Shown here in pieces: positions 1 to 64,000 of a DNA stretch of 64,000 nucleotides. The DNA lies in assembly GCA_016196035.1 (NCBI GenBank), contig JACPYM010000107.1:62001-126000 (forward strand), written 5' to 3'. The notes beneath the pieces were generated by a model. That model was not told where the DNA came from and searched no databases. It saw only the letters and a program-made list of their open reading frames with translations. The position numbers and the translations under genes were made by a program. Within the stretch, counting starts at the first letter, position 1. Every line of letters starts with the position of its first letter. Origin of the DNA: Acidobacteriota bacterium (GTDB lineage: Bacteria; Acidobacteriota; Blastocatellia; RBC074).

Positions 1-85
1 CGTGCGCGCGGAAGTGCGCTTGGTTGTGTTCCGCGAACGTTTCGTTCTGCTCCAGGATGTTGGTTTCGAGCATGACCTGATGCAT
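1..85 (-). CDS. hypB: HypB hydrogenase nickel-incorporation GTPase, N-terminal fragment (cut by window edge)
   Basis: Only the first 28 codons lie in the window. The minus-strand frame opens at an ATG at 85, preceded by AGGGA at suitable spacing. It reads MHQVM followed by LETNILEQNETFAEHN, which resembles the helix that precedes the G domain in HypB proteins (the 'ILxxNdxxAxxNR' region). HypB is the GTPase that works with HypA to load nickel into the [NiFe] active site. It follows hypA in the same direction, the usual order. No histidine-rich or CxxC nickel-binding leader is visible ahead of the ATG. The family call rests on this short motif plus context; the GTPase motifs lie outside the window. 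Confidence 0.6.
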   Translation of the reverse strand, partial: MHQVMLETNILEQNETFAEHNQAHFRAH

Positions 86-100
86 CTGGTGTCCCTCGCA

Positions 101-194
101 AAGTCCGGCAAGCTGCCAGCTTGCCGCGTGTTCGAGCGACGAACCGAATTGGTTCAACGCCAAGCCTCCGGCAAGCTGGCAGCTTGCCGGACTT
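101..194. repeat. Two REP-like palindromes between hypA and hypB
   Basis: Two copies of a GC-rich palindrome occupy the hypA-hypB gap, at 101-126 and 167-194, in opposite orientation. Each copy is itself a near-perfect palindrome (TCCGGCAAGCTG, one central base, then its complement). The second starts exactly at the hypA stop codon. They may act as an mRNA stabiliser, a terminator or simply a dispersed repeat; no T-run follows. Confidence 0.8.
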
Positions 195-535
195 CAATCC
201 AGTTCGACGTATTCTACCTGCATCTCACGTCCGGCGAGGATGTTGAGCACCTCGCCGCAATGCGGGCAGAGAAAGTTGTAATCGCGCGGCGCGCATTCGA
301 TCTCGCCGCAATTGGCGCAAGCCGCGCGCAGCTTGATCGTTTCGACTTCCAACGCCGCTTGTTCCGCCAGCGTGCCGCGTTTCATCGCTTCAAAACAAAA
401 CTCCAACGCTTCGCGCACGACGCCGCGAAATTCGCCGAGCCGCAGCTTGATGCAGCGAATGGGCGCGGCGCCGTTTTGTTGAGCGGTGCGAATGGCGATG
501 TCGAGAATGCCCTGGACAATGGCGGCTTCGTGCAT
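194..535 (-). CDS. hypA: HypA hydrogenase nickel metallochaperone
   Basis: This 113-residue protein has the family length and the diagnostic Met-His-Glu N-terminus that binds nickel. Near residues 73-92 it has two Cys pairs (CANC and CPHC) forming the structural zinc ribbon. HypA delivers nickel to the hydrogenase large subunit together with HypB and acts in the cytoplasm. It lies 12 bp downstream of the HupH-like gene on the same strand, the sixth gene of the hydrogenase operon. It is followed by palindromic repeats and then hypB. Confidence 0.95.
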   Translation of the reverse strand: MHEAAIVQGILDIAIRTAQQNGAAPIRCIKLRLGEFRGVVREALEFCFEAMKRGTLAEQAALEVETIKLRAACANCGEIECAPRDYNFLCPHCGEVLNILAGREMQVEYVELD

Positions 536-547
536 GTCGGGTTGGCC

Positions 548-958
548 TCAATCGGCGGCCATGCCCAATACGGGCAACGCGCGTTTGGCGTTTTGTGGCG
601 GCGTTGCGAGCGCGGCAGCGAGATGTTGCAGGCCATCGTCAATGTCTTCGGTTTGTGCTCTAACGAGCGGCGGCACCTCGGCGATTTCGATGGAACGCAA
701 CGTGATTTTGCGGCTGGCGTTGCGATATTCGCCCCACCAGACACCGGCGACATTCGATTCCTGCCAAAACGTATGCTCCGCGCCATCAAAGGTGATCGTG
801 AGGTTGCCGCGCCCCAGCACTTCGTCGAGATAGCGCGCATCGTCGTCGGTGAGCGGAAAGTTCAGAATGTTGAGCGTGCGCGTTTCACCACGTTCGCGCA
901 ACGCTGCCAGCGCGTGCTTGATTTCCGTGAGTAACGGGATGGCATTCATCAATTCCAT
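548..958 (-). CDS. HupH/HyaF-like hydrogenase accessory protein (single domain)
   Basis: The 136-residue protein contains TFWQESNVAGVWWGEYRN at about residues 64-81, resembling the C-terminal domain of HupH/HyaF, an assembly factor linked to maturation of the Fe-S small subunit of uptake hydrogenases. Full HyaF/HupH proteins are about twice as long, so this is a short single-domain version. It lies between the maturation protease gene and hypA, all on the minus strand. ATG at 958 is used; an in-frame ATG at 949 is an alternative. Function is inferred from family resemblance and operon position. Confidence 0.7.
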   Translation of the reverse strand: MELMNAIPLLTEIKHALAALRERGETRTLNILNFPLTDDDARYLDEVLGRGNLTITFDGAEHTFWQESNVAGVWWGEYRNASRKITLRSIEIAEVPPLVRAQTEDIDDGLQHLAAALATPPQNAKRALPVLGMAAD

Positions 959-994
959 TTGGTCATGTCTCCCAATTGGGCAAGTGAACCAGCA

Positions 995-1097
995 GGAGAG
1001 AGATTACGGAACAGACGGAATGAACGGAACAAACGGAAGCGTCCGCAGGCAGTCGGTTCCGTCTGTTCCGTTATTTCCGTTTGTTCCGTAATCTCCC
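995..1097. repeat. Inverted repeat of ACGGAAC-type words overlapping the protease 3' end
   Basis: The left arm (995-1038) and right arm (1056-1095) are imperfect reverse complements. Both are made of tandem 7-10 bp words of the form ACGGAACAGACGGAA. The element covers the last ~30 codons and stop of the upstream protease gene, so its C-terminal tail is repeat-encoded. Confidence 0.8.
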
Positions 1098-1579
1098 TTC
1101 CTTTCCTTTGCTTGACCCATTCCCCAGCTTTGCACGTGGGTTTTGATTTGTTCGACGACTTGGGGAATTGCTGCCGCCACTTCGTCGCTGAGCGGCGCGG
1201 CCCATTCGTGATGTTTGGGCTGCACGCCAAAAAAGAGAAACTCGCGCGGCGTTTCGCCCAACAATTGTAACAACGCCAGCACTTCGTTGAAACCGATCTG
1301 ATGTTCAGAAATCTTATGCCGCAATTTGGCGGGCACTTGCGCCGCGTCGAGCTTGACGATTTCGCCGGGCTGACCGCCAAAGGCAATCGCGTCGGCGACA
1401 ATGATGTGCGTGCGGCCTTGCAGGTACGGCAACAGATAAAGGCCTTGCGAGCCGCCGTCTACGATTTCGATGTCGTCGAGCGTGTCTTTGAGTTGGCGCG
1501 CGACTTCGACGCCGAAACCATCGTCGCCGAGCAGCGGATTGCCAATGCCGAGCACGATAGCGTTTAGTCTTTTTTCCAC
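1004..1579 (-). CDS. hyaD: [NiFe] hydrogenase maturation endopeptidase (HyaD/HupD family)
   Basis: The protein begins with the family motif IVLGIGNPLLGDDGFG and continues with VDGGSQGLYLLPY and IVADAI, matching peptidase M52. This nickel-dependent protease removes the C-terminal peptide of the large subunit after nickel insertion. Here that would be the 15 residues after DPCLACSTH in the neighbouring gene. A GTG at 1579 overlaps the cytochrome b stop by 16 bp and gives 191 residues. Longer starts would run deep into cytochrome b. The last ~30 residues (Gly/Asn/Thr-rich, then Pro-rich) come from an ACGGAAC-type inverted repeat and are not part of the family fold. Confidence 0.9.
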   Translation of the reverse strand: MEKRLNAIVLGIGNPLLGDDGFGVEVARQLKDTLDDIEIVDGGSQGLYLLPYLQGRTHIIVADAIAFGGQPGEIVKLDAAQVPAKLRHKISEHQIGFNEVLALLQLLGETPREFLFFGVQPKHHEWAAPLSDEVAAAIPQVVEQIKTHVQSWGMGQAKERKGDYGTNGNNGTDGTDCLRTLPFVPFIPSVP

Positions 1580-2316
1580 GGGATGAGTTTCTCTTGCCAA
1601 TCGGACGGACGCGATTTGTAACCGGTGATGATCGAAGAGATCAGTCCGCGCTCGGTCAGCACTTCGTAATAAATCACGAAGCCGATGTGATGCACGGCGA
1701 AACCCAGGATCAGCCACATCGTCAACCGGTGCAGCCCGCGCACGCTCGCTTCGCCACCCAGGAACGGAATCACCCAGCCAAAAAACATACTCAGCGTGCC
1801 ATCAGGGTTGATCGCGCCTTTCATCGCAAAGCCGGTCACCGAGATGAACGCGCAGGCCAGAAAGAGCAGCGTGTAAGTCAGCGACGCCAGCGCGTTGTGA
1901 TCAAGTGTCGGCGCGTAATGGCCGATGTAACGCAACGATAGGTATTCGCGCAGCTTCCACCAGACTTCGCGCCAAAACGAGGCTTGCCACAAATGAAAGC
2001 GGAACCAATGGCGATAGGTCTTGCCGCCAAAAAACCAGTACACGCGGAACAGGCCGTTGACGCTGAAAAAGACGGCGGCAAGGAAGTGCACGTTTTTCAT
2101 CGTCGCCATCGTGCTGGCAAAGAATGGCTCGTCTACGGTGGGGCGATAAAACGGCCCGCCGATGTAAAAGCCCGTGAAGACCAGCGCGATCAGGCAGACA
2201 AAATTGAGCCAGTGCCCGGCGCGCACGGCGCGATCCCAGACGTAATACCGCACCGTCTGTTCGGTGCGCGTGCTGCTCGCCGACACGATTTGGGAAGGAA
2301 GAATTCTTGCGGCCAT
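1564..2316 (-). CDS. hyaC: Hydrogenase cytochrome b subunit (HyaC/HupC type)
   Basis: This 250-residue integral membrane protein has at least four hydrophobic segments with conserved histidines (RAGHWLN near residue 33, KNVHFLAA, GLHRLTMW, VHHIGF) that would hold two b-type hemes. It matches Ni/Fe-hydrogenase b-type cytochromes, which anchor the periplasmic hydrogenase and pass electrons to quinone. ATG at 2316 is preceded by GGAGGA at good spacing. It lies between the large subunit and the maturation protease. The 217-bp gap upstream is largely filled by nested inverted repeats. Confidence 0.92.
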   Translation of the reverse strand: MAARILPSQIVSASSTRTEQTVRYYVWDRAVRAGHWLNFVCLIALVFTGFYIGGPFYRPTVDEPFFASTMATMKNVHFLAAVFFSVNGLFRVYWFFGGKTYRHWFRFHLWQASFWREVWWKLREYLSLRYIGHYAPTLDHNALASLTYTLLFLACAFISVTGFAMKGAINPDGTLSMFFGWVIPFLGGEASVRGLHRLTMWLILGFAVHHIGFVIYYEVLTERGLISSIITGYKSRPSDWQEKLIPWKKD

Positions 2317-2353
2317 TGTTTCAATCCTCCAGCGAACCTCCAGCGAAAAGGCC

Positions 2354-2526
2354 GCCGCAGATGAACGCAGAGTCACGCGGATTCAAGCCATGCTTTTCCC
2401 ACGAAGTAACACGAAGTAACCACGAAGAACACCGTTCAACCTGTCCCCCCCTGTGTGCTTTCTTCGGGTGCCTTTGTGGACGAAACCCCTTTTCTATATC
2501 CGCGTTCTTCCGCGTCTATCTGCGGC
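2354..2526. repeat. Nested inverted repeats between hydrogenase large subunit and cytochrome b
   Basis: The outer arms at 2354-2382 (GCCGCAGATGAACGCAGA...) and 2498-2526 are near reverse complements. Inside them a second pair, 2398-2433 (tandem CACGAAGTAA words) and 2451-2482, also faces inward. The structure sits in the middle of the hydrogenase operon and could attenuate or process the mRNA. No ORF is present. Confidence 0.75.
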
Positions 2527-2533
2527 TACTTTT

Positions 2534-4261
2534 TCATTGCACTTCAACACGCACAAGCTCGTTGCCTTCGGTGTCGAGCACGTGCGTTGAACACGCCAGA
2601 CAAGGATCGAAGGAGTGAATCGTGCGCAGGATTTCGAGCGGCTGTTTCGGGTCGTGCACCGGCATGCCGATCAGCGAGGCTTCAAACGGCCCGTGCTGCC
2701 CGCTGGGGTCTTTGGGCGAACCGTTCCAGGTCGTCGCGACGACGCATTGGTAATTCGAAATTTTCTTGTCTTTGATTCTCACCCAATGCGCCAGCGCGCC
2801 GCGCGGTGCGCTGTATGTGCCCACGCCTTTCAGTTCGGTGTCGGGCCAGGTGGACGGATCCCATTTCTCGGTGTTGGCGGTTTGGTAATCGCCCGCCTTG
2901 ATGTTGGCGACCAGTTCGTCGTGCAGCGTTTTCATCAGGCGCACGGCGCGTTTGGTTTCGAGTCCGCGCGCCAGCGTGCGACCCAGCGTAGAGAACAGCG
3001 CCTCCATTGGCACGTCGAGTTGTTTCAACGCCGCGTCCACATCGGCTTTGACCTCTTCGTCGCCGTGCGCGTAAGCCAACAGGATGCGCGACAAGGGGCC
3101 GCCTTCCATCGCGTGGCCTTTCCAGCGCGGGGCCTTCATCCACGAATACTTGTCGCTCATTTCCAGAAATCCCCACGGCGGTTTGGGGCCGTTGTATTTC
3201 GGTTCGGTCTCGCCTTCCCAAGGATGGACTCCTTGCTTGTCGCCGCCCGCGTATTGGAACCAGGAATGCGCGACGAATTCCTGAATCTGTTGCGGGTCGC
3301 GCGGGTCAATCTCGAAAATCTCTTTGAGGTTGTTGTTGAGAATCGCGCCGCCTTTCCAGCGGTCGGTTTTCTTGTCGCCGGGCACGGTCGGGAAATCGCC
3401 GTAATCCATAATGCCCTTGTTGCTCAGGCCCGCGCCCCACTTCGCCCAGTCTTTATAGAACGAAGCAATCGCCATCAAGTCGGGCATGTAAACTTGCTCG
3501 GTGACTTCTAGTGCCTCGTCAATTTTGGATTTGACCAGGCTCAGGCGGTCAATGTTGAGCGCGTCGTTGTGGTTGGGATTGATCGCGCACGGCATACCGC
3601 CGACCAGCACGTTCGGATGCGGATTTTTGCCGCCATAGACGGCATGGATTTTGACGATCTCTTTTTGCCAAACCAGCATTTCCAGATAGTGCGCAACCGC
3701 CATCAGGTTGGCTTCGGGCGGCAGCTTGTACGCCGGATGCCCCCAATAACCGTTGGCGAAAATGCCAAGCTGGCCGGATTCGACAAACTTCCTCAGCCGG
3801 TTTTGCGTGTCGGTGAAATAGCCGATGGAGGCTTTCGGCCATTTGGAAATCTTTTGCGCCAGTTCTGCCGTAGCCTTGGGATCGGCCTTGAGTGCCGAGA
3901 CCACGTCTACCCAGTCCAGCGCGTGCAGGTGGTAGAAGTGCACGATGTGATCATGCACTTGCAGCGTCGCCATCATCTGGTTGCGAATCAGATTGGCGTT
4001 TTTCGGAATCACGATGCCCAGGGCGTCTTCGACGGCGCGCACCGAGGCGATGGCATGCACGAGTGTGCAGACGCCACAGATGCGTTCGGCCAGCGCCCAG
4101 GCCTCGCGCGGATCGCGTCCACGCAGGATGATTTCGATGCCGCGAAAGAGCGCGCTCGTGCTCGACGCATCGCTGATGACGTTGTCGTCGCCGACGACGG
4201 TCTGGATGCGCAAGTGACCTTCGATACGCGTAATGGGATCAACGACGATACGTTGTGGCAT
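2534..4261 (-). CDS. hyaB: [NiFe] hydrogenase large (catalytic) subunit, group 1
   Basis: The 575-residue protein carries both active-site motifs: L1 as [11 protein letters not shown] (Cys62, Cys65) and L2 as DPCLACSTH ending at His560. Together these supply four Cys ligands of the Ni-Fe centre. The 15 residues after His560 form the pre-peptide removed by the maturation protease encoded downstream. The N-terminal region [14 protein letters not shown] is also typical. The protein oxidises H2 and is exported with the small subunit by the Tat system. It starts 3 bp after the small subunit stop, indicating translational coupling. Similarity to E. coli HyaB-type enzymes is clear, so it is called an uptake hydrogenase. 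Confidence 0.97.
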
Positions 4262-4264
4262 GAC

Positions 4265-5362
4265 TCAGGCCTCCTTTCCGGGTTCGGCTTCTTTGTGTGC
4301 GTCTTCTTTGTGCGAAGCCTTCTTAACCGCCGAAGCAACCATGTGCGCCGCTGTTGCTGCCGCTACGCCACCCGCGAAGACTTCGCCGACGGTATCCGCC
4401 GAGCCGAGGCCCGGCAGCGGCACACCGGCGACGTGCTGATAGAGCGGATTGCGATCCCAGTAATCCGGCTCGGAACAACCCAGGCAAGGATGGCCGGATT
4501 GAATGGGGAAGCTGGTCGCATCGTTCCACTTCGTCACCGCGCAGGCGTTGTAAGTCACCGGGCCGCGACAACCCATTTTGTAAAGGCACCAGCCTTTGCG
4601 CGCGCCTTCGTCGTCGAAGTTTTCGACATACATGCCCGCGTCGAAAAAGGCGCGGCGATAGCACTTGTCGTGAATGCGCTGGCTATAAAACACGCGCGGA
4701 CGTTGCAAGCGATCCAGCACCGGCAGCGTGCCAAAGGTCACCAGATGCACGATGGTGCCCATGATTACATCTGGGATGGGCGGGCAACCGGGAATGTTGA
4801 TGACGGGTTTGTCGGTGATGAGTTTGTGGACGGGAACGCAGCCGGTGGGATTGGGTTTGGCGACCGTGACGCAACCAAACGACGAACACGAGCCGACACA
4901 AATCACGGCCTTCGCGCCTTTGGCGGCTTCTTTGAGCGATTCCAGCGCGGTCACGCCGCCGACGGTGCAATAGATGCCGCCGTCCGCCGTCGGCACTGAA
5001 CCTTCGACCGCCAGAATGTAATTGCCAAAGTTTTCTTTCATGCCGTTGCGCATGATTTCTTCGGCTTGATGGCCTGCCGCCGCCTGAATCGTTTCCATGT
5101 AATCCATCGAGATCACACCCAGCAGCGCATCGCCCGCGAGCGGGTGTGATGATTTGATCAGAGATTCAGAGCAGCAGGAGCAGGCGGCGAAATTGAGCCA
5201 GTAAATGGGCGGGCGTCTGACGGTGTCGAGCGCCTTGACGACTTGCGGCAGAGCGGAGCTTTCGAGTCCGAGGAAGGCAGTGGTGGTCGCGCAGAAACGC
5301 AAAAAATCACGGCGCGAAACCCCGTGTGCCCGCGCGGCCTCATAAAAGGTAGCGGCTGGCAT
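4265..5362 (-). CDS. hyaA: [NiFe] hydrogenase small subunit, O2-tolerant six-cysteine type, Tat-exported
   Basis: ATG at 5362 follows a perfect AAGGAGG and yields 365 residues. The Tat signal is SRRDFLRF at residues 16-23 followed by a hydrophobic stretch. The proximal cluster region reads CSCCSES (Cys61, Cys63, Cys64) and GSCSSFGC (Cys159, Cys164), plus Cys194. These include the two supernumerary cysteines equivalent to Cys19 and Cys120 of E. coli HyaA, the hallmark of the [4Fe-3S] cluster of O2-tolerant group 1d enzymes. HDKCYRR, CLYKMGCRGP and GHPCLGCSE bind the medial and distal clusters. A short hydrophobic helix near residues 325-345 may anchor the protein. It is the first gene of the operon; the 210 bp upstream should hold the promoter, but no clear consensus was seen. 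Confidence 0.95.
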   Translation of the reverse strand: MPAATFYEAARAHGVSRRDFLRFCATTTAFLGLESSALPQVVKALDTVRRPPIYWLNFAACSCCSESLIKSSHPLAGDALLGVISMDYMETIQAAAGHQAEEIMRNGMKENFGNYILAVEGSVPTADGGIYCTVGGVTALESLKEAAKGAKAVICVGSCSSFGCVTVAKPNPTGCVPVHKLITDKPVINIPGCPPIPDVIMGTIVHLVTFGTLPVLDRLQRPRVFYSQRIHDKCYRRAFFDAGMYVENFDDEGARKGWCLYKMGCRGPVTYNACAVTKWNDATSFPIQSGHPCLGCSEPDYWDRNPLYQHVAGVPLPGLGSADTVGEVFAGGVAAATAAHMVASAVKKASHKEDAHKEAEPGKEA

Positions 5363-5573
5363 GGTTCCTCCTTGATAGGGCTTGATGCGGTGCGGATGCC
5401 ATCGCCCGGCACTGACGCAGGGCGAAACTTTTACTGCTGTTGCGAATGAAATAAGCGGAAAGTGTGTGCGACTTTTTTCCACTGGCAATCGCTGTTCCGC
5501 ACCGTTGGCAAGAGGAAAGTGGGGGGAAGCGCCCACGGGTGGCGTGAAATTCCGCGCGGGTCGGGCAAAGTCC

Positions 5574-6005
5574 TCAGCGGATAATTTCGACCGAGCAATG
5601 CGCCTGAGCCAAAATCGCCTGCGAAACCGAGCCGATCAGCACACGTTCCAAGACGCCGTGGCCGTGCGAACCAAGCACGATCAAATCAGCGGCCCAGTCT
5701 TCGGCTTGTTTCAGAATGGTGCTCTTAGCATTGCCGATAACGATGTCTGAACTGACCTGCAAGGGCGTTGCTTGCAAGACGGCCTCGGCTTGCTCGATAG
5801 CCACGCGGGCACGCTCTTGCAACTCGTGGAGCAATTTCAAATAGTGACTGTCAGGTACCAGCCAACTGCCAGGTGTGGGCGTCAGGTGCATCTCAACGAC
5901 CGCCAAAATCTTTACTGCGCTGCCCGCCGGCCAAGGGCGCGCGGCGATATTTTGCACGGCGGCTTCACTGCTTTTTGAGCCATCTGTTGCCAATAGAATT
6001 TTCAT
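5574..6005 (-). CDS. Universal stress protein (UspA family, ATP-binding type)
   Basis: This 143-residue single Usp domain starts MKILLATDGS and ends with the nucleotide-binding signature GSHGHGVLERVLIGSVS (G-x2-G-x9-G-S), so it is predicted to bind ATP. Family members are cytoplasmic and induced by growth arrest or redox stress. It lies just upstream of the hydrogenase operon and downstream of a thioredoxin gene, all on the minus strand. A gap of ~210 bp separates it from the hydrogenase small subunit, so cotranscription is uncertain. Confidence 0.92.
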   Translation of the reverse strand: MKILLATDGSKSSEAAVQNIAARPWPAGSAVKILAVVEMHLTPTPGSWLVPDSHYLKLLHELQERARVAIEQAEAVLQATPLQVSSDIVIGNAKSTILKQAEDWAADLIVLGSHGHGVLERVLIGSVSQAILAQAHCSVEIIR

Positions 6006-6039
6006 AGCGATTCCTTTCTGTATTCACAGCCAATTTTGC

Positions 6040-6501
6040 TCACAGCCAGCGTTGCAAGGTTTGCGCGATTTCGGTTTGCGAACGCACGCCGATTAGGCGC
6101 TGCACTTCGCGACCCGCTTTGAAAACCAGCAACGTCGGAATGCTGTTGATGCCAAAGCGGCGCGCCGTCTGCGGGTTTTCATCCGTATTGAGTTTGGCGA
6201 CGAGCGCGCGTCCGGTGAACTGCCCAGCCAACGTCTCGATCACCGGCGCAAGCATTCGGCACGGCCCACACCACGGCGCCCAGCAATCCAGCAAGACCGG
6301 CATAGCTGAATTTTCGACGGCGCTGGCAAAGCTGGCATCCGTTACGATCAATGGCACGGTCAATGGCCCCGTTTGCAAGGGCAACGGATTTTTGCAACGG
6401 CCACAGATGGGCGCTTGCTGTTGTTGCAACCGCTCCAATGCGACGCGATTGTGCGCGCCGCACTGCGGACACGAAATCAATTGTGAGCGTTCTGCCGACA
6501 T
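6040..6501 (-). CDS. trxC: Thioredoxin 2 (TrxC-like, N-terminal zinc finger)
   Basis: The 153-residue protein has an N-terminal zinc ribbon (CPQC near residue 11 and CGRC near residue 33), then a thioredoxin fold with the catalytic motif WAPWCGPC near residues 74-81 and the cis-proline region SIPTLLVFK. This architecture is that of thioredoxin 2, a cytosolic disulfide reductase often tied to oxidative stress. The Usp gene follows 34 bp downstream. Length and motifs are complete. Confidence 0.93.
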   Translation of the reverse strand: MSAERSQLISCPQCGAHNRVALERLQQQQAPICGRCKNPLPLQTGPLTVPLIVTDASFASAVENSAMPVLLDCWAPWCGPCRMLAPVIETLAGQFTGRALVAKLNTDENPQTARRFGINSIPTLLVFKAGREVQRLIGVRSQTEIAQTLQRWL

Positions 6502-6610
6502 TCAATCACCCCTCTTCGTCAGGATTCATCCGCACGAATCATACCACTCAGCAGTGGTTGCAAAGCGTATACCAGCCCCCGCCACGGTTTGTCAGCAAGC
6601 CCCGCACCGC

Positions 6611-6648
6611 CAAAGGAAAAGGCGGAGAGAACTATGTTTCCCTCCGCC
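6611..6648 (-). terminator. Rho-independent terminator after the cytochrome c gene
   Basis: Reading the minus strand after the stop at 6675, GGCGGAG (6648-6642) pairs with CTCCGCC (6627-6621) across a 14-base loop and is followed directly by TTTTCCTTT. Position and shape fit a terminator for the cytochrome gene. Confidence 0.65.
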
Positions 6649-6674
6649 CAGACAAACTTTGTTGTTAAGGCTGC

Positions 6675-7505
6675 TTACTTGAGCGTGCGCAGATATGCCA
6701 CGATGGCCCAACGCTCTTCATCGCTGAAACGCACGCGGTTGGAGGGCATGGGCGTTTTGCCATTGGTAATTTTCCAGAACAGTTCGCCATCGGTATTGGC
6801 TTGCACCATCTGGCTGGCCAGATTGGTCGGCGCGATGGGCTGGCCGTCGCGTTTGAGTTGGGCGGACATCGGCCCATTCCCTTTGCCCGCGCTGCCGTGG
6901 CAATCCAGGCAGCGTTGCTCATAGAGTTCACGACCCAGTTTGATCATCTCAGGCCGGTTTTTGGCCGGATTGTTCAGCGCCGCCGCTTCAGCGGGCGCGG
7001 GCCATTGCTGTTTGATCTTGCCGTTTTCCATTGTGACGGTCGGCGTCGGGCGCGGTTTGAACGGATCGGGCGTCGGCGTCGGCAGGCGCGCCGGGCCGAC
7101 TTCCAGCGGGAAATCGCCGATGCGGCGCGGCTTAGGGCCGGCAGGATCGGTCTCAGGCCGTTTTCCGGCGTTGGGATTGTTCTGCAAAATGGTGGCGTTC
7201 GCTGTCGTCATCACTGTGGTTGCGGAGGGAACCGGCGCGGCAGGCGTTGGAACCACGCTGCCGGTGGCAGGCACAGGACTGGCCGTCGCGACCGAAGCAA
7301 CCGCAACCGGCGAAACAGCGGGCACCGGTGCGGTAGCCGGGTTCGCCGGTGAGGCCGCCGCGCCCGGACTGGCGTTCCCCTGTTCAGAGACGACGCTCGA
7401 ATCCTTACAAGCCGCAGCCAGCCCCAACAGCAGCAGCGCGCAACTGCTGAAAACCACGCGCTGCCAAAGTGTGTGTTTGTGCGAGTCAGTGAAATGAATC
7501 TGCAT
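6675..7505 (-). CDS. Lipoprotein-like c-type cytochrome
   Basis: The 276-residue protein starts with a signal peptide and a lipobox-like LAAAC near residue 33. A long Ala/Pro/Val-rich linker of about 130 residues follows. The C-terminal ~80 residues form a class I cytochrome c domain with heme motif CLDCH (GSAGKGNGPM follows) and a probable distal Met within MPSNRVRF. It would be tethered at the membrane or cell surface and carry electrons. No oxidase or reductase partner is adjacent. The linker suggests the heme domain reaches across the periplasm. A terminator hairpin follows the stop. Confidence 0.85.
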   Translation of the reverse strand: MQIHFTDSHKHTLWQRVVFSSCALLLLGLAAACKDSSVVSEQGNASPGAAASPANPATAPVPAVSPVAVASVATASPVPATGSVVPTPAAPVPSATTVMTTANATILQNNPNAGKRPETDPAGPKPRRIGDFPLEVGPARLPTPTPDPFKPRPTPTVTMENGKIKQQWPAPAEAAALNNPAKNRPEMIKLGRELYEQRCLDCHGSAGKGNGPMSAQLKRDGQPIAPTNLASQMVQANTDGELFWKITNGKTPMPSNRVRFSDEERWAIVAYLRTLK

Positions 7506-7590
7506 GAATTCCTAAATGCCTTTCCTAAAAATGGGCCTACAAATGGAGATGATCGCAGGCCTGTTGAAGACCTGCTTTTGCCGCTCCCCT

Positions 7591-7650
7591 TTGTAGTAGC
7601 GAATTTATTCGCGCTGTCGCGCGGTAGCGCGAATAAATTCGCTACTACAA
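7591..7650. repeat. Perfect 25-bp inverted repeat (TTGTAGTAGCGAA family)
   Basis: Arms at 7591-7615 and 7626-7650 are exact reverse complements separated by 10 bases. The element lies between the cytochrome c start and the stop of the PilM-like gene. A related shorter hairpin (TGTAG-CGCGAA...TTCGCG-CTACA) is at 41050-41083. It could serve as a bidirectional terminator, though no T-run follows. Confidence 0.85.
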
Positions 7651-7713
7651 GGGAATGCGCCCATCAACTCGTGTGTTCTTTATTCAACGTCGGCCCGGCG
7701 CACAGCCGTTGTC

Positions 7714-8670
7714 TCAGTGGCCCCACGCCAGCGTCGCCACGCCCGCGGCGGCGGCGAAATCTTTGAAGGCAGCGCTCGGTTCGACCCGTAAGCCGACTTG
7801 CGTGGGATCGAGCGAGATGGCGCTGTTTTCGAGCGCCGATGCCAGCACTTCGCGAAAACGCTTTTGCTCATAGGCGGTGCCGAGCGTGAGCATGCGCGTC
7901 AGCGTGGCGGGGCCGCTTTCGGGCATCAAGCGGTCGCGATAAAAGACCAGCAGCCGGTAAAACTCATCTTCGCGCTCTTCGGGCGTGCAGACGACTTCGC
8001 GCACCAGAATCGGCTCGTCGCCGCGCGTGATGACGGCGTCAAAACCGTTTTCATTCAGACTGACCAGCGCCTGATCGTCGCTGAAACCGGTGCGCAATAA
8101 CCACTGCGCTTCGCCCAGCGCCTGGGGCAGCAACAATCCGGCTTTCCAGCCCAGTTGGCTAAAAACGCGCTCGTATTGTTCGGCCACGCGTTCATGCACC
8201 GCCGAAGCCAGCCAGAAGCTGCGGCCATTGAAATCGCTGAGCCGCTGATGATCAATGCGCAATTCGCTGAGCTTGCTGCCGACGCTGCGTTCGATCTTCC
8301 AGGCGATCATCTGCTCCAATTCGCGCCGGCTTTGCGGCAAAGTATCAAGCGTGAAGACCAGGCTGCGCGCGCTGCCTGACGGCAGCGTGACGGCCACACG
8401 GCGCGCGCGGCGTTGCCCGGCTTGCGTGGCGGTCTCGCGCAATTTGTCCAGCAAATCGGCTTCGTTGGTGATATTGAGTTCGGTGAAAGAGGCTTGGATT
8501 AAACCTTTCGGCAAGCGCGTCACGCCCAGATTGACCGGCTCGAACTCTCCGCTCCGGCGGCGCAAGGTGGTCATCGCCACGTGCGTTTCAGTCAGCGCGA
8601 CCGCCGTGCGCGGCCAAGCAGGCGCAGTCAAGGCTTTCCAAAGACTGGAGAAAATTGGGATATTTGCCAT
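7714..8670 (-). CDS. PilM/GspL-like pilus assembly protein
   Basis: The 318-residue soluble protein fits the actin-like fold of PilM/GspL: a first strand TAVALTETHVAM, the segment VAVTLPSGSARSLVFTL, then MIAWKIERSV and LVSLNENGFDAVITRG. These cytoplasmic proteins form the inner-membrane platform of type IV pili or type II secretion systems. It is the last gene of a minus-strand cluster that encodes the ATPase, platform protein, secretin and pseudopilins. No pilN, pilO or pilP partner is adjacent. Assignment is by motif pattern and context. Confidence 0.75.
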   Translation of the reverse strand: MANIPIFSSLWKALTAPAWPRTAVALTETHVAMTTLRRRSGEFEPVNLGVTRLPKGLIQASFTELNITNEADLLDKLRETATQAGQRRARRVAVTLPSGSARSLVFTLDTLPQSRRELEQMIAWKIERSVGSKLSELRIDHQRLSDFNGRSFWLASAVHERVAEQYERVFSQLGWKAGLLLPQALGEAQWLLRTGFSDDQALVSLNENGFDAVITRGDEPILVREVVCTPEEREDEFYRLLVFYRDRLMPESGPATLTRMLTLGTAYEQKRFREVLASALENSAISLDPTQVGLRVEPSAAFKDFAAAAGVATLAWGH

Positions 8671-8675
8671 AACTT

Positions 8676-8762
8676 GAAAAGGTTGAGGGATGAAGGTTGA
8701 GGGATGAAGGATAAAAGCGGAAGGCTGTCTGTCTTCCCTTCTTCATTCCTTATCCCTCATCT
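8676..8762. repeat. Inverted repeat of GGGATGAAGG-type words
   Basis: The left side repeats GTTGAGGGATGAAG twice in tandem (about 8688-8712). The right side (8740-8762, CATTCCTTATCCCTCATC) is a rough reverse complement. It fills the gap between the first pseudopilin's 3' end and the PilM-like start. No gene is present. Confidence 0.7.
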
Positions 8763-8769
8763 CTTTGGT

Positions 8770-9213
8770 TCAGTATTCGCTATAGGGTTTGCCGTTGCTG
8801 TCGGTGCCTTCAGCGCCGCTTTTGACGTTGCGGATGCCCGCCGGGGCGTCCGGCGAGAGCTTTTCACTTTCCATTTCGATCTGCCAGGTTTCGCTGGATT
8901 TGGTGATGGCGTCTTCGGGCAGCGCGCGCAGATAACCGGCGCTGACGAGGTCTTGCAAACTGGGCGGGGCTTTTTCTTTATCCACCGTGTATTTGTCAAT
9001 CGCTTCGCGCATCACCCACAGGTCATGGATCAAGCGGGTTTCACGCGCGCGTTGAATGTTTTTCAGATACGTCGGAATCGCCACGGTCGCCAGAATCGCC
9101 AGGATGGTCATCACGATCAGCAATTCCAAAAAGGTAAAGCCGCGTTGGCTACGTAAGCGGGGTTGCCGGACGCGCGCGTTTCCAGGCAGCAAATTGTTCA
9201 GCTTTAGCTTCAT
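8770..9213 (-). CDS. Type II secretion / type IV pseudopilin (GspG-like)
   Basis: After a short basic leader, the prepilin peptidase site RGFTFLELLIVM (cleavage before Phe) opens a hydrophobic helix, followed by a pseudopilin body of about 110 residues ending KPYSEY. It resembles GspG-type major pseudopilins. ATG at 9213 overlaps the previous gene's TAA (TAATG), so translation is coupled. It is the third of three consecutive pseudopilins. Confidence 0.88.
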   Translation of the reverse strand: MKLKLNNLLPGNARVRQPRLRSQRGFTFLELLIVMTILAILATVAIPTYLKNIQRARETRLIHDLWVMREAIDKYTVDKEKAPPSLQDLVSAGYLRALPEDAITKSSETWQIEMESEKLSPDAPAGIRNVKSGAEGTDSNGKPYSEY

Positions 9214-9776
9214 TACCACTCTTTGTATTTCGTCCCGTTTAACGCCGTCTCCTGGCTTTTGCTGAAAACGTCATAAACGTGTTCGCCATCCCAGGAATCT
9301 TCTTCGGGCTTTTGAAAAGAGGAGCGCATGCCCCAGCAGTCTTCTCCCTTGCACTTCCTCATCGGATCGCGCGGGATCTCACGCAAAAAATACATCTTCT
9401 CGCCATTGATCGCGCCGGGCACAGGCAAGCCTTTGGTCAGGCATTCCAGTTTCATCGGCCAGGCATTGTGTTTTTGCAAATCAATGCAATCCGACTCCAG
9501 CGCAAACAACGCGGGATTCTGACTGCCGTTCCGGTAGTACCGCTGGAAGTGATCAATGGCGTGGCGCAATTTCTGCAAATTCGCGTGCAATTCCTCTTCG
9601 CGCTGCCGTTTGATGCTGTGCTGCAACATCGGCACAGCCATGCCCACCAGCACCGAAAGTATGGCCAGAGTGATAATCAACTCCAACAGCGTGAAGCCCT
9701 GTTGCTCCCCTGTTGCCGTTGAGCGCCGTCCCGTTTGCCAGCGCACCAGCCGTTGTATTGACAAGCCTGCCTTCAT
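9213..9776 (-). CDS. Type IV pilin-like pseudopilin
   Basis: The sequence has a leader ending in QQGFTLLELIITL, the class III prepilin peptidase signal, followed by the N-terminal helix and a globular domain with two likely disulfide-forming cysteine pairs (DCIDLQKHNAWPMKLEC and KCKGEDCW). The C-terminus VYDVFSKSQETALNGTKYKEW closely parallels the next pseudopilin gene, implying tandem duplication. ATG at 9776 is preferred over an in-frame TTG two codons upstream. Confidence 0.87.
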   Translation of the reverse strand: MKAGLSIQRLVRWQTGRRSTATGEQQGFTLLELIITLAILSVLVGMAVPMLQHSIKRQREEELHANLQKLRHAIDHFQRYYRNGSQNPALFALESDCIDLQKHNAWPMKLECLTKGLPVPGAINGEKMYFLREIPRDPMRKCKGEDCWGMRSSFQKPEEDSWDGEHVYDVFSKSQETALNGTKYKEW

Positions 9777-9784
9777 CCGCAAAT

Positions 9785-10333
9785 TTACCAGTCCTTATAA
9801 CTCGACCCGTTCAAGGCCTTGCCGTCGCTTTTTGAGAAAACGTCAAAGATGTCCTCTTCGGCGCCCGCCTCGCCGCTGGAAGAAGACGTGCCCCACTCAA
9901 AGTTATTGGTCATGGGGTCGCGCGGCAACCGGCGTAGGAACCGATGAATTAAATCTTTGTTCCGGGCGTCCGCCACGCCGTCCACCAGACATTTCAGCGT
10001 TTTGGGATAGCAATAGGGCGGCGGGCTGTAGCACTCGGTTTCGAGCTGGGTAAACTGCGGGCAAGTCCGGTGAAAAGTATCTATCGCCATGCGGATTTCC
10101 CGCAGATTTTGGTGCAATTCCGTTTCGCGCCGGCGCTGAATCTGATTGCGCGCCACCGGAATGGCGGCTCCCGCAACCAAAGCGAGCACCGCCAGGGTCA
10201 CGATGAGTTCCAAAAGAGTAAACCCACGTTGCCCCTGGGCTGTCCGGGCCTGCCGCAGGCGGGGCATAAAGCGCGCGCCCCACCCACAGCCCAAACATAG
10301 CGCAGTGATTGTTTGCTTCAGCTTCGTTTTCAT
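9785..10333 (-). CDS. Type IV pilin-like pseudopilin
   Basis: The 182-residue protein has prepilin cleavage signal QRGFTLLELIVTL at about residues 35-47. Its C-terminus (DIFDVFSKSDGKALNGSSYKDW) is nearly the same as that of the following pseudopilin. It should be a minor component of the pseudopilus assembled by the ATPase and platform protein encoded upstream. It begins 16 bp after the secretin stop, and the next gene starts 8 bp after its own stop, so the genes are probably one transcript. Confidence 0.87.
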   Translation of the reverse strand: MKTKLKQTITALCLGCGWGARFMPRLRQARTAQGQRGFTLLELIVTLAVLALVAGAAIPVARNQIQRRRETELHQNLREIRMAIDTFHRTCPQFTQLETECYSPPPYCYPKTLKCLVDGVADARNKDLIHRFLRRLPRDPMTNNFEWGTSSSSGEAGAEEDIFDVFSKSDGKALNGSSYKDW

Positions 10334-10349
10334 GGCCTGCCCAGAACGC

Positions 10350-13300
10350 TTAGCGGATGATCGTCAGCCGCGCCGGTGTCGCCGTAATTACCGCCAGCGC
10401 GTTGTTGGTCAGCTTGATCTGGGATTCGCCGCATTCGAGCGTGACTTCCGCCGGCCCCTCGGCCAGCGCGGTAAATTCGATGACCAGCAAACGGCCCGAG
10501 GCTTTCCCGGCTTTGCCATTGGCCGTGCCCGCGTTGATGACCAGCAGGCCATTTTCGACGGTGTGCGTAAGGTCGGCTTGTTTGCCGAGCATGTCGCCAT
10601 CGCGCACGGACTTGACCTGCAATTTGGCCGGATCGAAGCGCAAGGCCAGATTGGCACTGGTCAGCACCGATTGCGCATCCACTTGCAGCGTGACGGCCAC
10701 CGTCTTGTTCAACTGCACGCGGGACTGGGCGGCATTCAAACTGAGCGCGAGCGTGCCCGCCTTTGGCGCTTCGATACGCAGCGGCGTGGGCGCGCCCGGC
10801 TGCTCAAAGGAACCGTTGGCCGCCGGAGCGGGTTTCACTACGGCGCGCGGCACTGCCGGTTGCGCACCGCCTTGCGGCCCAACTTCCATCGCAGGTGGGG
10901 TGGCAGCTTTGGAAACTGGTTGCTTGCTCGCCTTTTTGGCCTCTTCCTGTTCCTTGAGCATTTTCAGCCGTTGCTCCTGGATCCATTTCTCGACGTTCGC
11001 GGGACGCACCGCCCCGACGACCTGCGCCGGTTTGATCTCCGGTTGCGGATTTTCGGTGATGTCCGTCGGCTTGTCGCCTTCGACGCGGGGTTGGCCGGGC
11101 ACGACGCCGACCGGGCCATTCGGGCCGACCTCGGCCCCCGGCTGGATCATTCCGTTCGGATTGGCCGTCGGATTGGCCGTCGGATTGGCCGTCGGATTGG
11201 CCGCGCCACCGGGCAAGGTTGGATTGACGCCGCCCGGTAAGGTCGGATTCGCCGCGCCGCCCGGCAAGGTCGGATTCACGCCGGAATTGTTGAAGAGCGC
11301 CGGATCAGGAATCACCGGATTCGGCTCGACCGGCAGCGGCGGCGTCACATCGGCCTGTTGCGTCGGCGGCGTATTGTAATTCTGACTTGAACTGTTCGGA
11401 TCGCCTTGAATGACGATGCTCTTACGCGGCGGTTTGGCTTCGCCGTTGCTATTGCCGACCGGCTGGAAGGTGTTCGCCGTCCCCGAAGGCCCGGCGGGCA
11501 GTCCATTGTCGGGCATGGGATTGCTGGCATTGCGCACTGTCGGGGCCGCATTCGGAGTCGTCCCTGGCGCGATTTGCGCGGGCGTTTGCGCGACGGTGTT
11601 GGCGGTCGGATCAACCGGCAGGCCGCGCTCTTGCGCGATCAGCCGCCGCTCCTGCTCTTCTTCCTGCTGCACGCGGAAGAGCACGTCTTCAATGCTTTGC
11701 GAGAGGCCCGAACCGCCCCCGCCCGCATTGGCCAGCGAACCCGCCAGCCGCGCCAGATTGTCTTCCTTGGTGATTTCGGTGGAACGCACGATGTGCGGCG
11801 TCACCGTGATGATGATGTCGGTCTGGCGCGTGTCCTGGTTCGGCGTCGTGAACAGGCGTCCCACGATTGGGAGCATGCCCAACACCGGAACGCTGGCGCG
11901 CGAATCGCCTTTGGAATCCTGCGTCACGCTCGCCACAATCGAAGTCACACCGTCTTGGATACGCGCCGTCGTGCTCAGCGAACGTTGCGTGAAATTCGGC
12001 GTCAGGGGGTCGGCGCCCGCCTGCACGTCCGACGTTTCGATCTTCATCTTCAATTCGACATAGCCTTCGTTGGTGATCTTCGGCGTCGCCTCAATCACCA
12101 AACCTACGTCTTTGTATTGAATGTTGTTGAACAAGCCGCCGCCGTAGCCGCTGGAGCCAAAGCCATTCAACGCGCCGGCCAGCGTCGGGTTGGCCACGCC
12201 ATTCTGTCCGGTGCCATTATTGCCATAACCGCCATTGCCATAGTTCTGGCCCAAGCTAACCGGCACGCTGCGACCCACCTTGGTATTGTTTTGCTGATTG
12301 TCCAGCGCGTGAATTTGAATCTTGTTGAGCAAACGTGAATGACCTTTGGATTGCAGCAGGCTGAGCGTGGTCGCCGGCAACCCGATCAAGCCGCCCACGC
12401 CGCCGAAGGGGTTGAAGGTGGTGCCCGCCAGGGCCACCGCGCCGCGCGCGATACCACCCAGATTGGCGAGGGAGGAAGTCTCACCGGCATTGTAGTACTT
12501 GGTTTCGCCCGTGGTTTTGTCCACGTAAGAGCCTTGCACCGTCAGCCCTTTGTCAGAGGCAAGCTGGTTGCCGATTTGCAGCTTGGTGTCGTTGGAGACC
12601 TCGTAAATCTCTACGTCAATCACGACTTCGCTGACGTTCTTGTCCACGCTCTCAAGGATGTCCTGCACCAATTGCAATTCGCTGGGCGTGCCTTTCAGAA
12701 TGATCATCTTCTGATCTTCGATGGTGCCGACCGGGCGGCCCGGAATGAGCGAATTTAAGACGTTGCGCGCATCGGCGATTTTGAGATTGCCCAGATAGAA
12801 GGTCTTCACAGCCGCCTTCTCAAACTTCTGCTTGGTCTGGGTATTGTCGGCATAGACCAAAATCGTTTTGCGATCCACCTGTTCAAAGGTCATCTTGTTT
12901 TGCATCAGGATCAGATCGAAGGCCTTGGCCATGGTCACGCCCCGTAACTCCACCTGAATTTTGCCCTGCACGCGCACCGATTCATCAAACAGCACGTTGA
13001 GGTCGAGGCTGCGCGCGAGGTTCTTGACGCAATCCTTGAACTCGATGTCTTTGAAAATAATGTCCTGCACCAAATCCTTGCTGCGCGGCTTGCTGGCGAC
13101 GGTGACCTCATTGCTAATCGGCTTGATGTTGCCGGTTTTCGGATTGTATTGGTATCCCGACAGGCCCAGCGCCTGATCCCGCTGGATTTCCAGCATGCTG
13201 CGCATCTTCAGGCTCGCCATTTCATTGCCCGGATCGTAACCGAGCGCCAGACGATAGGCATTGTAAGCGCTGGCGTAATCGCCTTGTTTGGCCAGTTCAT

Positions 13301-13571
13301 CAGCGCGTTTGGAGAACATCAGCGAGGCATTTTGCAGTGAACGCGCATAATGCAGCTTGTATTCGGCATTCTGCGGCTCGGCGGCCACGGCCAAGGCGAA
13401 TTGTTGCGCAGCGAGATCCCATTGCTGCAACTCTTCGTGTTTGAGGCCCTCTTTGTAACTCTTTTTGCCCGACTTGCCATCGGCCAAGGCCGTCACCGCC
13501 GTCACCGGCAACACCAGGCAGCACGTGAGTAGCACTGCCAAAAACTTATGGACTGTGGAATTAGTTTTCAT
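10350..13571 (-). CDS. Secretin (GspD/PilQ family) with N-terminal TPR region and C-terminal cohesin-like domain
   Basis: ATG at 13571 follows GAAGG and gives about 1073 residues. The signal peptide is followed by a TPR-like region (EELQQWDLAAQQFALAV, then a second helix pair), an STN/secretin N domain (DIEFKDCVKNLARSLDLNVLF), and N1-type repeats with FYLGNLKIADARNVL. The secretin core runs from about VVIDVEIYEVS to TDIIITVTPHIVRS. A Pro/Asn/Gly-rich linker with tandem NPTA and NPTLPGG repeats leads to a ~130-residue cohesin-like beta domain (LALSLNAAQSRVQLNKTVAV onward). The core forms the outer-membrane ring for pilus or pseudopilus passage. The cohesin-type tail is an added module that may dock partners at the surface or periplasm. 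Confidence 0.9.
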   Translation of the reverse strand: MKTNSTVHKFLAVLLTCCLVLPVTAVTALADGKSGKKSYKEGLKHEELQQWDLAAQQFALAVAAEPQNAEYKLHYARSLQNASLMFSKRADELAKQGDYASAYNAYRLALGYDPGNEMASLKMRSMLEIQRDQALGLSGYQYNPKTGNIKPISNEVTVASKPRSKDLVQDIIFKDIEFKDCVKNLARSLDLNVLFDESVRVQGKIQVELRGVTMAKAFDLILMQNKMTFEQVDRKTILVYADNTQTKQKFEKAAVKTFYLGNLKIADARNVLNSLIPGRPVGTIEDQKMIILKGTPSELQLVQDILESVDKNVSEVVIDVEIYEVSNDTKLQIGNQLASDKGLTVQGSYVDKTTGETKYYNAGETSSLANLGGIARGAVALAGTTFNPFGGVGGLIGLPATTLSLLQSKGHSRLLNKIQIHALDNQQNNTKVGRSVPVSLGQNYGNGGYGNNGTGQNGVANPTLAGALNGFGSSGYGGGLFNNIQYKDVGLVIEATPKITNEGYVELKMKIETSDVQAGADPLTPNFTQRSLSTTARIQDGVTSIVASVTQDSKGDSRASVPVLGMLPIVGRLFTTPNQDTRQTDIIITVTPHIVRSTEITKEDNLARLAGSLANAGGGGSGLSQSIEDVLFRVQQEEEQERRLIAQERGLPVDPTANTVAQTPAQIAPGTTPNAAPTVRNASNPMPDNGLPAGPSGTANTFQPVGNSNGEAKPPRKSIVIQGDPNSSSQNYNTPPTQQADVTPPLPVEPNPVIPDPALFNNSGVNPTLPGGAANPTLPGGVNPTLPGGAANPTANPTANPTANPNGMIQPGAEVGPNGPVGVVPGQPRVEGDKPTDITENPQPEIKPAQVVGAVRPANVEKWIQEQRLKMLKEQEEAKKASKQPVSKAATPPAMEVGPQGGAQPAVPRAVVKPAPAANGSFEQPGAPTPLRIEAPKAGTLALSLNAAQSRVQLNKTVAVTLQVDAQSVLTSANLALRFDPAKLQVKSVRDGDMLGKQADLTHTVENGLLVINAGTANGKAGKASGRLLVIEFTALAEGPAEVTLECGESQIKLTNNALAVITATPARLTIIR
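11159..11290 (-). repeat. Tandem coding repeats in the secretin linker
   Basis: Three exact 12-bp units (ATTGGCCGTCGG on the plus strand, encoding NPTA) are followed by three 24-27 bp units encoding NPTLPGG with VN or AAN spacers. The length is probably variable between strains by slippage. Confidence 0.85.
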
Positions 13572-13783
13572 AACTGACCTTCTTCTTCCGTGACTTGTTC
13601 TATGTGTGTGTAACCCGTTGAGACGGGCTTGCCCATCGCCATATCCGTTGCCGGGCCTGTCTTGCTCATGCAAAGCAAAAGTGATCGGGGTGCTTTATTG
13701 TGAGAGGGGATGAGTCGGGTGCAAAAGCCGGGCGTAATTTAGCCTCAACCACCGCCCGACTGCAACCTTTTGCTGGTCTGCTC

Positions 13784-13807
13784 AGAAACCTCTTGGGCCA
13801 GGTTTCT
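13784..13807 (-). terminator. Possible terminator hairpin after PilB/GspE
   Basis: AGAAACCT (13807-13800 on the minus strand) pairs perfectly with AGGTTTCT across eight bases just downstream of the ATPase stop. No T-run follows, so it may only be an mRNA stem. The 246-bp gap before the secretin start suggests a separate promoter for the secretin. Confidence 0.35.
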
Positions 13808-13817
13808 GCCAGGCCAA

Positions 13818-15452
13818 CTACTTCATCTCCTCGACAAACGTCACACGATTGATTTCGTGCAGCGTCGTTTGCCCTTCAAAAACCAAACGCAAAGCCGATT
13901 GGCGTAACGTGCCGAGACCTTCCGACTCCGCCACGCGGCGCACTTCGGAGCCGGGTTTGCGCGCGATAATGAGTTCGCGAATGTTGTCCGACATATCCAG
14001 CAATTCGTGGATCGCCGTGCGGCCACGATAGCCGGTGTGGTTGCAAATCTCGCAACCGACGCTCTTATAAAAAACCTGTTCCTGATATTTCGCCGACCGC
14101 AGGCCCGCTTCGACAAATTCGGCTTCGGTCGGCGTATAACGTTGCTTGCAACGCGTGCAAAGCACGCGCACCAGCCGTTGCGCTAGTACGCAATTGAGCG
14201 CCGAAACGAAGTTGTACGGCTCCACGCCCATGTTGATGAAGCGCCCGATCACGTCAATCACGTTGTTGGCGTGCACAGTGGTGAAGACCAGGTGGCCGGT
14301 CAACGCCGAGTTGATGGCGATCTGCGCGGTTTCATTGTCGCGGATTTCGCCTACCATGATCTTGTCGGGGTCGTGGCGCAGAATCGAACGCAGCCCGCGC
14401 GCAAAGGTCAGCCCCTTCTTCTCATTCACCGCGATCTGGGCGACGCCGCGCAATTGGTATTCGACCGGGTCTTCGATGGTGATGATCTTGTCTTCGTCGT
14501 TGCGAATCTCGTTGAGTGCGGCATAGAGTGTCGTCGTCTTACCCGAACCGGTCGGCCCCGTCACCAGCACCATTCCATAAGGTTCGAGAATGAAGCGGCG
14601 GAACTTGGCCAGCAGCTTCGGATCGAAGCCGACGACTTCCAGCTTCAGGTCTTTGAACTCTTCGTTGATCTGCTCTTTGTCGAGAATACGAATCACGACG
14701 TCTTCGCCGTGCACGGTCGGGATGATCGAAACGCGGAAGTCCACTTTGCGGCCCTTGATGCGCATACGAAAGCGGCCATCTTGGGGCACGCGGCGTTCGG
14801 CAATATCGAGTTCCGACATGACCTTGATACGCGAAACGATGGTCAGGTGGTGGCGCAGATCAATCGGCTCGCCCGCTTCGTAAAGCGCACCGTCAATGCG
14901 GTAGCGCACGACCATGTCGTTGTCGCGCGTTTCCATGTGAATGTCGGAGGCGCGCTTTTCGAGCGCCGTGAAGACCAGTGTGTCAACCAGTTTGATGATC
15001 GGCGAAATCTCAGCGTCATTCGATAAGCGGTCGAGATCGAGCACCTCTTCGCCGTGCTCAGTTTCTTTGATGAGCGAAGCGCGGAAACCTTCGGTCGCCT
15101 CATTCAAGACGCGCTGCGAGGCGTCACCCTTGCGCAACACGCCTTCGATGGCGCTCCAGGTGGTGACTTCGACCTTGATCGCCGAATGCAACTGGGCTTT
15201 CAACTCATCCAGCAGGTTCAGGTCGGAAGGATCGGCCATTGCAATCACCAGATGGCCGTTCTCGCGCCGCAGCGGCACGAATTTGCTGCGCAACATCAAA
15301 TCCACGGGCAAGGATTGCACCAATGCATAATCCACCGGCGTCGTGTCGAGATTGACGTAGTCCAAGCGGTAACGTTGCGCCAAGCGTTCGGCCTGGACTT
15401 TTTCGTTGACCAGCAAAGCTGCGGAATTGATTTGTTCGGTTGCTGCTGCCAT
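13818..15452 (-). CDS. Type IV pilus / type II secretion assembly ATPase (PilB/GspE)
   Basis: ATG at 15452 gives 544 residues; the frame stays open to a TTG at 15491, but ATG is likelier. An N-terminal MshEN-like domain (RYRLDYVNLD..., FVPLRRENGHLVIAMADP) is followed by the ATPase core. The core has Walker A GPTGSGKTTTLY, an Asp box, Walker B IMVGEIRD and the His box HANN. A zinc-binding Cys4 (CTRC and CEIC) is near the C-terminus. It powers pilus or pseudopilus assembly from the cytoplasmic side. The PilC/GspF gene lies 73 bp upstream on the same strand. Confidence 0.95.
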   Translation of the reverse strand: MAAATEQINSAALLVNEKVQAERLAQRYRLDYVNLDTTPVDYALVQSLPVDLMLRSKFVPLRRENGHLVIAMADPSDLNLLDELKAQLHSAIKVEVTTWSAIEGVLRKGDASQRVLNEATEGFRASLIKETEHGEEVLDLDRLSNDAEISPIIKLVDTLVFTALEKRASDIHMETRDNDMVVRYRIDGALYEAGEPIDLRHHLTIVSRIKVMSELDIAERRVPQDGRFRMRIKGRKVDFRVSIIPTVHGEDVVIRILDKEQINEEFKDLKLEVVGFDPKLLAKFRRFILEPYGMVLVTGPTGSGKTTTLYAALNEIRNDEDKIITIEDPVEYQLRGVAQIAVNEKKGLTFARGLRSILRHDPDKIMVGEIRDNETAQIAINSALTGHLVFTTVHANNVIDVIGRFINMGVEPYNFVSALNCVLAQRLVRVLCTRCKQRYTPTEAEFVEAGLRSAKYQEQVFYKSVGCEICNHTGYRGRTAIHELLDMSDNIRELIIARKPGSEVRRVAESEGLGTLRQSALRLVFEGQTTLHEINRVTFVEEMK

Positions 15453-15525
15453 TCGTTTCTCAATTGTTTCGTGAGCGCCGCGCGGTTCCAATTTCCAGTC
15501 TCAAATTTGAAATTGGAGCTTGCTG

Positions 15526-16746
15526 CTACTGCCCGGCGGCATTCACCATCTGCAACATCGGCATGTAAATCGCCAGTAGGATTGTCACCACCACACCCGC
15601 CATGCCGAACAAAATCGCCGGTTCGATAAAGGTCGTCAGTTGGCCCAACTTGACTTCGGTTTCAGCGTCGTAAAAACCCGCCACTTCATCCAGCATCTCG
15701 CGTAACGAGCCGGAGCGTTCGCCGACACCGATCATATCCACTGCCAGTTTCGGCACCCAACCGGCTTCGTCCAGGCTTTCCGTGAACGGTTTGCCCTCAC
15801 GAATCTTGCCGAGCGCGGGTTCGGTGGATTTGCGCAACTCGTAATTGGTGACCGATGAGAGCGCAATTTGGAAGGATTCAACCAGCGTAATACCACCCTG
15901 CAACAAGGTCGCCAGACTGCGCGACATCTGCGCCGTCGTCATCTGCTTAATCAACTCGCCAACCAGCGGGATTTTCAGCACCCAGCGATCCAGGGTACGC
16001 CGCCCGTTTTCCGTCTTGCGCCATGAGAAGAGCAGGAACACCGTGATTGCCAGCGCAGGCGCCAGCCAAAAGATGTTCTCTTGCATCAAGGTCGAGATCC
16101 CGACCACAAAAACCGTAATCGGCGGCAGCTTGCTGCCCAGGTTGTCGAAGATGGAGGTAAAGCGCGGAATGACGAACGTCGTCAGCACCGTCACCAAAAC
16201 GCCCGCCGCACACAGCAAAATCAACGGGTACGTCAGCGCGCCGCGAATCTTGCGCCGCAGCGCGACAATAGATTTGGTGTATTCAACGTAGCGGCGCAAC
16301 ACATCGTCCAAATTGCCGGAGCGCTCGCCCGCCAGAATCGAGGCCGTATAAATCTGCGGGAAGGTGTCCCCCTGCGCGGCAAAAGCTTCAGACAATGCAA
16401 TACCGTTTTTGATGCGCCCTTCGACATCGGCCAACACCAGCCGCAATTTCGGATTGGGCGAATGCTGGCGCAACATTTGGATGGATTGTAGGACGGGCAG
16501 TCCAGCGTGCAACAACGCGGCCAATTGCTGATTGAAGAGCAAAAAGTCGTCGAGCTTGATCTTGATATTGCGCGTGCTCGCACCGCCCACGCGCACACCA
16601 TTAACCATGCCCGAAGTTGCCACCGAAAAAATGCGGTAACCTTCGGCTTGCAGGCGCTGGCGCAATTCCTTTTCCGTCAGTCCTTCGACGGTGCGCGTCA
16701 CAATTTCGCCTGCCGGTGTACCCAGTTTGCAAATAAATTCTGCCAT
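15526..16746 (-). CDS. Inner-membrane platform protein PilC/GspF
   Basis: The 406-residue protein has two homologous GspF domains (DDFLLFNQQLAALLHAGLPV and MSRSLATLLQGGITLVESF) with the typical GERSG motif in each half (AGERSGNLDDVL and GERSGSLREML). It has three membrane segments, including a C-terminal hydrophobic helix. It forms the platform on which the PilB/GspE motor assembles pilins. It is the first gene of the minus-strand cluster, with 1.1 kb of non-coding DNA upstream. Confidence 0.95.
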   Translation of the reverse strand: MAEFICKLGTPAGEIVTRTVEGLTEKELRQRLQAEGYRIFSVATSGMVNGVRVGGASTRNIKIKLDDFLLFNQQLAALLHAGLPVLQSIQMLRQHSPNPKLRLVLADVEGRIKNGIALSEAFAAQGDTFPQIYTASILAGERSGNLDDVLRRYVEYTKSIVALRRKIRGALTYPLILLCAAGVLVTVLTTFVIPRFTSIFDNLGSKLPPITVFVVGISTLMQENIFWLAPALAITVFLLFSWRKTENGRRTLDRWVLKIPLVGELIKQMTTAQMSRSLATLLQGGITLVESFQIALSSVTNYELRKSTEPALGKIREGKPFTESLDEAGWVPKLAVDMIGVGERSGSLREMLDEVAGFYDAETEVKLGQLTTFIEPAILFGMAGVVVTILLAIYMPMLQMVNAAGQ

Positions 16747-17849
16747 CGTGCTTTCTATTCTGCGGCTCTGGTAGCTGTCCCAACTCTTGCGGAAATGAGC
16801 ATTGCTCTTTCAAGCAAGCTCAACGAATATCACAACAGGGCAGTCACGGGTAGGTTCGGGGAGCAGGGCTGATGCAATTCGGGGGGCAGTCCGGGAAGAC
16901 CTGAGGTCGCTGTTTGTCTCGTGTCAGTAATTCAGTCTCTCAATTTGCTTCAGCTTTGTTCTTCGTTTGCTTGATCGGCATCAATACACACTTTGCCCAA
17001 ACCCAGGAGACGTCCGGTCTTTCACGCCCTGACGTATAGAAGGTTTCAGAAAGTTTCTGAAAAACTTTCGACCCAACTTTTAGAGCCTTGTCGTAATGGC
17101 GACGTTTGAGCAAAGCGGCTGAACAATCAGCCCAAACAACAGGGGAAAAACATCGCAGCCACCTTCACGGCGGCGGCGTGTTTTGGTTCCGAAATTCTTC
17201 AGTGGCATAGAGAAATCGCGGCAAGCGCCACGGCCAGTTCGTGAAAGCAGAATGGGGTGAGGAGCGTACACGAACCAGCCGTAGCGTGCTGGCACCAAAA
17301 TCATATTGAATGGTTAGAACCTGCTGCCATAGCGTTGATGATGGAAGCAGGCGACACAACTCGCACATGGGCTTAATGAATAGCCTGGCGATTGAACCGC
17401 AAACCTTGATCCAGTGAAATCAACTAATGTTTTCAGTCCGCGTCAGCAACACCACACAGTTGTATTAACCCTAGCGCAACTATGCCTAGCGCAACTATGC
17501 AGGCTCTTTCGGAATGCAAATCAGGAAAGTGCTTGGCAGCGAAGGTTCCGCTTTCGACGTCTCGTTTATTGAAAGCCCGATGAGGTTCGCCACTAACACG
17601 CGGCGCATTCTATTGGCTGCCCGCGCTGACAGTCAACCGCGCTGCACTAAACGTCAGGAACGCGGGATAAAACCCCGGTGAGGGCCGCCATACAACCGCT
17701 AGAAAAAAATCCGCGGCTCGTGGTAAGCTGTTGCCGCATTCCATAAAGGCAACAGTCACGCTGATGGATTGGTCCTTCCGCTACTGTTGCCGCGCTAACT
17801 TTAAGAGCACGCAATATTCGGCGCTGCCCGGAAGCAACAACAACCAGGG
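16747..17849. other. Intergenic region between divergent pilus and FHA genes
   Basis: No convincing gene is seen: short open frames on both strands lack family motifs and ribosome sites. The region should contain the divergent promoters for the pilus cluster and the FHA/kinase cluster. One visible structure is an exact tandem duplication of the 15-mer CCTAGCGCAACTATG at 17470-17499. Confidence 0.6.
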
Positions 17850-18731
17850 ATGCTCCCGAAGCGTGCGCTCAAGCAAGAACCGCTCGCTACTATTTCCGGT
17901 ATTGTTCACAAAGGAAGCAAACGTCAAGTGAGTCCGGCTAACCATGAGATAACTCGATACCCAGAGTCTGAGGTCGCGCTGTCGTTTACGCTTGAGACCG
18001 GCAGTGCGGCAGCCCATTCACGCCCGACCATCAGCAATCCGGCGAGCAAGTTGTTCATTAGTTTTGTCGGCGGGTTGTGTGCGGGGCGCGACGGCGTCGT
18101 GCTGGAAAAAACCGAAGCCGTCTTTGGGCGTGGCGACGATTGCGATGTAAAGCTGGATGGAGACACGGTGTCACGCTATCACTGCAACATCAAACGCATC
18201 GGCAATGCGTTTCTAGTCGAAGACACCAGCCGCAACGGCACTTATCTGAACGGCGAGCGTATTGCGGCGGCGCAGTTGCGTGATCAGGATCAATTGCGCG
18301 TGGGCCAAAATATCCTGCTGATTCATCTCTCGTCCAGCGCCGGTACAGGCGCGCTGGCCAGCAAAAACACGACGCCGAACTTGCTGCCGTATCTGCTGGA
18401 ATTAAAACCCCACATCGTCATCAAGGGTTTGGAAATTGGCGTCACCCAGCCGTTTGGCGAAGACCGCATTACGATTGGCCGCCGCAGCGACAATCATCTG
18501 GTGTTGGATTACGACAACATTTCGCGCCAGCACTTGTGCATCGAACGCAAAGACGAGCAATACATCGCCACCGATATGGGCAGTTCCAACGGCACCTATC
18601 TCAACGACCAGCGCATTCAATCCGCTCCGCTCAGTGATGGCGATTGCCTGCGCATTGGCAATTACACGCTGACGGTAAAATTGCGCGGACAGGATTGCAT
18701 CTTAAGTTTCAAACAGATCACCAAGACCTGA
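17850..18731 (+). CDS. Protein with two FHA domains
   Basis: The 293-residue soluble protein carries two forkhead-associated domains. The first (about residues 70-155) has FGRGDDCDVKLDGDTVSRYHC and RNGTYLNGERI. The second (about 190-285) has IGRRSDNHLVLDYDNISRQHLC and SSNGTYLNDQRI. Both retain the Arg, Ser-x-x-His and Asn residues that bind phosphothreonine. The adjacent Ser/Thr kinase is the obvious source of phosphorylated partners. ATG at 17850 lacks a strong ribosome site, and the N-terminal ~60 residues are low-complexity, so a start further in is possible. Confidence 0.9.
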   Translation: MLPKRALKQEPLATISGIVHKGSKRQVSPANHEITRYPESEVALSFTLETGSAAAHSRPTISNPASKLFISFVGGLCAGRDGVVLEKTEAVFGRGDDCDVKLDGDTVSRYHCNIKRIGNAFLVEDTSRNGTYLNGERIAAAQLRDQDQLRVGQNILLIHLSSSAGTGALASKNTTPNLLPYLLELKPHIVIKGLEIGVTQPFGEDRITIGRRSDNHLVLDYDNISRQHLCIERKDEQYIATDMGSSNGTYLNDQRIQSAPLSDGDCLRIGNYTLTVKLRGQDCILSFKQITKT

Positions 18732-18732
18732 C

Positions 18733-18820
18733 CATTGCGGATTGTGGATTGCGGAGTGCGGATTGACGCGCCGCTTGAAATCCGCACTCCGCAATCTGAA
18801 ATCTAAAATCCGCAATCGCT
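18733..18820. repeat. Inverted repeat of GATTGCGGA words
   Basis: The left arm has tandem GATTGCGGATTGTGGATTGC words. The right arm (about 18776-18820) contains the complementary AATCCGCACTCCGCAATC and AAATCCGCAATC. It fills the gap between the FHA gene and the kinase gene. The same word family occurs in-frame at 37799-37838. Confidence 0.8.
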
Positions 18821-18833
18821 AGCATTTCCATTC

Positions 18834-20735
18834 ATGATCGGGCGCACCATCGGTAATTACGAAGTTGTCAGCCAATTCGGCGAAGGCGGAATGGGAGAGT
18901 TGTATCTGGGCCGCCACACGCGCCTCGCCCGCGAAGTTATCATCAAAACCATCCGCACTGAAGATTTCAGCCCGCGCCAGATCGAACATTTGCGCACGCG
19001 CCTCGAACGCGAAGCTTTCATCCAGTCGCAGCTCGAACACCCGAACATCGTGCGCGTCTACGATTTCATCGCCGAGGCCGAGTCAACGTTTATGGTGATG
19101 GAATATGTGCAAGGCCGCGATTTGCGTAAGATGATCGCGCGCGAGACGGGCCCCATCCAGGCGGCGCGCGCCATCCGCCTGTTCAAACAGGTGCTGCGGG
19201 CGATTGATTACGCGCATCATTTCATCTACACCGACCAGCAAGGCAAAAAGCACCAAGGCATCATCCACCGCGATCTGAAACCCGCCAACATTTTGATCAC
19301 GCCTAACGACATCGCCAAAGTCACCGACTTCGGCATCGTCAAAGTGCGCGGCGTCAAAGGCGGCACGCAGATGGGCTTCAATCCCGGCACGCCCGAATAC
19401 ATGTCGCCCGAACAGGCACGTGGGCGCGAGTTGGATCACCGCTCCGACATTTACTCAATGGGCGTCGTCTTCTTTGAAATGCTGACTGGCAATGTGCCCT
19501 TCTCCGACACAGGCGACGGCACTTCGGATTACGAAATCCGGCGCGGGCACATCGAATTGCCGCCGCCCTCGCCGCGCCAGTTCAAAGCCGATCTCTCGCC
19601 CGAACTCGAAAAGATCGTGCTCAAGTCGCTGGAAAAAGACCCGGATGACCGCTATCAAACAGCGCGCGACTTTTACCTCGTGCTCGAAGAGTTCGAACGC
19701 AGCGGCAAAGCCGATTTCGCCAAAGTCGCCGCCGTCCGTTCGACCGTCGCCCAAGCCGAACAACGCGGCACCGGCGTCGCCATCATTGATGTCACCACGG
19801 TCGGGTTTAACGAAAGCCACACGGGCATACTGGGGCATGAATCAACAAGTATGGGGAACGGCTCGCTCAGCGCTTATGGAGCAAGCGTGGCGGATGGCTA
19901 TCAGCGTTCGCCGCTGCCCGTGGTGAAGACCAAAGAAAGTGACCAGCGTCCGTTGATTATCAGCGTGGCGGCGTTGGTGTTGTTGACGGCGTTGGCGGGC
20001 TGGTGGATTTACCGGCGAAGCCTCAGTACCGTAACAAATGGCAGTGAAAACCCGCCAAAACTTGTCGTACCAGTCGGAATGAAAGTGGTGCTTGGCAGCG
20101 AGTTCAAGATGGGACGTGATGACGGTAACGAATTCGAACGACCTGCGCACAACGTACAAGTCGCCACTTTCTATATTGATGAAAAAGAAGTCTCGAATGA
20201 AGACTACGAAAAGCTAGTGCAAGCTGGGCAACTCAGCGCGCCTAAAAACTGGATTGGAGGCAAGATTCCAGCAGGCGAAACCTACTTCCCTGTCAGTAAC
20301 GTAAACTGGCACGAGGCAGATGCTTATTGCAGCAAGTTGGGTAAACGATTGCCGACAGAAAGCGAGTGGGAATATGCCGCGCGCGGCAAAGAGGGTTTTC
20401 TCTATCCTTATGGCAACAAGGATTGGCAGCCAGAATATTCCAGCGCCTCGCCTTCGCCGGACAAGATCGGCAAATTGATCAATGTCGGCAGCTATCCCAA
20501 AGGTGCGAGTCCGTTCGGCGTGCTTGATCTGGCCGGCAACGTGGCGGAATGGACAGCGAGTGATTACGAACCGTACCCAAACAGTCCGGCCAAACGCGAC
20601 CCGGGCAAGAAAGTGATTCGCGGCGGTTCGTTTATCAATCCCCCAGCCGAGCAACGAACAACCGAACGCCGCTGGCTAGAACCACAGGAAATCCGCGATT
20701 ACGTAGGCTTTCGTTGCGCCAAGTCAGCCAATTGA
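18834..20735 (+). CDS. Membrane Ser/Thr protein kinase with C-terminal formylglycine-enzyme-like (SUMF1) domain
   Basis: The 633-residue protein begins with a Hanks-type kinase: glycine loop FGEGGMGELY, catalytic loop IIHRDLKPANIL, DFGIVK and GTPEYMSPEQ. A single transmembrane helix (about residues 378-396, SVAALVLLTALAGWWIY) leads to an extracytoplasmic FGE-sulfatase-type domain (FYIDEKEVSNEDYEKLV, RLPTESEWEYAARGKEG, FGVLDLAGNVAEWTASDY, VIRGGSF). The segment after RGGSF lacks the cysteine pair that binds copper in active formylglycine-generating enzymes, so it is probably a ligand-sensing module. Similar kinase-FGE fusions are known in Chlamydia and Planctomycetes. It lies between an FHA protein and a PEGA protein. 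Confidence 0.92.
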   Translation: MIGRTIGNYEVVSQFGEGGMGELYLGRHTRLAREVIIKTIRTEDFSPRQIEHLRTRLEREAFIQSQLEHPNIVRVYDFIAEAESTFMVMEYVQGRDLRKMIARETGPIQAARAIRLFKQVLRAIDYAHHFIYTDQQGKKHQGIIHRDLKPANILITPNDIAKVTDFGIVKVRGVKGGTQMGFNPGTPEYMSPEQARGRELDHRSDIYSMGVVFFEMLTGNVPFSDTGDGTSDYEIRRGHIELPPPSPRQFKADLSPELEKIVLKSLEKDPDDRYQTARDFYLVLEEFERSGKADFAKVAAVRSTVAQAEQRGTGVAIIDVTTVGFNESHTGILGHESTSMGNGSLSAYGASVADGYQRSPLPVVKTKESDQRPLIISVAALVLLTALAGWWIYRRSLSTVTNGSENPPKLVVPVGMKVVLGSEFKMGRDDGNEFERPAHNVQVATFYIDEKEVSNEDYEKLVQAGQLSAPKNWIGGKIPAGETYFPVSNVNWHEADAYCSKLGKRLPTESEWEYAARGKEGFLYPYGNKDWQPEYSSASPSPDKIGKLINVGSYPKGASPFGVLDLAGNVAEWTASDYEPYPNSPAKRDPGKKVIRGGSFINPPAEQRTTERRWLEPQEIRDYVGFRCAKSAN

Positions 20736-20768
20736 TTTCTTGCCGCGAAGCTACTACTCTCCCCGCCG

Positions 20769-22211
20769 ATGAAAGCTTCGAAGTTTCTTGCCCAAGCAAT
20801 CCCAATTTTCATCCTCCAGCTATGCAGCGCGGCCTCTTTGCTGGCGCAACGTGATTATACTGTCGTCCGGCCACGCGAACGGGCAGCAACGGAAAAAGTG
20901 ACGCTCAACCGGCGCGCCACCCAAGCTACTAAAGGCATTCTGGCGGTCGTCTTGCAACCAGTCCTCGCCGCCAAAGTGGTCGTCACCGATGCCAAAGGCA
21001 ACATCATCGAGCAGACCAACACCGATAATGTTAAGGGCCAGGCCGAGTTTGAATTGCGGCGTGGCGCCAGTTTCACCGTCAAAGTTACCGCGCCTGGTTA
21101 TCTGGCGGCAGAAACCAAAGCCAAGGTCTTGAAGAGCACCAACATCGTGCCGCTGTCTCTGATTGCCCAATTCGCTCGCATCGAATTACCCGGCGCACCA
21201 GTGGGCGCGGAGATTTTCATTGATGGCAAGGCGCGCGCGCTGGCTGACCAAAGTGGACGTGTCATCATTGATACCTTGGAACCAGGCGATCATACGCTGT
21301 CGGTGCGCCATCCTGAATACAACGATTACGTCACCCGGCTGGAAAAACTCGAAGCAGGCACGAGCATCAACTTGCCGCTCAACACGCTGTTGACCAAGGT
21401 CGCCAAACTCACGATTCAATCCCAGCCCAACGCCACTGTGCTGATTGATGGCGAATTCCAGGGCCGCGTCAATGCCAACGGCCAAGTGCAAATTGATTAC
21501 CAACTCGCCCAGGCGGCTGAGCACACGATTGCCGTTGAATTGCCCGGCTATCACCCCTGGTCGCGCAAAGAAATGCTCACGCCCGGCCCGCGCAAGCTGG
21601 AAATCAAACTTGATCCGATTGTGACTTCGGCAGGCATTACGGATGGGTTTGCCAATCTGGCACAGTGGAATGCGCCCGCGACCTGGAAGATTGCCAGCGA
21701 GAAAAACAAAGAACTGGACACTAACAAACTGCAAGTCAGCGGCGCGACGCCGGGCATTTTGAAGGAGAAAACCTATCGCGATTTCGATGTCTCATTCACG
21801 GTCTGGCTGAAAGATGGCAAGGGCGCGAGTTGGGTCGTGCGCGCGGACAAGACCGGCCGCAGCTATTACCTCTTCCACCTGAGCGGGCCGCAAGCCGGCG
21901 AACTGAGGCCGCGCCGCCTCTACACCTACCGCGTGAGAGACGGCGTGACCAGCGAAGTCGAAACGCCCATTCCGCTCACGATTGAATTCAAAGAAAACGA
22001 CAGCTACTACATCACGGTCAAGGTGCGCGGCAATCAGATCCAACACAAGCTGGCCGTAACCTCCACCGCCGACGAAGACAAAAGTGGCGCGAGTTACACC
22101 GACACCTCGAATGACAAAGACCTGTTTCTGTACGGCAGTTTCGGTTTTGTTTCGTTCAAAGGCGAGGTCTTCTTGGTGGACGATCTGTTGCTTGACCCCG
22201 TGAAAGAGTGA
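20769..22211 (+). CDS. Secreted PEGA-domain protein with C-terminal lectin-like (DUF1080-like) domain
   Basis: A signal peptide (residues 1-27) is followed by a carboxypeptidase-regulatory-like region (VVVTDAKGNIIEQTNTDN), then two PEGA-type beta repeats (IELPGAPVGAEIFIDGKARA... and LTIQSQPNATVLIDGEFQG...). The last ~180 residues (FDVSFTVWLKDGKGASWVVR to GEVFLVDDLLLDP) resemble the concanavalin-like fold of 3-keto-disaccharide hydrolase (DUF1080) domains. Catalysis cannot be claimed. PEGA proteins are surface or periplasmic and often encoded next to Ser/Thr kinases, as here, 33 bp after the kinase stop. Confidence 0.75.
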   Translation: MKASKFLAQAIPIFILQLCSAASLLAQRDYTVVRPRERAATEKVTLNRRATQATKGILAVVLQPVLAAKVVVTDAKGNIIEQTNTDNVKGQAEFELRRGASFTVKVTAPGYLAAETKAKVLKSTNIVPLSLIAQFARIELPGAPVGAEIFIDGKARALADQSGRVIIDTLEPGDHTLSVRHPEYNDYVTRLEKLEAGTSINLPLNTLLTKVAKLTIQSQPNATVLIDGEFQGRVNANGQVQIDYQLAQAAEHTIAVELPGYHPWSRKEMLTPGPRKLEIKLDPIVTSAGITDGFANLAQWNAPATWKIASEKNKELDTNKLQVSGATPGILKEKTYRDFDVSFTVWLKDGKGASWVVRADKTGRSYYLFHLSGPQAGELRPRRLYTYRVRDGVTSEVETPIPLTIEFKENDSYYITVKVRGNQIQHKLAVTSTADEDKSGASYTDTSNDKDLFLYGSFGFVSFKGEVFLVDDLLLDPVKE

Positions 22212-22298
22212 GGCGCAGTTTGAACAAAGCCACAACATTTGTCGTAATCTGACGCGGCGGCAAGCGCACCAATCATCAAGCGCTCGCTCCCTCCAACC

Positions 22299-23681
22299 AT
22301 GAACACCAAAACCACTGAAAAACAGCGCCGCAAAGCAGCCGCAAGGCAAATGATGGAAGCGCGCGGCCAAGGCCCGGCCCCGCTTGCTACCTGGTTCAAA
22401 CAACATCTGTCACGCCGCAGTTTCGGCAAAGGACTGGCCTGGACAGCGGCGCTCACGGCAGCGGGTCTGGCCGTGTATCAACTCACCGATAGCGACCCAG
22501 AAGTCACGCTGGATTCGCTCGAATTGCAGCGCAAATCCGGCTGGAACATCGGTTCGACCGACAAAGTCCTGGCCTTTGACGGCTCGGTTGCGGCAGACAG
22601 CCAAAGTAAATCGTGGTCGGCCTATGATCCCAATTATCTAATTTCGATCTATCAACCGCGCAGCGCCGCCTGGCAACCGTTCTTTGTGCCGACGTTGATT
22701 CAGTCGCTCGGCCAGACCTCGCTGCAAGCGCAGATGCGTCCGATCAGCACGCCGCAAATGGCTGATGCTTATGGCCGTGCGCAAGGCCTGCGCGAACTCA
22801 TCAGCCAAGCGCAAAACGCCAATCAAACGCTGATCATCGCCGACCTGCCGGGCACGCAATCCGTCGCCCTGGGCGCGGCCCTGGCCGACACGGCGGAACT
22901 CGTGCCCGGCTTCGACAACTGGCCGCATCCGCTCGGCGTCGTCAAAGCGCACGAGACGCTCGGCGCGCTGGTCTATTACGCCAACGAAATCGCTGAGAAG
23001 AAAGCCAAGCTTAAAGAGAATGCGCCGGCAATGTTGCTGCTCGACAGCAACCGGTTGACGCCGTATCAGGACGAAGACACACAATTCGACAACCGCTTTC
23101 TGGCCAAGGTGCCGCCCGCCGATCAACTGAAACAGCGCGGCATTCAAAACATCCTGTATGTCGTCAAAGACGGTTCGCAGCAAAGCGAACTTGATGACCT
23201 CAACGACGATTTCGTCGAATGGCAAAAGCAAGGCATCGGTGTGCGTCTGTTGCGGCTGAGCGATTTCCAACCACTGGACGAGGAGATCGAAAAGAAAAAC
23301 ACCGATGGCACTGCCGCGCGCGTGGTCGAACGGCATTATTACTACGGTGGTAGCCCGCTGGCGCATTGGTGGTTTTACAGCCACTACTACTACACGCCCT
23401 ATTCGTCACCGATGTATTATCGCGGTGGCGGTTACGTGCCGATGTCCAGGCCTACAGGGCCCGCCCCCAACTTCAATCCGCCCAGCTATCGCCCGGTGAC
23501 GCGCCCAACGATGTTCAGCGCCGCCCGCGTCGGCGGGACGAGCGGTGCAGGCGTCGGCAAAGCGCGTCCGAGCGGCTTTGGCCGCACCAGCGTGCGCATG
23601 TCCGGCGGACAGGTAACGGGTGTGCGTTCCGGGCGGTCAGGTTCGTATGGGCGCGGGTTCGGCGGATTTTTTGGCGGCTGA
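22299..23681 (+). CDS. Exported hypothetical protein with Tat-like N-terminus and Gly/Tyr-rich tail
   Basis: The 460-residue protein is not recognised. The N-terminus has LSRRSFGKG followed by a hydrophobic stretch (AWTAALTAAGLAVYQ), which looks like a Tat signal or an N-in membrane anchor. The middle ~300 residues are a mixed alpha/beta region without known motifs. After ERHYYYGGSPLAHWWF the last ~110 residues become rich in Tyr, Pro, Gly, Ser and Arg and end GRGFGGFFGG, suggesting a disordered or surface-interacting tail. It follows the PEGA gene by 87 bp in the same direction and may belong to the same signalling cluster. Confidence 0.7.
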   Translation: MNTKTTEKQRRKAAARQMMEARGQGPAPLATWFKQHLSRRSFGKGLAWTAALTAAGLAVYQLTDSDPEVTLDSLELQRKSGWNIGSTDKVLAFDGSVAADSQSKSWSAYDPNYLISIYQPRSAAWQPFFVPTLIQSLGQTSLQAQMRPISTPQMADAYGRAQGLRELISQAQNANQTLIIADLPGTQSVALGAALADTAELVPGFDNWPHPLGVVKAHETLGALVYYANEIAEKKAKLKENAPAMLLLDSNRLTPYQDEDTQFDNRFLAKVPPADQLKQRGIQNILYVVKDGSQQSELDDLNDDFVEWQKQGIGVRLLRLSDFQPLDEEIEKKNTDGTAARVVERHYYYGGSPLAHWWFYSHYYYTPYSSPMYYRGGGYVPMSRPTGPAPNFNPPSYRPVTRPTMFSAARVGGTSGAGVGKARPSGFGRTSVRMSGGQVTGVRSGRSGSYGRGFGGFFGG

Positions 23682-23689
23682 TCCGATTG

Positions 23690-23744
23690 CAGATTGCAGA
23701 TTTCCCCACTGACCACCAATCACTGACCACTGACCACTGACAGT
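23690..23744. repeat. Short-word tandem repeats (GATTGCA and CACTGAC)
   Basis: Tandem GATTGCAGATTGCAGATT is followed by CACTGACCACCAATCACTGACCAC-type 7-10 bp words up to the HAD gene start. No gene is present. It resembles the word-built repeats elsewhere in the window, but only one arm is present. Confidence 0.75.
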
Positions 23745-23745
23745 A

Positions 23746-24441
23746 ATGCAACTTGCCATCTTCGACATAGACGGCACACTCACCCACAGCAACGAAATTG
23801 ACAATCGCTGCTTCATCCAGGCGTTTGCCGATGAATTCGGTATCGTCACCAACTTTGCCGCGTGGCAGGATTGCCCGCACATCACCGACTCCGGCTTGAC
23901 CCATTTCATCCTGTCGCGACATTTCGGTCGCGAACCGTTGCCAGCCGAATTCGCGCGCATCGAACAAAGATTTATGCGATTGCTGACCGAGGCCGTCAGC
24001 GGGGAACCGGATGCGCTGCCGCCTTTGCCCGGAGCCAGCGCGGCGCTTGAACGGCTGCAACGCGAAGCCAGTTGGGCCGTCGCCATCGCCACCGGTTGCT
24101 GGGCGGCTTCGGCACAGTTCAAACTGCGCCACGCACAGATCAATTGCGTGGGCATCCCGACCGCCACTGCCGATGTGCATCACGCACGCGAAGCGATTTT
24201 GAGCGATGCCTTGTTGCAGGCCGAATCGTTTTATCAAACCGTCTTTGACCGTGTGGTTTACCTTGGCGATGCGCTGTGGGATGTGCGCACGACGCGCAAT
24301 TTGAACTGGCCGTTTATCGGCGTTGGCGCAGCTAGACGCGCCGAGGTATTGCGCAACGCAGGTGCATCGCACATCATTTCCGACTTCACCGATTACGCAG
24401 CTTTGCTCGACTCACTCAGGGAGGCACAGGTTCCGCAATGA
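23746..24441 (+). CDS. HAD-family hydrolase
   Basis: The 231-residue protein carries HAD motif I as FDIDGTLTHS (nucleophile Asp and acid/base Asp), motif II around VAIATGCW, and motif IV as YLGDALWDVR. The cap is helical. It is a probable cytoplasmic phosphatase of the phosphoglycolate-phosphatase/beta-phosphoglucomutase-like group; the substrate cannot be read from sequence. Its stop overlaps the next start (ATGA), so the two genes are coupled. Confidence 0.88.
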   Translation: MQLAIFDIDGTLTHSNEIDNRCFIQAFADEFGIVTNFAAWQDCPHITDSGLTHFILSRHFGREPLPAEFARIEQRFMRLLTEAVSGEPDALPPLPGASAALERLQREASWAVAIATGCWAASAQFKLRHAQINCVGIPTATADVHHAREAILSDALLQAESFYQTVFDRVVYLGDALWDVRTTRNLNWPFIGVGAARRAEVLRNAGASHIISDFTDYAALLDSLREAQVPQ

Positions 24442-25244
24442 TCATTCCCGTTTTTTTAATGGCTACCGGCTTGTTTCTGGTGCTGCTGTTTGTGCTCGCC
24501 ATTCTTTTCAGTGGTGGCATTTATATGGCGCTGAGTTCGGCGGACAACAAACAGCTCAACGCGGGCCGCCGCAACTTTCTGGGCGGACGCAAAGAGGAAG
24601 ACCACGCGCTTTTCTTCGGCATCCAGATCGTCATTCAGACCTTCGGCAATGACCAGTTGCGCGCCCGCCTCGCCCAATTGATCGAAACTGAAGGCAACGA
24701 CGCACAAGGCAAACGCCGCTTCATGAAAGCGGTCGCGAGTCTCTTGCTCGAAAACCAATACGCCTGGGAATACGGCTTCTGGGACTATTACGACGAGGCG
24801 GGCAAGGCCATCAGCACCTTTAACCAGTGGCGCAACGAGATCGAAGCCTCGATGGCGACCGAGCCGGACGAGATGGGCAGCGAAATTGACCGCAGTCAAC
24901 GTTTCTCTGACCAGAAAGAATTCATGATCGTCACGCTGATGATGTTGATTGATAACCAGCCTGTGCCCGTCGCCGATGACGTCGGTGATTACCAGTTCCG
25001 CCCGACGTACCAGCAACTCTTCGACCCTTTCCAGGCCGTTATTGAGAACGTCGCCGAAAGCGATTACTGGAAGCCTACGACCTTCGCCAACCTGCTCGAA
25101 GGCTTGCGTGCCCTCGACCCGCGCGGGATCGAACGCGATGGCATTTATGTCTATCCCGGCACGTCACAAGACGGTTTGTCCACGATGGATTTGCTGGGCG
25201 AAGAAGGGTGGAAGTATCTGACCGACCACAACATTCGCCCCTGA
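24438..25244 (+). CDS. Membrane-anchored hypothetical protein
   Basis: The 268-residue protein has one N-terminal transmembrane helix (residues 4-28, VFLMATGLFLVLLFVLAILFS), then a soluble, acidic, helix-rich domain with no recognised family motif. The pattern (KEEDHALFFGIQIVIQTFGND, then ENQYAWEYGFWDYYDEAGK) suggests a conserved hypothetical family. The four-base overlap with the HAD hydrolase gene upstream implies a functional pair. No function is proposed. Confidence 0.7.
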   Translation: MIIPVFLMATGLFLVLLFVLAILFSGGIYMALSSADNKQLNAGRRNFLGGRKEEDHALFFGIQIVIQTFGNDQLRARLAQLIETEGNDAQGKRRFMKAVASLLLENQYAWEYGFWDYYDEAGKAISTFNQWRNEIEASMATEPDEMGSEIDRSQRFSDQKEFMIVTLMMLIDNQPVPVADDVGDYQFRPTYQQLFDPFQAVIENVAESDYWKPTTFANLLEGLRALDPRGIERDGIYVYPGTSQDGLSTMDLLGEEGWKYLTDHNIRP

Positions 25245-25387
25245 CTGTCCAAGACGCTGACAAGTTGCCGAATGCGTTTGTGAAGACGAACAGTGAACGG
25301 TATCTTTTCTCAGGCAGATTTACCCAGTAACAGCTTTGGCAAAATTGGCGTCCAATCAGGTGCGCGCGCTATTCGACTGAGTTTTTT

Positions 25388-26338
25388 ATGACCGAGCTAC
25401 AAACGCATCAAAGGCAGACGATGGATTTTCAAGCCGTCTTGGCGTCTCCCGTGCTGTGTTACGAAGAGGGGTTGGACTACTTCGAGGGTAAAGGGATGCT
25501 GAACGAAACGCTGAGAAAACTGACGGATGATTTGGAAGCCCACGGAATTGATTACGTCGTAATCGGCGCCGTAGCACTAAATCAGCACGGTTATCAACGC
25601 TTCACCAGCGACATTGACCTGTTGATGACGAAAGAAGGACTGGAGAAATTTCGCCAGGAACTGGTGGGTTTGGGTTATGCAGCCAAATTCAGCGGCGCGA
25701 AAAAAACCTTCCGTGACACCACCAGAAATGTGCCGATTGAAATCATCACCAGTGGCGAGTATCCCGGCGATGGCGAAGTCAAACCGCTCAGTTTTCCCAA
25801 GCCGGAGGAAGCCAGCGTGCTGATCAATGGAGTCAAAACGCTGACGCTGGAAATGCTAATCAGTCTCAAACTTGCTTCCGGTATGACCAATCTGCAACGG
25901 CAAAAAGATTTGGTGGACGTGGCGGAGTTAATCAAACGCAAAGCCCTCGGACTGCCTTTTGTCGCCAAACTGCACCCCTACGTACACGCGAAATTTCAGG
26001 AATTACTACGGGTGGAAATGTTCAGCCAAACCTACTTCAGACAACTGTGCGAAGAAGCCAAAAAGAGCCTGCCGCATCTGGATGAAACTGCCGGTTTGGA
26101 ATCGAGGCGCGCGCAAGCGCTCGAACATTTGAAGCAAAAAGTAGTGGAAAGCTGTGGACTCCAACAGGGCTTTGGCTTTCGCGACAGCACCCAACTACCG
26201 CGCTCAATGCAATTGGTCTATGAAATCGCCGACATCGTGAACTTCTACCGCGTACAGTATCAACCTAGCGCTAGCTTTTATATCGTCGAGTCTCTGATTC
26301 AAGAGTATCTACGTGAGACAACTTACGAGGAGGAATAA
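25388..26338 (+). CDS. Nucleotidyltransferase-fold protein (AbiEii-like)
   Basis: The 316-residue protein contains YVVIGAVALNQHGYQRFTSD followed by IDLLM, the strand-turn-DxD arrangement of small nucleotidyltransferases, and a later acidic residue within VPIEIITSGEY. The remainder is helical. Proteins of this type include AbiEii-like toxins and uncharacterised nucleotidyltransferases. No antitoxin-like partner is adjacent, as the next gene 9 bp downstream is an aldehyde dehydrogenase. A role in conflict or in regulation is undetermined. Confidence 0.65.
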   Translation: MTELQTHQRQTMDFQAVLASPVLCYEEGLDYFEGKGMLNETLRKLTDDLEAHGIDYVVIGAVALNQHGYQRFTSDIDLLMTKEGLEKFRQELVGLGYAAKFSGAKKTFRDTTRNVPIEIITSGEYPGDGEVKPLSFPKPEEASVLINGVKTLTLEMLISLKLASGMTNLQRQKDLVDVAELIKRKALGLPFVAKLHPYVHAKFQELLRVEMFSQTYFRQLCEEAKKSLPHLDETAGLESRRAQALEHLKQKVVESCGLQQGFGFRDSTQLPRSMQLVYEIADIVNFYRVQYQPSASFYIVESLIQEYLRETTYEEE

Positions 26339-26347
26339 AGAGGTCTT

Positions 26348-27772
26348 ATGCTTCACATCCCAATCCTGCGCCACGGCGCGCCCTACACTAGCGTAGACAA
26401 ACAGCGCGTCCCGCATTACCGCACACGCGAAACCTTCGTCGAAATCAGCCAGGCCAATGCCGGGCTAATTCGCCGCGACCTGCTCGATCAACACCAGATG
26501 CGCGCGGCCTTGACGCAATTCACCACCGCGCAATTGCTGGCAATGTGCAAACAAGCAGGCGAATACTACCTGAACGGCACGCTGCCCGTCGGCGACCAGG
26601 AACAGACGCCGGAAGATTACGTGCGCCAACTCTCGGCCACGACCGGCATGCCGCACGTGCTGGTGCGCAAAAACATGAAAAAGATTTACGGCGCACTGGC
26701 CAAGATGGAAAGCATGCTTGCCGGACTGACACGCGGCCTCGACACGCGCATCCTCGACGATGGCTTCGGCATGCACGAAGGCCACGCCGTCAGCTTCTTC
26801 CCGCGCACGGATACGCTGGGCGTGATTTTGCCGAGCAATTCACCAGGCGTGCATTCGTTGTGGGTGCCCGCCATCGCGCTCAAAACCGCGCTCGTGCTCA
26901 AACCCGGCAGCAGTGAACCCTGGTCGCCTTATCGCATCGTGCAAGCGATGATCAAGGCGGGCGTGCCGAAAGAAGCGTTCGGCTATTACCCGGCAGATCA
27001 CGGCGGCGCGGGCGCAATCCTGCAAACCTGCGGACGCGGCATGTTCTTCGGCGATTCGTCCTCGGTTGGGAAATACGCCAACGACGCGCGCATCGAATTG
27101 CATGGCACCGGCTACAGCAAAGTCGTGCTCGGCGACGATGTCGTGGACGATTGGGAAAAGTATCTGGATGTGATGGTCGCTTCGATCACCGAAAACGGCG
27201 GGCGTTCGTGCATCAACGCTTCCGGTGTCTGGGTCACGCGCCACGGCAAGGAAATCGCCCAAGCGCTGGCCGAACGCGTCGCGCAAATCGTCCCGCGCGC
27301 CGAAGACGATGAAAAGGCCCTGCTCGCGCCTTTCTCCAATCCCGATGTCGCCCGGCGCGTTTCGGCGATTGTGGACAGCGGCTTGCGCGAAGCAGGCGCG
27401 GAAGACCTGACGGAAAAGCTGCGCGGCCCGCGTTTGGTCGAATGGGAAGGCTCGACGTATTTGCTGCCGACCATCGTGCATTGCGACAGCGCCGAACATC
27501 CGCTGGCGAATCGCGAATTCCTCTTCCCCTTCGCCAGCGTCGTCGAAGTCAAACCCGCAGAGATGCCGCGCGCCTTTGGCCCCTCGCTGGTCGTTTCGGC
27601 AATCACCAAAGACCCGGCGCTGATCGAACGCCTCGTCAATTCACCCCACGTAGACCGCCTGAACATCGGCGCGATCCCCACGATGCAAATCGCCTGGGAT
27701 CAGCCGCACGAAGGCAATTTGTTTGAGCATCTATATGCGCGGCGGGCATTCCAACGCGCGGCTGCTGCATAA
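26348..27772 (+). CDS. Aldehyde dehydrogenase family protein
   Basis: The 474-residue protein has the ALDH fold: cofactor-binding region LGVILPSNSPGVHSLWVP and ALVLKPGSSEPWSPYRI, and catalytic cysteine in ENGGRSCINASGVWV. The first ~110 residues form a less usual extension with LIRRDLLDQHQMRAA. It probably oxidises an aldehyde or acyl semialdehyde with NAD(P)+; the substrate is unknown. ATG at 26348 is preceded by GAGG. The end of the gene is followed immediately by a terminal inverted repeat. Confidence 0.85.
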   Translation: MLHIPILRHGAPYTSVDKQRVPHYRTRETFVEISQANAGLIRRDLLDQHQMRAALTQFTTAQLLAMCKQAGEYYLNGTLPVGDQEQTPEDYVRQLSATTGMPHVLVRKNMKKIYGALAKMESMLAGLTRGLDTRILDDGFGMHEGHAVSFFPRTDTLGVILPSNSPGVHSLWVPAIALKTALVLKPGSSEPWSPYRIVQAMIKAGVPKEAFGYYPADHGGAGAILQTCGRGMFFGDSSSVGKYANDARIELHGTGYSKVVLGDDVVDDWEKYLDVMVASITENGGRSCINASGVWVTRHGKEIAQALAERVAQIVPRAEDDEKALLAPFSNPDVARRVSAIVDSGLREAGAEDLTEKLRGPRLVEWEGSTYLLPTIVHCDSAEHPLANREFLFPFASVVEVKPAEMPRAFGPSLVVSAITKDPALIERLVNSPHVDRLNIGAIPTMQIAWDQPHEGNLFEHLYARRAFQRAAAA

Positions 27773-27778
27773 AGATTA

Positions 27779-28241
27779 GCCACAGAGGCACAGAGGCACG
27801 GAGCGAAAACCAGGAAGAGGGAGAAGTCCGAATGGATGCGATCAATCAATTGACCGAGCGGATTATTGGTTGTGCGATTGAAGTGCATAAAACGCTTGGG
27901 CCGGGCTTGCTCGAAGCGATGTATGAAGAAGCACTTTGCATTGAACTGACAGATAGCGGATTAAGGTACCAACGGCAGGTTGCGATCCCTGCTTTGTATA
28001 AAGGCAGGAAGGTTGGCGAATATCGCATTGACCTGTTGGTTGAAGACGCCGTCATCGTCGAGTTGAAAAGCGTTGAGCGTTTCGATCCGGTTTTTGAAGC
28101 ACAGATCCTGACCTATCCCTGAGTCACCGGAAAGAAAGTTGGCCTTCTTATCAATTTCAACTCTCGCCTGTTAACCAGTGGAGTCAAAAGATTCGCTCTC
28201 TAACTCTTCTCTCTTGCTCCGTGTCTCTGTGCCTCTGTGGC
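27779..28241. mobile_element. GxxExxY gene framed by 26-bp terminal inverted repeats
   Basis: The left arm (27779-27804, GCCACAGAGGCACAGAGG...) and the right arm (28216-28241) are reverse complements with one mismatch in 26. They enclose a single GxxExxY gene of ~370 bp. The same arm sequence occurs without the gene at 53832-53857/53924-53949, and decayed at 49285-49375. This suggests an element family with gene-bearing and gene-less forms. No flanking target duplication was seen, and mobility is inference. Confidence 0.6.
27832..28203 (+). pseudogene. GxxExxY protein (PD-(D/E)XK-like), interrupted by an in-frame TGA
   Basis: The first 96 codons match the GxxExxY family: IIGCAIEVHKTLGPGLLEAM with GxxExxY realised as GLLEAMY, then IDLLVEDAVIVELKS, which supplies a D...ExK nuclease-like motif. 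A TGA at 28120-28122 stops translation after ILTYP. The same frame then continues for 26 codons with the expected family C-terminus (VTGKKVGLLINFNSRL...) to TAA at 28201. Restoring one base (CGA for TGA) gives the usual family length of about 123. It is a fresh nonsense mutant, a read-through product or a sequencing error. Terminal inverted repeats frame the gene. Confidence 0.8.
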
Positions 28242-28251
28242 AAAACCAGTT

Positions 28252-29595
28252 ATGCGAATTCTCTATTTCACCGCCGGAGCCGCGGGGATGTATTGCGGCA
28301 GTTGCTTGCGCGACAACGCGCTCGCGACCGAGCTATTGCGGCAGGGTCACGACGTGATGCTCGTGCCGCTTTACACGCCAACGCGCACTGACGAGCCGAA
28401 TGTCAGCCAGGAGAAAGTCCTGTTCGGCGGTATCAGCGTCTATCTCGAACAGCATTCGGCCCTCTTTCGCCACAGCCCGCGCTGGCTGGACAAGCTGTGG
28501 GATTCGCAATTCGCGCTCAGACAAGCCGCCAAAAGCTCCATTCCCGTAGACCCGCAGGCCTTGGGCGAATTGACCGTTTCGATGTTGCAGGGCGAGGACG
28601 GCCATCAGCGCAAAGAGGTCTTCAAGCTGCTCGACTGGCTGAAAACGCAGCCGCCATTCGATGTCGTAGATTTGCAAAATTCGATGCTCAGCGGGCTGGC
28701 GAAACCGATCAAGGAAGCCTTGCGCGTGCCGCTCTGTTGCACCTTGCAAGGCGAAGACTTTTTCATCAACGGCTTGCGCGAACCGTACCGCAGCCAGGCG
28801 TTGGCGCTGATTCGTGAGAACGCACAGCACATTGACTGCTTCATCGCGGTCAGCCAGTTCGCCGCGACGATGATGGCGGAGTTGCTGCACATCCCGCGCG
28901 AGAAAATCAAAGTCGTGCCGCTTGGCCTCAATCTCAAAGACTATACTTGCTGCCAACCGCCCGAACATTGGCCGCGTCACGAACCGCTGACCATCGGTTA
29001 TTTCGCCCGTATCGCACCGGAAAAAGGCTTGCACCTGCTGGCCGATGCCTATATTCAGTTGCGCCAGCGCGACGGCTTTCCTGCCGCGCAGTTGGAAGCC
29101 GCCGGGTATCTCGCACCTGAACATCATGGCTATCTGCGCGAGATCGAAGCCAAGTTACAAGCCGCCGGGTACGGCGCGGAGTTCCGCTATCACGGCACGC
29201 TCGAACGCGAAGACAAGTTGCGCTTCCTGCAAAGCATTGACGTGTTCTCGATGCCGACGACCTTTGACGAATCGAAGGGCCTGCCCGTGCTGGAAGCCTT
29301 CGCCAACGGCGTCCCTGTCGTGCAACCCCGGCGCGGCTCGTTTGTCGAAATGATCGAAACCACCGGCGGCGGGCTGTTGTGCGAAGCGGACAACGCGGCG
29401 AGCCTGGCCGACCAGCTTCACGAACTCTGGCGCAACCCCGAACAGGCGCGCGATCTGGCGCGGCGCGGCTTCGCGGGCGTGCGCGAACATTATTCAGTCG
29501 AACGCATGGCCGAACGCGCCGTCAGTGTGTACAGCTTGTTGAATATGGTGGATGCGCCTATGCCGCGTTCGGGTTCAGCGATTGAATACGCTTAG
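28252..29595 (+). CDS. Glycosyltransferase family 4 (GT-B fold)
   Basis: The 447-residue protein has an N-terminal GT-B donor loop (GAAGMYCGSCLRDNALA), a middle segment FIAVSQFAATMMAELLHIP, and the C-terminal nucleotide-sugar site (PEKGLHLLADAY, then FSMPTTFDESKGLPVLEAFA with the E-x7-E motif, and GNPVV-like NGVPVVQP). It probably transfers a sugar to a lipid or polysaccharide acceptor. ATG at 28252 is chosen over a GTG at 28237 because the GTG lies inside the terminal inverted repeat of the preceding element. That element therefore occupies its promoter region. Confidence 0.88.
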   Translation: MRILYFTAGAAGMYCGSCLRDNALATELLRQGHDVMLVPLYTPTRTDEPNVSQEKVLFGGISVYLEQHSALFRHSPRWLDKLWDSQFALRQAAKSSIPVDPQALGELTVSMLQGEDGHQRKEVFKLLDWLKTQPPFDVVDLQNSMLSGLAKPIKEALRVPLCCTLQGEDFFINGLREPYRSQALALIRENAQHIDCFIAVSQFAATMMAELLHIPREKIKVVPLGLNLKDYTCCQPPEHWPRHEPLTIGYFARIAPEKGLHLLADAYIQLRQRDGFPAAQLEAAGYLAPEHHGYLREIEAKLQAAGYGAEFRYHGTLEREDKLRFLQSIDVFSMPTTFDESKGLPVLEAFANGVPVVQPRRGSFVEMIETTGGGLLCEADNAASLADQLHELWRNPEQARDLARRGFAGVREHYSVERMAERAVSVYSLLNMVDAPMPRSGSAIEYA

Positions 29596-29684
29596 AGCGA
29601 CTGAGATTAGTCGGTTGTGCGTTAAGACTCTTATGCGGTTAGCAACCGCCTCATTCAGTGCTATCCTGACGCTGGAGGTGAACA

Positions 29685-29918
29685 ATGACTTTGATACTTG
29701 AGGCCATCTATGACGGAAACGTATTGCGCCCGGTTCAGCCGCTGGATTTGAAGCCCAACACCCGGCTGCGGATTACAGTTGAAACGAAAGAACCGGAGCC
29801 AAAAGTTAGACGCTCGTTTCTGCAAACAGCCCGTTCACTGGAACTAGACGGCCCCGCCGACTGGTCAGCCAGAATCGAGGAGTATCTTTATGGGGATGAC
29901 GCTGACGCCGCGAAGTAA
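29685..29918 (+). CDS. AF2212-like (DUF104) antitoxin
   Basis: The 77-residue protein begins MTLILEAIYDGNVLRPVQPL, the signature of AF2212/DUF104 small beta proteins that act as antitoxins to PIN toxins. A strong GGAGGTG precedes the ATG. Its 3' end overlaps the PIN toxin gene by 29 bp, the standard arrangement of a type II toxin-antitoxin operon. It would bind and inhibit the toxin and may repress its own promoter. Confidence 0.88.
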   Translation: MTLILEAIYDGNVLRPVQPLDLKPNTRLRITVETKEPEPKVRRSFLQTARSLELDGPADWSARIEEYLYGDDADAAK

Positions 29919-30321
29919 GGTCTTTCTCGATACTGCCTACGCCATCGCCTTGTCGTCTCCGAAAGACGAACACCACGAACGAGCATTGCGGTTGGCAGAA
30001 GAGATTGAAGCTGCGCGCGTAAGGCTGATTACCACGAGGGCAGTGATCTTGGAAATCGGAAACGCTTTAGCTAGACAACGCCATCGCGCGGCAGCCATTG
30101 AGTTGCTAGAGTCGCTTGAGTTTGACCCTGACGTTGAGATCGTCCCTGCCACAGAAGAACTCAGCGGGCAGGCCTTTGAACTTTATCGCACGCGGCCTGA
30201 TAAAGAATGGGGACTGACGGATTGCATGTCATTCGTGGTCATGTGGGAACAGGGGATAACAGCCGCGCTCACCACTGACAAACATTTTGTGCAAGCGGGC
30301 TTTGAAGCATTGCTCCAATAA
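29890..30321 (+). CDS. PIN-domain toxin (VapC-type RNase)
   Basis: The 143-residue PIN protein has the first acidic motif FLDTAYAIAL, Glu in VILEIGNALA, and the third and fourth acidic positions in WGLTDCMSFVVM and ALTTDKHF. These acidic residues coordinate Mg2+ for RNA cleavage. ATG at 29890 lies inside the antitoxin gene. All catalytic positions appear intact, so the pair is probably functional. Confidence 0.9.
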   Translation: MGMTLTPRSKVFLDTAYAIALSSPKDEHHERALRLAEEIEAARVRLITTRAVILEIGNALARQRHRAAAIELLESLEFDPDVEIVPATEELSGQAFELYRTRPDKEWGLTDCMSFVVMWEQGITAALTTDKHFVQAGFEALLQ

Positions 30322-30382
30322 CTCGAAAACAATAGCTGGACGATGCGCTTGCCAGGTTGAAGACGGTGCTGGACACGGGCAC

Positions 30383-30504
30383 GGCACGAAGTACGTTATG
30401 GTCGCGTGCTGAGTCCAGCAGGCGCGCGGCTTTCGATTCGCACGGTTTGGATTATCGAAGCGCCTGACGAGCGGCCACGCTTTGTCACCGCATTCCCGCA
30501 TTGA
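30383..30504 (+). pseudogene. Remnant of a DUF6883-like gene
   Basis: Reading GTKYVM in one frame and then RVLSPAGARLSIRTVWIIE...PRFVTAFPH in the next frame reproduces the C-terminal half of DUF6883-type proteins. A one-base frameshift lies near 30400, and no start or N-terminal half is present. DUF6883 genes commonly sit directly before DUF4926 genes, as here, where the stop is 9 bp before the DUF4926 start. Family call is from memory of the consensus. Confidence 0.5.
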
Positions 30505-30513
30505 GGTAACACT

Positions 30514-30741
30514 ATGATACGAGAACTCGATTCCGTTGTACTGACCCACGATTTTCAGGAGCATGGCTTGGCGGCGGGCGAGGTGGGCGCGGTCGTGCAT
30601 TGTTATGCGAATGGCCCGATGTATGAAGTGGAGTTTGTTTCCGGCTCAGGCCACACGGTTGCGCTGGTCACCGTGAATGAAACTAACATTCGCCAAATTC
30701 AAGCCCGCGAAATTTTACATGTGCGTGCGCTGGCGGCGTAG
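30514..30741 (+). CDS. DUF4926 family protein
   Basis: The 75-residue beta-rich protein reads LDSVVLTHDFQEHGLAAGEV, then GAVVHCYANGPMYEVEFVSG, the pattern of DUF4926, an SH3-like small protein found in toxin-antitoxin-like gene neighbourhoods. GAGG lies upstream of the ATG. Its usual partner, DUF6883, survives only as a fragment directly upstream, so this may be an orphaned immunity or antitoxin-like gene. Function is unknown. Confidence 0.75.
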   Translation: MIRELDSVVLTHDFQEHGLAAGEVGAVVHCYANGPMYEVEFVSGSGHTVALVTVNETNIRQIQAREILHVRALAA

Positions 30742-30870
30742 GCTAAAGACATTTGACTTGACTGAAATGGCACCGTGCAACGATGTGTTGGCGAAATTGG
30801 AGACGGAGCTAGATACGGACGCGGCACGATGGAATCAATCGAGTGGCCTGCAAGTGAATAAGGAACCCCT

Positions 30871-31908
30871 ATGAGAAAAATTCACCCACTATTGGCAATT
30901 ACTTTTTTGCTCTTACTTGCATTTAATGCAGTTGCACAAAGCAACTCAAAAGTTGATGGGACGATTGTCGAGCAGGTACCTTGCTCTCCCTATCAACCTG
31001 CGACTTATGAGCAATACGTTGAAGCGGCAAAACGTAGGCAGCTTGAAGACGTAGAAGCGGCAAAGGAAGAAGGATTTCAAACGGATGCCTCCAAGAACAG
31101 TCCTCCAGTGCTAATGCAAAGAGATGAGTTTGCGAAGCGCAAAGCTTACCCTGGTTTTGAATGTCACCGTATCAAGTACACGAGTGACGGTTTAATAGTA
31201 GCTGGATTCATCTGGAAACCTAAGGATACTGAAGGGAAAAAACTCCCGCTTATTATTTTCAACCGAGGCGGTAATCGTGAATTTGGCAAACTAACTCCCT
31301 GGATGCGATCGGGCTTTTATGAATATCTAGCCAACGGCTTTGTGGTTATTGGGTCGCAATATCGCGGCAATGATGGAGGCGAAGGCAAGGAAGAAATGGG
31401 AGGAGCGGACATACGCGACGTGCAGCACCTGATTCCCTTGGCGCAATCACTCGGCTACGTGGATATGAGGAATATTTTCCTTTTCGGTTGGTCACGAGGC
31501 GGAATGATGAGCCTGCTGGCACTCAAGAACAACCTGCCTGTCAACGCAGCAGCCATCGGTGGAGCCTGGACTGATCTGGTGTTAGAAGGAAAGCGTCGCC
31601 CATTGTTAGTTAAAGAGGATTGGAAAGAACTGATCCCGAATTTCAGTGAACAGAGTGAGGAAGCACTGCATGAGCGTTCAGCCGTGTATTGGCCCGAAAA
31701 GATCAATGTGCCACTGCTCATTTTGCATGGTGGTGCAGATTGGCGATCTGACACAGGTGGTAATGCACTTGCACTCGCACAAAAGCTACAGGGGCTCGGC
31801 AAAACTTACGAATTGATTATCTATGCTAACGACAATCACGGGCTATCATTCAATAGTGCCGATGCTGACAGGCGCATCATCGCTTGGTTCAAACGCCACA
31901 TGAAATAG
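30871..31908 (+). CDS. Secreted alpha/beta hydrolase (prolyl oligopeptidase-like)
   Basis: A signal peptide (residues 1-22) precedes a 320-residue hydrolase domain. The oxyanion region is LIIFNRGGNREFG. The nucleophile elbow is GWSRGG (Ser near residue 211). The acid lies in ILHGGADWRSD and the final His in ANDNHGLSF. The layout matches S9 peptidase/dienelactone-type hydrolases. It would act in the periplasm or outside the cell on an unknown ester or peptide. Codon use is AT-richer than in its neighbours. Confidence 0.82.
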   Translation: MRKIHPLLAITFLLLLAFNAVAQSNSKVDGTIVEQVPCSPYQPATYEQYVEAAKRRQLEDVEAAKEEGFQTDASKNSPPVLMQRDEFAKRKAYPGFECHRIKYTSDGLIVAGFIWKPKDTEGKKLPLIIFNRGGNREFGKLTPWMRSGFYEYLANGFVVIGSQYRGNDGGEGKEEMGGADIRDVQHLIPLAQSLGYVDMRNIFLFGWSRGGMMSLLALKNNLPVNAAAIGGAWTDLVLEGKRRPLLVKEDWKELIPNFSEQSEEALHERSAVYWPEKINVPLLILHGGADWRSDTGGNALALAQKLQGLGKTYELIIYANDNHGLSFNSADADRRIIAWFKRHMK

Positions 31909-32099
31909 GTTCATAAAGTCGCACGTCACGGACTGCGTCAACGGGTAGTTTCACCGGTTTCGATTTTATCGAGAGCAATCGGGCGAATGTGGTCTTTCAT
32001 TCTTGATGAAAAGTAGTACGTCATTCGCGGCAGTTTCCGCCGGAAGTGAGGCAAACTGTGGTGAAGAAATAGTTAGCGGCGCTGAAAGCAGCTTAACTT

Positions 32100-33023
32100 A
32101 TGACCATTCCTAAAAAGGATGCCAGCCATCAGATTTACCAAGCGCGCATCAACCGCGTCATTGACCACATCACCGAAAACCTGGCCGAAGAGCTTTCGCT
32201 CAGCCAGTTGGCCGCCGTCGCCAACTTCTCTGAGTTCCACTTTCATCGTGTCTTTCGCGCGCTGATGAACGAATCGCTTAACGAATTCATCACGCGCTTG
32301 CGAGTGGAAAAAGCTGTGCGGCTGTTGCGCTATCAACCGCGTTACACATTGACTGACATCGCGGTCGAATGCGGGTTCAATTCGCTTTCCAATTTCTCGC
32401 GCACGTTCAAAAAACAGTGCGGTGTCAGTCCTGGCAAGATCGAACTTGAAGCCTTCCTCAAAAACAGCAAGATTGGTCAAACTGCCGTGCTCGACCCGCG
32501 CTACTATCTGCAAGCCTTTCCAGCGGACGAATTGGGGATGGATTTTCCGGTGCGCATTGTGCCCACGGCGGCGTTGCGTGTGGCATACATCCGCTGTTTC
32601 GGTCTGTATCTCGACCCGCAAAAAGGGATGGATGCGTATGCGCGTTTGATGATTTGGGCACGCGCCAATGACTTGCTCAAACCAGACACTTTGGTTATCG
32701 GGATGTCGCCGGATAACCCGGAAATTACGCCGCTGGAAAAGTGCCGTTACGACCTATGTTTGACGGTCGGCGAACAGGTGAGAGCAGCAGGCGAGGTCAA
32801 CATTACGACGATTCCGGCGACGACTTACGCGTTGCATCATTGCGTAGGCGACATCCACAAAGTCGGGCAAGCCTGGAATTACTTTTTCAAAGTGTGGCTG
32901 CCCGCCAGCGGCTATCAACCCGCCGATCAACCGGCGATGGAAATTTTCCTGAAACTGCCGGAAGAAATCGGCTGGACGAGTTTTGACATTGAATGTTGCG
33001 TGCCGATTCAGGCACTGAGGTAA
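32100..33023 (+). CDS. AraC-family regulator with C-terminal GyrI-like effector domain
   Basis: Residues ~10-115 form the double helix-turn-helix of AraC/XylS regulators (LSLSQLAAVANFSEFHFHRVF and YTLTDIAVECGFNSLSNFSR). Residues ~150-305 form a GyrI-like/SOUL-type ligand domain (VRIVPTAALRVAYIRCFGLY). Such proteins activate genes in response to small, often cationic, molecules. Its stop is 4 bp from the first VOC gene, suggesting that it controls or is cotranscribed with the two VOC genes downstream. Confidence 0.9.
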   Translation: MTIPKKDASHQIYQARINRVIDHITENLAEELSLSQLAAVANFSEFHFHRVFRALMNESLNEFITRLRVEKAVRLLRYQPRYTLTDIAVECGFNSLSNFSRTFKKQCGVSPGKIELEAFLKNSKIGQTAVLDPRYYLQAFPADELGMDFPVRIVPTAALRVAYIRCFGLYLDPQKGMDAYARLMIWARANDLLKPDTLVIGMSPDNPEITPLEKCRYDLCLTVGEQVRAAGEVNITTIPATTYALHHCVGDIHKVGQAWNYFFKVWLPASGYQPADQPAMEIFLKLPEEIGWTSFDIECCVPIQALR

Positions 33024-33027
33024 TGCG

Positions 33028-33561
33028 ATGAAATCTGTTTACACCATAACCGCAGGGCGTTTGTGCAGCCTGCTTTTGCTGGCAATGCTGGCGGGCGCCC
33101 TGTCGTGCTTGTGGTTGCGTGGCTTGCCCGCCACTGCCCAAAACACCAAGAACATCCAAACGCCAAATGGGCCACCAAAGGAGAAACGTATGGAACTCGG
33201 CAACTTTTCAGTGAGTTTGACGGTGAAGGACATCAAGGCCTCAAAAGACTTTTACGGGAAGCTCGGTTTCAAGGTCTTCATGGGAAACATTGCCCAGAAC
33301 TGGCTGATCCTGAAGAACGGAAACCACGTGATCGGGCTTTTCCAAGGGGTGTTCGAGCGGAATACGCTAACCTTCAACCCGGGCTGGGACAGCAATGCCC
33401 AGAAGCTGGAAACGTTCACCGATGTGCGCGAATTGCAGAAGCAGTTGAAGGCGCAAGGCGTAAAGCTCGTGACCGAGGCAGACGAGAAAACGACGGGTCC
33501 CGCCAGTTTTATGGTTATGGATCCCGACGGCAACCCAATCCTGATTGATCAACACGTTTGA
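33028..33561 (+). CDS. VOC-family (glyoxalase-like) protein with an upstream signal-peptide leader
   Basis: The frame from ATG 33028 begins with a signal-peptide-like leader (GRLCSLLLLAMLAGALSCLW...) and then a complete VOC domain (VSLTVKDIKASKDFYGKLGF, FMVMDPDGNPILIDQHV). An internal ATG at 33190 (MELGNF) has a very good AAAGGAG at ideal spacing and starts exactly at the VOC domain. Translation may therefore give an exported long form, a cytosolic short form, or only the latter. The leader is duplicated in front of the next gene. VOC proteins of this type include bleomycin-resistance and glyoxalase relatives; the substrate is unknown. Confidence 0.8.
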   Translation: MKSVYTITAGRLCSLLLLAMLAGALSCLWLRGLPATAQNTKNIQTPNGPPKEKRMELGNFSVSLTVKDIKASKDFYGKLGFKVFMGNIAQNWLILKNGNHVIGLFQGVFERNTLTFNPGWDSNAQKLETFTDVRELQKQLKAQGVKLVTEADEKTTGPASFMVMDPDGNPILIDQHV

Positions 33562-33735
33562 GAGGTAAAGCGATGAAATCTGTTTACACTCTAACCACAC
33601 GGCGCTTGTGCGGCTTGCTGTTGCTCGCAATGCTGGCGGGCGCGCTACCGTTCCTACTTTTGCGCGGCTGGCCCACCGCCGCGCAAAACACCCAAACCAC
33701 CCAAACACCAAATGGGCCACCAAAGGAGAAAGCAA
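33028..33735 (+). repeat. Duplicated ~160-bp leader segment (33028-33187 and 33573-33735)
   Basis: The two segments share most bases from ATGAAATCTGTTTACAC to AATGGGCCACCAAAGGAGAA, covering a signal peptide, a short linker and a ribosome site. The downstream coding sequences differ. It looks like a portable export leader copied in front of a second gene. Confidence 0.8.
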
Positions 33736-34085
33736 AGATGGGACGACCCGTAGTTCATTTTGAAATCGGCTGCCGTGACAGCGCGGCCACGCAAGCGTTT
33801 TACAGCAAGCTCTTCGATTGGGACATTACTGCGGCTGGCCCCGCCGCCACTATCAATACCGGCGGCACGGGCGGCATCAACGGCCACATCACCGCCCTCG
33901 GCCACGAGCCCCACAATTACGTCACGGTTTATGTACAGGTGGATGACATCCAAGCCCATCTGGACAAGGCCAAGGCCTTGGGCGGCAAAGTGCTCGTCCC
34001 GCCAGTGCCCATTCCGACCGGCAAATTCGCTTGGCTGTCCGACCCCGAAGGCAACCTCATCGGATTGCTGCAACCCAAGCAATAG
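33573..34085 (+). CDS. VOC-family protein with a duplicated signal-peptide leader
   Basis: The frame from ATG 33573 starts with a leader about 75% identical to that of the preceding VOC protein (MKSVYTLTTRRLCGLLLLAM). It then changes to a different VOC domain (VHFEIGCRDSAATQAFYSKL, FAWLSDPEGNLIGLLQ) of the YdeI/CDP-type single-domain group. As in its neighbour, AAAGGAG precedes an internal ATG at 33738 (MGRPVV) at the domain boundary. The VOC halves are much less alike than the leaders, so the leader was copied separately from the domain. Confidence 0.8.
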   Translation: MKSVYTLTTRRLCGLLLLAMLAGALPFLLLRGWPTAAQNTQTTQTPNGPPKEKAKMGRPVVHFEIGCRDSAATQAFYSKLFDWDITAAGPAATINTGGTGGINGHITALGHEPHNYVTVYVQVDDIQAHLDKAKALGGKVLVPPVPIPTGKFAWLSDPEGNLIGLLQPKQ

Positions 34086-34090
34086 CCAAT

Positions 34091-34119
34091 GGTGGCGCGG
34101 TCATCACGGCCGCGCCACC
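34091..34119. terminator. GC-rich hairpin after the second VOC gene
   Basis: GGTGGCGCGG (34091-34100) pairs perfectly with CCGCGCCACC (34110-34119), 5 bp after the VOC stop. It lacks a T-run, so it is a probable transcript-end hairpin rather than a classical terminator. Confidence 0.5.
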
Positions 34120-34211
34120 AATCCAAATACTGCCTGCCCCGCCGCTCGCCAAGTCAGCCGCAAACCAGTACACTAAAACTCCAAACACGCACCATTTTGG
34201 AGGACTTCTCT

Positions 34212-34877
<666 letters not shown>

Positions 34878-34883
34878 TCGAGC

Positions 34884-34967
34884 CAATTGATAGTTGACAG
34901 TTGATAATTGATAGTTGGGCTGTCAATCGGAATCTCAAACTACGCACCAACTATCAACTATCAATTG
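34884..34967. repeat. Inverted repeat of TAGTTGA words between ABC ATPase and permease
   Basis: The left arm 34884-34918 (CAATTGATAGTTGACAGTTG...) and the right arm 34947-34967 (CCAACTATCAACTATCAATT...) face inward. The element separates two genes that are normally adjacent and ends 2 bp before the permease ATG, displacing any ribosome site. Confidence 0.85.
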
Positions 34968-34969
34968 CC

Positions 34970-37900
34970 ATGACTTTCTCGACCCTCGCCCAACGCAATC
35001 TCACACATTACTGGCGCACAAATCTCGCCGTCATTCTGGGCGTAGCCACTGCCGTCGCCGTACTCGCCGGAGCCTTGTTGGTCGGCGATTCCGTGCGCTT
35101 GAGCTTGCGCGCACTGGCGCTGCAACGCTTGGGCAAGACCGATCTGGTCATCGCCGGGAACACTTTCTTCCGCGCCCAACTCGCCGCCGATTTGCACGCT
35201 GCACCTGAATTCGCCGCCAACTTCCAAGCCGTCTGCCCGCTCATCGCCATGCCCGGCGTCGTCACCAACGATGCCAACAACACACGCGCGGGCAATGTGG
35301 CGATTTACGGCGTAGACGAACGTTTCTGGCAATTTCACGGCGTGGACAAAAAGTTCGCCGACGACAGCGATGTCTTCATCAGCCCGGGCCTCGCACGTGA
35401 ACTCAACGCCAAGCCCGAAGACACGCTGGTGATTCGCATCGAAAAGCCTTCGGCCATTCCGCTCGAATCGCTGCACGGGCGCAAGGACGAAGCCGGACGC
35501 ACGCTGCGATTGACCATGCGCGAAGTGCTGCCCGCCGCGCAGATGGGCGAATTCGCGCTGCGGCCACAACAAGGCGCGGTACACGCGATCTTTGTCCCGC
35601 TGGGTAAGCTGCAACGGAATTTGGAGCAGGAAGGCAAAGCCAATTCGATTTTGCTGGCGGCGAAAGCAGCGAATGAACAGACGACACAACAGGCTGAGCG
35701 GCTGTTGCAAAACACGTTCACGTTGGCTGATTTAGGGTTGAAACTGCGGGTGCTAGAAACACAACACTGCATCGCATTGGAAAGTGATAGCGGTGTCATT
35801 ACTGATGTAATTACGGATGTAACAAAATCTCTCGAACAAAAACTTCAACTGGACAGAACAGAGGTCTTAACATACTTAGCCAATGATCTTAGATTTGGTA
35901 ATAACGCAGTTCCATACTCGTTAATAACATCGCTTAGCCGAAAAAGCTTCTTGGAGCTTTCTCCTCATTTAGCAGAGCTTATAGGTAAGGATTCCGTTGC
36001 GTTGTACTATCAAGACAAATCTTCTACTTCAAAGCGCGTGGGTTTATTTGGGGGCGGCATCCCGAAGGGTAAATTTATTGATGAATCCGCACTCCCAGCA
36101 ATTGTCCTTAATGAATGGGTAGCGGCTGATCTAGGAGCTAACCGCGGTGATGTAATTGAACTTGATTACTATCTCTGGCAAGAAGGCGGAACGCTCAGCA
36201 CGCAAACAGCTAGATTCGAAATAGCTGACATCGTTCCATTACAAGGCGCAGCCAATGACCGCAATTACGCGCCCGATTATCCGGGCATCACCGATGCTGA
36301 TAGCTTGTCTGATTGGGATCCGCCGTTCCCGCTTGATTTGAAACGTGTGCGACCGAAAGACGAAGAGTATTGGCGGCAATATCGCACCACGCCAAAAGCC
36401 TTTATTCAAATACGCGATGGGCAAAAGCTGTGGGCCACGCGCTACGGCAAACTAACTTCGATTAGGTTTCAAGAGACACCGCCCGCAAACATTGCGTTGC
36501 CGGTGGTGCAACTTGATTTTGAAAAAGCTCTACGAGCAGCGTTGAATCCATTGCAAAACGGCTTGAGCGTCCTCTCTGTCAAAACGCAAAGCCTGCAAGC
36601 CGCGCAAGGCGCGACCGACTTTGGCGAATACTTCAGCTACTTCAGCTTCTTCGTCATCGTCGCCGCGCTGTTATTGGCGAGCCTGTTTTTCAAGCTCGGC
36701 ATCGAACAACGCTTGCGCGAGATCGGTTTGCTGCGCGCGCTCGGCTATTCGCTCAACCAGATTCGCGGATTGTTCCTGCGCGAAGGCTTCCTGCTGGCCG
36801 CGTTGGGCAGCTTGTTGGGCGTGCTCGGCGCGCTGGCCTTTGGCTGGCTGATGATGCTGGGACTGCGCACGTGGTGGGTCGGCGCGGTCGGCACGACGCT
36901 GCTGGAATTGCACGTCACGCCGCGTGCGTTGCTGATCGGCTTGCTGGCGGGCATCGTCATTGCATTGGCCGTCATTGCGTGGACGTTGCGGTCACTTACC
37001 ACCATCGCCCCACGCAACTTGCTTTCTGGCACACTGGAAACAGCCGAGCACGTGGCAGACGGTGTTCAGAGTTCCGCCTTTAGGCGGCGGCTCGCAAAGC
37101 GAGCCAAACCGCCTAAAGGCGGAACTCTGAACACCGTGTTGCGCGGCAAGCTTTGGGCCGTCATTTTCGCAGTGCTCGGCACCCTCTTGCTAGGCGCATC
37201 CATCGCCAAAGTGCTCGGGCAGGCGGGCGGCTTTTTCGGCGCGGGCACGTGTTTGCTGATCGCGGCGCTGTGCGGTTGGTCGGTGTGGTTGCGCAATGAG
37301 CGGCGCGCAACCATTCACGGACAAGGGCTATCTGCCATCGCGCAACTCGGCTTTCGCAATGCCAGTGTGCGCGCGGGCCGCAGCGTGCTGTGCATCGCGC
37401 TGATCGCGGCGGCGGCGTTCAGCATCGTTTCGGTGGACGCCTTTCGCCGCGACGGTCATGCCGATGTGAGCGACAAAGCTTCGGGCACGGGCGGTTTTCC
37501 ATTGTTGGCCGAAAGCCTGCTGCCCATCGTGCGTGACGTGAATAGCGAACAGGGACGCGAGGAATTGAACCTGAGCGATGACGCTTTGCGTGACGTGAAG
37601 TTCACCCGCTTTCGTTTGCGCCCAGGCGATGATGCGAGTTGTTTGAATCTGTATGCGCCACGCAATCCGCGCATTTTGGGCGCGCCGGACGAGTTCATCC
37701 AAGCCGGGCGGTTTTCATTTCAAAGCTCGCTGGCAAACAGCGCAGCCGAAAAAGCCAACCCCTGGCTCTTGCTCAATCAAACTATTGAACACGCTGCTAA
37801 TCCGCAATCCGCAATCCGCAATCCGCAATCCGCAATCCCGGTGATTGCGGATGCCAATTCGATGACCTATGTGCTTCACAAAGCGTTGGGCGACGAGATC

Positions 37901-38542
37901 GAAATCAATGACGACAGCGGTCAACGGGTCAAGTTAAAGCTGGTCGCTGCGCTCAGCGACAGCCTCTTGCAAGGCGAGTTGCTGATGTCCGAAGCCAATT
38001 TCAAACGCCTCTTCCCCGGCATCCCCGGCCAACGCTTCTTCCTGATTGACACGGCCAAACCAAACGAAGTCAGCGCCAAACTGGAAGAACGCCTCGGCGA
38101 TTACGGCTTCGACGTGCAGGACGCCGCAGCCAAGCTGGCCAGCTTTCACCAAGTCGAAAACACTTTCCTTTCGACCTTCCAAGCGTTGGGCGCGCTCGGT
38201 CTGTTGCTGGGCACGATTGGGCTAGCAGCAGTGCTCTTGCGCAATGTGTTGGAGCGGCGGCGCGAACTGGCGTTGCTGCGGGCAACTGGCTATCAGCCGC
38301 AACATCTGGCTTGGTTGGTGCTGGCTGAAAATGTCTTGCTATTGGGCTGCGGTCTGTTGACCGGCGTCGTTTGTGCGCTGGTGGCGATTGCCCCGGCGTT
38401 TGTGGCACGCGGCGGGCACGTGTCGGTCGTTTCGTTGGGCTTGTTGTTGCTAGGCGTGCTAGTGACGGGGTTGGCAGCGTCGTTGATTGCGGTGCGCGCG
38501 GTGTTGCACGCGCCGTTGTTGGCGGCGTTGCGCAGCGAATAG
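34970..38542 (+). CDS. Large FtsX/MacB-type ABC transporter permease
   Basis: The ~1190-residue protein contains two FtsX permease modules: an N-terminal helix (LAVILGVATAVAVLAGALLVGD), a three-helix block near residues 560-690 (GIEQRLREIGLLRALGYSLNQIRGL), a central membrane pair, and a final block (ERRRELALLRATGYQPQHLAWL). Large periplasmic loops lie between. It should work with the ATPase encoded just upstream to export lipoproteins or other hydrophobic substrates. Three oddities lie in the gene: a clearly AT-richer stretch at ~35770-36240, a 28-bp-armed palindrome at 37060-37136 read in frame, and an in-frame heptanucleotide array at 37799-37838. A TTG at 34901 is an unlikely start, as it lies in the repeat. 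Confidence 0.88.
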   Translation: MTFSTLAQRNLTHYWRTNLAVILGVATAVAVLAGALLVGDSVRLSLRALALQRLGKTDLVIAGNTFFRAQLAADLHAAPEFAANFQAVCPLIAMPGVVTNDANNTRAGNVAIYGVDERFWQFHGVDKKFADDSDVFISPGLARELNAKPEDTLVIRIEKPSAIPLESLHGRKDEAGRTLRLTMREVLPAAQMGEFALRPQQGAVHAIFVPLGKLQRNLEQEGKANSILLAAKAANEQTTQQAERLLQNTFTLADLGLKLRVLETQHCIALESDSGVITDVITDVTKSLEQKLQLDRTEVLTYLANDLRFGNNAVPYSLITSLSRKSFLELSPHLAELIGKDSVALYYQDKSSTSKRVGLFGGGIPKGKFIDESALPAIVLNEWVAADLGANRGDVIELDYYLWQEGGTLSTQTARFEIADIVPLQGAANDRNYAPDYPGITDADSLSDWDPPFPLDLKRVRPKDEEYWRQYRTTPKAFIQIRDGQKLWATRYGKLTSIRFQETPPANIALPVVQLDFEKALRAALNPLQNGLSVLSVKTQSLQAAQGATDFGEYFSYFSFFVIVAALLLASLFFKLGIEQRLREIGLLRALGYSLNQIRGLFLREGFLLAALGSLLGVLGALAFGWLMMLGLRTWWVGAVGTTLLELHVTPRALLIGLLAGIVIALAVIAWTLRSLTTIAPRNLLSGTLETAEHVADGVQSSAFRRRLAKRAKPPKGGTLNTVLRGKLWAVIFAVLGTLLLGASIAKVLGQAGGFFGAGTCLLIAALCGWSVWLRNERRATIHGQGLSAIAQLGFRNASVRAGRSVLCIALIAAAAFSIVSVDAFRRDGHADVSDKASGTGGFPLLAESLLPIVRDVNSEQGREELNLSDDALRDVKFTRFRLRPGDDASCLNLYAPRNPRILGAPDEFIQAGRFSFQSSLANSAAEKANPWLLLNQTIEHAANPQSAIRNPQSAIPVIADANSMTYVLHKALGDEIEINDDSGQRVKLKLVAALSDSLLQGELLMSEANFKRLFPGIPGQRFFLIDTAKPNEVSAKLEERLGDYGFDVQDAAAKLASFHQVENTFLSTFQALGALGLLLGTIGLAAVLLRNVLERRRELALLRATGYQPQHLAWLVLAENVLLLGCGLLTGVVCALVAIAPAFVARGGHVSVVSLGLLLLGVLVTGLAASLIAVRAVLHAPLLAALRSE
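37060..37136 (+). repeat. Palindromic element inserted in-frame in the permease gene
   Basis: The arms 37060-37087 and 37109-37136 are perfect 28-bp reverse complements (CGGTGTTCAGAGTTCCGCC...). The loop contains a second stem, GGCTCGC/GCGAGCC (37089-37095/37099-37105). The 77 bp encode an Arg/Lys-rich segment (SSAFRRRLAKRAKPPKGG) in a predicted linker, without breaking the frame. Confidence 0.9.
37799..37838 (+). repeat. In-frame heptanucleotide array (AATCCGC)
   Basis: Five exact copies of AATCCGC plus a partial sixth encode NPQSAIR repeats within a periplasmic loop of the permease. The copies belong to the same GATTGCG word family as the intergenic repeat at 18733-18820. Copy-number change by one unit would shift the frame. 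Confidence 0.9.
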
Positions 38543-38565
38543 CTTTTTCGGAACCGGCTGCCCAC

Positions 38566-39633
38566 TTATTCAACCAAGCGGACTGCCCGTTTCTCACGCG
38601 CACTGACGATAGCTGTTTCGACAATCTGTTGGCCGAGGCGGCTCAGCGCAGGAGTGAGCGGCCCCAGCAACGGCGCACCCGTTGTTAGATGATGCAGCAG
38701 GTGTTCAATCGGATTGCTGTGCGGTGCGGCCAGCGTGTCTACAGACACTTCGTATCCGGCAGGCGCTTGTTTGGTCTGCACGCGGATGGTGGTCTCGCTG
38801 TCATAACTGCTGAGCGTACCGGCGCTGCCGACGATGACGAAGCCGCATTTGGGTTGCGGCTGATGCGTCCAGGGGTCGGTGAACGTGCCCCAGCGTGTCT
38901 CGAATTTCGAGAGGCCCGTGGCGTAGCGCGCAATCGTGAGGCTGTGTTCGTCTACCTCTAAGCCCGCCGGTTCATCTACGACCGCAGTCACTTCTAGCGG
39001 CACCGCGCCGTTGTGAAACCAGGTGCCCAGTGTCACGCCGTAACCCAGATAATCGCGCAACGAACCACCGCCGCTGGCCCAGGCGTAGAACCAACTGTGC
39101 GGTTTGCGGCGTTGGACTTCCTCGGCGCTAACTTCGACCTTATCAGCGCCGTGATAGAGCGGCCCGCGATTGCCGCCGTAATAATGAACCTCGCGCACAT
39201 CACCGATCAACCCTTCGCCGAGCAAGCGTTGCGCCGTGCGATGCGGCGGTGACCACACCATCGGCCAGTTGATCATCAGTGTCCGCCCCGTCGCCGCCAG
39301 CGCCCGCATCATTGCATCGGCATCCGCCAACGAAGCCGCCATCGGTTTTTCAACCAACAGGTGCACGCCGTAAGGCGCGAGTGCTTCGACGTATTCGGCG
39401 TGCCGCGCCGGGGCCGGGCAAAGGATTACAACATCGGGTTTAGTGGTTTCCACACAGGCGCGGTAATCGGTGAACAGGCGTTCGCCGGGCACGTTGAAAT
39501 TGTGGGCGGCGTCTTGCATCCGCGCGGGGTCTTCATCGCAAAGTCCGACGATTTCTGCCTGTGGATGGTTGAAGGCGTAGCGCAGCAGGTCGCCCATGTG
39601 AAAGTGGTCGAATTTGATGCCGGCAATTTTCAT
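38566..39633 (-). CDS. Gfo/Idh/MocA-family oxidoreductase
   Basis: ATG at 39633 gives 355 residues. The N-terminal Rossmann domain has AEIVGLCDEDPARMQ, the conserved EKP motif in LLVEKPMAAS, and a C-terminal alpha/beta domain with HSWFYAWASGGGSLRDYLGYG. Members oxidise or reduce sugars and cyclitols using NAD(P)+. The typical first glycine motif is weak (GIKFDHFHMGDLLRYA), so cofactor binding may be atypical. It is convergent with the permease gene (23 bp apart) and divergent from the propeller gene. Confidence 0.85.
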   Translation of the reverse strand: MKIAGIKFDHFHMGDLLRYAFNHPQAEIVGLCDEDPARMQDAAHNFNVPGERLFTDYRACVETTKPDVVILCPAPARHAEYVEALAPYGVHLLVEKPMAASLADADAMMRALAATGRTLMINWPMVWSPPHRTAQRLLGEGLIGDVREVHYYGGNRGPLYHGADKVEVSAEEVQRRKPHSWFYAWASGGGSLRDYLGYGVTLGTWFHNGAVPLEVTAVVDEPAGLEVDEHSLTIARYATGLSKFETRWGTFTDPWTHQPQPKCGFVIVGSAGTLSSYDSETTIRVQTKQAPAGYEVSVDTLAAPHSNPIEHLLHHLTTGAPLLGPLTPALSRLGQQIVETAIVSAREKRAVRLVE

Positions 39634-39769
39634 AAGCGTAATTTTCAGGCGTTGTTGGTGCGGCAAATTATCGCCGCTGTGCTGCGAAAGACAAGTTGTT
39701 GATGGTATGCTAACGCTTACTTGAACCAGTGATTTTCTGCTCTTCCCTTTTATGCAAGGAGACCGCTTA

Positions 39770-41017
39770 ATGGCTTTGTTCAAAAGACTCGCGCTCGTAT
39801 TTTTCTTATTCACAAGCATTCTCAGTTTGGCTCACTCAGCATCCGCTCAGGACTTCCCGCAATGGCGCGGCCCCAATCGTGACGGCGTCGTGACCGGCTT
39901 CACGGCCCCGGCCACTTGGCCCGCACAGTTAAAACAACGCTGGAAAATTCAAGCCGGAGCCGGGCACGCTTCGCCCATTGTTGTGGGTCAACGTGTTTAC
40001 CTGCTTTCCCGCGTAGACGACAACGAAGTCGTGCGTGCGGTTGACCTCAACACGGGCAAACAGCTTTGGCAGGACAGCTATTCCGTCGCCTATCAGATGA
40101 ATCCGGCGGCGATGGGCCACGGCAAAGGCCCGAAATCTACGCCGACAGTCAGCAATGGCAAGCTTTATACCTTTGGCATCACCGGCACGTTGTCAGCTTA
40201 TGATGCAGGGACGGGCAAGGTGCTCTGGCGCAGAGAATACAAACCGCAGTTCAAGAACCTGGAACCGGATTTCGGCACCGCAATGTCGCCTCTGGTGGAT
40301 CGCGGCGTACTTTACGTTCACGCGGGCGGCAGCAATAACGGGGCGTTGCTGGCCTTGGACGCTAACACTGGCGCTGAGAAATGGCGCTGGGCGGGTGATG
40401 GACCGGGCTATGCTTCGCCGATTGCGGTGGATGCGCTCGGCAAACACTTGATCGTTACGCAATCACAACAAAACATCATTGGCGTGCTGGCCGACAACGG
40501 CACGCTGTTGTGGAAGATTCCTTTTGAAACGCAGTACGTTCAGAACATCGTCACTCCGCTGCAATACAAAGACCTGCTGATCTTTTCCGGCATAGACAAA
40601 GGCGTCTTTGCCATCCGCCTTGTTTATAACAACGAGAAATGGACGACTGAGCAGGTGTGGCTGAACAAGGAAGTCTCGCTGTATATGAATTCGCCCGTGC
40701 TCGTCGGTGATGTACTGGTCGGCCTCTCGCACAAGAACAAAGGCCAATACTTCTGCCTTGATCCCAACACCGGCAAAACACTCTGGACGAGCGATCCGCG
40801 CCAAGGCGAAAACGCTGCCCTACTCACGGCGGGCGGTTTGGTTTACGCGCTCGACACCGACGCCAATCTGAAAATTTCCCGCGCCAGCGCCAAAGGCTTG
40901 CAGGAACTGAAGCGCTATAACGCCGCCAGCAGTGCGACTTGGGCGCACCCGGCCTTGACGGGCAAATTTGTCGTCGTGAAGGATGCTGGAACTTTGGCAG
41001 CCTGGGCAGTTGAGTAG
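39770..41017 (+). CDS. Secreted PQQ-like beta-propeller protein (BamB-like)
   Basis: ATG at 39770 follows AAGGAG and opens a signal peptide ending near ASAQ. The ~390-residue mature protein consists of PQQ-type blades (AVDLNTGKQLWQDSY, AYDAGTGKVLWRREY, ALDANTGAEKWRWAG, CLDPNTGKTLWTSDP), giving a seven- or eight-bladed propeller. It begins FPQWRGPNRDGV, usual for periplasmic PQQ-repeat proteins of Acidobacteriota and Planctomycetes. It could be a scaffold or a quinoprotein; no dehydrogenase ligand residues can be assigned. Confidence 0.87.
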   Translation: MALFKRLALVFFLFTSILSLAHSASAQDFPQWRGPNRDGVVTGFTAPATWPAQLKQRWKIQAGAGHASPIVVGQRVYLLSRVDDNEVVRAVDLNTGKQLWQDSYSVAYQMNPAAMGHGKGPKSTPTVSNGKLYTFGITGTLSAYDAGTGKVLWRREYKPQFKNLEPDFGTAMSPLVDRGVLYVHAGGSNNGALLALDANTGAEKWRWAGDGPGYASPIAVDALGKHLIVTQSQQNIIGVLADNGTLLWKIPFETQYVQNIVTPLQYKDLLIFSGIDKGVFAIRLVYNNEKWTTEQVWLNKEVSLYMNSPVLVGDVLVGLSHKNKGQYFCLDPNTGKTLWTSDPRQGENAALLTAGGLVYALDTDANLKISRASAKGLQELKRYNAASSATWAHPALTGKFVVVKDAGTLAAWAVE

Positions 41018-41049
41018 GTCAAAGATAAACGCTCCATATCAACCATTGT

Positions 41050-41083
41050 CCGTGTAGCCGCGAACCAATTCGCGACTACACGG
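41050..41083. repeat. Hairpin CCGTGTAG-CGCGAA / TTCGCGACTACACGG
   Basis: Fifteen-base arms with one mismatch are separated by 4 bases, shortly after the propeller gene stop. It is related in sequence to the larger hairpin at 7591-7650. It may act as a terminator, although there is no T-run. Confidence 0.7.
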
Positions 41084-41147
41084 AAGGCGCCGTTCAGAGC
41101 GAATTCCCCGGCTTCAAAGTCCTCGGCTTACGGAAGGAAACTTCAAC

Positions 41148-41927
41148 ATGAATCTATTCGTGCTCACAGCGGTTGTTGTCGTCATCGCTATGCTAGGGCT
41201 TTGGCTGCTCAGCCTGCGGCTTAAAGATGCGAGCATCGTAGACATTTTCTGGGGCCTAGGCTTTGTGCTGATCGCGTGGACTTCGTTTGCGCTGGGTTAC
41301 GGCTATCGCCCGCGCAGGCTGTTGCTGTGCTCGCTGGTGACGATCTGGGGTGTGCGGCTGGCGCTGCATCTATGGCGGCGCAATCACGGGCGGCCCGAAG
41401 ATTACCGCTACGCCGCGATGCGCAAACGCCACGGCGCACAATTCAAATGGGTGAGCCTGGGCTTGGTGTTCGGCTTGCAAGGCCTGTTGATGTGGCTCAT
41501 CTCGCTGCCGCTGCAACTGGCGCAACAAGCGATTCTGCCGTGGGAATTAACCTGGCTGGATTGGCTGGCCGTAGGCGTCTGGCTGACGGGCTTCCTGTTT
41601 GAAGCAGTAGGCGATTGGCAGTTGCAACAATTCAAAGCCGACCCAAAAAATAGAGGCCGCGTGCTGGATCAGGGTCTGTGGCGCTACACGCGGCATCCGA
41701 ATTATTTTGGCGATGCGGTGGTGTGGTGGAGCTTCTGGCTCTTTGCAGTAGCGGTGGGCGACGGACTGTTTTCGATGCTCAGCCCATTGTTGATGACGTT
41801 TTTGTTGTTAAAGGTGACGGGCGCGGCGCTGTTGGAAAAATCGTTGGCGAAAACGAAGCCGGCGTACAAAGCTTATGTGGCGCGGACGAATGCATTTGTG
41901 CCGTGGTGGCCGAAGCAGAGCCGCTAA
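41148..41927 (+). CDS. DUF1295 membrane protein (steroid 5-alpha-reductase-like)
   Basis: The 259-residue protein has six or seven transmembrane helices and the family C-terminal signature QGLWRYTRHPNYFGDAVVWW followed by PLLMTFLLLKVTG. DUF1295 proteins belong to the isoprenylcysteine methyltransferase/5-alpha-reductase superfamily and act on membrane lipids. The final segment VARTNAFVPWWPKQSR is echoed by a decayed copy at 42753-42803. Confidence 0.88.
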   Translation: MNLFVLTAVVVVIAMLGLWLLSLRLKDASIVDIFWGLGFVLIAWTSFALGYGYRPRRLLLCSLVTIWGVRLALHLWRRNHGRPEDYRYAAMRKRHGAQFKWVSLGLVFGLQGLLMWLISLPLQLAQQAILPWELTWLDWLAVGVWLTGFLFEAVGDWQLQQFKADPKNRGRVLDQGLWRYTRHPNYFGDAVVWWSFWLFAVAVGDGLFSMLSPLLMTFLLLKVTGAALLEKSLAKTKPAYKAYVARTNAFVPWWPKQSR

Positions 41928-41999
41928 GTGATCAAACTCCGAAAACCGGGACCGCCAGCGTTGCCCGTTTGACGCTTCTTCACTACAATTCGTGCCCAT

Positions 42000-42422
42000 A
42001 TGTTCCGCATTGTAATTGATACCAACGTTGTCATTGCGGCTTTGCGTTCGCAGCGGGGCGCGTCATACCGCCTGTTGATGATGCTGGAAGAAGGCCGCTG
42101 GCAAACCTGTCTTTCAGTGCCTTTGTTGATGGAATATGAGGCAGTCGCCAAAAGGCCTGAGGTCGGCATCAAGCTGAGCGACGCGGACATTGATATTTTT
42201 CTCGACTACGTTTGCGGCTGGGCGGAACATCGGCAAATCTATTTTCTCTGGCGTCCGCTGCTGCCTGATCCGGGCGATGATTGTGTGCTGGAAGTCGCTG
42301 TTGAAGCGCAATGCGATTTTATCGTCACCTATAACCGGCGCGACTTTGTTGGCGCTGAACGCTTTGGCCTCGCGGTCGTCACACCACCAGAATTCCTGCG
42401 TAAATTGGAGGAGAGCAAATGA
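42000..42422 (+). CDS. PIN-domain toxin (COG1569-type)
   Basis: The 140-residue protein has RIVIDTNVVIAALRSQRG with the first catalytic Asp, Glu in LLMEYEAVAKRP, Asp in LLPDPGDDCVLEVAVE, and IVTYNRRDF. This is the putative toxin PIN family. The ATGA overlap with the next gene marks a toxin-first TA operon. The gene is intact, unlike a second PIN gene 400 bp downstream. Confidence 0.9.
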   Translation: MFRIVIDTNVVIAALRSQRGASYRLLMMLEEGRWQTCLSVPLLMEYEAVAKRPEVGIKLSDADIDIFLDYVCGWAEHRQIYFLWRPLLPDPGDDCVLEVAVEAQCDFIVTYNRRDFVGAERFGLAVVTPPEFLRKLEESK

Positions 42423-42658
42423 CGAACTTAACTGTATCCGTGCCGGATTCGATCTATCGGCAAGTCGCCACGCTAGCGCATAAAGATCAGGTCACGCTTG
42501 ACCAATTCGTCTCTACCGCGTTGGCAGAGAAGGTTTCGGCGTTGCTGACGGAAGATTATCTGGCGCAGCGCGCGGCCCGTGCCGACCGTCAGAAGTTTTT
42601 GGCGGTGATGGCGAAGGTGCCGGATGTGGAGCCGGAAGAGTTTGACCGGTTAGATTGA
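42419..42658 (+). CDS. Ribbon-helix-helix-type antitoxin
   Basis: The 79-residue protein starts with a beta strand (LTVSVPDSIYRQVATLA) followed by helices (VTLDQFVSTALAEKV), like a CopG/HicB-type DNA-binding domain. The acidic C-terminal tail (VPDVEPEEFDRLD) would block the toxin. It overlaps the PIN toxin gene by 4 bp, so it is assigned as its antitoxin and autorepressor. Confidence 0.82.
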   Translation: MTNLTVSVPDSIYRQVATLAHKDQVTLDQFVSTALAEKVSALLTEDYLAQRAARADRQKFLAVMAKVPDVEPEEFDRLD

Positions 42659-42752
42659 TGAACATCCAAAACAACGGCTGTCAGTAGACTCGTTGGCTAC
42701 CGCCAACCGCTGATTCGCTAAAATGCGACTCAGACTTCGGCCGTTCGGAGGT

Positions 42753-42803
42753 ATGGCGCGGGCGAGCGCGTTTGTGGCGTGGTGGCCGAAGCAGGGCGGC
42801 TGA
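42753..42803 (+). pseudogene. Decayed copy of the 3' end of a DUF1295 gene
   Basis: Seventeen codons read MARASAFVAWWPKQGG-stop, closely matching the last codons of the DUF1295 gene (VARTNAFVPWWPKQSR), with about 40 of 51 bases identical. Nothing upstream matches, so this is the tail of a lost paralogue or a recombination scar. Confidence 0.6.
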
Positions 42804-42810
42804 ACGCGCG

Positions 42811-43015
42811 GTGATCAACGCTTATGCGATGCTCAATGCCTATTCAAAAACACAAGGCATCACGATGGGCAAAAACGATTTGTGGATCGCTGCCGCAGTT
42901 TTTTTTCGCCGACGCGCGGCTTGTGACTACGGACAAGGACTTTGACCATCTCACGCCGGGCTTCATCCGGGTTGATAAGATCGAATACGAAAAAGGAAGT
43001 GGCCTAACTCGGTAA
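42811..43015 (+). pseudogene. Frameshifted VapC-type PIN gene fragment
   Basis: In one frame the sequence reads VINAYAMLNAYSKTQGITMG then KNDLWIAAAV. After a run of eight Ts (42899-42906) the +1 frame continues ADARLVTTDKDFDHLTPGFI. Together these are the C-terminal half of a VapC toxin including its acidic residues. The T-run indicates a slippage frameshift, and the N-terminal half is missing. Confidence 0.8.
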
Positions 43016-43036
43016 TGCGCGTCTAGCGACCACGGC

Positions 43037-43165
43037 ATGGCGACCTCGACCGTCGAAGAAGTGAAGGATTACGACCAGCGCATCCTCGATTGGTACAACG
43101 ACCATCTGAAAGGCGATTTGAAGAAGAAGGCTGATGAGGCGAAGGCGGAAGGCGGGCAGCAGTGA
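43037..43165 (+). pseudogene. C-terminal fragment resembling an S9-type peptidase
   Basis: A 42-codon frame reads EEVKDYDQRILDWYNDHLKG followed by a Lys/Ala-rich tail. The phrase is typical of the last helix of prolyl-oligopeptidase-type hydrolases. No hydrolase core precedes it in any frame. It is probably the end of a lost gene. Confidence 0.4.
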
Positions 43166-43188
43166 TTTGCCAACAAGTTAGAAGCCCT

Positions 43189-43764
43189 ATGAGCAATGAA
43201 CATCAAAATAAATCCCCCAATGAAAAAAGAGAAGTTCTAGTGAAGGAACTTTTGCAATCTTGCGTGAACTCATACTCTGATGCGGATGCCGCCTTCAAAA
43301 ACCTGGACTCCAAAGCGCAGAACACCGTTGCAATAGCAGGTGTTTTTCTTGGAGGAGCATTCGCTTTCTTCAATGGGGGAGCTTTCGACAAATTTATTAG
43401 GCTAGGTGGGACTTTGGCAACGGTGATATTGGGCATAGCAGTTCTATTATTGATTACATCAATCTGGTTTTGCATTCGTGCTTTGAGAATTCGTTTTGTG
43501 CCTATTAATGACATTACAATTTCACACCAAGAGGTTGATGAAATCCTAGAGAGGCCAGATACAGAAATAATCCAGAGATATGAGAACTATCTGCGAGGGC
43601 AAATAGGCATTTGGATAGGGTTAGCTGACGGTTTTAACCAAACCAATCTGGGCAAGGCTAAAGAAGTATCTAAAGGACAATTATGTCTCGCATATGCAGT
43701 CTTTTTTGCCTCATTACTACTTCTTATCATTTTTATTTCAGCAAGATTGAAATCTATGGTGTAA
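43189..43764 (+). CDS. Membrane hypothetical protein, possible two-to-three-TM effector
   Basis: ATG at 43189 gives 191 residues; a GTG at 43162 is an alternative. An amphipathic N-terminal region (LVKELLQSCVNSYSDADAAF) leads to two closely spaced helices (TVAIAGVFLGGAFAFF and LATVILGIAVLLLITSIWF), a ~75-residue soluble segment, and a C-terminal helix (LAYAVFFASLLLLIIFI). The arrangement superficially resembles SLATT- or Pycsar-type 2TM effectors of nucleotide-signalled defence, but no cyclase or sensor gene is adjacent. Base composition is visibly AT-rich compared with its surroundings, consistent with transfer. Confidence 0.6.
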   Translation: MSNEHQNKSPNEKREVLVKELLQSCVNSYSDADAAFKNLDSKAQNTVAIAGVFLGGAFAFFNGGAFDKFIRLGGTLATVILGIAVLLLITSIWFCIRALRIRFVPINDITISHQEVDEILERPDTEIIQRYENYLRGQIGIWIGLADGFNQTNLGKAKEVSKGQLCLAYAVFFASLLLLIIFISARLKSMV

Positions 43765-43790
43765 CAGAGATGCTAACGAAGAGGTAAAAC

Positions 43791-44072
43791 ATGAAACTCC
43801 GAAAGCTGCTCAAGAGACTTGGTAATTCAATTCCAAAGAAGTTAGGAAAAAAACAAGAAGCTGTGGCTGTTGCTGTCATTGAAGAAGCTATTGAATCATT
43901 GAAAGAATCCGAGCTAATTTGTATTAGAAAGTCATGCTCAAATTTCGCGCTTACGAAATCAAACTATTGTCAGGTTCATCTTTTGGCACGAGATTCGAGA
44001 GCGAGAGGCAGCAAAGCTGCTGCCAAAAAGGCTGATGGTAAAGGAAAGTTGGCTAAAAAAAGAAAGAAATAG
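43791..44072 (+). CDS. Small basic protein with a Cys/His motif
   Basis: The 93-residue protein has a Lys-rich N-terminus, a central CIRKSCSNFALTKSNYCQVH motif (C-x4-C-x10-C-x2-H) that could bind zinc, and a very basic tail (KKADGKGKLAKKRKK). It may bind nucleic acid. It follows the membrane protein by 26 bp, has the same AT-rich codon use, and is preceded by GAGG. The family is not recognised. Confidence 0.55.
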   Translation: MKLRKLLKRLGNSIPKKLGKKQEAVAVAVIEEAIESLKESELICIRKSCSNFALTKSNYCQVHLLARDSRARGSKAAAKKADGKGKLAKKRKK

Positions 44073-44108
44073 ACTCCCGAAGCTAGCTGTAGATGATCGG
44101 TGAGATAA

Positions 44109-44522
44109 ATGAGCACAGACGCAGGCACGGCAACTTCCATCGCATATTCGCTCGCGCCGATGCTGTCGGTGCGGAATGGCGCGCGAGCGGTGGAATTCTA
44201 TAAATCGGCATTCGGGGCGATTGAGGTATTCCGGATCGAAGCCCCCGACGGCGCGGTGGTGGCTCGGCTGGCGATTGACGGCGCGGAGTTTTGGCTGGCG
44301 GACGAATCGCCGGAGCACCAGAATTTCAGTCCAGATTCGCTGGGCGGTGGCACGGTGCGGATGATCTTGACCGTGCCAGACCCGGATGCGATGTTCGCGC
44401 GGGCAGTGGCGGCAGGCGCGCGCGAAGTTGTCCCGGTCAAGGAAGACTATGGCTAGCGCTTGGGCCGCGTAGTTGATCCCTTCGGCCATCACGGGGAGAT
44501 CGGCCATCCGCTGGCGTCGTAG
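44109..44522 (+). pseudogene. VOC-family gene with a premature in-frame TAG
   Basis: The frame encodes a VOC domain (APMLSVRNGARAVEFYKSAFGA, then VRMILTVPDPDAMFARAVAA) but stops at TAG 44454 after EDYG. The same frame continues RLGRVVDPFGHHGEIGHPLAS to 44522, which is the expected C-terminus (family consensus GWRxGRVxDPFGHxWEIGxPL). A TGG-to-TAG change at the conserved Trp explains the stop, and the second Trp is also changed to Gly. Loss of the last strand and its metal ligand Glu should inactivate it. Confidence 0.82.
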
Positions 44523-44640
44523 CTTTGGCAAATCACTTCGGCAGTGCTAATGACATCAAAATCACCGAAGCGTTTGAAGTCAGGTTTGTTGAAAGTGAGC
44601 AGACAGGTGATTCCGTAAACATTCATCACGGCACCAAGCC
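44515..44640 (-). pseudogene. Remnant of a PIN-domain gene
   Basis: The minus strand encodes NVYGITCLLTFNKPDFKRFG then DFDVISTAEVICQSY, the last third of a PIN toxin (the xLTFNxxDF strand and following segment). Upstream frames are broken and no start remains. It is convergent with the broken VOC gene. Confidence 0.6.
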
Positions 44641-44848
44641 TCTGCCTTGAAACCTGACGCGGCTCCCGCATCTGACATTTCCACAATCCATACCGATACT
44701 TTGGCCCCACCAGAGTTGTTTCGATCTCGCAAGGAATGCCCAACTGAATTGGCGGAGCGAGACAGCCCCTGTTTTGTCTCTTTCCGCCGATCCATCGGTT
44801 TTGGTTGATCCCAAGGTTAGATCAGTTTGCAGTTGCGTGTACGGGTCA

Positions 44849-44906
44849 GTACCGCGACCGGTAGGGAGCGTTCCCTGTAGCGCACGCTCCCTACCGGTCG
44901 CGGTAC
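44849..44906. repeat. Perfect 22-bp inverted repeat (GTACCGCGACCGGTAGGG)
   Basis: Arms 44849-44870 and 44885-44906 are exact reverse complements around a 14-base loop. The repeat lies between the PIN remnant and an orphan fragment, with no gene between the arms. Confidence 0.9.
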
Positions 44907-44938
44907 CGATTCTTCCCATACACTGAAGCGGATCTGAT

Positions 44939-45223
44939 CTAGGCATCGGGCGTTGGTGGTTTATCGGGTGCGGCGGGCGGCAGTGCGGGCGTATTGTTGC
45001 GAACGCGATAAGCGACGTGGCTGGCGCGCGTCCAGCTCGCCAGTGTGCCGGAGTCGCCGTTGAATTTGTTGCGGATGACGACGAGTTGGCGGACGGCTTG
45101 TAAGTCGAGCGTGATTTCGGCAGCGACGTGCGCGCCGATGGCCGTCGCCCCTTCGGTCGTCGTCTGCTCGTTTGATGAAAAACCAACTCTTGCCGATGCA
45201 GATAGCGTCCTGATTGGGTCAAA
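44939..45223 (-). pseudogene. Open frame without a start codon (C-terminal gene fragment)
   Basis: The minus strand is open for 94 codons and reads IGAHVAAEITLDLQAVRQLV, then VIRNKFNGDSGTLASWTRAS and a Pro-rich end. It has protein-like composition but no ATG, GTG or TTG near its beginning before an in-frame stop at 45224. It is probably the tail of a truncated gene. The family is not recognised. Confidence 0.4.
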
Positions 45224-45346
45224 CTACAATTGTGCTAGGGCGGAACCTTTTCTTGCGGCGTCATAATGGGATTGTGAGGTTGTATGTTGAGGATGAAGCG
45301 GGGTTTTCTTCACTTGTGACGGGAAACAAGCGGCCATTTGCGATGT

Positions 45347-45463
45347 AGGAAGCGTCTTGCGCGCGGTAAAGAGCGGTTTGTGCGCCGCACAGAACGTCTG
45401 GTGCACTGCCCGAAGCGGCTGAAACGTGTATGGTTGGACTTGTGCAGGTGTGGGAAGCGTCTG
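45347..45463. repeat. Imperfect 21-bp tandem repeat array
   Basis: Five or so diverged units of about 21 bp (for example 45380-45400 GTGCGCCGCACAGAACGTCT and 45401-45421 GTGCACTGCCCGAAGCGGCT) run in tandem. Read on the plus strand they would encode a seven-residue period (RFVRRTE, RLVHCPK, RLKRVWL), but no convincing gene start is present. Confidence 0.65.
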
Positions 45464-45542
45464 CAACACACAGGACACGACCTTGTACGCAAAATATTCA
45501 GTGCGCTGTGCGGCTTTTTGTGGCCGGCGCATGGCGGTTGAG

Positions 45543-45953
45543 CTAGGGCGTGTCGTAGCGCGAGAGGTACAGCTTGCCTTCGTAATCTACGAGACCGAGC
45601 CGCAGTTGCTGCAACCAACCGTAGCGGCCAAGCACATCGCGGTTGAACCAGTCATCTGCGGCAAAGAAAACCATCACGTCGAATTGAAAGCCAAACGCCG
45701 TGAGCACTACCTCGTGTCCATAAGTGAGAAAGGAGCCAGTAGCAGTGGAAATCCGCTGTGGCATTCCGCTTTCGATCTCGAAGCCGAGTCCTTCGCCAAT
45801 GCCACGCCGAAAAACGCAGTAGCTGGAGCCGGAATCAAGTTTGGGGTCTACCCTGCGGCTGAGCGGGCCGCTCTTCAATACCACGGGAACAGTGATGCCC
45901 AGCGCGCCAGCATCATACTCGTGGCAAATATCAAAGGTCAGCGTGTAAGCCAT
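45543..45953 (-). CDS. Retropepsin-like aspartyl protease domain protein
   Basis: ATG at 45953 follows GGAGGGTGG and gives 136 residues. The core KLDSGSSYCVFRRG contains the D-S-G active-site motif of single-domain retropepsin-like proteases, followed by strands VVLTAFGFQFDVMVFF and NRDVLGRYGWLQQLRLGL. It starts 1 bp after the stop of the DUF5678 gene, so the two are translationally coupled. Active enzymes of this fold are homodimers. Its role is unknown. Confidence 0.75.
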   Translation of the reverse strand: MAYTLTFDICHEYDAGALGITVPVVLKSGPLSRRVDPKLDSGSSYCVFRRGIGEGLGFEIESGMPQRISTATGSFLTYGHEVVLTAFGFQFDVMVFFAADDWFNRDVLGRYGWLQQLRLGLVDYEGKLYLSRYDTP

Positions 45954-45954
45954 C

Positions 45955-46506
45955 TCACCACCCTCCGAATGGCAACTCTTCATCCGGTTCGATGCGCGTG
46001 AAAAACGGGGTCTCGATTCCTGCGGCATGCGCCGCTTCTGAAACTTCGCGCGCATTCGTGCCGTGGCTAATCAACCGGTCGCCATCCAACGCTACCCACT
46101 GATTCAGGTATTCGTGCCGATGTTCTTTCAACCACTGTTGCTCGCGCGTGATGTCAATCAAGGGAGCAGGCCGTGCATTTTCCAGCTTGATGACGAACGG
46201 CGATTCAACGCCAGCCTGACGCGCGGCAGTGATGACTTCGCGGCTGGTGGGGCCGTGGCCGAGCAGCCGGTCGCCCTCCAGCGCAACCCATTGGCCGGTG
46301 TAATCCTGACGATGCGCCTTGATCCAGCGCAACTCGCGTGAACGATCTTGCGGTGCTCTGTTGTCGGGGGGCCGCGTGGGAGATGGCGTGACGAGCGCGG
46401 CCTGATTCGCTTCCGTCAGGGCGCGTTCAATCTGTTGCCATAGATGTTTGGGCACGAAGACGCCTGCTTCGCTGACTACAAGCTGGCCGTTGGTGTTGTT
46501 GTTCAT
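45955..46506 (-). CDS. Protein with two tandem DUF5678 repeats
   Basis: ATG at 46506 follows AAGGAG and gives 183 residues. After an AbrB-like opening (GQLVVSEAGVFVPKHLW), two copies of a ~60-residue module appear: ELRWIKAHRQDYTGQWVALE plus GDRLLGHGPTSREVITAARQ, and EQQWLKEHRHEYLNQWVALD plus GDRLISHGTNAREVSEAAHA. This matches DUF5678, a small module of unknown function. It is coupled to the retropepsin-like gene downstream, suggesting an enzyme/regulator or enzyme/substrate pair. Confidence 0.8.
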   Translation of the reverse strand: MNNNTNGQLVVSEAGVFVPKHLWQQIERALTEANQAALVTPSPTRPPDNRAPQDRSRELRWIKAHRQDYTGQWVALEGDRLLGHGPTSREVITAARQAGVESPFVIKLENARPAPLIDITREQQWLKEHRHEYLNQWVALDGDRLISHGTNAREVSEAAHAAGIETPFFTRIEPDEELPFGGW

Positions 46507-46652
46507 ACGACTTGCTCCTTGCTTGTCTGTTGTGACGGGCGAAAGTATCGCGCCGTAGCAGCGGGCAAGCAACCCTTAAAATAAACAACGGCTGCCATCA
46601 GCCTTTCAGCTATTGGCAGCCGCATTTTCGGGTGACCTCTGTAAATGGAGAA

Positions 46653-48686
46653 CTAATCGCCGGACACCGTAACTGCGCCGGTGCCTTCTTCTTTCTTACT
46701 CGTCAACCCGCCGATTTGGACGAGCGGTTCGGCTTTCTGCTTGAGCACCGATTGCATGTACAGCTTCTTCATCAGCGCCTGCTCTTCTTTCGCGGTTTGC
46801 GGCACGGCCTTTTTCTCGCGGCCACGTGCGGCGTCGGCGTCGTTGACATTCAGCACGTGCGTCGTGTCTTCGAGTTTGACCGAGTGGTTGTTCGCGAAGA
46901 TTTCGTGGCGGCCATGTTCTTGATACCACTTCGACACGGTCGCGTTCTGGTGCATGTTCTCGATGATATTGCGCCAGCCGATGCCCGTGTTGTACGCGCA
47001 GAAACTGATTTCGCCTTCCTGCGTGCCGTAAGGAATGATGCACATCTCGGTGCGGCGGAAGTCGTAGTTGAACAAGTCCTGGAACCACATGCCCGCGATG
47101 AAAAGGAAGTTCCAGCGATCTTTGCGGCGTTTCTCGACGTCTTCAATCGTGCGCGTCGGGTCGGACTTGCCATAGTCTTTGCCCGACAGACCAAAGGTCT
47201 TGTCGAACTTCTGCAACAGATCGGTCAGTTTGAAATGCGTCGGCGAACCGAAGGGGTTGTAATGCTTGAGCAAAGCCAAACCCATCAGCGCGCCGGAAAA
47301 CTTCTTGCCCCGCGCGGCGTCGGTGACCTTCTGCATATCTTTGACGAGGCCAGGGATGTTGATGAAATCCGGGACGGGCCGCATCTCCTTGGTTTCTTTA
47401 TCAACCATCACCGCCGTGCCTACACCGCAATTCGGGTGGCAACCGCAACTCATCTGGCCCCATTCGCGATCCGGCCCGTGGGCCATATCGGCGAAATCGG
47501 CAAAGGCCGACATCAACGAAATCGGGAACCAGTCTTTATGCGGATCGGTGATGCCCACCTGTTTTTTCACGTCGTGGGCCATGTGCGAGAGCGTGTAACG
47601 CTGGCGCAAGCGGCGATCTTCGGTGATGTCTTCGTCGCGGCCCGTGAAGGAAACCGGTTGGAATGAGATGAAGCCGATCTTTTTGGGATTGTCGAGCGCA
47701 AAGCGAATCACCGGGCCGACTTCGTCGTTGTTGACGGTGTTGACCAGCGTCGTCACGAGCACAATCTCGACGCCAGCTTCGTGCAGGTTGTTGATCGCAC
47801 GCAGCTTCACGTCGAAAAGGTTGCCGACCTGGCGGTGACTGTTGGCGGCGTTGCCGATGCCATCGAATTGCAGGTAAACGTAACGTAGACCGGCTTCAGC
47901 AGCCTTGCGGCAGAACTCTTTGGATTTGGCGAACTCAATGCCGTTGGTCGCAGCTTGCACGGAGTTATAGCCAACCTTGCGCGCGTATTTGACGGCATCA
48001 ATGAAGTAGGGCGAGAGCGTCGGTTCGCCGCCCGAAAATTGGATGGACATCTGGCGGCGCGGCTTGATCGAAACCGCGTTGTCCATGATTTCCTGAATGT
48101 CTTCCCAGCTTAACTCGTGGACGAAACCAACCTGGTTGGCATCCATGAAGCAGGGGTCGCACATCATGTTGCAACGGTTGGTCAGGTCTACGGTCAGCAC
48201 CGAACCGCGCCCGTGCTTGATGGTCGAAGAACCGTGCTTGTGCAAGCGTTCGTCGTTGTGCGCATCAATGTCGCGACCTGGGTACATCGCTTCGATGTGC
48301 TCCAGGAACTTGGCGTCCACGGCCATCATGTCTTCGTAGTGACCATGAAAAGGGCAATCCTTGATCATCCAGATTTCGCCATCCCGCTCAATGATCGTTG
48401 CCTTAATCTCGCCGGGACGATCCTCAATTACCTTGAATGGGTCTTCGCCATTCTCAATGATGCGCGTGCGGGCCTCTTTGACACAGGCCGGGCAGAGCGA
48501 ATCAGTGGTGCGAGGCCAGCCGAGCGTCGGCTTGGTCTTCTGCCAGGATTTCAGCAAGGGCTTGTCAGACCATTTCGGGATGAAAGAGGGGTTGGGTTTG
48601 TACTGATTGAAAAATTGGATCGTGTTGAAGGCTGCGCCCGCCGCGACGCTCAAGCCTTTCTCAAAGTATTTAATCGGTTTAGCCAT
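46653..48686 (-). CDS. Radical SAM protein, tetraether/membrane-spanning-lipid synthase-like
   Basis: ATG at 48686 follows GGAG and gives 677 residues. An N-terminal rubredoxin-like pair (SLCPAC, Cys65/Cys68, and CPFHG at Cys111) precedes the radical SAM motif NRCNMMCDPC (Cys172, Cys176, Cys179) and QFSGGEPTLSPYF. Further cysteine sets follow (MSCGCHPNCGVG; then RRTEMCIIPYGTQEGEISFC). This order, with extra Fe-S clusters and the late C-x-I-x-Y...FCAYN motif, resembles archaeal tetraether synthase (MJ0619 type) and its bacterial homologues, which join lipid tails C-C. Acidobacteriota are known for iso-diabolic acid lipids, so such a role is attractive. A different radical SAM reaction remains possible. 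It stands alone. Confidence 0.7.
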   Translation of the reverse strand: MAKPIKYFEKGLSVAAGAAFNTIQFFNQYKPNPSFIPKWSDKPLLKSWQKTKPTLGWPRTTDSLCPACVKEARTRIIENGEDPFKVIEDRPGEIKATIIERDGEIWMIKDCPFHGHYEDMMAVDAKFLEHIEAMYPGRDIDAHNDERLHKHGSSTIKHGRGSVLTVDLTNRCNMMCDPCFMDANQVGFVHELSWEDIQEIMDNAVSIKPRRQMSIQFSGGEPTLSPYFIDAVKYARKVGYNSVQAATNGIEFAKSKEFCRKAAEAGLRYVYLQFDGIGNAANSHRQVGNLFDVKLRAINNLHEAGVEIVLVTTLVNTVNNDEVGPVIRFALDNPKKIGFISFQPVSFTGRDEDITEDRRLRQRYTLSHMAHDVKKQVGITDPHKDWFPISLMSAFADFADMAHGPDREWGQMSCGCHPNCGVGTAVMVDKETKEMRPVPDFINIPGLVKDMQKVTDAARGKKFSGALMGLALLKHYNPFGSPTHFKLTDLLQKFDKTFGLSGKDYGKSDPTRTIEDVEKRRKDRWNFLFIAGMWFQDLFNYDFRRTEMCIIPYGTQEGEISFCAYNTGIGWRNIIENMHQNATVSKWYQEHGRHEIFANNHSVKLEDTTHVLNVNDADAARGREKKAVPQTAKEEQALMKKLYMQSVLKQKAEPLVQIGGLTSKKEEGTGAVTVSGD

Positions 48687-49660
48687 CATTGTTCTCCATG
48701 GGTTGCTCGCTTCGTTCGCCTGTTTGCGGCACTCGCCAGACCTTCTCAACCAGCCTGAACATAAACCTCACCGAGCAGGGCCAGCGGCAATCAAAATTGT
48801 TTGCTTAGAAGCAGGTAAAGGGATGATTACTTCAAATACATTCCCTAGCACATCACAGGCCACAAAGGATTGCTGGTGGTGGAAAACACTCTGCCGTTTA
48901 CCTATTCGCGTTACCGGTACTGCATAAATGTTGTGGATTCGCGATTTGTGGCCGTACTAAAAAAGGGGAAACTGTGTCTGTTTCGCCCAAATGCGGGCGC
49001 AGTTTAGGTGATCAAACATAAATTTGCAAACTTCGGCAGGTTAAAAACGAGTCAACAAGCAACAAATGAGGATAAAGTCAAAAGATGCGTATCAGGATGA
49101 CCACCTTGGCATTATCAAACGGCGAGGGGCGAATCGAATTGACCGCGTTGGCCTGTGTGCCAATTGATTTTGGAGTTGCCCTGGATGGGCTATCCATACA
49201 AACCCGTTGCGCTGATAAAGAGTTCACTCGCGTGACTGAGAGGGTTTCGCCGGCTGGTTCGGGGCTTACGCAAAACCCAAGCAAGCTTGCCACAAAGGCA
49301 CGGAGTCAGAGCGCTTTTCTTGAAGGTTGGAGAAGTTCTTGTTTTGGCTCTGTGTCTCGGTATCTCCGTGGCAAGTTTCTGCATAAGTCCTACCGTTTTC
49401 ACCAAAGCGTCAATCATTGATGCTCTTTGCCCCTTGTGCCGCTGGCAATCACGACACACACGCCCTCTGATTTGATCGCAATCAACAAAAACACGCTCAG
49501 AGGGTCGCCAGTGCGCCAAAATTTCTCCCACCGTGCCTCAGTTGGTTCTTGAACGCCCTGCACCTATCCGTGATAATGCCTTCTCAATTGATGCTTAGTG
49601 ATTGATGACTCATAACATCCGTAAATTGCAGTTCCTCACTTGATACGCCTTGGAGCATTC
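48687..49660. other. Intergenic region with one decayed inverted repeat
   Basis: No gene is supported: short open frames lack motifs and ribosome sites. The region carries the upstream sequences of the divergent radical SAM and phosphatase genes, and a degenerate CACAGAGGC-type inverted repeat at 49285-49375. Confidence 0.6.
49285..49375. repeat. Degenerate CTTGCCACAAAGGCACGGAG-type inverted repeat
   Basis: The left arm 49285-49312 and the right arm 49347-49375 are diverged reverse complements of the GCCACAGAGGCAC family, with a ~35-bp loop and no gene. It is an older, gene-less copy of the element that frames the GxxExxY gene. Confidence 0.65.
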
Positions 49661-50479
49661 ATGCCTGCCGTAGAAGCTAAGATGGTGGATATTCATTGCC
49701 ACGTGCTGCCTGAAACAGACGATGGCGCAGTTTCGCTGGAAGAATCGGTCGAAATGTGTCGCCTCGCCGCAGAGGATGGCATTAGGACGATTGTCGCGAC
49801 GCCGCACATGTTCGATGGCGTTCATCAGACGCCGCAGCGCGATGATATTCGGCGCAGAATTGACCAGGTGATGGAGGCCGCTGGCGGGATTGTCGAAATT
49901 GTCCCCGGTGGCGAGGTGCGGTATAGCTACGAGATCTTTCAGGAAGTCAAAGACCCGCGCACCAAGATCAGACTCAACGGCAGTTCGTATATGCTGCTCG
50001 AATTCGATTTCAACATGGTGCCGCCTAACATCGAGACGACGATCTTTCAAATTCTGAATGCCGGCATCACGCCCGTCATCGCGCATCCGGAGCGCAACAT
50101 GCGCATTCAACGCAAGCCTGAGATTCTGGCGATGCTGATCGAACGCGGCGCTTACTCGCAAATTGACGCGGGTAGTTTGACCGGCAGCTTCGGCACTGAA
50201 AGTTACGAGTCAGCCAAGCGCTTCATCCAGGCCGGGCTGGCGCATTTCATCGCCACCGATGCGCATCACAAAGATCGCCGCCGACCGCTGCTTTCCAAAG
50301 CGGTCGAGATTGCTACTGAAATTGGCGGTGCAGACTATGCCCGCGCGATGGTTGAAACAAATCCGTTGGCGCTGATTCAGGATCGCGTGATTCCCTATCA
50401 GCCCGATCCGGATTTGGACGCGCTGGCCGGACGTCGGAAGAAAAAAGAAAAGAAGAGTTGGTTCGCTTTTTGGAAGTAA
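49661..50479 (+). CDS. PHP-type tyrosine-protein phosphatase (CpsB/YwqE/Wzb-like)
   Basis: ATG at 49661 follows GGAG; an upstream TTG is rejected. The 272-residue protein has PHP metal-binding motifs MVDIHCHVLPETDDGA, VATPHMFDG, PVIAHPERN and FIATDAHHKDRRRP. It is a manganese-dependent phosphatase that dephosphorylates the capsule/EPS tyrosine kinase in related bacteria. No exopolysaccharide cluster is adjacent here. A very basic tail (RRKKKEKKS) could bind membrane or nucleic acid. Confidence 0.9.
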   Translation: MPAVEAKMVDIHCHVLPETDDGAVSLEESVEMCRLAAEDGIRTIVATPHMFDGVHQTPQRDDIRRRIDQVMEAAGGIVEIVPGGEVRYSYEIFQEVKDPRTKIRLNGSSYMLLEFDFNMVPPNIETTIFQILNAGITPVIAHPERNMRIQRKPEILAMLIERGAYSQIDAGSLTGSFGTESYESAKRFIQAGLAHFIATDAHHKDRRRPLLSKAVEIATEIGGADYARAMVETNPLALIQDRVIPYQPDPDLDALAGRRKKKEKKSWFAFWK

Positions 50480-50555
50480 CCGCAACTGCGCAATTACACG
50501 GGCAACTATGAGGTTGACGCCCTGGCTGCGTGGCTCACTTTGATCGGAGATATAA

Positions 50556-52100
50556 GTGAACAAGATGTTCCGCTCTGCCGCCGTGAAGTGCACGACGGTT
50601 TTATTTTTATTGGCCTTGGCCTTCACGCCCGCCCTTGCCAAACCGCAATGGCAACTGGTCACACTCAAAAACGGCCTGCAAGTCATCGTCATTGAGAATC
50701 GTTCGGTGCCGCTCGTCACGGTCGAGATGGCGGTCAAGAACGGCGCGTGGACGGAACCGCCCGAATACAACGGCCTCTCGCACCTTTTCGAGCATATGTT
50801 CTTTAAGTCGAATGAGAAGTCGAAGGCCGAGGGCTATCACGATCAGGCGGGCGAACTCGGTATGCTCAGCAATGCGCAAACGCAATACGAAGTCGTCAAT
50901 TATTACACCACAACCATCCGCACCGGCACGCGTGAAGCCTTGCGCCTGCTGAACGATGCGATCCGCTATCCGCTTTTCGACGAGACGGAGTTCAAACAGG
51001 AAATCGAAGTCGTGATAGACGAACTCAACCGCCACGCCTCCAATCCGTTTTACTATCTGATCAACGGCGTCGAATCGAAGCTCTGGTACAAATACTATTC
51101 GCGCAAGAATCCCGGCGGCAGTCCGCAAACCGTTTCCAAAGCCACCACGGCGATGATGCGCGAGATTCAGAAGCGCTTTTACATTCCGAATAACTCGGCC
51201 ATCGTCGTGGCTGGTGATGTCAGCGCGCCTGAAATTTTCAAACTGGCCGAAGAGATTTTCGGCGATTGGCCGCGTGGCGAAGACCCTTTCATCAAAAACC
51301 CGATCCCGCGCCATCCGGCGTTGACCAAAGACGAAGCCGTCATCGTCAATCAGGCCGTCAATGCCATCACGCTGAACATCGGCTATCACGGCCCTTCAAC
51401 CGATCTCGACCCGCAAGCGACTTATGCTGCCGATGTCTTCTCGTTCATCCTGCGCCAGCCGGATTCCAAATTCGCCCGTGCACTGATTGATACGGGCCTG
51501 ACCACCGGCGCGGCAGTCGGCTACCTGACGCAACGCAATGTCGGCCCGATCACGATCACCGCGCAAACCGCGCCCGATAAATTCCGCGACGCCGTCAAAG
51601 CGATCAACGATCAGATCATGCAATTCGACGCGCCCGATTACTTCAGCAACGAAGAGTTGGAGAGCGCCAAATCGCTGCTCGATGTGAATGAAATTTATGG
51701 ACGCGAAAAGCCGTCCGAATATGCGCACACGGTCAGTTTCTGGTGGGCGAGTTCGGGGCTGGACTATTACGCCAGTTACACCGAGAAACTGCGCCAAGTC
51801 ACGCGCGCCGACATCCAGGCTTACATCCGCAAGTACATCAAAAACCGCCCGCGCATTTATGGCGTGATGCTCTCGGTGGAAGATCAGAAAAAAGTCGGGC
51901 TGACTGAGAAAGATTTGCTCACACGCCCCGACGCCGTGCAGCCGCTGAAATTGCCTGAAACGCCGATCACGAGCACGGCGCAACCGGCCTTGCCGCCGGA
52001 AACTAAAGCGCCTGTCGCGGCGCAACCGGGCACGCCGAAACCGCAACCGGCAAGTGGAAACGGGCCGCTGAAGAACAGCAAGAAACCGGTGAGCAACTGA
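50556..52100 (+). CDS. M16 family zinc metallopeptidase (active subunit)
   Basis: The 514-residue protein has a signal peptide (KCTTVLFLLALAFTPALA) and the inverted zinc motif HLFEH (in YNGLSHLFEHMFFKSN), with the distal Glu in EIEVVIDELNRHA. This is a full pitrilysin/insulinase-type unit of two M16 domains, followed by a Pro-rich tail. It would act in the periplasm on peptides. A GTG at 50556 with GGAG at good spacing is used; ATG at 50565 is an alternative. A partner lacking the zinc motif is encoded next. Confidence 0.9.
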   Translation: MNKMFRSAAVKCTTVLFLLALAFTPALAKPQWQLVTLKNGLQVIVIENRSVPLVTVEMAVKNGAWTEPPEYNGLSHLFEHMFFKSNEKSKAEGYHDQAGELGMLSNAQTQYEVVNYYTTTIRTGTREALRLLNDAIRYPLFDETEFKQEIEVVIDELNRHASNPFYYLINGVESKLWYKYYSRKNPGGSPQTVSKATTAMMREIQKRFYIPNNSAIVVAGDVSAPEIFKLAEEIFGDWPRGEDPFIKNPIPRHPALTKDEAVIVNQAVNAITLNIGYHGPSTDLDPQATYAADVFSFILRQPDSKFARALIDTGLTTGAAVGYLTQRNVGPITITAQTAPDKFRDAVKAINDQIMQFDAPDYFSNEELESAKSLLDVNEIYGREKPSEYAHTVSFWWASSGLDYYASYTEKLRQVTRADIQAYIRKYIKNRPRIYGVMLSVEDQKKVGLTEKDLLTRPDAVQPLKLPETPITSTAQPALPPETKAPVAAQPGTPKPQPASGNGPLKNSKKPVSN

Positions 52101-52152
52101 TGATGAAATCCGCTTCAAACTCGCTTGCCAATCCGGCACTCGCGAACCTGTC

Positions 52153-52319
52153 TTTGCGGCTCTGCCGCCCGATGTGCGGAAGGTCTGTGACCTTCCAGTA
52201 ACCGTCTTTCTCTTTTTCCGGGGCTATGCCCCAAACTGTCTGGGGCATAGCCCCGGAAAATAAGTCACGACTCGCGGAAGGTCACAGACCTTCCGCACAT
52301 CGGGCGGCAGAGCCGCAAA
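52153..52319. repeat. Nested perfect hairpins (44-bp outer, 20-bp inner) between the M16 genes
   Basis: The outer arms 52153-52196 and 52276-52319 are perfect 44-bp reverse complements (TTTGCGGCTCTGCCGCCCGA...). Inside lies a second perfect pair, 52214-52233 and 52241-52260 (TTTTCCGGGGCTATGCCCCA). Two hairpin elements therefore appear nested, 26 bp before the next gene's ATG. Confidence 0.95.
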
Positions 52320-52345
52320 ACCGCCCAACCAGGTTTTCAAACTCT

Positions 52346-53683
52346 ATGCTTCGATTCACTTTCTTCACGCGCCTTTTTGCAGCACTAATCCTGCTCAACG
52401 TCGCCGCCTTCGCGCAAGCCGCCGCGCCTGCGCCGCAAGCCACCGACAACACGATTGATTTCACCACCGCCAATGGTCTCAAAGCCATTCATCGGCAGGT
52501 CAAAGGCAACGAAGTCATCGCCGTGCGCATTTATTTCAAAGGCGGCGTGCGCAACATCTCTGAAAAGACGGCGGGCATTGAGCCGGTGTTGCTCGAAGTC
52601 GCACAGCAAGGCACCAAGAACTTTCCCAAAGGACTGCTCAACCGTGAGATTGCGCGCACAGGCACCGTGATCGAATCAGCAGGCGCGCTGGATTACAGCA
52701 TCGTGGCGATGCGCTGCGTGCGCCAGCATTTTGATCGCTCGTGGCAGTTGCTGACCGACATCGTGCTCAATCCGCTTTTCGACGAAAAGGAACTCGCGCT
52801 GGTCAAAGAGCAATTCCTGAGCGCCCGCCGGCAGGAAAGCGACAGCCCTGACGAAGTCGTCGCCCAAACCAGCGACAAGCTGCTCTTTCGGGCGCATCCT
52901 TATTTCAATCGTCCGGATGGCACCATCGAATCCATCGGCGCGCTGACGGCCAACGACCTGAAAACCTATCACGCCAAGATGCTCGAGACGTCGCGTATGG
53001 TGGTGGTCTTCGTCGGCGATGTGCCGCTGGGCGACATCAAAACCAAGATTGAAACCAGTTTTGGCAAACTGCCCAAAGGCAATTTCCAAAGCGCCGTGCT
53101 GCCGGAATTCAAGAGCGCCGGAGCACCCGAATTTCAGCTTATCAATCGCGCCGTGCAAACCAACTACATTCGCGCCACCTTTACCGCGCCCGCGCTGGAT
53201 AGCCCTGATTACCCGGCGATGTCGGTGCTCACCAACATCCTGCAACAGCTTTTCTTCCAGGAAGTGCGCGTCAAACGCAATCTGTCTTACGGCGCGGATG
53301 CGAACCTGCTCGCGCTCGGCGCCAACGCGGGCAATCTGACGGTCACGACGCAGAAGCCCAATGAAACGGTGCGCGTGATGTTCGAGCAGATAGATTTCCT
53401 GCAACGCCAGATCATCCGCGAAGAACCGCTCGGCAACATCGTCAGCGGCTTTTTGACTTCGTTCTATACCAAGCTCGAAACCAATGACGCCCAAGCCGCG
53501 CGTCTAGGCGAATATGAATTGCTCGGTGGCGGCTGGCGGCGCGCGCTCACCTGGCTCGACGAAGTCCGCAAGGTCAAACCCGAAGACATCAATCGCGTGG
53601 CGAAAACGTATCTGAAGAATTTCCATTTCGCCGCCATCGGCAATCCGGCGTATTTCGATAAGGAATTGTTCCAAAGCAGATAG
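52346..53683 (+). CDS. M16 family protein lacking the zinc motif (inactive partner)
   Basis: ATG at 52346 opens a signal peptide (TRLFAALILLNVAAFAQA) and a 446-residue protein with the M16 fold (FTTANGLKAIHRQVKGNEVI, then YGADANLLALGANAGNLTVT). The position of the HxxEH motif reads VLLEVAQQG, so zinc cannot be bound. Such proteins pair with an active M16 subunit to form a heterodimer, here the gene just upstream. A long frame extending upstream runs through the nested hairpin and is not used. Confidence 0.88.
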   Translation: MLRFTFFTRLFAALILLNVAAFAQAAAPAPQATDNTIDFTTANGLKAIHRQVKGNEVIAVRIYFKGGVRNISEKTAGIEPVLLEVAQQGTKNFPKGLLNREIARTGTVIESAGALDYSIVAMRCVRQHFDRSWQLLTDIVLNPLFDEKELALVKEQFLSARRQESDSPDEVVAQTSDKLLFRAHPYFNRPDGTIESIGALTANDLKTYHAKMLETSRMVVVFVGDVPLGDIKTKIETSFGKLPKGNFQSAVLPEFKSAGAPEFQLINRAVQTNYIRATFTAPALDSPDYPAMSVLTNILQQLFFQEVRVKRNLSYGADANLLALGANAGNLTVTTQKPNETVRVMFEQIDFLQRQIIREEPLGNIVSGFLTSFYTKLETNDAQAARLGEYELLGGGWRRALTWLDEVRKVKPEDINRVAKTYLKNFHFAAIGNPAYFDKELFQSR

Positions 53684-53793
53684 ACGCAGCCACAGGTAGC
53701 GGCTGCGTCCAATCCGGTCACTAAAGCACCAAGGCCACATTCGCGCACTCCCTCGTGAGCGCAGCAGCCCTTATTCCCCCTGCATGCTGCTTA

Positions 53794-53978
53794 CCCTATG
53801 ACCCAGGGTCTATTCATGCTCAGCAGAGTTTGCCACAGAGGCACAGAGGCACAGAGCGTTAGAGAAGCAGCGGCGGGAGAAACCACGCAGATCCACCAAA
53901 AGTTGCGTGATGCAATGCGCGTTGCTCTGTGCCTCTGTGCCTCTGTGGCCGGGAATGAATAGACCTTGCCCTATGACC
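53794..53978. mobile_element. MITE-like element of the GCCACAGAGGCAC family
   Basis: The core arms 53832-53857 and 53924-53949 are perfect 26-bp reverse complements around 66 bp without a gene. Outside them GGTCTATTCAT (53807-53817) and ATGAATAGACC (53955-53965) form a second inverted pair. The whole is bounded by direct repeats CCCTATGACC at 53794-53803 and 53969-53978. The layout is that of a small non-autonomous element. The rest of the 507-bp gap to the kinase gene holds nothing recognisable. Confidence 0.65.
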
Positions 53979-54190
53979 AGCCTGTACTTTTTTTCGATCG
54001 CTCCCTGGTGAATGGATTTTAGTGTGCCCTGGTTATTGCAATTACTCCAAATCCGGCTAATATCGCTGCCGCTGAGGTCACAAATCCCATACGCTTCAGC
54101 ACCCAAGCCAACGCGCAATTAGAGTTTGAAGTTACTCCTCATGTCCGCGACTGAGGGAGCCTTTCTGATCGTCTCTCGGAATGGAGCCTG

Positions 54191-56944
54191 ATGAAGCTCT
54201 CGGCTCGTATTATGGCAGCGATGCTTGCGCTGGTCGTCTTGACCGCTTCAGCCGTAGGTTTACTTACCTATCGCAATCTCGCAGCCGCCATTCTGCCGAC
54301 CGAATTTGACCGCCTGGCGAATCACACCCAAGCGCTGACGGCTGAGTTGGAGACGTCTGTGCGGCGCGCGCGCAATGATTTGCTGATTATGGCGGGCGGG
54401 CCAACCGTTACCAACCTGATCCAAGCCCGCGTCACGGGCGGAACGACCCCGCGCAATACCGCCGCTGAGACCGCCGGGCGTGAGCGCCTGACCCGGCTAT
54501 TCATCGCCACGCTGGCCGCTGTGCCTGAGTATCTACAATTTCGCCTGATCGGAGTTGCGGATGGCGGGCGCGAGCTTATCCGCGTGAATAGATCGGGAGC
54601 GAACGCGGCGCTTCGAGTCCTGCCTGCCGCCGAACTAGAACGCAAAGGGGAACGCGCTTATTTCAAGGAAGCGCTCCAAACCGCCGCCGGTCAAGTTTAT
54701 GCCTCGCCCATCGAACTCAATCAGGAGCTGGGCGTCGTCGAAAAACCCAACTTACCCATGATGCGCGTGGCGACCCGCGTAAATGACGCTGACGGCCAGC
54801 CCTTCGGGATGCTGGTCATCAACCTGGACCTGCGCCCGGCCTTTGCCCACTTGCGTGCGGCCGCGCGCCAAAACCGCGCCATTTACCTACTCAACGAACG
54901 TGGCGATTATCTCGTGCACCCGCAAGCTGACCGTGAATTCGGTTTTGCTTTCGGCAATCCCTTCCAGGTGCAAGACGAATTTCCCGCCCTCAGCGGAGCG
55001 GGAGCAGCCCCAACAGCCAGCGTCAAAACCATTCAAACTGCGGCGGGCCAGCCAATCGCTGTGGCCATCAGGCCATTGCGGCTGTTGGATCACACACAGA
55101 TCGTGTTGCTTGAAACGGCGCCGTATCAAGCATTGCTGGCCGCGACCGCCACTGTGCGCCAAGCCAGTTTGCTGGCCGGGTTTGCCGCCACACTGGCCGC
55201 CATCCTGCTGGCGCTGGTCTTGACGCGCTCATTGACCAAACCGTTGGTAAAGATGACCGCTGCCGTGGACGCCTTCAGAGGCGATGCGCCGTTGGAAGTG
55301 CCGCTTGACGCAGGCGGCGAATTGGGCGTTTTGGCCCGCGCTTTTGCCCGCATGAGCGCCGAGGTGCAAGAAAAGACGGCGGCGCTCAAAGGGGAAATCA
55401 CCGAACGCCAAGAGGCGGAGGATAGATTCAGGCTCGTGATCGAGGCAGCCCCCAGCGGCGTTGTCATGATTGATAGCCACGGCAAAATCGTTCTCGTTAA
55501 CGCCGAAACCGAACGGCTCTTTGGTTACGCGCGCGCGGAACTGCTCGGACAATCCGTCGAATTGCTCGTGCCCGCGCGGCTTCAAACCATGCATGCCGGC
55601 CATCGTGGCGGCTTTGTCGGCGCGCCTGAAACACGGCGCATGGGCGTGGGACGTGACCTTTTCGGACGGCGCAAGGATGGCAGCGAGTTCCCCATCGAAA
55701 TTGGCTTGAACCCGATTCAGACCGGCGAGGGGTTGCTGGTGCTGAGCGTGATCGTGGACATCACCGAACGCAAGGAAGCCGAGGAACGCTTCCGGCTGGT
55801 CGTCGAGGCCGCGCCCAGCGGTATGGCGATGGTGGATGCAGCGGGCAAAATCATTATGGTGAATGCCGAAACGGAACGGCTGTTTGGGTACCGGCGCGCC
55901 GAATTGATCGGTCAGGCGGTTGAAATCTTCGTACCACCCCGCTTTCGGCAACGCCACCCGCAATCACGCCAGGGCTATCAGACCACACCCAAAGTGCGCA
56001 GCATGGGCGAAGGACGAGACCTTTACGGGTTGCGCAAAGATGGCAGCGAGTTCCCGGTGGAGATTGGTCTGAACCCGATTTCAACGCCCGCAGGCCCCTG
56101 CACGCTAACCACGATTCTGGACATCACCGAGCGCAAACAGGCTGAAGAGGCGGTGCGCGCGGCGCGCGACACGCTTGAGGCCAAAGTGGTGGAACGCACG
56201 CTGGAGTTGGAAGAAGCCTATCTGCAACTCAAAGAAGTTGACCGGTTGAAATCGGAATTCCTCGCCACGATGAGCCACGAATTGCGCACACCGCTCAATT
56301 CGATCATCGGCTTCACCGACATTTTGTTGCAGCGGCTGCCCGGCCCGCTCAATGAAGAGCAGCACAAACAGCTCTCGATGGTGTATGCCTCCGGCAAACA
56401 TCTGCTGGGGTTGATTAGCGATTTGCTGGATTTGTCGCGCATCGAATCCGGCAAGGTCGAAATCGCCCGTAACCCCGTCAACATCGAAGAAGTGGTCGCG
56501 GAAGTGTGCAATACCGTAACGCCGCTGGCCCGGCAAAAGAAGCTGCACCTAATGACCGAATTCCCCGCGCCCTTGCCAGTCATCGCCAGCGACCATAAAC
56601 GCATTTTCCAGGTGTTGCTGAATCTGGTCAGCAACGCGGTGAAATTCACTGAACAGGGTGAAGTCAAAATCTCCGGCGTCCGCGCCGACGGCCATCTCAA
56701 ACTGACGGTCTCGGATACGGGCATCGGCATCAAGCCCGAAAACTTCGCCCTGCTCTTTGAGGCCTTTCGCCAAATTGACGGCTCCTCTCAGCGCCGCTAT
56801 GAAGGCGCGGGACTGGGGCTGCATTTGTCAAAGCGCCTGGTGAATCTCTTAGGCGGAGAGATTTTTGCGGAAAGTGAATATGGTCGCGGCTCGCATTTTT
56901 CCTTTACGCTTCCACTGCATGCTGAAAAGGAGGGGGAAGCATGA
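54191..56944 (+). CDS. Membrane sensor histidine kinase (Cache-like, HAMP, two PAS, HisKA, HATPase)
   Basis: The 917-residue protein has two transmembrane helices (residues ~9-30 and ~335-355) enclosing a ~300-residue periplasmic dCache-like sensor. A HAMP segment follows (TRSLTKPLVKMTAAVDAF), then two PAS domains that are strikingly alike (AAPSG...VNAETERLFGY in each). Next come a coiled coil, HisKA with ATMSHELRTPLNSIIGF (phospho-His) and HATPase N, G1 and G2 boxes (NLVSNAVKF, DTGIGI, GAGLGLHLSK). It overlaps the single-domain response regulator gene by 4 bp, so the two form a phosphorelay unit. Confidence 0.95.
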   Translation: MKLSARIMAAMLALVVLTASAVGLLTYRNLAAAILPTEFDRLANHTQALTAELETSVRRARNDLLIMAGGPTVTNLIQARVTGGTTPRNTAAETAGRERLTRLFIATLAAVPEYLQFRLIGVADGGRELIRVNRSGANAALRVLPAAELERKGERAYFKEALQTAAGQVYASPIELNQELGVVEKPNLPMMRVATRVNDADGQPFGMLVINLDLRPAFAHLRAAARQNRAIYLLNERGDYLVHPQADREFGFAFGNPFQVQDEFPALSGAGAAPTASVKTIQTAAGQPIAVAIRPLRLLDHTQIVLLETAPYQALLAATATVRQASLLAGFAATLAAILLALVLTRSLTKPLVKMTAAVDAFRGDAPLEVPLDAGGELGVLARAFARMSAEVQEKTAALKGEITERQEAEDRFRLVIEAAPSGVVMIDSHGKIVLVNAETERLFGYARAELLGQSVELLVPARLQTMHAGHRGGFVGAPETRRMGVGRDLFGRRKDGSEFPIEIGLNPIQTGEGLLVLSVIVDITERKEAEERFRLVVEAAPSGMAMVDAAGKIIMVNAETERLFGYRRAELIGQAVEIFVPPRFRQRHPQSRQGYQTTPKVRSMGEGRDLYGLRKDGSEFPVEIGLNPISTPAGPCTLTTILDITERKQAEEAVRAARDTLEAKVVERTLELEEAYLQLKEVDRLKSEFLATMSHELRTPLNSIIGFTDILLQRLPGPLNEEQHKQLSMVYASGKHLLGLISDLLDLSRIESGKVEIARNPVNIEEVVAEVCNTVTPLARQKKLHLMTEFPAPLPVIASDHKRIFQVLLNLVSNAVKFTEQGEVKISGVRADGHLKLTVSDTGIGIKPENFALLFEAFRQIDGSSQRRYEGAGLGLHLSKRLVNLLGGEIFAESEYGRGSHFSFTLPLHAEKEGEA

Positions 56945-57303
56945 GCAAAAAAATTCTGATCGTCGAAGACAACGAACAGAATCTTTACCTGGCGACTTAC
57001 CTGCTGCAAAACAACGGCTATGAGGTCAGCGCCGCCCGCACCGGCCTGGAAGGCCTGGAGTTGGCGCGGACGCTGCAACCGGATCTGATTCTGATGGACT
57101 TACAATTGCCCGAACTGGACGGTTACGAAGTGACCCGGCGGCTCAAAGGCGATCCGGCCACACGTCAAATTCCTGTCCTCGCGGTCACCTCCTACGCCAT
57201 GTCGGATGATCGCGAAAAAGCCTTGGCGGCTGGCTGTGCCGGCCACCTCGAAAAACCCCTGGCGCCGGAAACGTTTGCTTCGCAAGTGGCGAAATTTTTG
57301 TAA
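56941..57303 (+). CDS. Single-domain response regulator (CheY-like)
   Basis: The 120-residue receiver domain has the acidic pair VEDNE, phospho-acceptor Asp in LILMDLQLPELDGYEV, Thr in AVTSYAM and Lys in HLEKPLAP. It has no output domain, so it probably relays phosphate or regulates by protein contact, as DivK-type proteins do. It is coupled to the histidine kinase gene upstream and followed after 40 bp by a second kinase that itself starts with a receiver domain. Confidence 0.95.
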   Translation: MSKKILIVEDNEQNLYLATYLLQNNGYEVSAARTGLEGLELARTLQPDLILMDLQLPELDGYEVTRRLKGDPATRQIPVLAVTSYAMSDDREKALAAGCAGHLEKPLAPETFASQVAKFL

Positions 57304-57343
57304 CCTGAACTGCCGCTCTTGCGACTTTAGGGAAAGGTATTGA

Positions 57344-58900
57344 ATGAAGATTTTAGTATGTGATGACAACCACATGGCGCTCTATTTGTTTGAGACTTTG
57401 TTGCGCAATCATGGGTATGACGTAATCACAGCCAGCAATGGCGTCGAGGCGCTGGCCTTGGCCCAGCCAGGCGGCCTTGATCTGATCATCTCGGACATCC
57501 TCATGCCGCAGATGGACGGCTTCCAGCTTTGCCGGAAAATCAAAAGCAATGAACGGTTGAAAGAGATTCCTTTCATCTTTTGCACCGCCGCCTATACCGA
57601 CCCTAAAGACGAAGCCTTTGCCCTGAGCCTGGGGGCCATCCGGTATCTCGTCAAACCGATTGAACCTGATGTTTTCATTCACATCCTGCAAGAGGTGTTT
57701 AACGACATTGCCCTGCAAGCGCGCGTCGCACCGACACCCCAGGTGACGGAGGAAACGGCCTTCCTCAATGAATACAACCAACGGCTGACTAAGAAGCTCG
57801 AAGAAAAAATGTTTGAGCTGGAGGCGCTCAATAACCAGCTCCGGGAATCGGAAGCGAAATATCGTGAACTGATCGAGAATGCGCACGATGCGGTCGTGCT
57901 CATCCAGCCCACCCAAACGTTGAGCTTCGTCAATCCGAAATTTTGCGAACTGACCGGCTATACGCAGGAAACCGCGCTTCACCTGCGCTTCGACGCCTTG
58001 CTCCATCCTGATGATTTATTGCCTTACATCGCGCAGACCCAGCGCCTGCTTAATCATGAATGCCCCTCTATCGAAAGCGCCTTTCGCCTAGTCAAGAAAA
58101 CGGGCCAGTTCATAGACGTTGAGGGGCGTTTCAATCTGCTACGGCGGAATGAGACTGTCACCGGCATTCAAGCCATTCTCAGAGACATTACCGAACGCAA
58201 ACTGGCCGAACAGCAACTTCAGGCTTCGCACGAACAATTGCGCCGCTTGGCCGCGCACCTGCAAACCGTGCGCGAAGAAGAACGGGCTTCGATCTCTTAT
58301 GAAATTCACGATGAACTCGGCCAATTGCTGACCGCCATCCGGCTGCGGCTCAAAGGACTCGAGCGCCAGCTTCCGCCTGATCCGCAGGTCTTGTCCGAAG
58401 AACTCGCGGCGACGCTCGAACTGGTCAACCAAACGTTGCAAATCGCCCGCCGCATTGCCATGAACCTGCGCCCGCCCATCCTGGATGATTTCGGTTTGTG
58501 GGCCGCCCTGGAATGGCAGATTGAAGAGTTTCAGAAATACTCCGGCATTCAGTGTCTGTTAGAACCCTTGCCGCTCGCGATTGAGTTGGCGCCGGATTGC
58601 GCCATCGGCCTGTTCCGCATTTGCCAGGAATCGCTGACCAATGTGGCGCGCCACGCGCAAGCCAGCCAGGTTTCCATCGACTTCACCCAGCAAGCGCAGC
58701 AGCTTGTGATGCGCATCCGCGATAACGGCAAAGGCATCAACCCCGCTGAACTAAAGCAACGGAGATCGCTGGGGCTGGTCGGCATGCGCGAACGCGCGCT
58801 GGCGTTTGGCGGCGCATTCGAAATCCAAGGGCAGCAACAGCAGGGCACCACTGTGACCATCACCATTCCCATCGCCAACAACGTCAATCTTGCACCGTAA
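57344..58900 (+). CDS. Hybrid histidine kinase (receiver, PAS, HisKA_3, HATPase)
   Basis: The 518-residue soluble protein begins with a receiver domain (CDDNHMALY, phospho-Asp in LIISDILMPQMDGFQL, KPI), a coiled coil, a PAS domain (ELIENAHDAVVLIQPTQTLS) and a NarX/DegS-type kinase. The latter has the dimerisation motif ISYEIHDELGQLLTAIRLRL (phospho-His) and ATPase boxes (ICQESLTNVARHA, IRDNGKGI, LGLVGMRERA). It may receive phosphate from the upstream kinase through its receiver. No LuxR-type regulator is adjacent; the nearest output gene is the convergent LytTR regulator. Confidence 0.93.
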   Translation: MKILVCDDNHMALYLFETLLRNHGYDVITASNGVEALALAQPGGLDLIISDILMPQMDGFQLCRKIKSNERLKEIPFIFCTAAYTDPKDEAFALSLGAIRYLVKPIEPDVFIHILQEVFNDIALQARVAPTPQVTEETAFLNEYNQRLTKKLEEKMFELEALNNQLRESEAKYRELIENAHDAVVLIQPTQTLSFVNPKFCELTGYTQETALHLRFDALLHPDDLLPYIAQTQRLLNHECPSIESAFRLVKKTGQFIDVEGRFNLLRRNETVTGIQAILRDITERKLAEQQLQASHEQLRRLAAHLQTVREEERASISYEIHDELGQLLTAIRLRLKGLERQLPPDPQVLSEELAATLELVNQTLQIARRIAMNLRPPILDDFGLWAALEWQIEEFQKYSGIQCLLEPLPLAIELAPDCAIGLFRICQESLTNVARHAQASQVSIDFTQQAQQLVMRIRDNGKGINPAELKQRRSLGLVGMRERALAFGGAFEIQGQQQQGTTVTITIPIANNVNLAP

Positions 58901-58944
58901 CTCGCGGGATATGGCGAATGCTTCCCGTGCCGCGCGGGCCACGT

Positions 58945-59699
58945 TTACCACTGCAATAGCTTGCGCAGTCCCGGCAAATGATTGCGGCTGACGCTGACCT
59001 GATGGCCGCTGCTGAGCGTGAGTTGCGCCGTCTGGTTGTCGTAAGGATGGATTTCGCGCACGTGATTGAGGTTGACCAGCACCTGACGATGCACGCGCTG
59101 AAAGATGTGCGGGTCATGCTGCGGCTCAAGCTCAGCCAACGTCGTGAACTTCGTCCGGAACTCGCCTTCGGCCGTCGTCACGCAGACCAACCCGCGATCC
59201 ACGCGCAACGAAGTGATCTGCTCCACGCCCAGCACCAGAATGCGTTGCTGCACGCGCACCGGCAGCCGTTGCAGAGATGTCGTCACGCGCGGTGGCAACG
59301 TTTGCAGAAAGTTCGTCAATTGCGCCCGCGCCTGTTCCCACGCCGCCAATTGCCCGCGCGCCTTGCCCAGTGCCTCTGCCAGCCGCCGGCTGACCGGTTT
59401 GAGCAGGTAATCCAGCGCGCTCACCTCAAACGCATCCACCGCGTATTGATCGTGCGCCGTGGCGAAAATCACCAGCGGCAGTGCGGCAGGTTCCAACAAC
59501 CGCAACACGCCAAAGCCGTCCACATCCGGCATCTGCACATCCAACAACAACAAATCGGGCCGCAACGCCTCGACGCGCTCGACAGCCTCAGCGCCGGTTT
59601 CTGCCTCGCCGATGACCTGTACCTCCGCTGCGCGCCCAGCAGATCACGCATTCGTTGCCGCGCCAGGGGATCATCATCAACAATCAGCACTCGTATCAT
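58945..59699 (-). pseudogene. LytTR-type response regulator, split by a frameshift
   Basis: ATG at 59699 opens a receiver domain (IRVLIVDDDPLARQRMRDLL), but after GAQ the frame is lost. The rest of the gene (EVQVIGEAETGAEAVERVEA, LLLLDVQMPDVDGFG, KPV, then a LytTR DNA-binding domain with VHRQVLVNLNHVREIHPYD) continues in another frame from about 59640. A single missing base near 59640-59650 explains it. All other motifs are intact, so this is either a recent mutation or a sequencing error. The intact protein would be AlgR/LytR-like, ~250 residues. Confidence 0.85.
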
Positions 59700-59800
59700 T
59701 TTGCAGCTAATCCAGCAGGTATCTGAGACCAAGGAATAATGGACGGGAGCGGTCGCCACCTTCGAAGCAAAACTCGTAAGACAAAACACATAGCGTCCTG

Positions 59801-61285
59801 CTAGGAAATGAGTTCAAGAATCTCCTGGCAATAACCTTGGGCGGTTAGCAGCACGGACTCACGCAGCTTATGTTCACGGCTGTGCATCGTCGGTGTGCGA
59901 ACTTTGGCGAGATGGGTAAAACGTTCACTCCAGTAACTCTTCTCTTTATTACCCAGCGGCTCCTCGAATAACTCCCACGCGCCGCTGATGATGACCCACA
60001 AATCCATGGGGTAAAGGTAATCCAACAAGCGTTCAGCAGCACCGTCACCAAAATTCCTACGCTCTTTTTCCCGCTTCTGCTCTGGGGCGCTTTGCGTCAG
60101 CATTGTTTCGATGGAAGGGCAGCGTTGTTTCAACGTATCTAGCCACGCAGAGCCATGCTTGCTTACACATATTTCTTCGATGTAGTCCCGCAAGGCTCTT
60201 TCGGTTTTTCCGAGCAATTCACTGGTGGAAGGATCAAGTGGAGGCTTCTCTCGCGCGCATTTCTCGAGATAATCTTGAAAATGTTGCGACCAGCCTTCGT
60301 ATCTGATCGGGTAAATTTCACGATTTTGCCTAACCAAGCCGTAGGCCAATAAACGCTCTAGCACGATATTGGATGGCTCTGACCAACGTGGGCCAACACA
60401 AAGTTCAACTAGGTGATTAAACAAATTGTCCTCAACCAGGATCTCACGCATCTGCTCATAGAAACTATAAATCTCATGATTGGCTTGCAGAATGCCTTCA
60501 CTGACGGAATTGGCGTCCCAGATATGGCAACACATCATCTCTGCTAAGAAAGGATGTCCACCAGTTCTGTCATAAACATAACTGACCGTCTCATTATTGA
60601 ATAATTCAGCCCGGCCAGCCGCACGCGCAACAATGGCTTTGACTCCGTTCAAGTCAAGTGGCTTTAAGTAGTAGAGGTGGCAAATCCCTGCAAGTGTTGA
60701 GACATCGCGAATTTGTTCCTCAATTAATTTTATTCTGCGGCGGGAAATAATTACTCCGGAGGTGCCGGTTTTGGCTTCGTTATAAATCAACTCCCTGAGT
60801 CGCTGTATGGAATCGCTAGCTTCTTTCAGATGCCGAATCTTATCAAACTCATCAAGCACGATGGTTATCTGCAAGCCTTGTTGACGTAGTTTTGACAAGC
60901 CTCGATAACATCGATGATAGGCGTGATATGAAGAGTCGTTGGGTAAAGCCAGAATGTCTTCGTTAAACCTGTTAGGTAATGGCAACCCTCGTTCACTCAG
61001 AAGGTCTACTACTGCGTCAAGAATGACGGTGAACAAATCTGCTGCCCCGGTATTAGTGGACAAACCTGCAAGATCAGGTTCGACAATCAAAATTTCAGGA
61101 TTTCTTTGACGCAAGCGGCAAAGTATCTCTGCCACTAATGAGCTTTTTCCCACGCGGTTTAATCCGACCAGCGATATATTACTCCCGCCCACGAGATGGG
61201 TAAGCATCTCTTCAATTTCATGCTCTCGCCCGACCAGTCTGTCGCCTTGAATAACTCTGCCATATGCTAAAAATGGATTATTCAT
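59801..61285 (-). CDS. P-loop NTPase (STAND/AAA-like) with C-terminal Swt1-like HEPN domain
   Basis: ATG at 61285 follows AGGGGA and gives 494 residues. The N-terminal ATPase has VGREHEIEEM, Walker A GLNRVGKSS (residues 41-49), Walker B ITIVLDEFDKI (Asp145, Glu146) and a sensor-like Arg stretch VIISRRRIKL. A winged-helix-like region follows (RLLAYGLVRQNREIYPIRYEG). The last ~125 residues form a helical domain (TERALRDYIEEICVSKHG, LYPMDLWVIISGAWELF, FTHLAKVRTPTMHSRE) with R463-x4-H468, the catalytic R-x4-H motif of HEPN ribonucleases. It is preceded 21 bp upstream by a larger NTPase gene. The pair resembles abortive-infection-type systems; targets are unknown. Confidence 0.82.
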   Translation of the reverse strand: MNNPFLAYGRVIQGDRLVGREHEIEEMLTHLVGGSNISLVGLNRVGKSSLVAEILCRLRQRNPEILIVEPDLAGLSTNTGAADLFTVILDAVVDLLSERGLPLPNRFNEDILALPNDSSYHAYHRCYRGLSKLRQQGLQITIVLDEFDKIRHLKEASDSIQRLRELIYNEAKTGTSGVIISRRRIKLIEEQIRDVSTLAGICHLYYLKPLDLNGVKAIVARAAGRAELFNNETVSYVYDRTGGHPFLAEMMCCHIWDANSVSEGILQANHEIYSFYEQMREILVEDNLFNHLVELCVGPRWSEPSNIVLERLLAYGLVRQNREIYPIRYEGWSQHFQDYLEKCAREKPPLDPSTSELLGKTERALRDYIEEICVSKHGSAWLDTLKQRCPSIETMLTQSAPEQKREKERRNFGDGAAERLLDYLYPMDLWVIISGAWELFEEPLGNKEKSYWSERFTHLAKVRTPTMHSREHKLRESVLLTAQGYCQEILELIS

Positions 61286-61306
61286 GGATTCCCCTGTGAG
61301 CTTGTG

Positions 61307-64000
61307 TTAGTAAGTCGGCGCTGAACGTAACCACTCGGCGAACAATCCGACGCGAATTTTCATGCGTCCGGCAATATCGAATTCAATAACATCACGATCA
61401 GTCATGTCCTTCAATAAAAAGTCGCGATTATCAAACACTGGTAAATCCGCCAGATTGGCACCCGTGAAGGGCGTAGAGGTGTTGGCAATAGCGGTCAGCA
61501 AACCGAGATAAGTCTCTCTATCGGCTTCAGCGACAGATTCGCCTGCTGCCGTAATCAGAGGATCGAATCTTTCAATGGGCAACCGGTCATTGCCTACCGT
61601 CAACTCGCGCGCAACGTTATTGATGTCAGCTTCAGTGATGAACGGGGCTTTCTCTTTGTTGAGGTAACGCACCAGCCGGTCACACATGATCTGAAGGTAA
61701 AAAGGACTCCCAGCCGTTAGCTCAAGTAGGCGCGGCAGCGCTTTATTTCCCCGATAACGAGTTTTTTCATCCAACAGGATAGGCTGCACGGCCAGCGAGA
61801 GTGCATCGTGTTCTGAAAGGTAGGTAATACGCTCGTCATAAGTAACCCCGAACTCATTCGCGTAAGCCTGCTTGAACTTCGTCATCGAATCCTGCCCCAC
61901 TACCACAGCACTAAAAGTGTTAAGTTGCAGCAAGGCTTTCCAGTTACGCATAAAGCCTGGCGAAACCAGCTTTTCGGTAATGTACTCAAACAGGTAGGTA
62001 AATTCATCAATCAATAACACGATGCGTGGCTCGTGCCAGCCGTTCTCTTTAAGCGTGCGTATTGTTTGCATGACCGCTTGACGGAAGGCGCGCACGGGGT
62101 CGTCATGCACCTCGCTCATTGAAGGCCAGGTTGCCAGATTAAAGCCAAGTCGGTCAACTACCTTCATTTGGAGTGAATCAAGGCAGGTTTGAATAAAGCT
62201 TCTTTCAGCCGCCTCTGTATTGATTGCTCCAACCGTTAACGAAACAGCTAGATTAGGATGAGTAATTCGCTGCTCGACCTGATGCACGACGGATGACTTA
62301 CCCGAGCGTTTTTGTCCATATAGCACAAAGCATTGGCCGACCGGACCGTGCAAAACGTATTCCTCAATCCGCTTGACCAGATCTGCGCGGCCAAAAAACA
62401 TTTCGTGCTTTTCGACTACTTTGCCACCCGCATAAATCCCATACGGATTGGCAATCGGGACGAATGAGTCAGCCAGACTAAGGCGAATCGGAATCGGGTA
62501 AACCGCGCTCCTTTCGTTCTGACCGGCGCGAGTTCGATAACGAAGTACCGTCAATAGCGTGAAAGTCTGATCTTCGACCTGGGCTCTTGAGGGTTTGATT
62601 TTAAGTTCGATTTCCCGGCGCTCCCCGCTGCGCAGCACTTCGGGTGAAACGCCAGCCTCTTCAACGCTTAAGCCGTTTTCTTCTTCCGCGATCACTTCCA
62701 GCGCTTCGATTGGCGCGCCACCAGGCTTTGAGAAGATTTCTAGCCTGACTGTCAAACAACCATCCTTGAGTAAAAAGTAATCGTCTTTCAGCAAGTTGGT
62801 CACCTCAAAATCCGGCTTCGCATTTGCTTGGAAATCCTTGAAATTCTGTTTGATCTGTTTTTCGAGATGATGGCAAATCGGGAGCAGCGATTCGACCGAG
62901 AGTTTGGTAGGGCTGGTCCTGATCTCTTCGGTGATGGTGTCAAGTTCCGTGGTGACTCGCCCAAATTTGGCCTCACGTTCAATGTAATCATTATCCTGCC
63001 AATACCTGGCGACATCAGCCATCACCCGGCTCACTGTGGTCAGTCGTAACCTGTCCAATTCAAAGCGGGTGTTTTGCGCGCACCCCGCCAAAGTTTTGGA
63101 CATGTCCTGCAACACTCCCACGCTCAGCGGCGAACCTGCCAGCGCATCCAAAGCGGATTTTTCCCGTCGGCAACGATCTTCTTCTGCGTACAGCGCTTCG
63201 TTTAGATTTGTGTATTGCTTCAGGAAATTAGCAGGCGCGCGCGATTTTGTCAGTTCAGTTGACAGAAATCGCACAGCGTCGTCGGACATTCGCCCATAAT
63301 AAGGGAAATCACGCTGAAAACGATTCCACCCGGAGGCATCACTGTCAAAACGTTTAAGTACCGTATTGAGATAAACTCTTCCTTCTTTTGAGAGTAATTC
63401 TCCGGGGGCAGGTAAGGCTGAAAGATAAGTCGCCAGCAAGTAGGTCAAATCCTGTTCATGGACTCTTGTGCTGGCCAGCGCGATGGCTTCGGCAAAATAG
63501 CAGCGCGCCGTATCGCGCGGGAAACTGTCATTCAGCGCCATTTCCCCAAGGTGCGAGAGACTAAGGCGCATATTTTCAACTACTGTGCGTTCACCCGCAG
63601 CTTCTGGGGCTTCCTGGCAAATCGCCGCAATCGTTAGACTGATTTCCGCACGTTCTTTCGGGACTCTGCCCCGCAAGGCATCGCGTTGCCGTTCAAGCCG
63701 TTGTATATCCTGTTCGTCGTAATAGCCGCGCGCTTTTGAACGATCATCCACGCGCCGGAAATCACAGGTACTAAGAAGATATTTGGTGAAAGCAGAAAAA
63801 CCGGAGGAAAAACCTATCAACTCATCGAAGTAGCTGTTTTCCGGTGTTTGATTGGGTTGAAGCCCTTGTTCACGGTATTGCTTGATCTTTTCGATAAAAG
63901 CAGTTGTCAGGGGATCAGGCGGCGCAGCGCGAAGCAAAGCCAGAGCTTCATCGAATTTACCCAAAGCGAACAAGCAGTAGGCTTGCTGGCGTATATAGTT
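61307..64000 (-). CDS. Large TPR-containing P-loop NTPase (5' end beyond the window)
   Basis: At least 897 residues are visible; the frame is open to the window edge, where QQAYCLFALGKFDEALALLR looks like a TPR motif. A long helical N-terminal region is followed by a beta-sandwich-like segment (FEVTNLLKDDYFLLKDGCLT onward). The ATPase domain has FFGRADLVKRIEEYVL, Walker A YGQKRSGKSS (about visible residue 560) and Walker B RIVLLIDEFTYLF. A C-terminal winged-helix-like part ends DVIEFDIAGRMKIRVGLFAE. It is probably a STAND-type sensor NTPase. It is in one operon with the HEPN-tailed NTPase (21-bp spacing) in an AT-richer stretch. Confidence 0.8.
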   Translation of the reverse strand, partial: NYIRQQAYCLFALGKFDEALALLRAAPPDPLTTAFIEKIKQYREQGLQPNQTPENSYFDELIGFSSGFSAFTKYLLSTCDFRRVDDRSKARGYYDEQDIQRLERQRDALRGRVPKERAEISLTIAAICQEAPEAAGERTVVENMRLSLSHLGEMALNDSFPRDTARCYFAEAIALASTRVHEQDLTYLLATYLSALPAPGELLSKEGRVYLNTVLKRFDSDASGWNRFQRDFPYYGRMSDDAVRFLSTELTKSRAPANFLKQYTNLNEALYAEEDRCRREKSALDALAGSPLSVGVLQDMSKTLAGCAQNTRFELDRLRLTTVSRVMADVARYWQDNDYIEREAKFGRVTTELDTITEEIRTSPTKLSVESLLPICHHLEKQIKQNFKDFQANAKPDFEVTNLLKDDYFLLKDGCLTVRLEIFSKPGGAPIEALEVIAEEENGLSVEEAGVSPEVLRSGERREIELKIKPSRAQVEDQTFTLLTVLRYRTRAGQNERSAVYPIPIRLSLADSFVPIANPYGIYAGGKVVEKHEMFFGRADLVKRIEEYVLHGPVGQCFVLYGQKRSGKSSVVHQVEQRITHPNLAVSLTVGAINTEAAERSFIQTCLDSLQMKVVDRLGFNLATWPSMSEVHDDPVRAFRQAVMQTIRTLKENGWHEPRIVLLIDEFTYLFEYITEKLVSPGFMRNWKALLQLNTFSAVVVGQDSMTKFKQAYANEFGVTYDERITYLSEHDALSLAVQPILLDEKTRYRGNKALPRLLELTAGSPFYLQIMCDRLVRYLNKEKAPFITEADINNVARELTVGNDRLPIERFDPLITAAGESVAEADRETYLGLLTAIANTSTPFTGANLADLPVFDNRDFLLKDMTDRDVIEFDIAGRMKIRVGLFAEWLRSAPTY

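Follow-up and report, generated by a model that had tools for sequence, protein, structure and literature searches.

At the end of the 64,000-nucleotide stretch of Acidobacteriota DNA analysed here (the window), two adjacent genes each encode a P-loop NTPase, and one of these proteins ends in a HEPN domain. The locus therefore raises the question of what such a pair does and whether the pairing is peculiar to it. A sequence-only reading had proposed a candidate conflict system in which a large NTPase (here gene B) is the sensor and a smaller, HEPN-tailed NTPase (gene C) cleaves RNA. The architecture of the module is well supported and consists of the following features.

58945..59699, minus strand: LytTR response-regulator gene at the downstream boundary, outside the module, with a frameshift near 59625-59640
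59801..61285, minus strand: gene C, putative effector NTPase of 494 aa, with an N-terminal ATPase_2/STAND-like NTPase and a C-terminal Swt1-like HEPN domain (ORF, profile matches, fold)
59819..60202, minus strand: HEPN domain of gene C, residues 362-489 (PF18731 2.5e-5, PDC-M34B 1.2e-8)
59882..59899, minus strand: predicted HEPN catalytic motif R463-T-P-T-M-H468 (R463, H468 and R470 invariant)
60794..60796, minus strand: R164 of gene C, candidate arginine finger, invariant or near-invariant across C-type NTPases
60848..60868, minus strand: Walker B of gene C, ..VLDE, residues 140-146 (D145/E146 invariant in ten C-type relatives)
61142..61165, minus strand: Walker A of gene C, GLNRVGKS, residues 41-48 (G41, G46 and K47 invariant among relatives)
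61307..64000, minus strand: gene B, C-terminal 897 of 1493 aa within the window, comprising a TPR/helical region, a beta-rich linker and the NTPase (whole gene L015:1807-6288, to window-equivalent 65788)
61310..62446, minus strand: NTPase domain of gene B, residues about 1115-1493 (sub-threshold ATPase_2/AAA_16/nSTAND1 matches; 60-pair tree)
62003..62017, minus strand: Walker B of gene B, LLIDE, residues 1258-1262 (invariant in five orthologues)
62291..62317, minus strand: Walker A of gene B, GQKRSGKSS, residues 1158-1166 (core residues invariant in five orthologues)
L015:9552-10941: partner histidine kinase flanking the other end of the island, with an in-frame TAG

The two minus-strand ORFs were confirmed at 59801-61285 (494 aa, ATG start) and from 61307 to past 64000. 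They are separated by the 21 bp originally described, and the Shine-Dalgarno-like sequence AGGGGAA precedes the second start of the pair. The sequence past 64000 places the start of gene B at window-equivalent 65788, outside the window, for a full protein of 1493 aa. It also contains a third gene on the same strand, gene A, which encodes a DUF4062-NACHT-HEAT protein of 1002 aa and lies 35 bp upstream of gene B. The three genes probably form a minus-strand operon, A-B-C, of which B and C are the last two; a promoter and terminator scan of the locus gave a result no better than shuffles. The region had been described as AT-richer than its neighbours, and the GC contents of gene C (46.9%) and gene B (50.0%) are indeed lower than the 57-60% of the flanks, with gene A nearer to the host. 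This lower-GC island sits between the two halves of a LytS/LytR pair, which we read as decayed. Repeats at the island boundaries were limited to matches of 7-8 bp, and a target-site duplication was not found.

This layout allows the possibility that all three genes make up the true unit, in which the NACHT protein A would be the sensor and B-C would amplify or effect the response. Gene A shares the strand and the island, is closely spaced with gene B, and matches PADLOC PDC-S60. However, a homologue of gene A was absent beside six Chloroflexota loci and the cyanobacterial locus described below, and its GC is more host-like than that of B and C. In tblastn searches, gene A matched general NACHT proteins only. 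We consider a three-gene unit distinctly unlikely; gene A probably shares the operon in this genome, yet would be outside the core of the system.

On sequence evidence, gene C joins an NTPase to a Swt1-family HEPN domain that has an R-x4-H motif, and RNase activity is predicted. Pfam ATPase_2 covers residues 18-246 (E 1.4e-12), and the fold of residues 16-346 resembles the archaeal ATPase_2 proteins 2qen and 2fna, ORC/Cdc6 and NLRs. P-loops had been claimed for both genes of the pair, and Walker A and B motifs are present in each; the five closest HEPN orthologues retain the Walker B of gene C. The proposed Swt1-like tail with R463-x4-H468 was borne out by matches to PF18731 and PDC-M34B, with the residues as named. 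The HEPN_Swt1 (PF18731) match scores 25.0 bits alone, below the cut-off of 27.5, and 28 bits when scored with its frame neighbours. Orthologues of gene C exceed this cut-off (1.2e-9 and 1.7e-8), and PADLOC PDC-M34B covers the same stretch of gene C. AlphaFold models of the two proteins are of mediocre quality, with pLDDT values of 67 and 54. The HEPN region is helical in the model of gene C, at modest pLDDT, and the fold matches include no HEPN structure, an absence that carries no weight against HEPN identity. Alignment of this region to PDB sequences gave no meaningful match.

In eukaryotic Swt1, a catalytically dead HEPN is inferred to serve as an RNA-binding or adaptor domain. The HEPN of gene C could likewise be catalytically dead, and T464, next after the predicted catalytic Arg, stands where the motif consensus RNPxAH has Asn. 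Nevertheless, R463 and H468, together with R470, are invariant in 8/8 HEPN homologues from three phyla, which makes this alternative very unlikely.

Gene B encodes a small barrel at the N-terminus and a P-loop NTPase at the C-terminus, together with TPRs and a cold-shock-like domain. The barrel (residues about 1-65) and the cold-shock-like domain (residues about 388-460) both lie beyond the window. A low-confidence model of the N-terminus has a helix and five strands, as in an Sm/LSm-like barrel, and the barrel has no Pfam match, Sm included. A fold search with residues 1-480 returned mostly TPR proteins, every one with E >0.01. The cold-shock segment on its own gives a weak match (E 0.069), and the usual His is missing from it. 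Orthologues of gene B match the Pfam cold-shock domain at 2.3e-7 (L241) and 6.4e-6 (L239), and an aligned cold-shock profile matches solved cold-shock proteins at 3e-6. A cold-shock-type OB fold and TPRs precede the NTPase. At about the place equivalent to R164 of gene C, the B proteins of this clade have N-W-K.

The expectation that the two genes would be found together elsewhere held: orthologous B-C pairs occur in Chloroflexota and in one cyanobacterium. Pairs were found in genomes G577, G655, G658 and G703, and also in G980, where B is cut by the contig end. Their distribution in the Anaerolineae (Chloroflexota) is patchy, and the single cyanobacterial pair is on a Pseudanabaena-like plasmid contig. 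The HEPN form was present in 1/162 genomes of its own class, 6/288 in the Anaerolineae search and 1/194 cyanobacteria. Close orthologues retain the Walker motifs and the HEPN R/H, so both NTPase sites are intact in the pair here and in its close orthologues. Searches for close homologues of gene C by exact peptide patterns found none in genome contigs or viral contigs; one genome-contig scan used a single Walker A pattern that is absent from gene C itself, so close relatives were under-sampled in it. No relatives were found by tblastn of B and C against plasmids or of C against phages, and the orthologues L239 and L265 had no full relative among plasmids.

The neighbourhoods of HEPN pairs vary. 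The pair here lies in the lower-GC island beside the PDC-S60-like gene A, which is in keeping with a mobile or defence context. A relaxase and PemK/MazF are close to the cyanobacterial pair. Some 1.3 kb upstream of the L242 pair, whose B protein carries a cold-shock domain (1.2e-15) as well as an HTH, there is a CRISPR array with about 48 repeats. In a separate HEPN pair, L141, the B protein has three S1 domains (1.8e-51). Some HEPN loci are without defence neighbours, such as L243, which adjoins uvrC. The proposed division into sensor and effector is supported by the co-inheritance of B and C, set out below, and by the mobile or defence context at some loci. Absence of an HEPN match, lack of conserved pairing and a housekeeping neighbourhood were each looked for, and the results left the original reading standing.

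The plasmid-like location of the cyanobacterial copy would also suit a toxin-antitoxin-like role, in which C is an RNase toxin kept inactive by B and freed when B is lost or engaged, with mobile-element maintenance as the main function. An RNase with a bigger partner, encoded by tightly spaced genes, fits this scheme. However, B is a 1500-aa multi-domain NTPase and not antitoxin-like, and the same chassis carries non-toxic outputs in other pairs, so this role is very unlikely.

The one claim that failed is that the pairing of two NTPases is unusual. Of 72 loci found by the small NTPase alone, 38 have a B-type NTPase no more than 200 bp away, and a STAND operon of two genes with HEPN effectors had already been predicted in 2021 (PMC8195603). 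The patristic distances of B and C are correlated (0.853, 59 pairs), with 0/2000 permutations as high. In a quick tree of 60 pairs, the B and C types separate and their subclades are mirrored; this separation is partly by construction because the labels were set by profile scores, and the distance correlation is less exposed to this labelling. Co-inheritance of the B-C pair extends across phyla. Pairs of a sensor-NTPase and an effector-NTPase are widespread and co-inherited, and therefore the pairing here is not unusual.

Across looser sister pairs, the outputs are interchangeable and include kinase, TIR, SIR2, LuxR-HTH and HEPN. Kinase outputs occur in 6/38 sister pairs and LuxR HTH outputs in 4/38. 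Most sister pairs with a recognised output have protein-kinase or LuxR domains, with membrane or propeller sensors, which indicates that the chassis is also used for ordinary signalling. The module could then be a stress-response system, its sensor NTPase reading the state of cellular RNA or translation and its HEPN RNase tuning host RNA. In line with such a role, many B-types carry propellers or TPRs of the sort common in signalling proteins. In contrast, the HEPN form is patchy and skips lineages, its composition differs from that of the host, and the plasmid and CRISPR contexts and the TIR and SIR2 outputs of sister pairs point away from signalling. We regard stress-response signalling as rather unlikely.

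The preferred reading, which we hold to be reasonably probable, is that the two genes form a sensor/effector NTPase system whose output is an RNase, most likely a mobile defence of the abortive-infection type. The pair recurs across three phyla and is therefore probably a rare, mobile means of suicide-type self-defence. For its function, the sensor and effector roles and the co-assembly of B and C, we infer the following scheme. Gene B would act as the sensor. Its cold-shock domain and N-terminal barrel would bind RNA, which may be aberrant or foreign, or an infection or stress trigger linked to RNA, and the TPRs may bind a protein ligand. Trigger binding would lead the B and C NTPases to co-assemble in the manner of ORC/STAND proteins, with the candidate arginine finger in C. 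Co-assembly would bring the C HEPN domains together as active dimers, and these would cut cellular or viral RNA, stopping growth or phage replication.

More tentatively, and with some doubt, the pair may represent a general prokaryotic two-protein transducer of co-assembling sensor and effector NTPases. Its inputs (cold-shock, S1, TPR, propeller) and outputs (HEPN, TIR, SIR2, kinase, LuxR HTH) would be freely exchangeable, and the form here would be RNA-triggered RNase immunity, with the sensing and cutting of RNA divided between two co-inherited NTPases. RNA as the trigger class is suggested by the cold-shock, S1 and TPR arms. Co-inherited NTPases with outputs from kinase to TIR/SIR2 would allow asking how a paired NTPase switch relays its signal, and the theme would connect ordinary bacterial signalling with cell-suicide defence.

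Several known systems share parts of this architecture. RADAR RdrA, NLR resistosomes and ORC/Cdc6 have a distant fold likeness to the NTPase of C (Z about 8-10, superfamily level), but they are without HEPN and have other partner proteins. PrrC/RloC and HEPN-AAA (DUF499, Ava_2192) also link an NTPase to an HEPN RNase within defence operons (PMC3710099), but they use ABC or DUF499 ATPases in a single chain and have no second NTPase with an RNA-binding/TPR sensor. Membership in MADS (mad8) was rejected: the matches were partial and at the P-loop level only, and the operon has no MADS genes. Fusions of Abi2/Swt1-family HEPN domains with STAND-ATPase, TPR and S1 have been described in Npun_F6454, MED222_16016 and Desac_1927 (Anantharaman et al., 2013; PMC3710099, Table 1). 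The module shares with them, as described, a Swt1-type HEPN, a STAND NTPase, TPRs and an RNA-binding OB fold, but here these parts are divided between two proteins, each with its own NTPase. Acidobacteriota pairs of a sensor NTPase and an nSTAND2-Ser/Thr-kinase (L110; L070 also has a kinase) have the same arrangement, B-type then C-type, adjacent and on the same strand, with intact P-loops. They differ in their kinase output and in their propeller, CarboxypepD_reg or TPR sensors, some with a likely membrane helix.

A close precedent is the prediction by Kaur, Iyer, Burroughs and Aravind (2021; PMC8195603, Figure 6C) of a mobile STAND (nSTAND2) operon with two genes. In that system the effector, with GT4 and HEPN as the most frequent types, is carried by the partner whose NTP motifs are eroded, and co-assembly was proposed (PMC8195603). 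The existence of two-gene STAND systems that use HEPN effectors had thus been predicted already; as far as we found, the literature contains no experimental test of them, and the orthologous HEPN pairs provide several related pairs for such testing. Like the published system, B and C are adjacent genes with a STAND-type NTPase each and the HEPN effector on C. Unlike it, by comparison with the published description, the effector-bearing C keeps Walker A and B here and in the five closest orthologues, and neither C nor B matches PF20702 (nSTAND2) up to E 1. The HEPN partner of L141 does match PF20702 (9.4e-7), so the pair here is at most a divergent nSTAND2 relative. What is new is that both NTPases are intact, that the sensor arm is of an RNA-binding/TPR type, and that the two are co-inherited across phyla.

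The sequence-only reading of the gene B and C module had proposed looking past position 64000 for the start of gene B and for further operon genes. The sequence obtained there, locus L015 (window coordinate = L015 coordinate + 59500), contains both, with gene A as a third gene upstream. The window corresponds to G000:C107:62001-126000 in the 9.6 Mb source genome. Genes A, B, and C form an island with a histidine kinase gene of the LytS type on one side and a LytTR response-regulator gene on the other.

58945-59699, LytTR response regulator, with a frameshift
59801-61285, minus strand, gene C
61307 to 65788 (window-equivalent start), minus strand, gene B, 1493 amino acids, 21 bp from gene C
Ending 35 bp upstream of gene B, gene A, 1002 amino acids
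L015:9552-10941, LytS-type histidine kinase, with an in-frame TAG and an N-terminus fused to a truncated ABC ATPase

LytS-type kinase and LytTR regulator genes are normally adjacent. The pair around the island looks broken on both sides, by either decay or an assembly error. The GC contents of genes C, B, and A are 46.9, 50.0, and 56.5%, compared to 57-60% in the flanks, and their GC3 values are 0.48, 0.51, and 0.61, compared to 0.75-0.77.

The product of gene A is a DUF4062-NACHT-HEAT protein that matches the PADLOC candidate PDC-S60 at 1e-37. Gene C encodes an ATPase_2 domain (residues 18-246, 1.4e-12) followed by HEPN_Swt1 (residues 362-489, 2.5e-5), the score of the latter being slightly below the Pfam cut-off alone and slightly above it with its frame neighbors. 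The protein also matches PDC-M34B at 1.2e-8. The HEPN domain proposed from the sequence was not refuted by these profile searches. In a mediocre AlphaFold model (pLDDT 67), the NTPase fold is near those of the archaeal ATPase_2 proteins 2qen and 2fna, ORC/Cdc6, NLRs, and RdrA, while fold comparison of the same model did not resolve the HEPN. The product of gene B possesses TPRs and a C-terminal NTPase. When orthologues are aligned, a cold-shock domain is seen near residues 388-460; its Pfam values are 2.3e-7 and 6.4e-6 in the orthologues at L241 and L239 and 0.069 in gene B itself, and the aligned profile matches PDB cold-shock proteins at 3e-6. Residues 1-65 appear in a mediocre model as a helix and a small five-strand barrel, which could be Sm-like; no profile match confirmed this identity. 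The active-site motifs are intact. R463, H468, and R470 of the HEPN are invariant in 8 homologues, and Walker A and B are retained in close orthologues of gene C and invariant in 5 gene B sequences.

Relatives were sought in samples of genomes, so that all counts are lower bounds. Pattern scans found no close relatives, nor were any found in plasmids or phages. Within its own class, only the source genome of 162 had a full match, with none in genomes of the same genus or family. A scan with C-type (effector-side) NTPases led to an Anaerolineales locus (L141:3585-9005, H5_CFX7) encoding an S1-S1-S1-NTPase and then an nSTAND2-NTPase-HEPN, the gene for which is frameshifted. When 288 genomes of that class were searched with a profile, NTPase-HEPN proteins some 500 amino acids long turned up in at least 5 further genomes. 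Four of these (L239, L240, L241, and L243) have a full-length gene B orthologue upstream (28-30% identity across ~1500 amino acids; ~32% for gene C). A lack of conserved pairing or a housekeeping neighborhood would have counted against the earlier reading; both were checked, and neither check refuted it. In the fifth (L242, genome G588), the partner is an HTH-cold-shock-TPR-NTPase, and a CRISPR array of ~48 repeats (37 nt, GTTGCAGTGCCCACGATCCGACTGAGGATACTGAAAG; L242:1-4056) lies ~1.3 kb upstream of the pair. Among 194 cyanobacterial genomes, one has a gene C orthologue, immediately preceded by the C-terminal end of B. Its contig (L265; G980, C8) encodes a PemK/MazF toxin and a relaxase that shares 79% identity with one from a Pseudanabaena plasmid. 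This plasmid-like contig also carries, in addition to the NTPase-HEPN gene, a ParA-like gene and a large ATP-binding protein of an unfamiliar kind.

The tree distances of B and C correlate at 0.853 (59 pairs), and the highest of 2000 permutations reached 0.166. In the NTPase tree, where B and C labels were assigned by profile score, genes B and C join the Anaerolineae HEPN-pair orthologues with support of 100 and 98, respectively. The L141 HEPN partner falls within the kinase-type C proteins, and its HEPN is apparently a separate acquisition. Because gene C groups instead with the Anaerolineae HEPN orthologues, the HEPN output was probably acquired at least twice on a two-NTPase chassis.

This chassis is found more widely. 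In Acidobacteriota, many B-type (sensor-side) NTPases, equipped with a propeller, TPR, or HEAT sensor, adjoin a C-type NTPase that is often an nSTAND2-Ser/Thr kinase fusion. Pairs in which a sensor NTPase of the propeller/CarboxypepD_reg or TPR kind accompanies an nSTAND2-kinase protein (L110, L071, L107, L111, L114, and others) are widespread there and apparently represent an undescribed signaling family. When loci were fetched by the C-type NTPase alone, a B-type gene lay within 200 bp in 38 of 72, in the order B-C in 28 and C-B in 10. The C-type partners carried kinase (6), LuxR HTH (4), TIR (3), or SIR2 (1) outputs, and the remainder had no recognized output domain at the threshold used. 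B-type sensor domains included TPRs (12), PD40 (5), and Reg_prop (3), as well as WD40 and S1. On an Acinetobacter ursingii plasmid (NZ_MH220285.1; L257:3014-10779), the pair lies inside a type I-like restriction system, comprising, in this order, an HsdR-like gene, a methylase-specificity/B-type NTPase fusion, and a C-type NTPase of 520 amino acids with an unassigned, helical-looking C-terminus. The source genome has a second pair (L115, G000:C28:3304-6605), with C before B, a 4 bp overlap, and no recognized effector domain. An Anaerolineae contig (L121:822-2687) encodes a C-type NTPase-SIR2-like fusion adjoining a B-type NTPase, possibly an NAD-depleting version of the chassis.

The binding modules in its variable N-terminal part suggest that gene B encodes the sensor. 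RNA-binding folds (cold-shock, S1) recur alongside the HEPN output, suggesting that the trigger is RNA or linked to RNA. The two ORC/STAND-type NTPases would then co-assemble in an NTP-dependent manner, and this assembly would activate HEPN dimers to cleave RNA. The patchy spread across three phyla, the low GC, the plasmid and CRISPR contexts, and the TIR and SIR2 domains of sister pairs favor a role in defense. Judged from sequence, defense by this general mechanism is moderately likely. The kinase and LuxR outputs indicate that the chassis is also used in signaling.

A mobile operon made up of two nSTAND2 NTPase genes was predicted by Kaur et al. (2021; PMC8195603), with a GT4 or HEPN effector carried by the partner whose NTP motifs are eroded. 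In the literature examined, no experimental test of such predicted modules was found. The module of genes B and C would work alike, with two NTPases and a HEPN effector. However, it lacks two defining features of that operon: neither gene matches nSTAND2, and the NTP motifs are not eroded. In addition, HEPNs of the gene C family occur fused to STAND-ATPase, TPR, and S1 domains (Anantharaman et al., 2013; PMC3710099). Because it resembles the operon of Kaur et al. minus two features, and in light of these fusions, the module is, by its predicted domain architecture, a previously undescribed variation on the predicted two-gene STAND/HEPN type.
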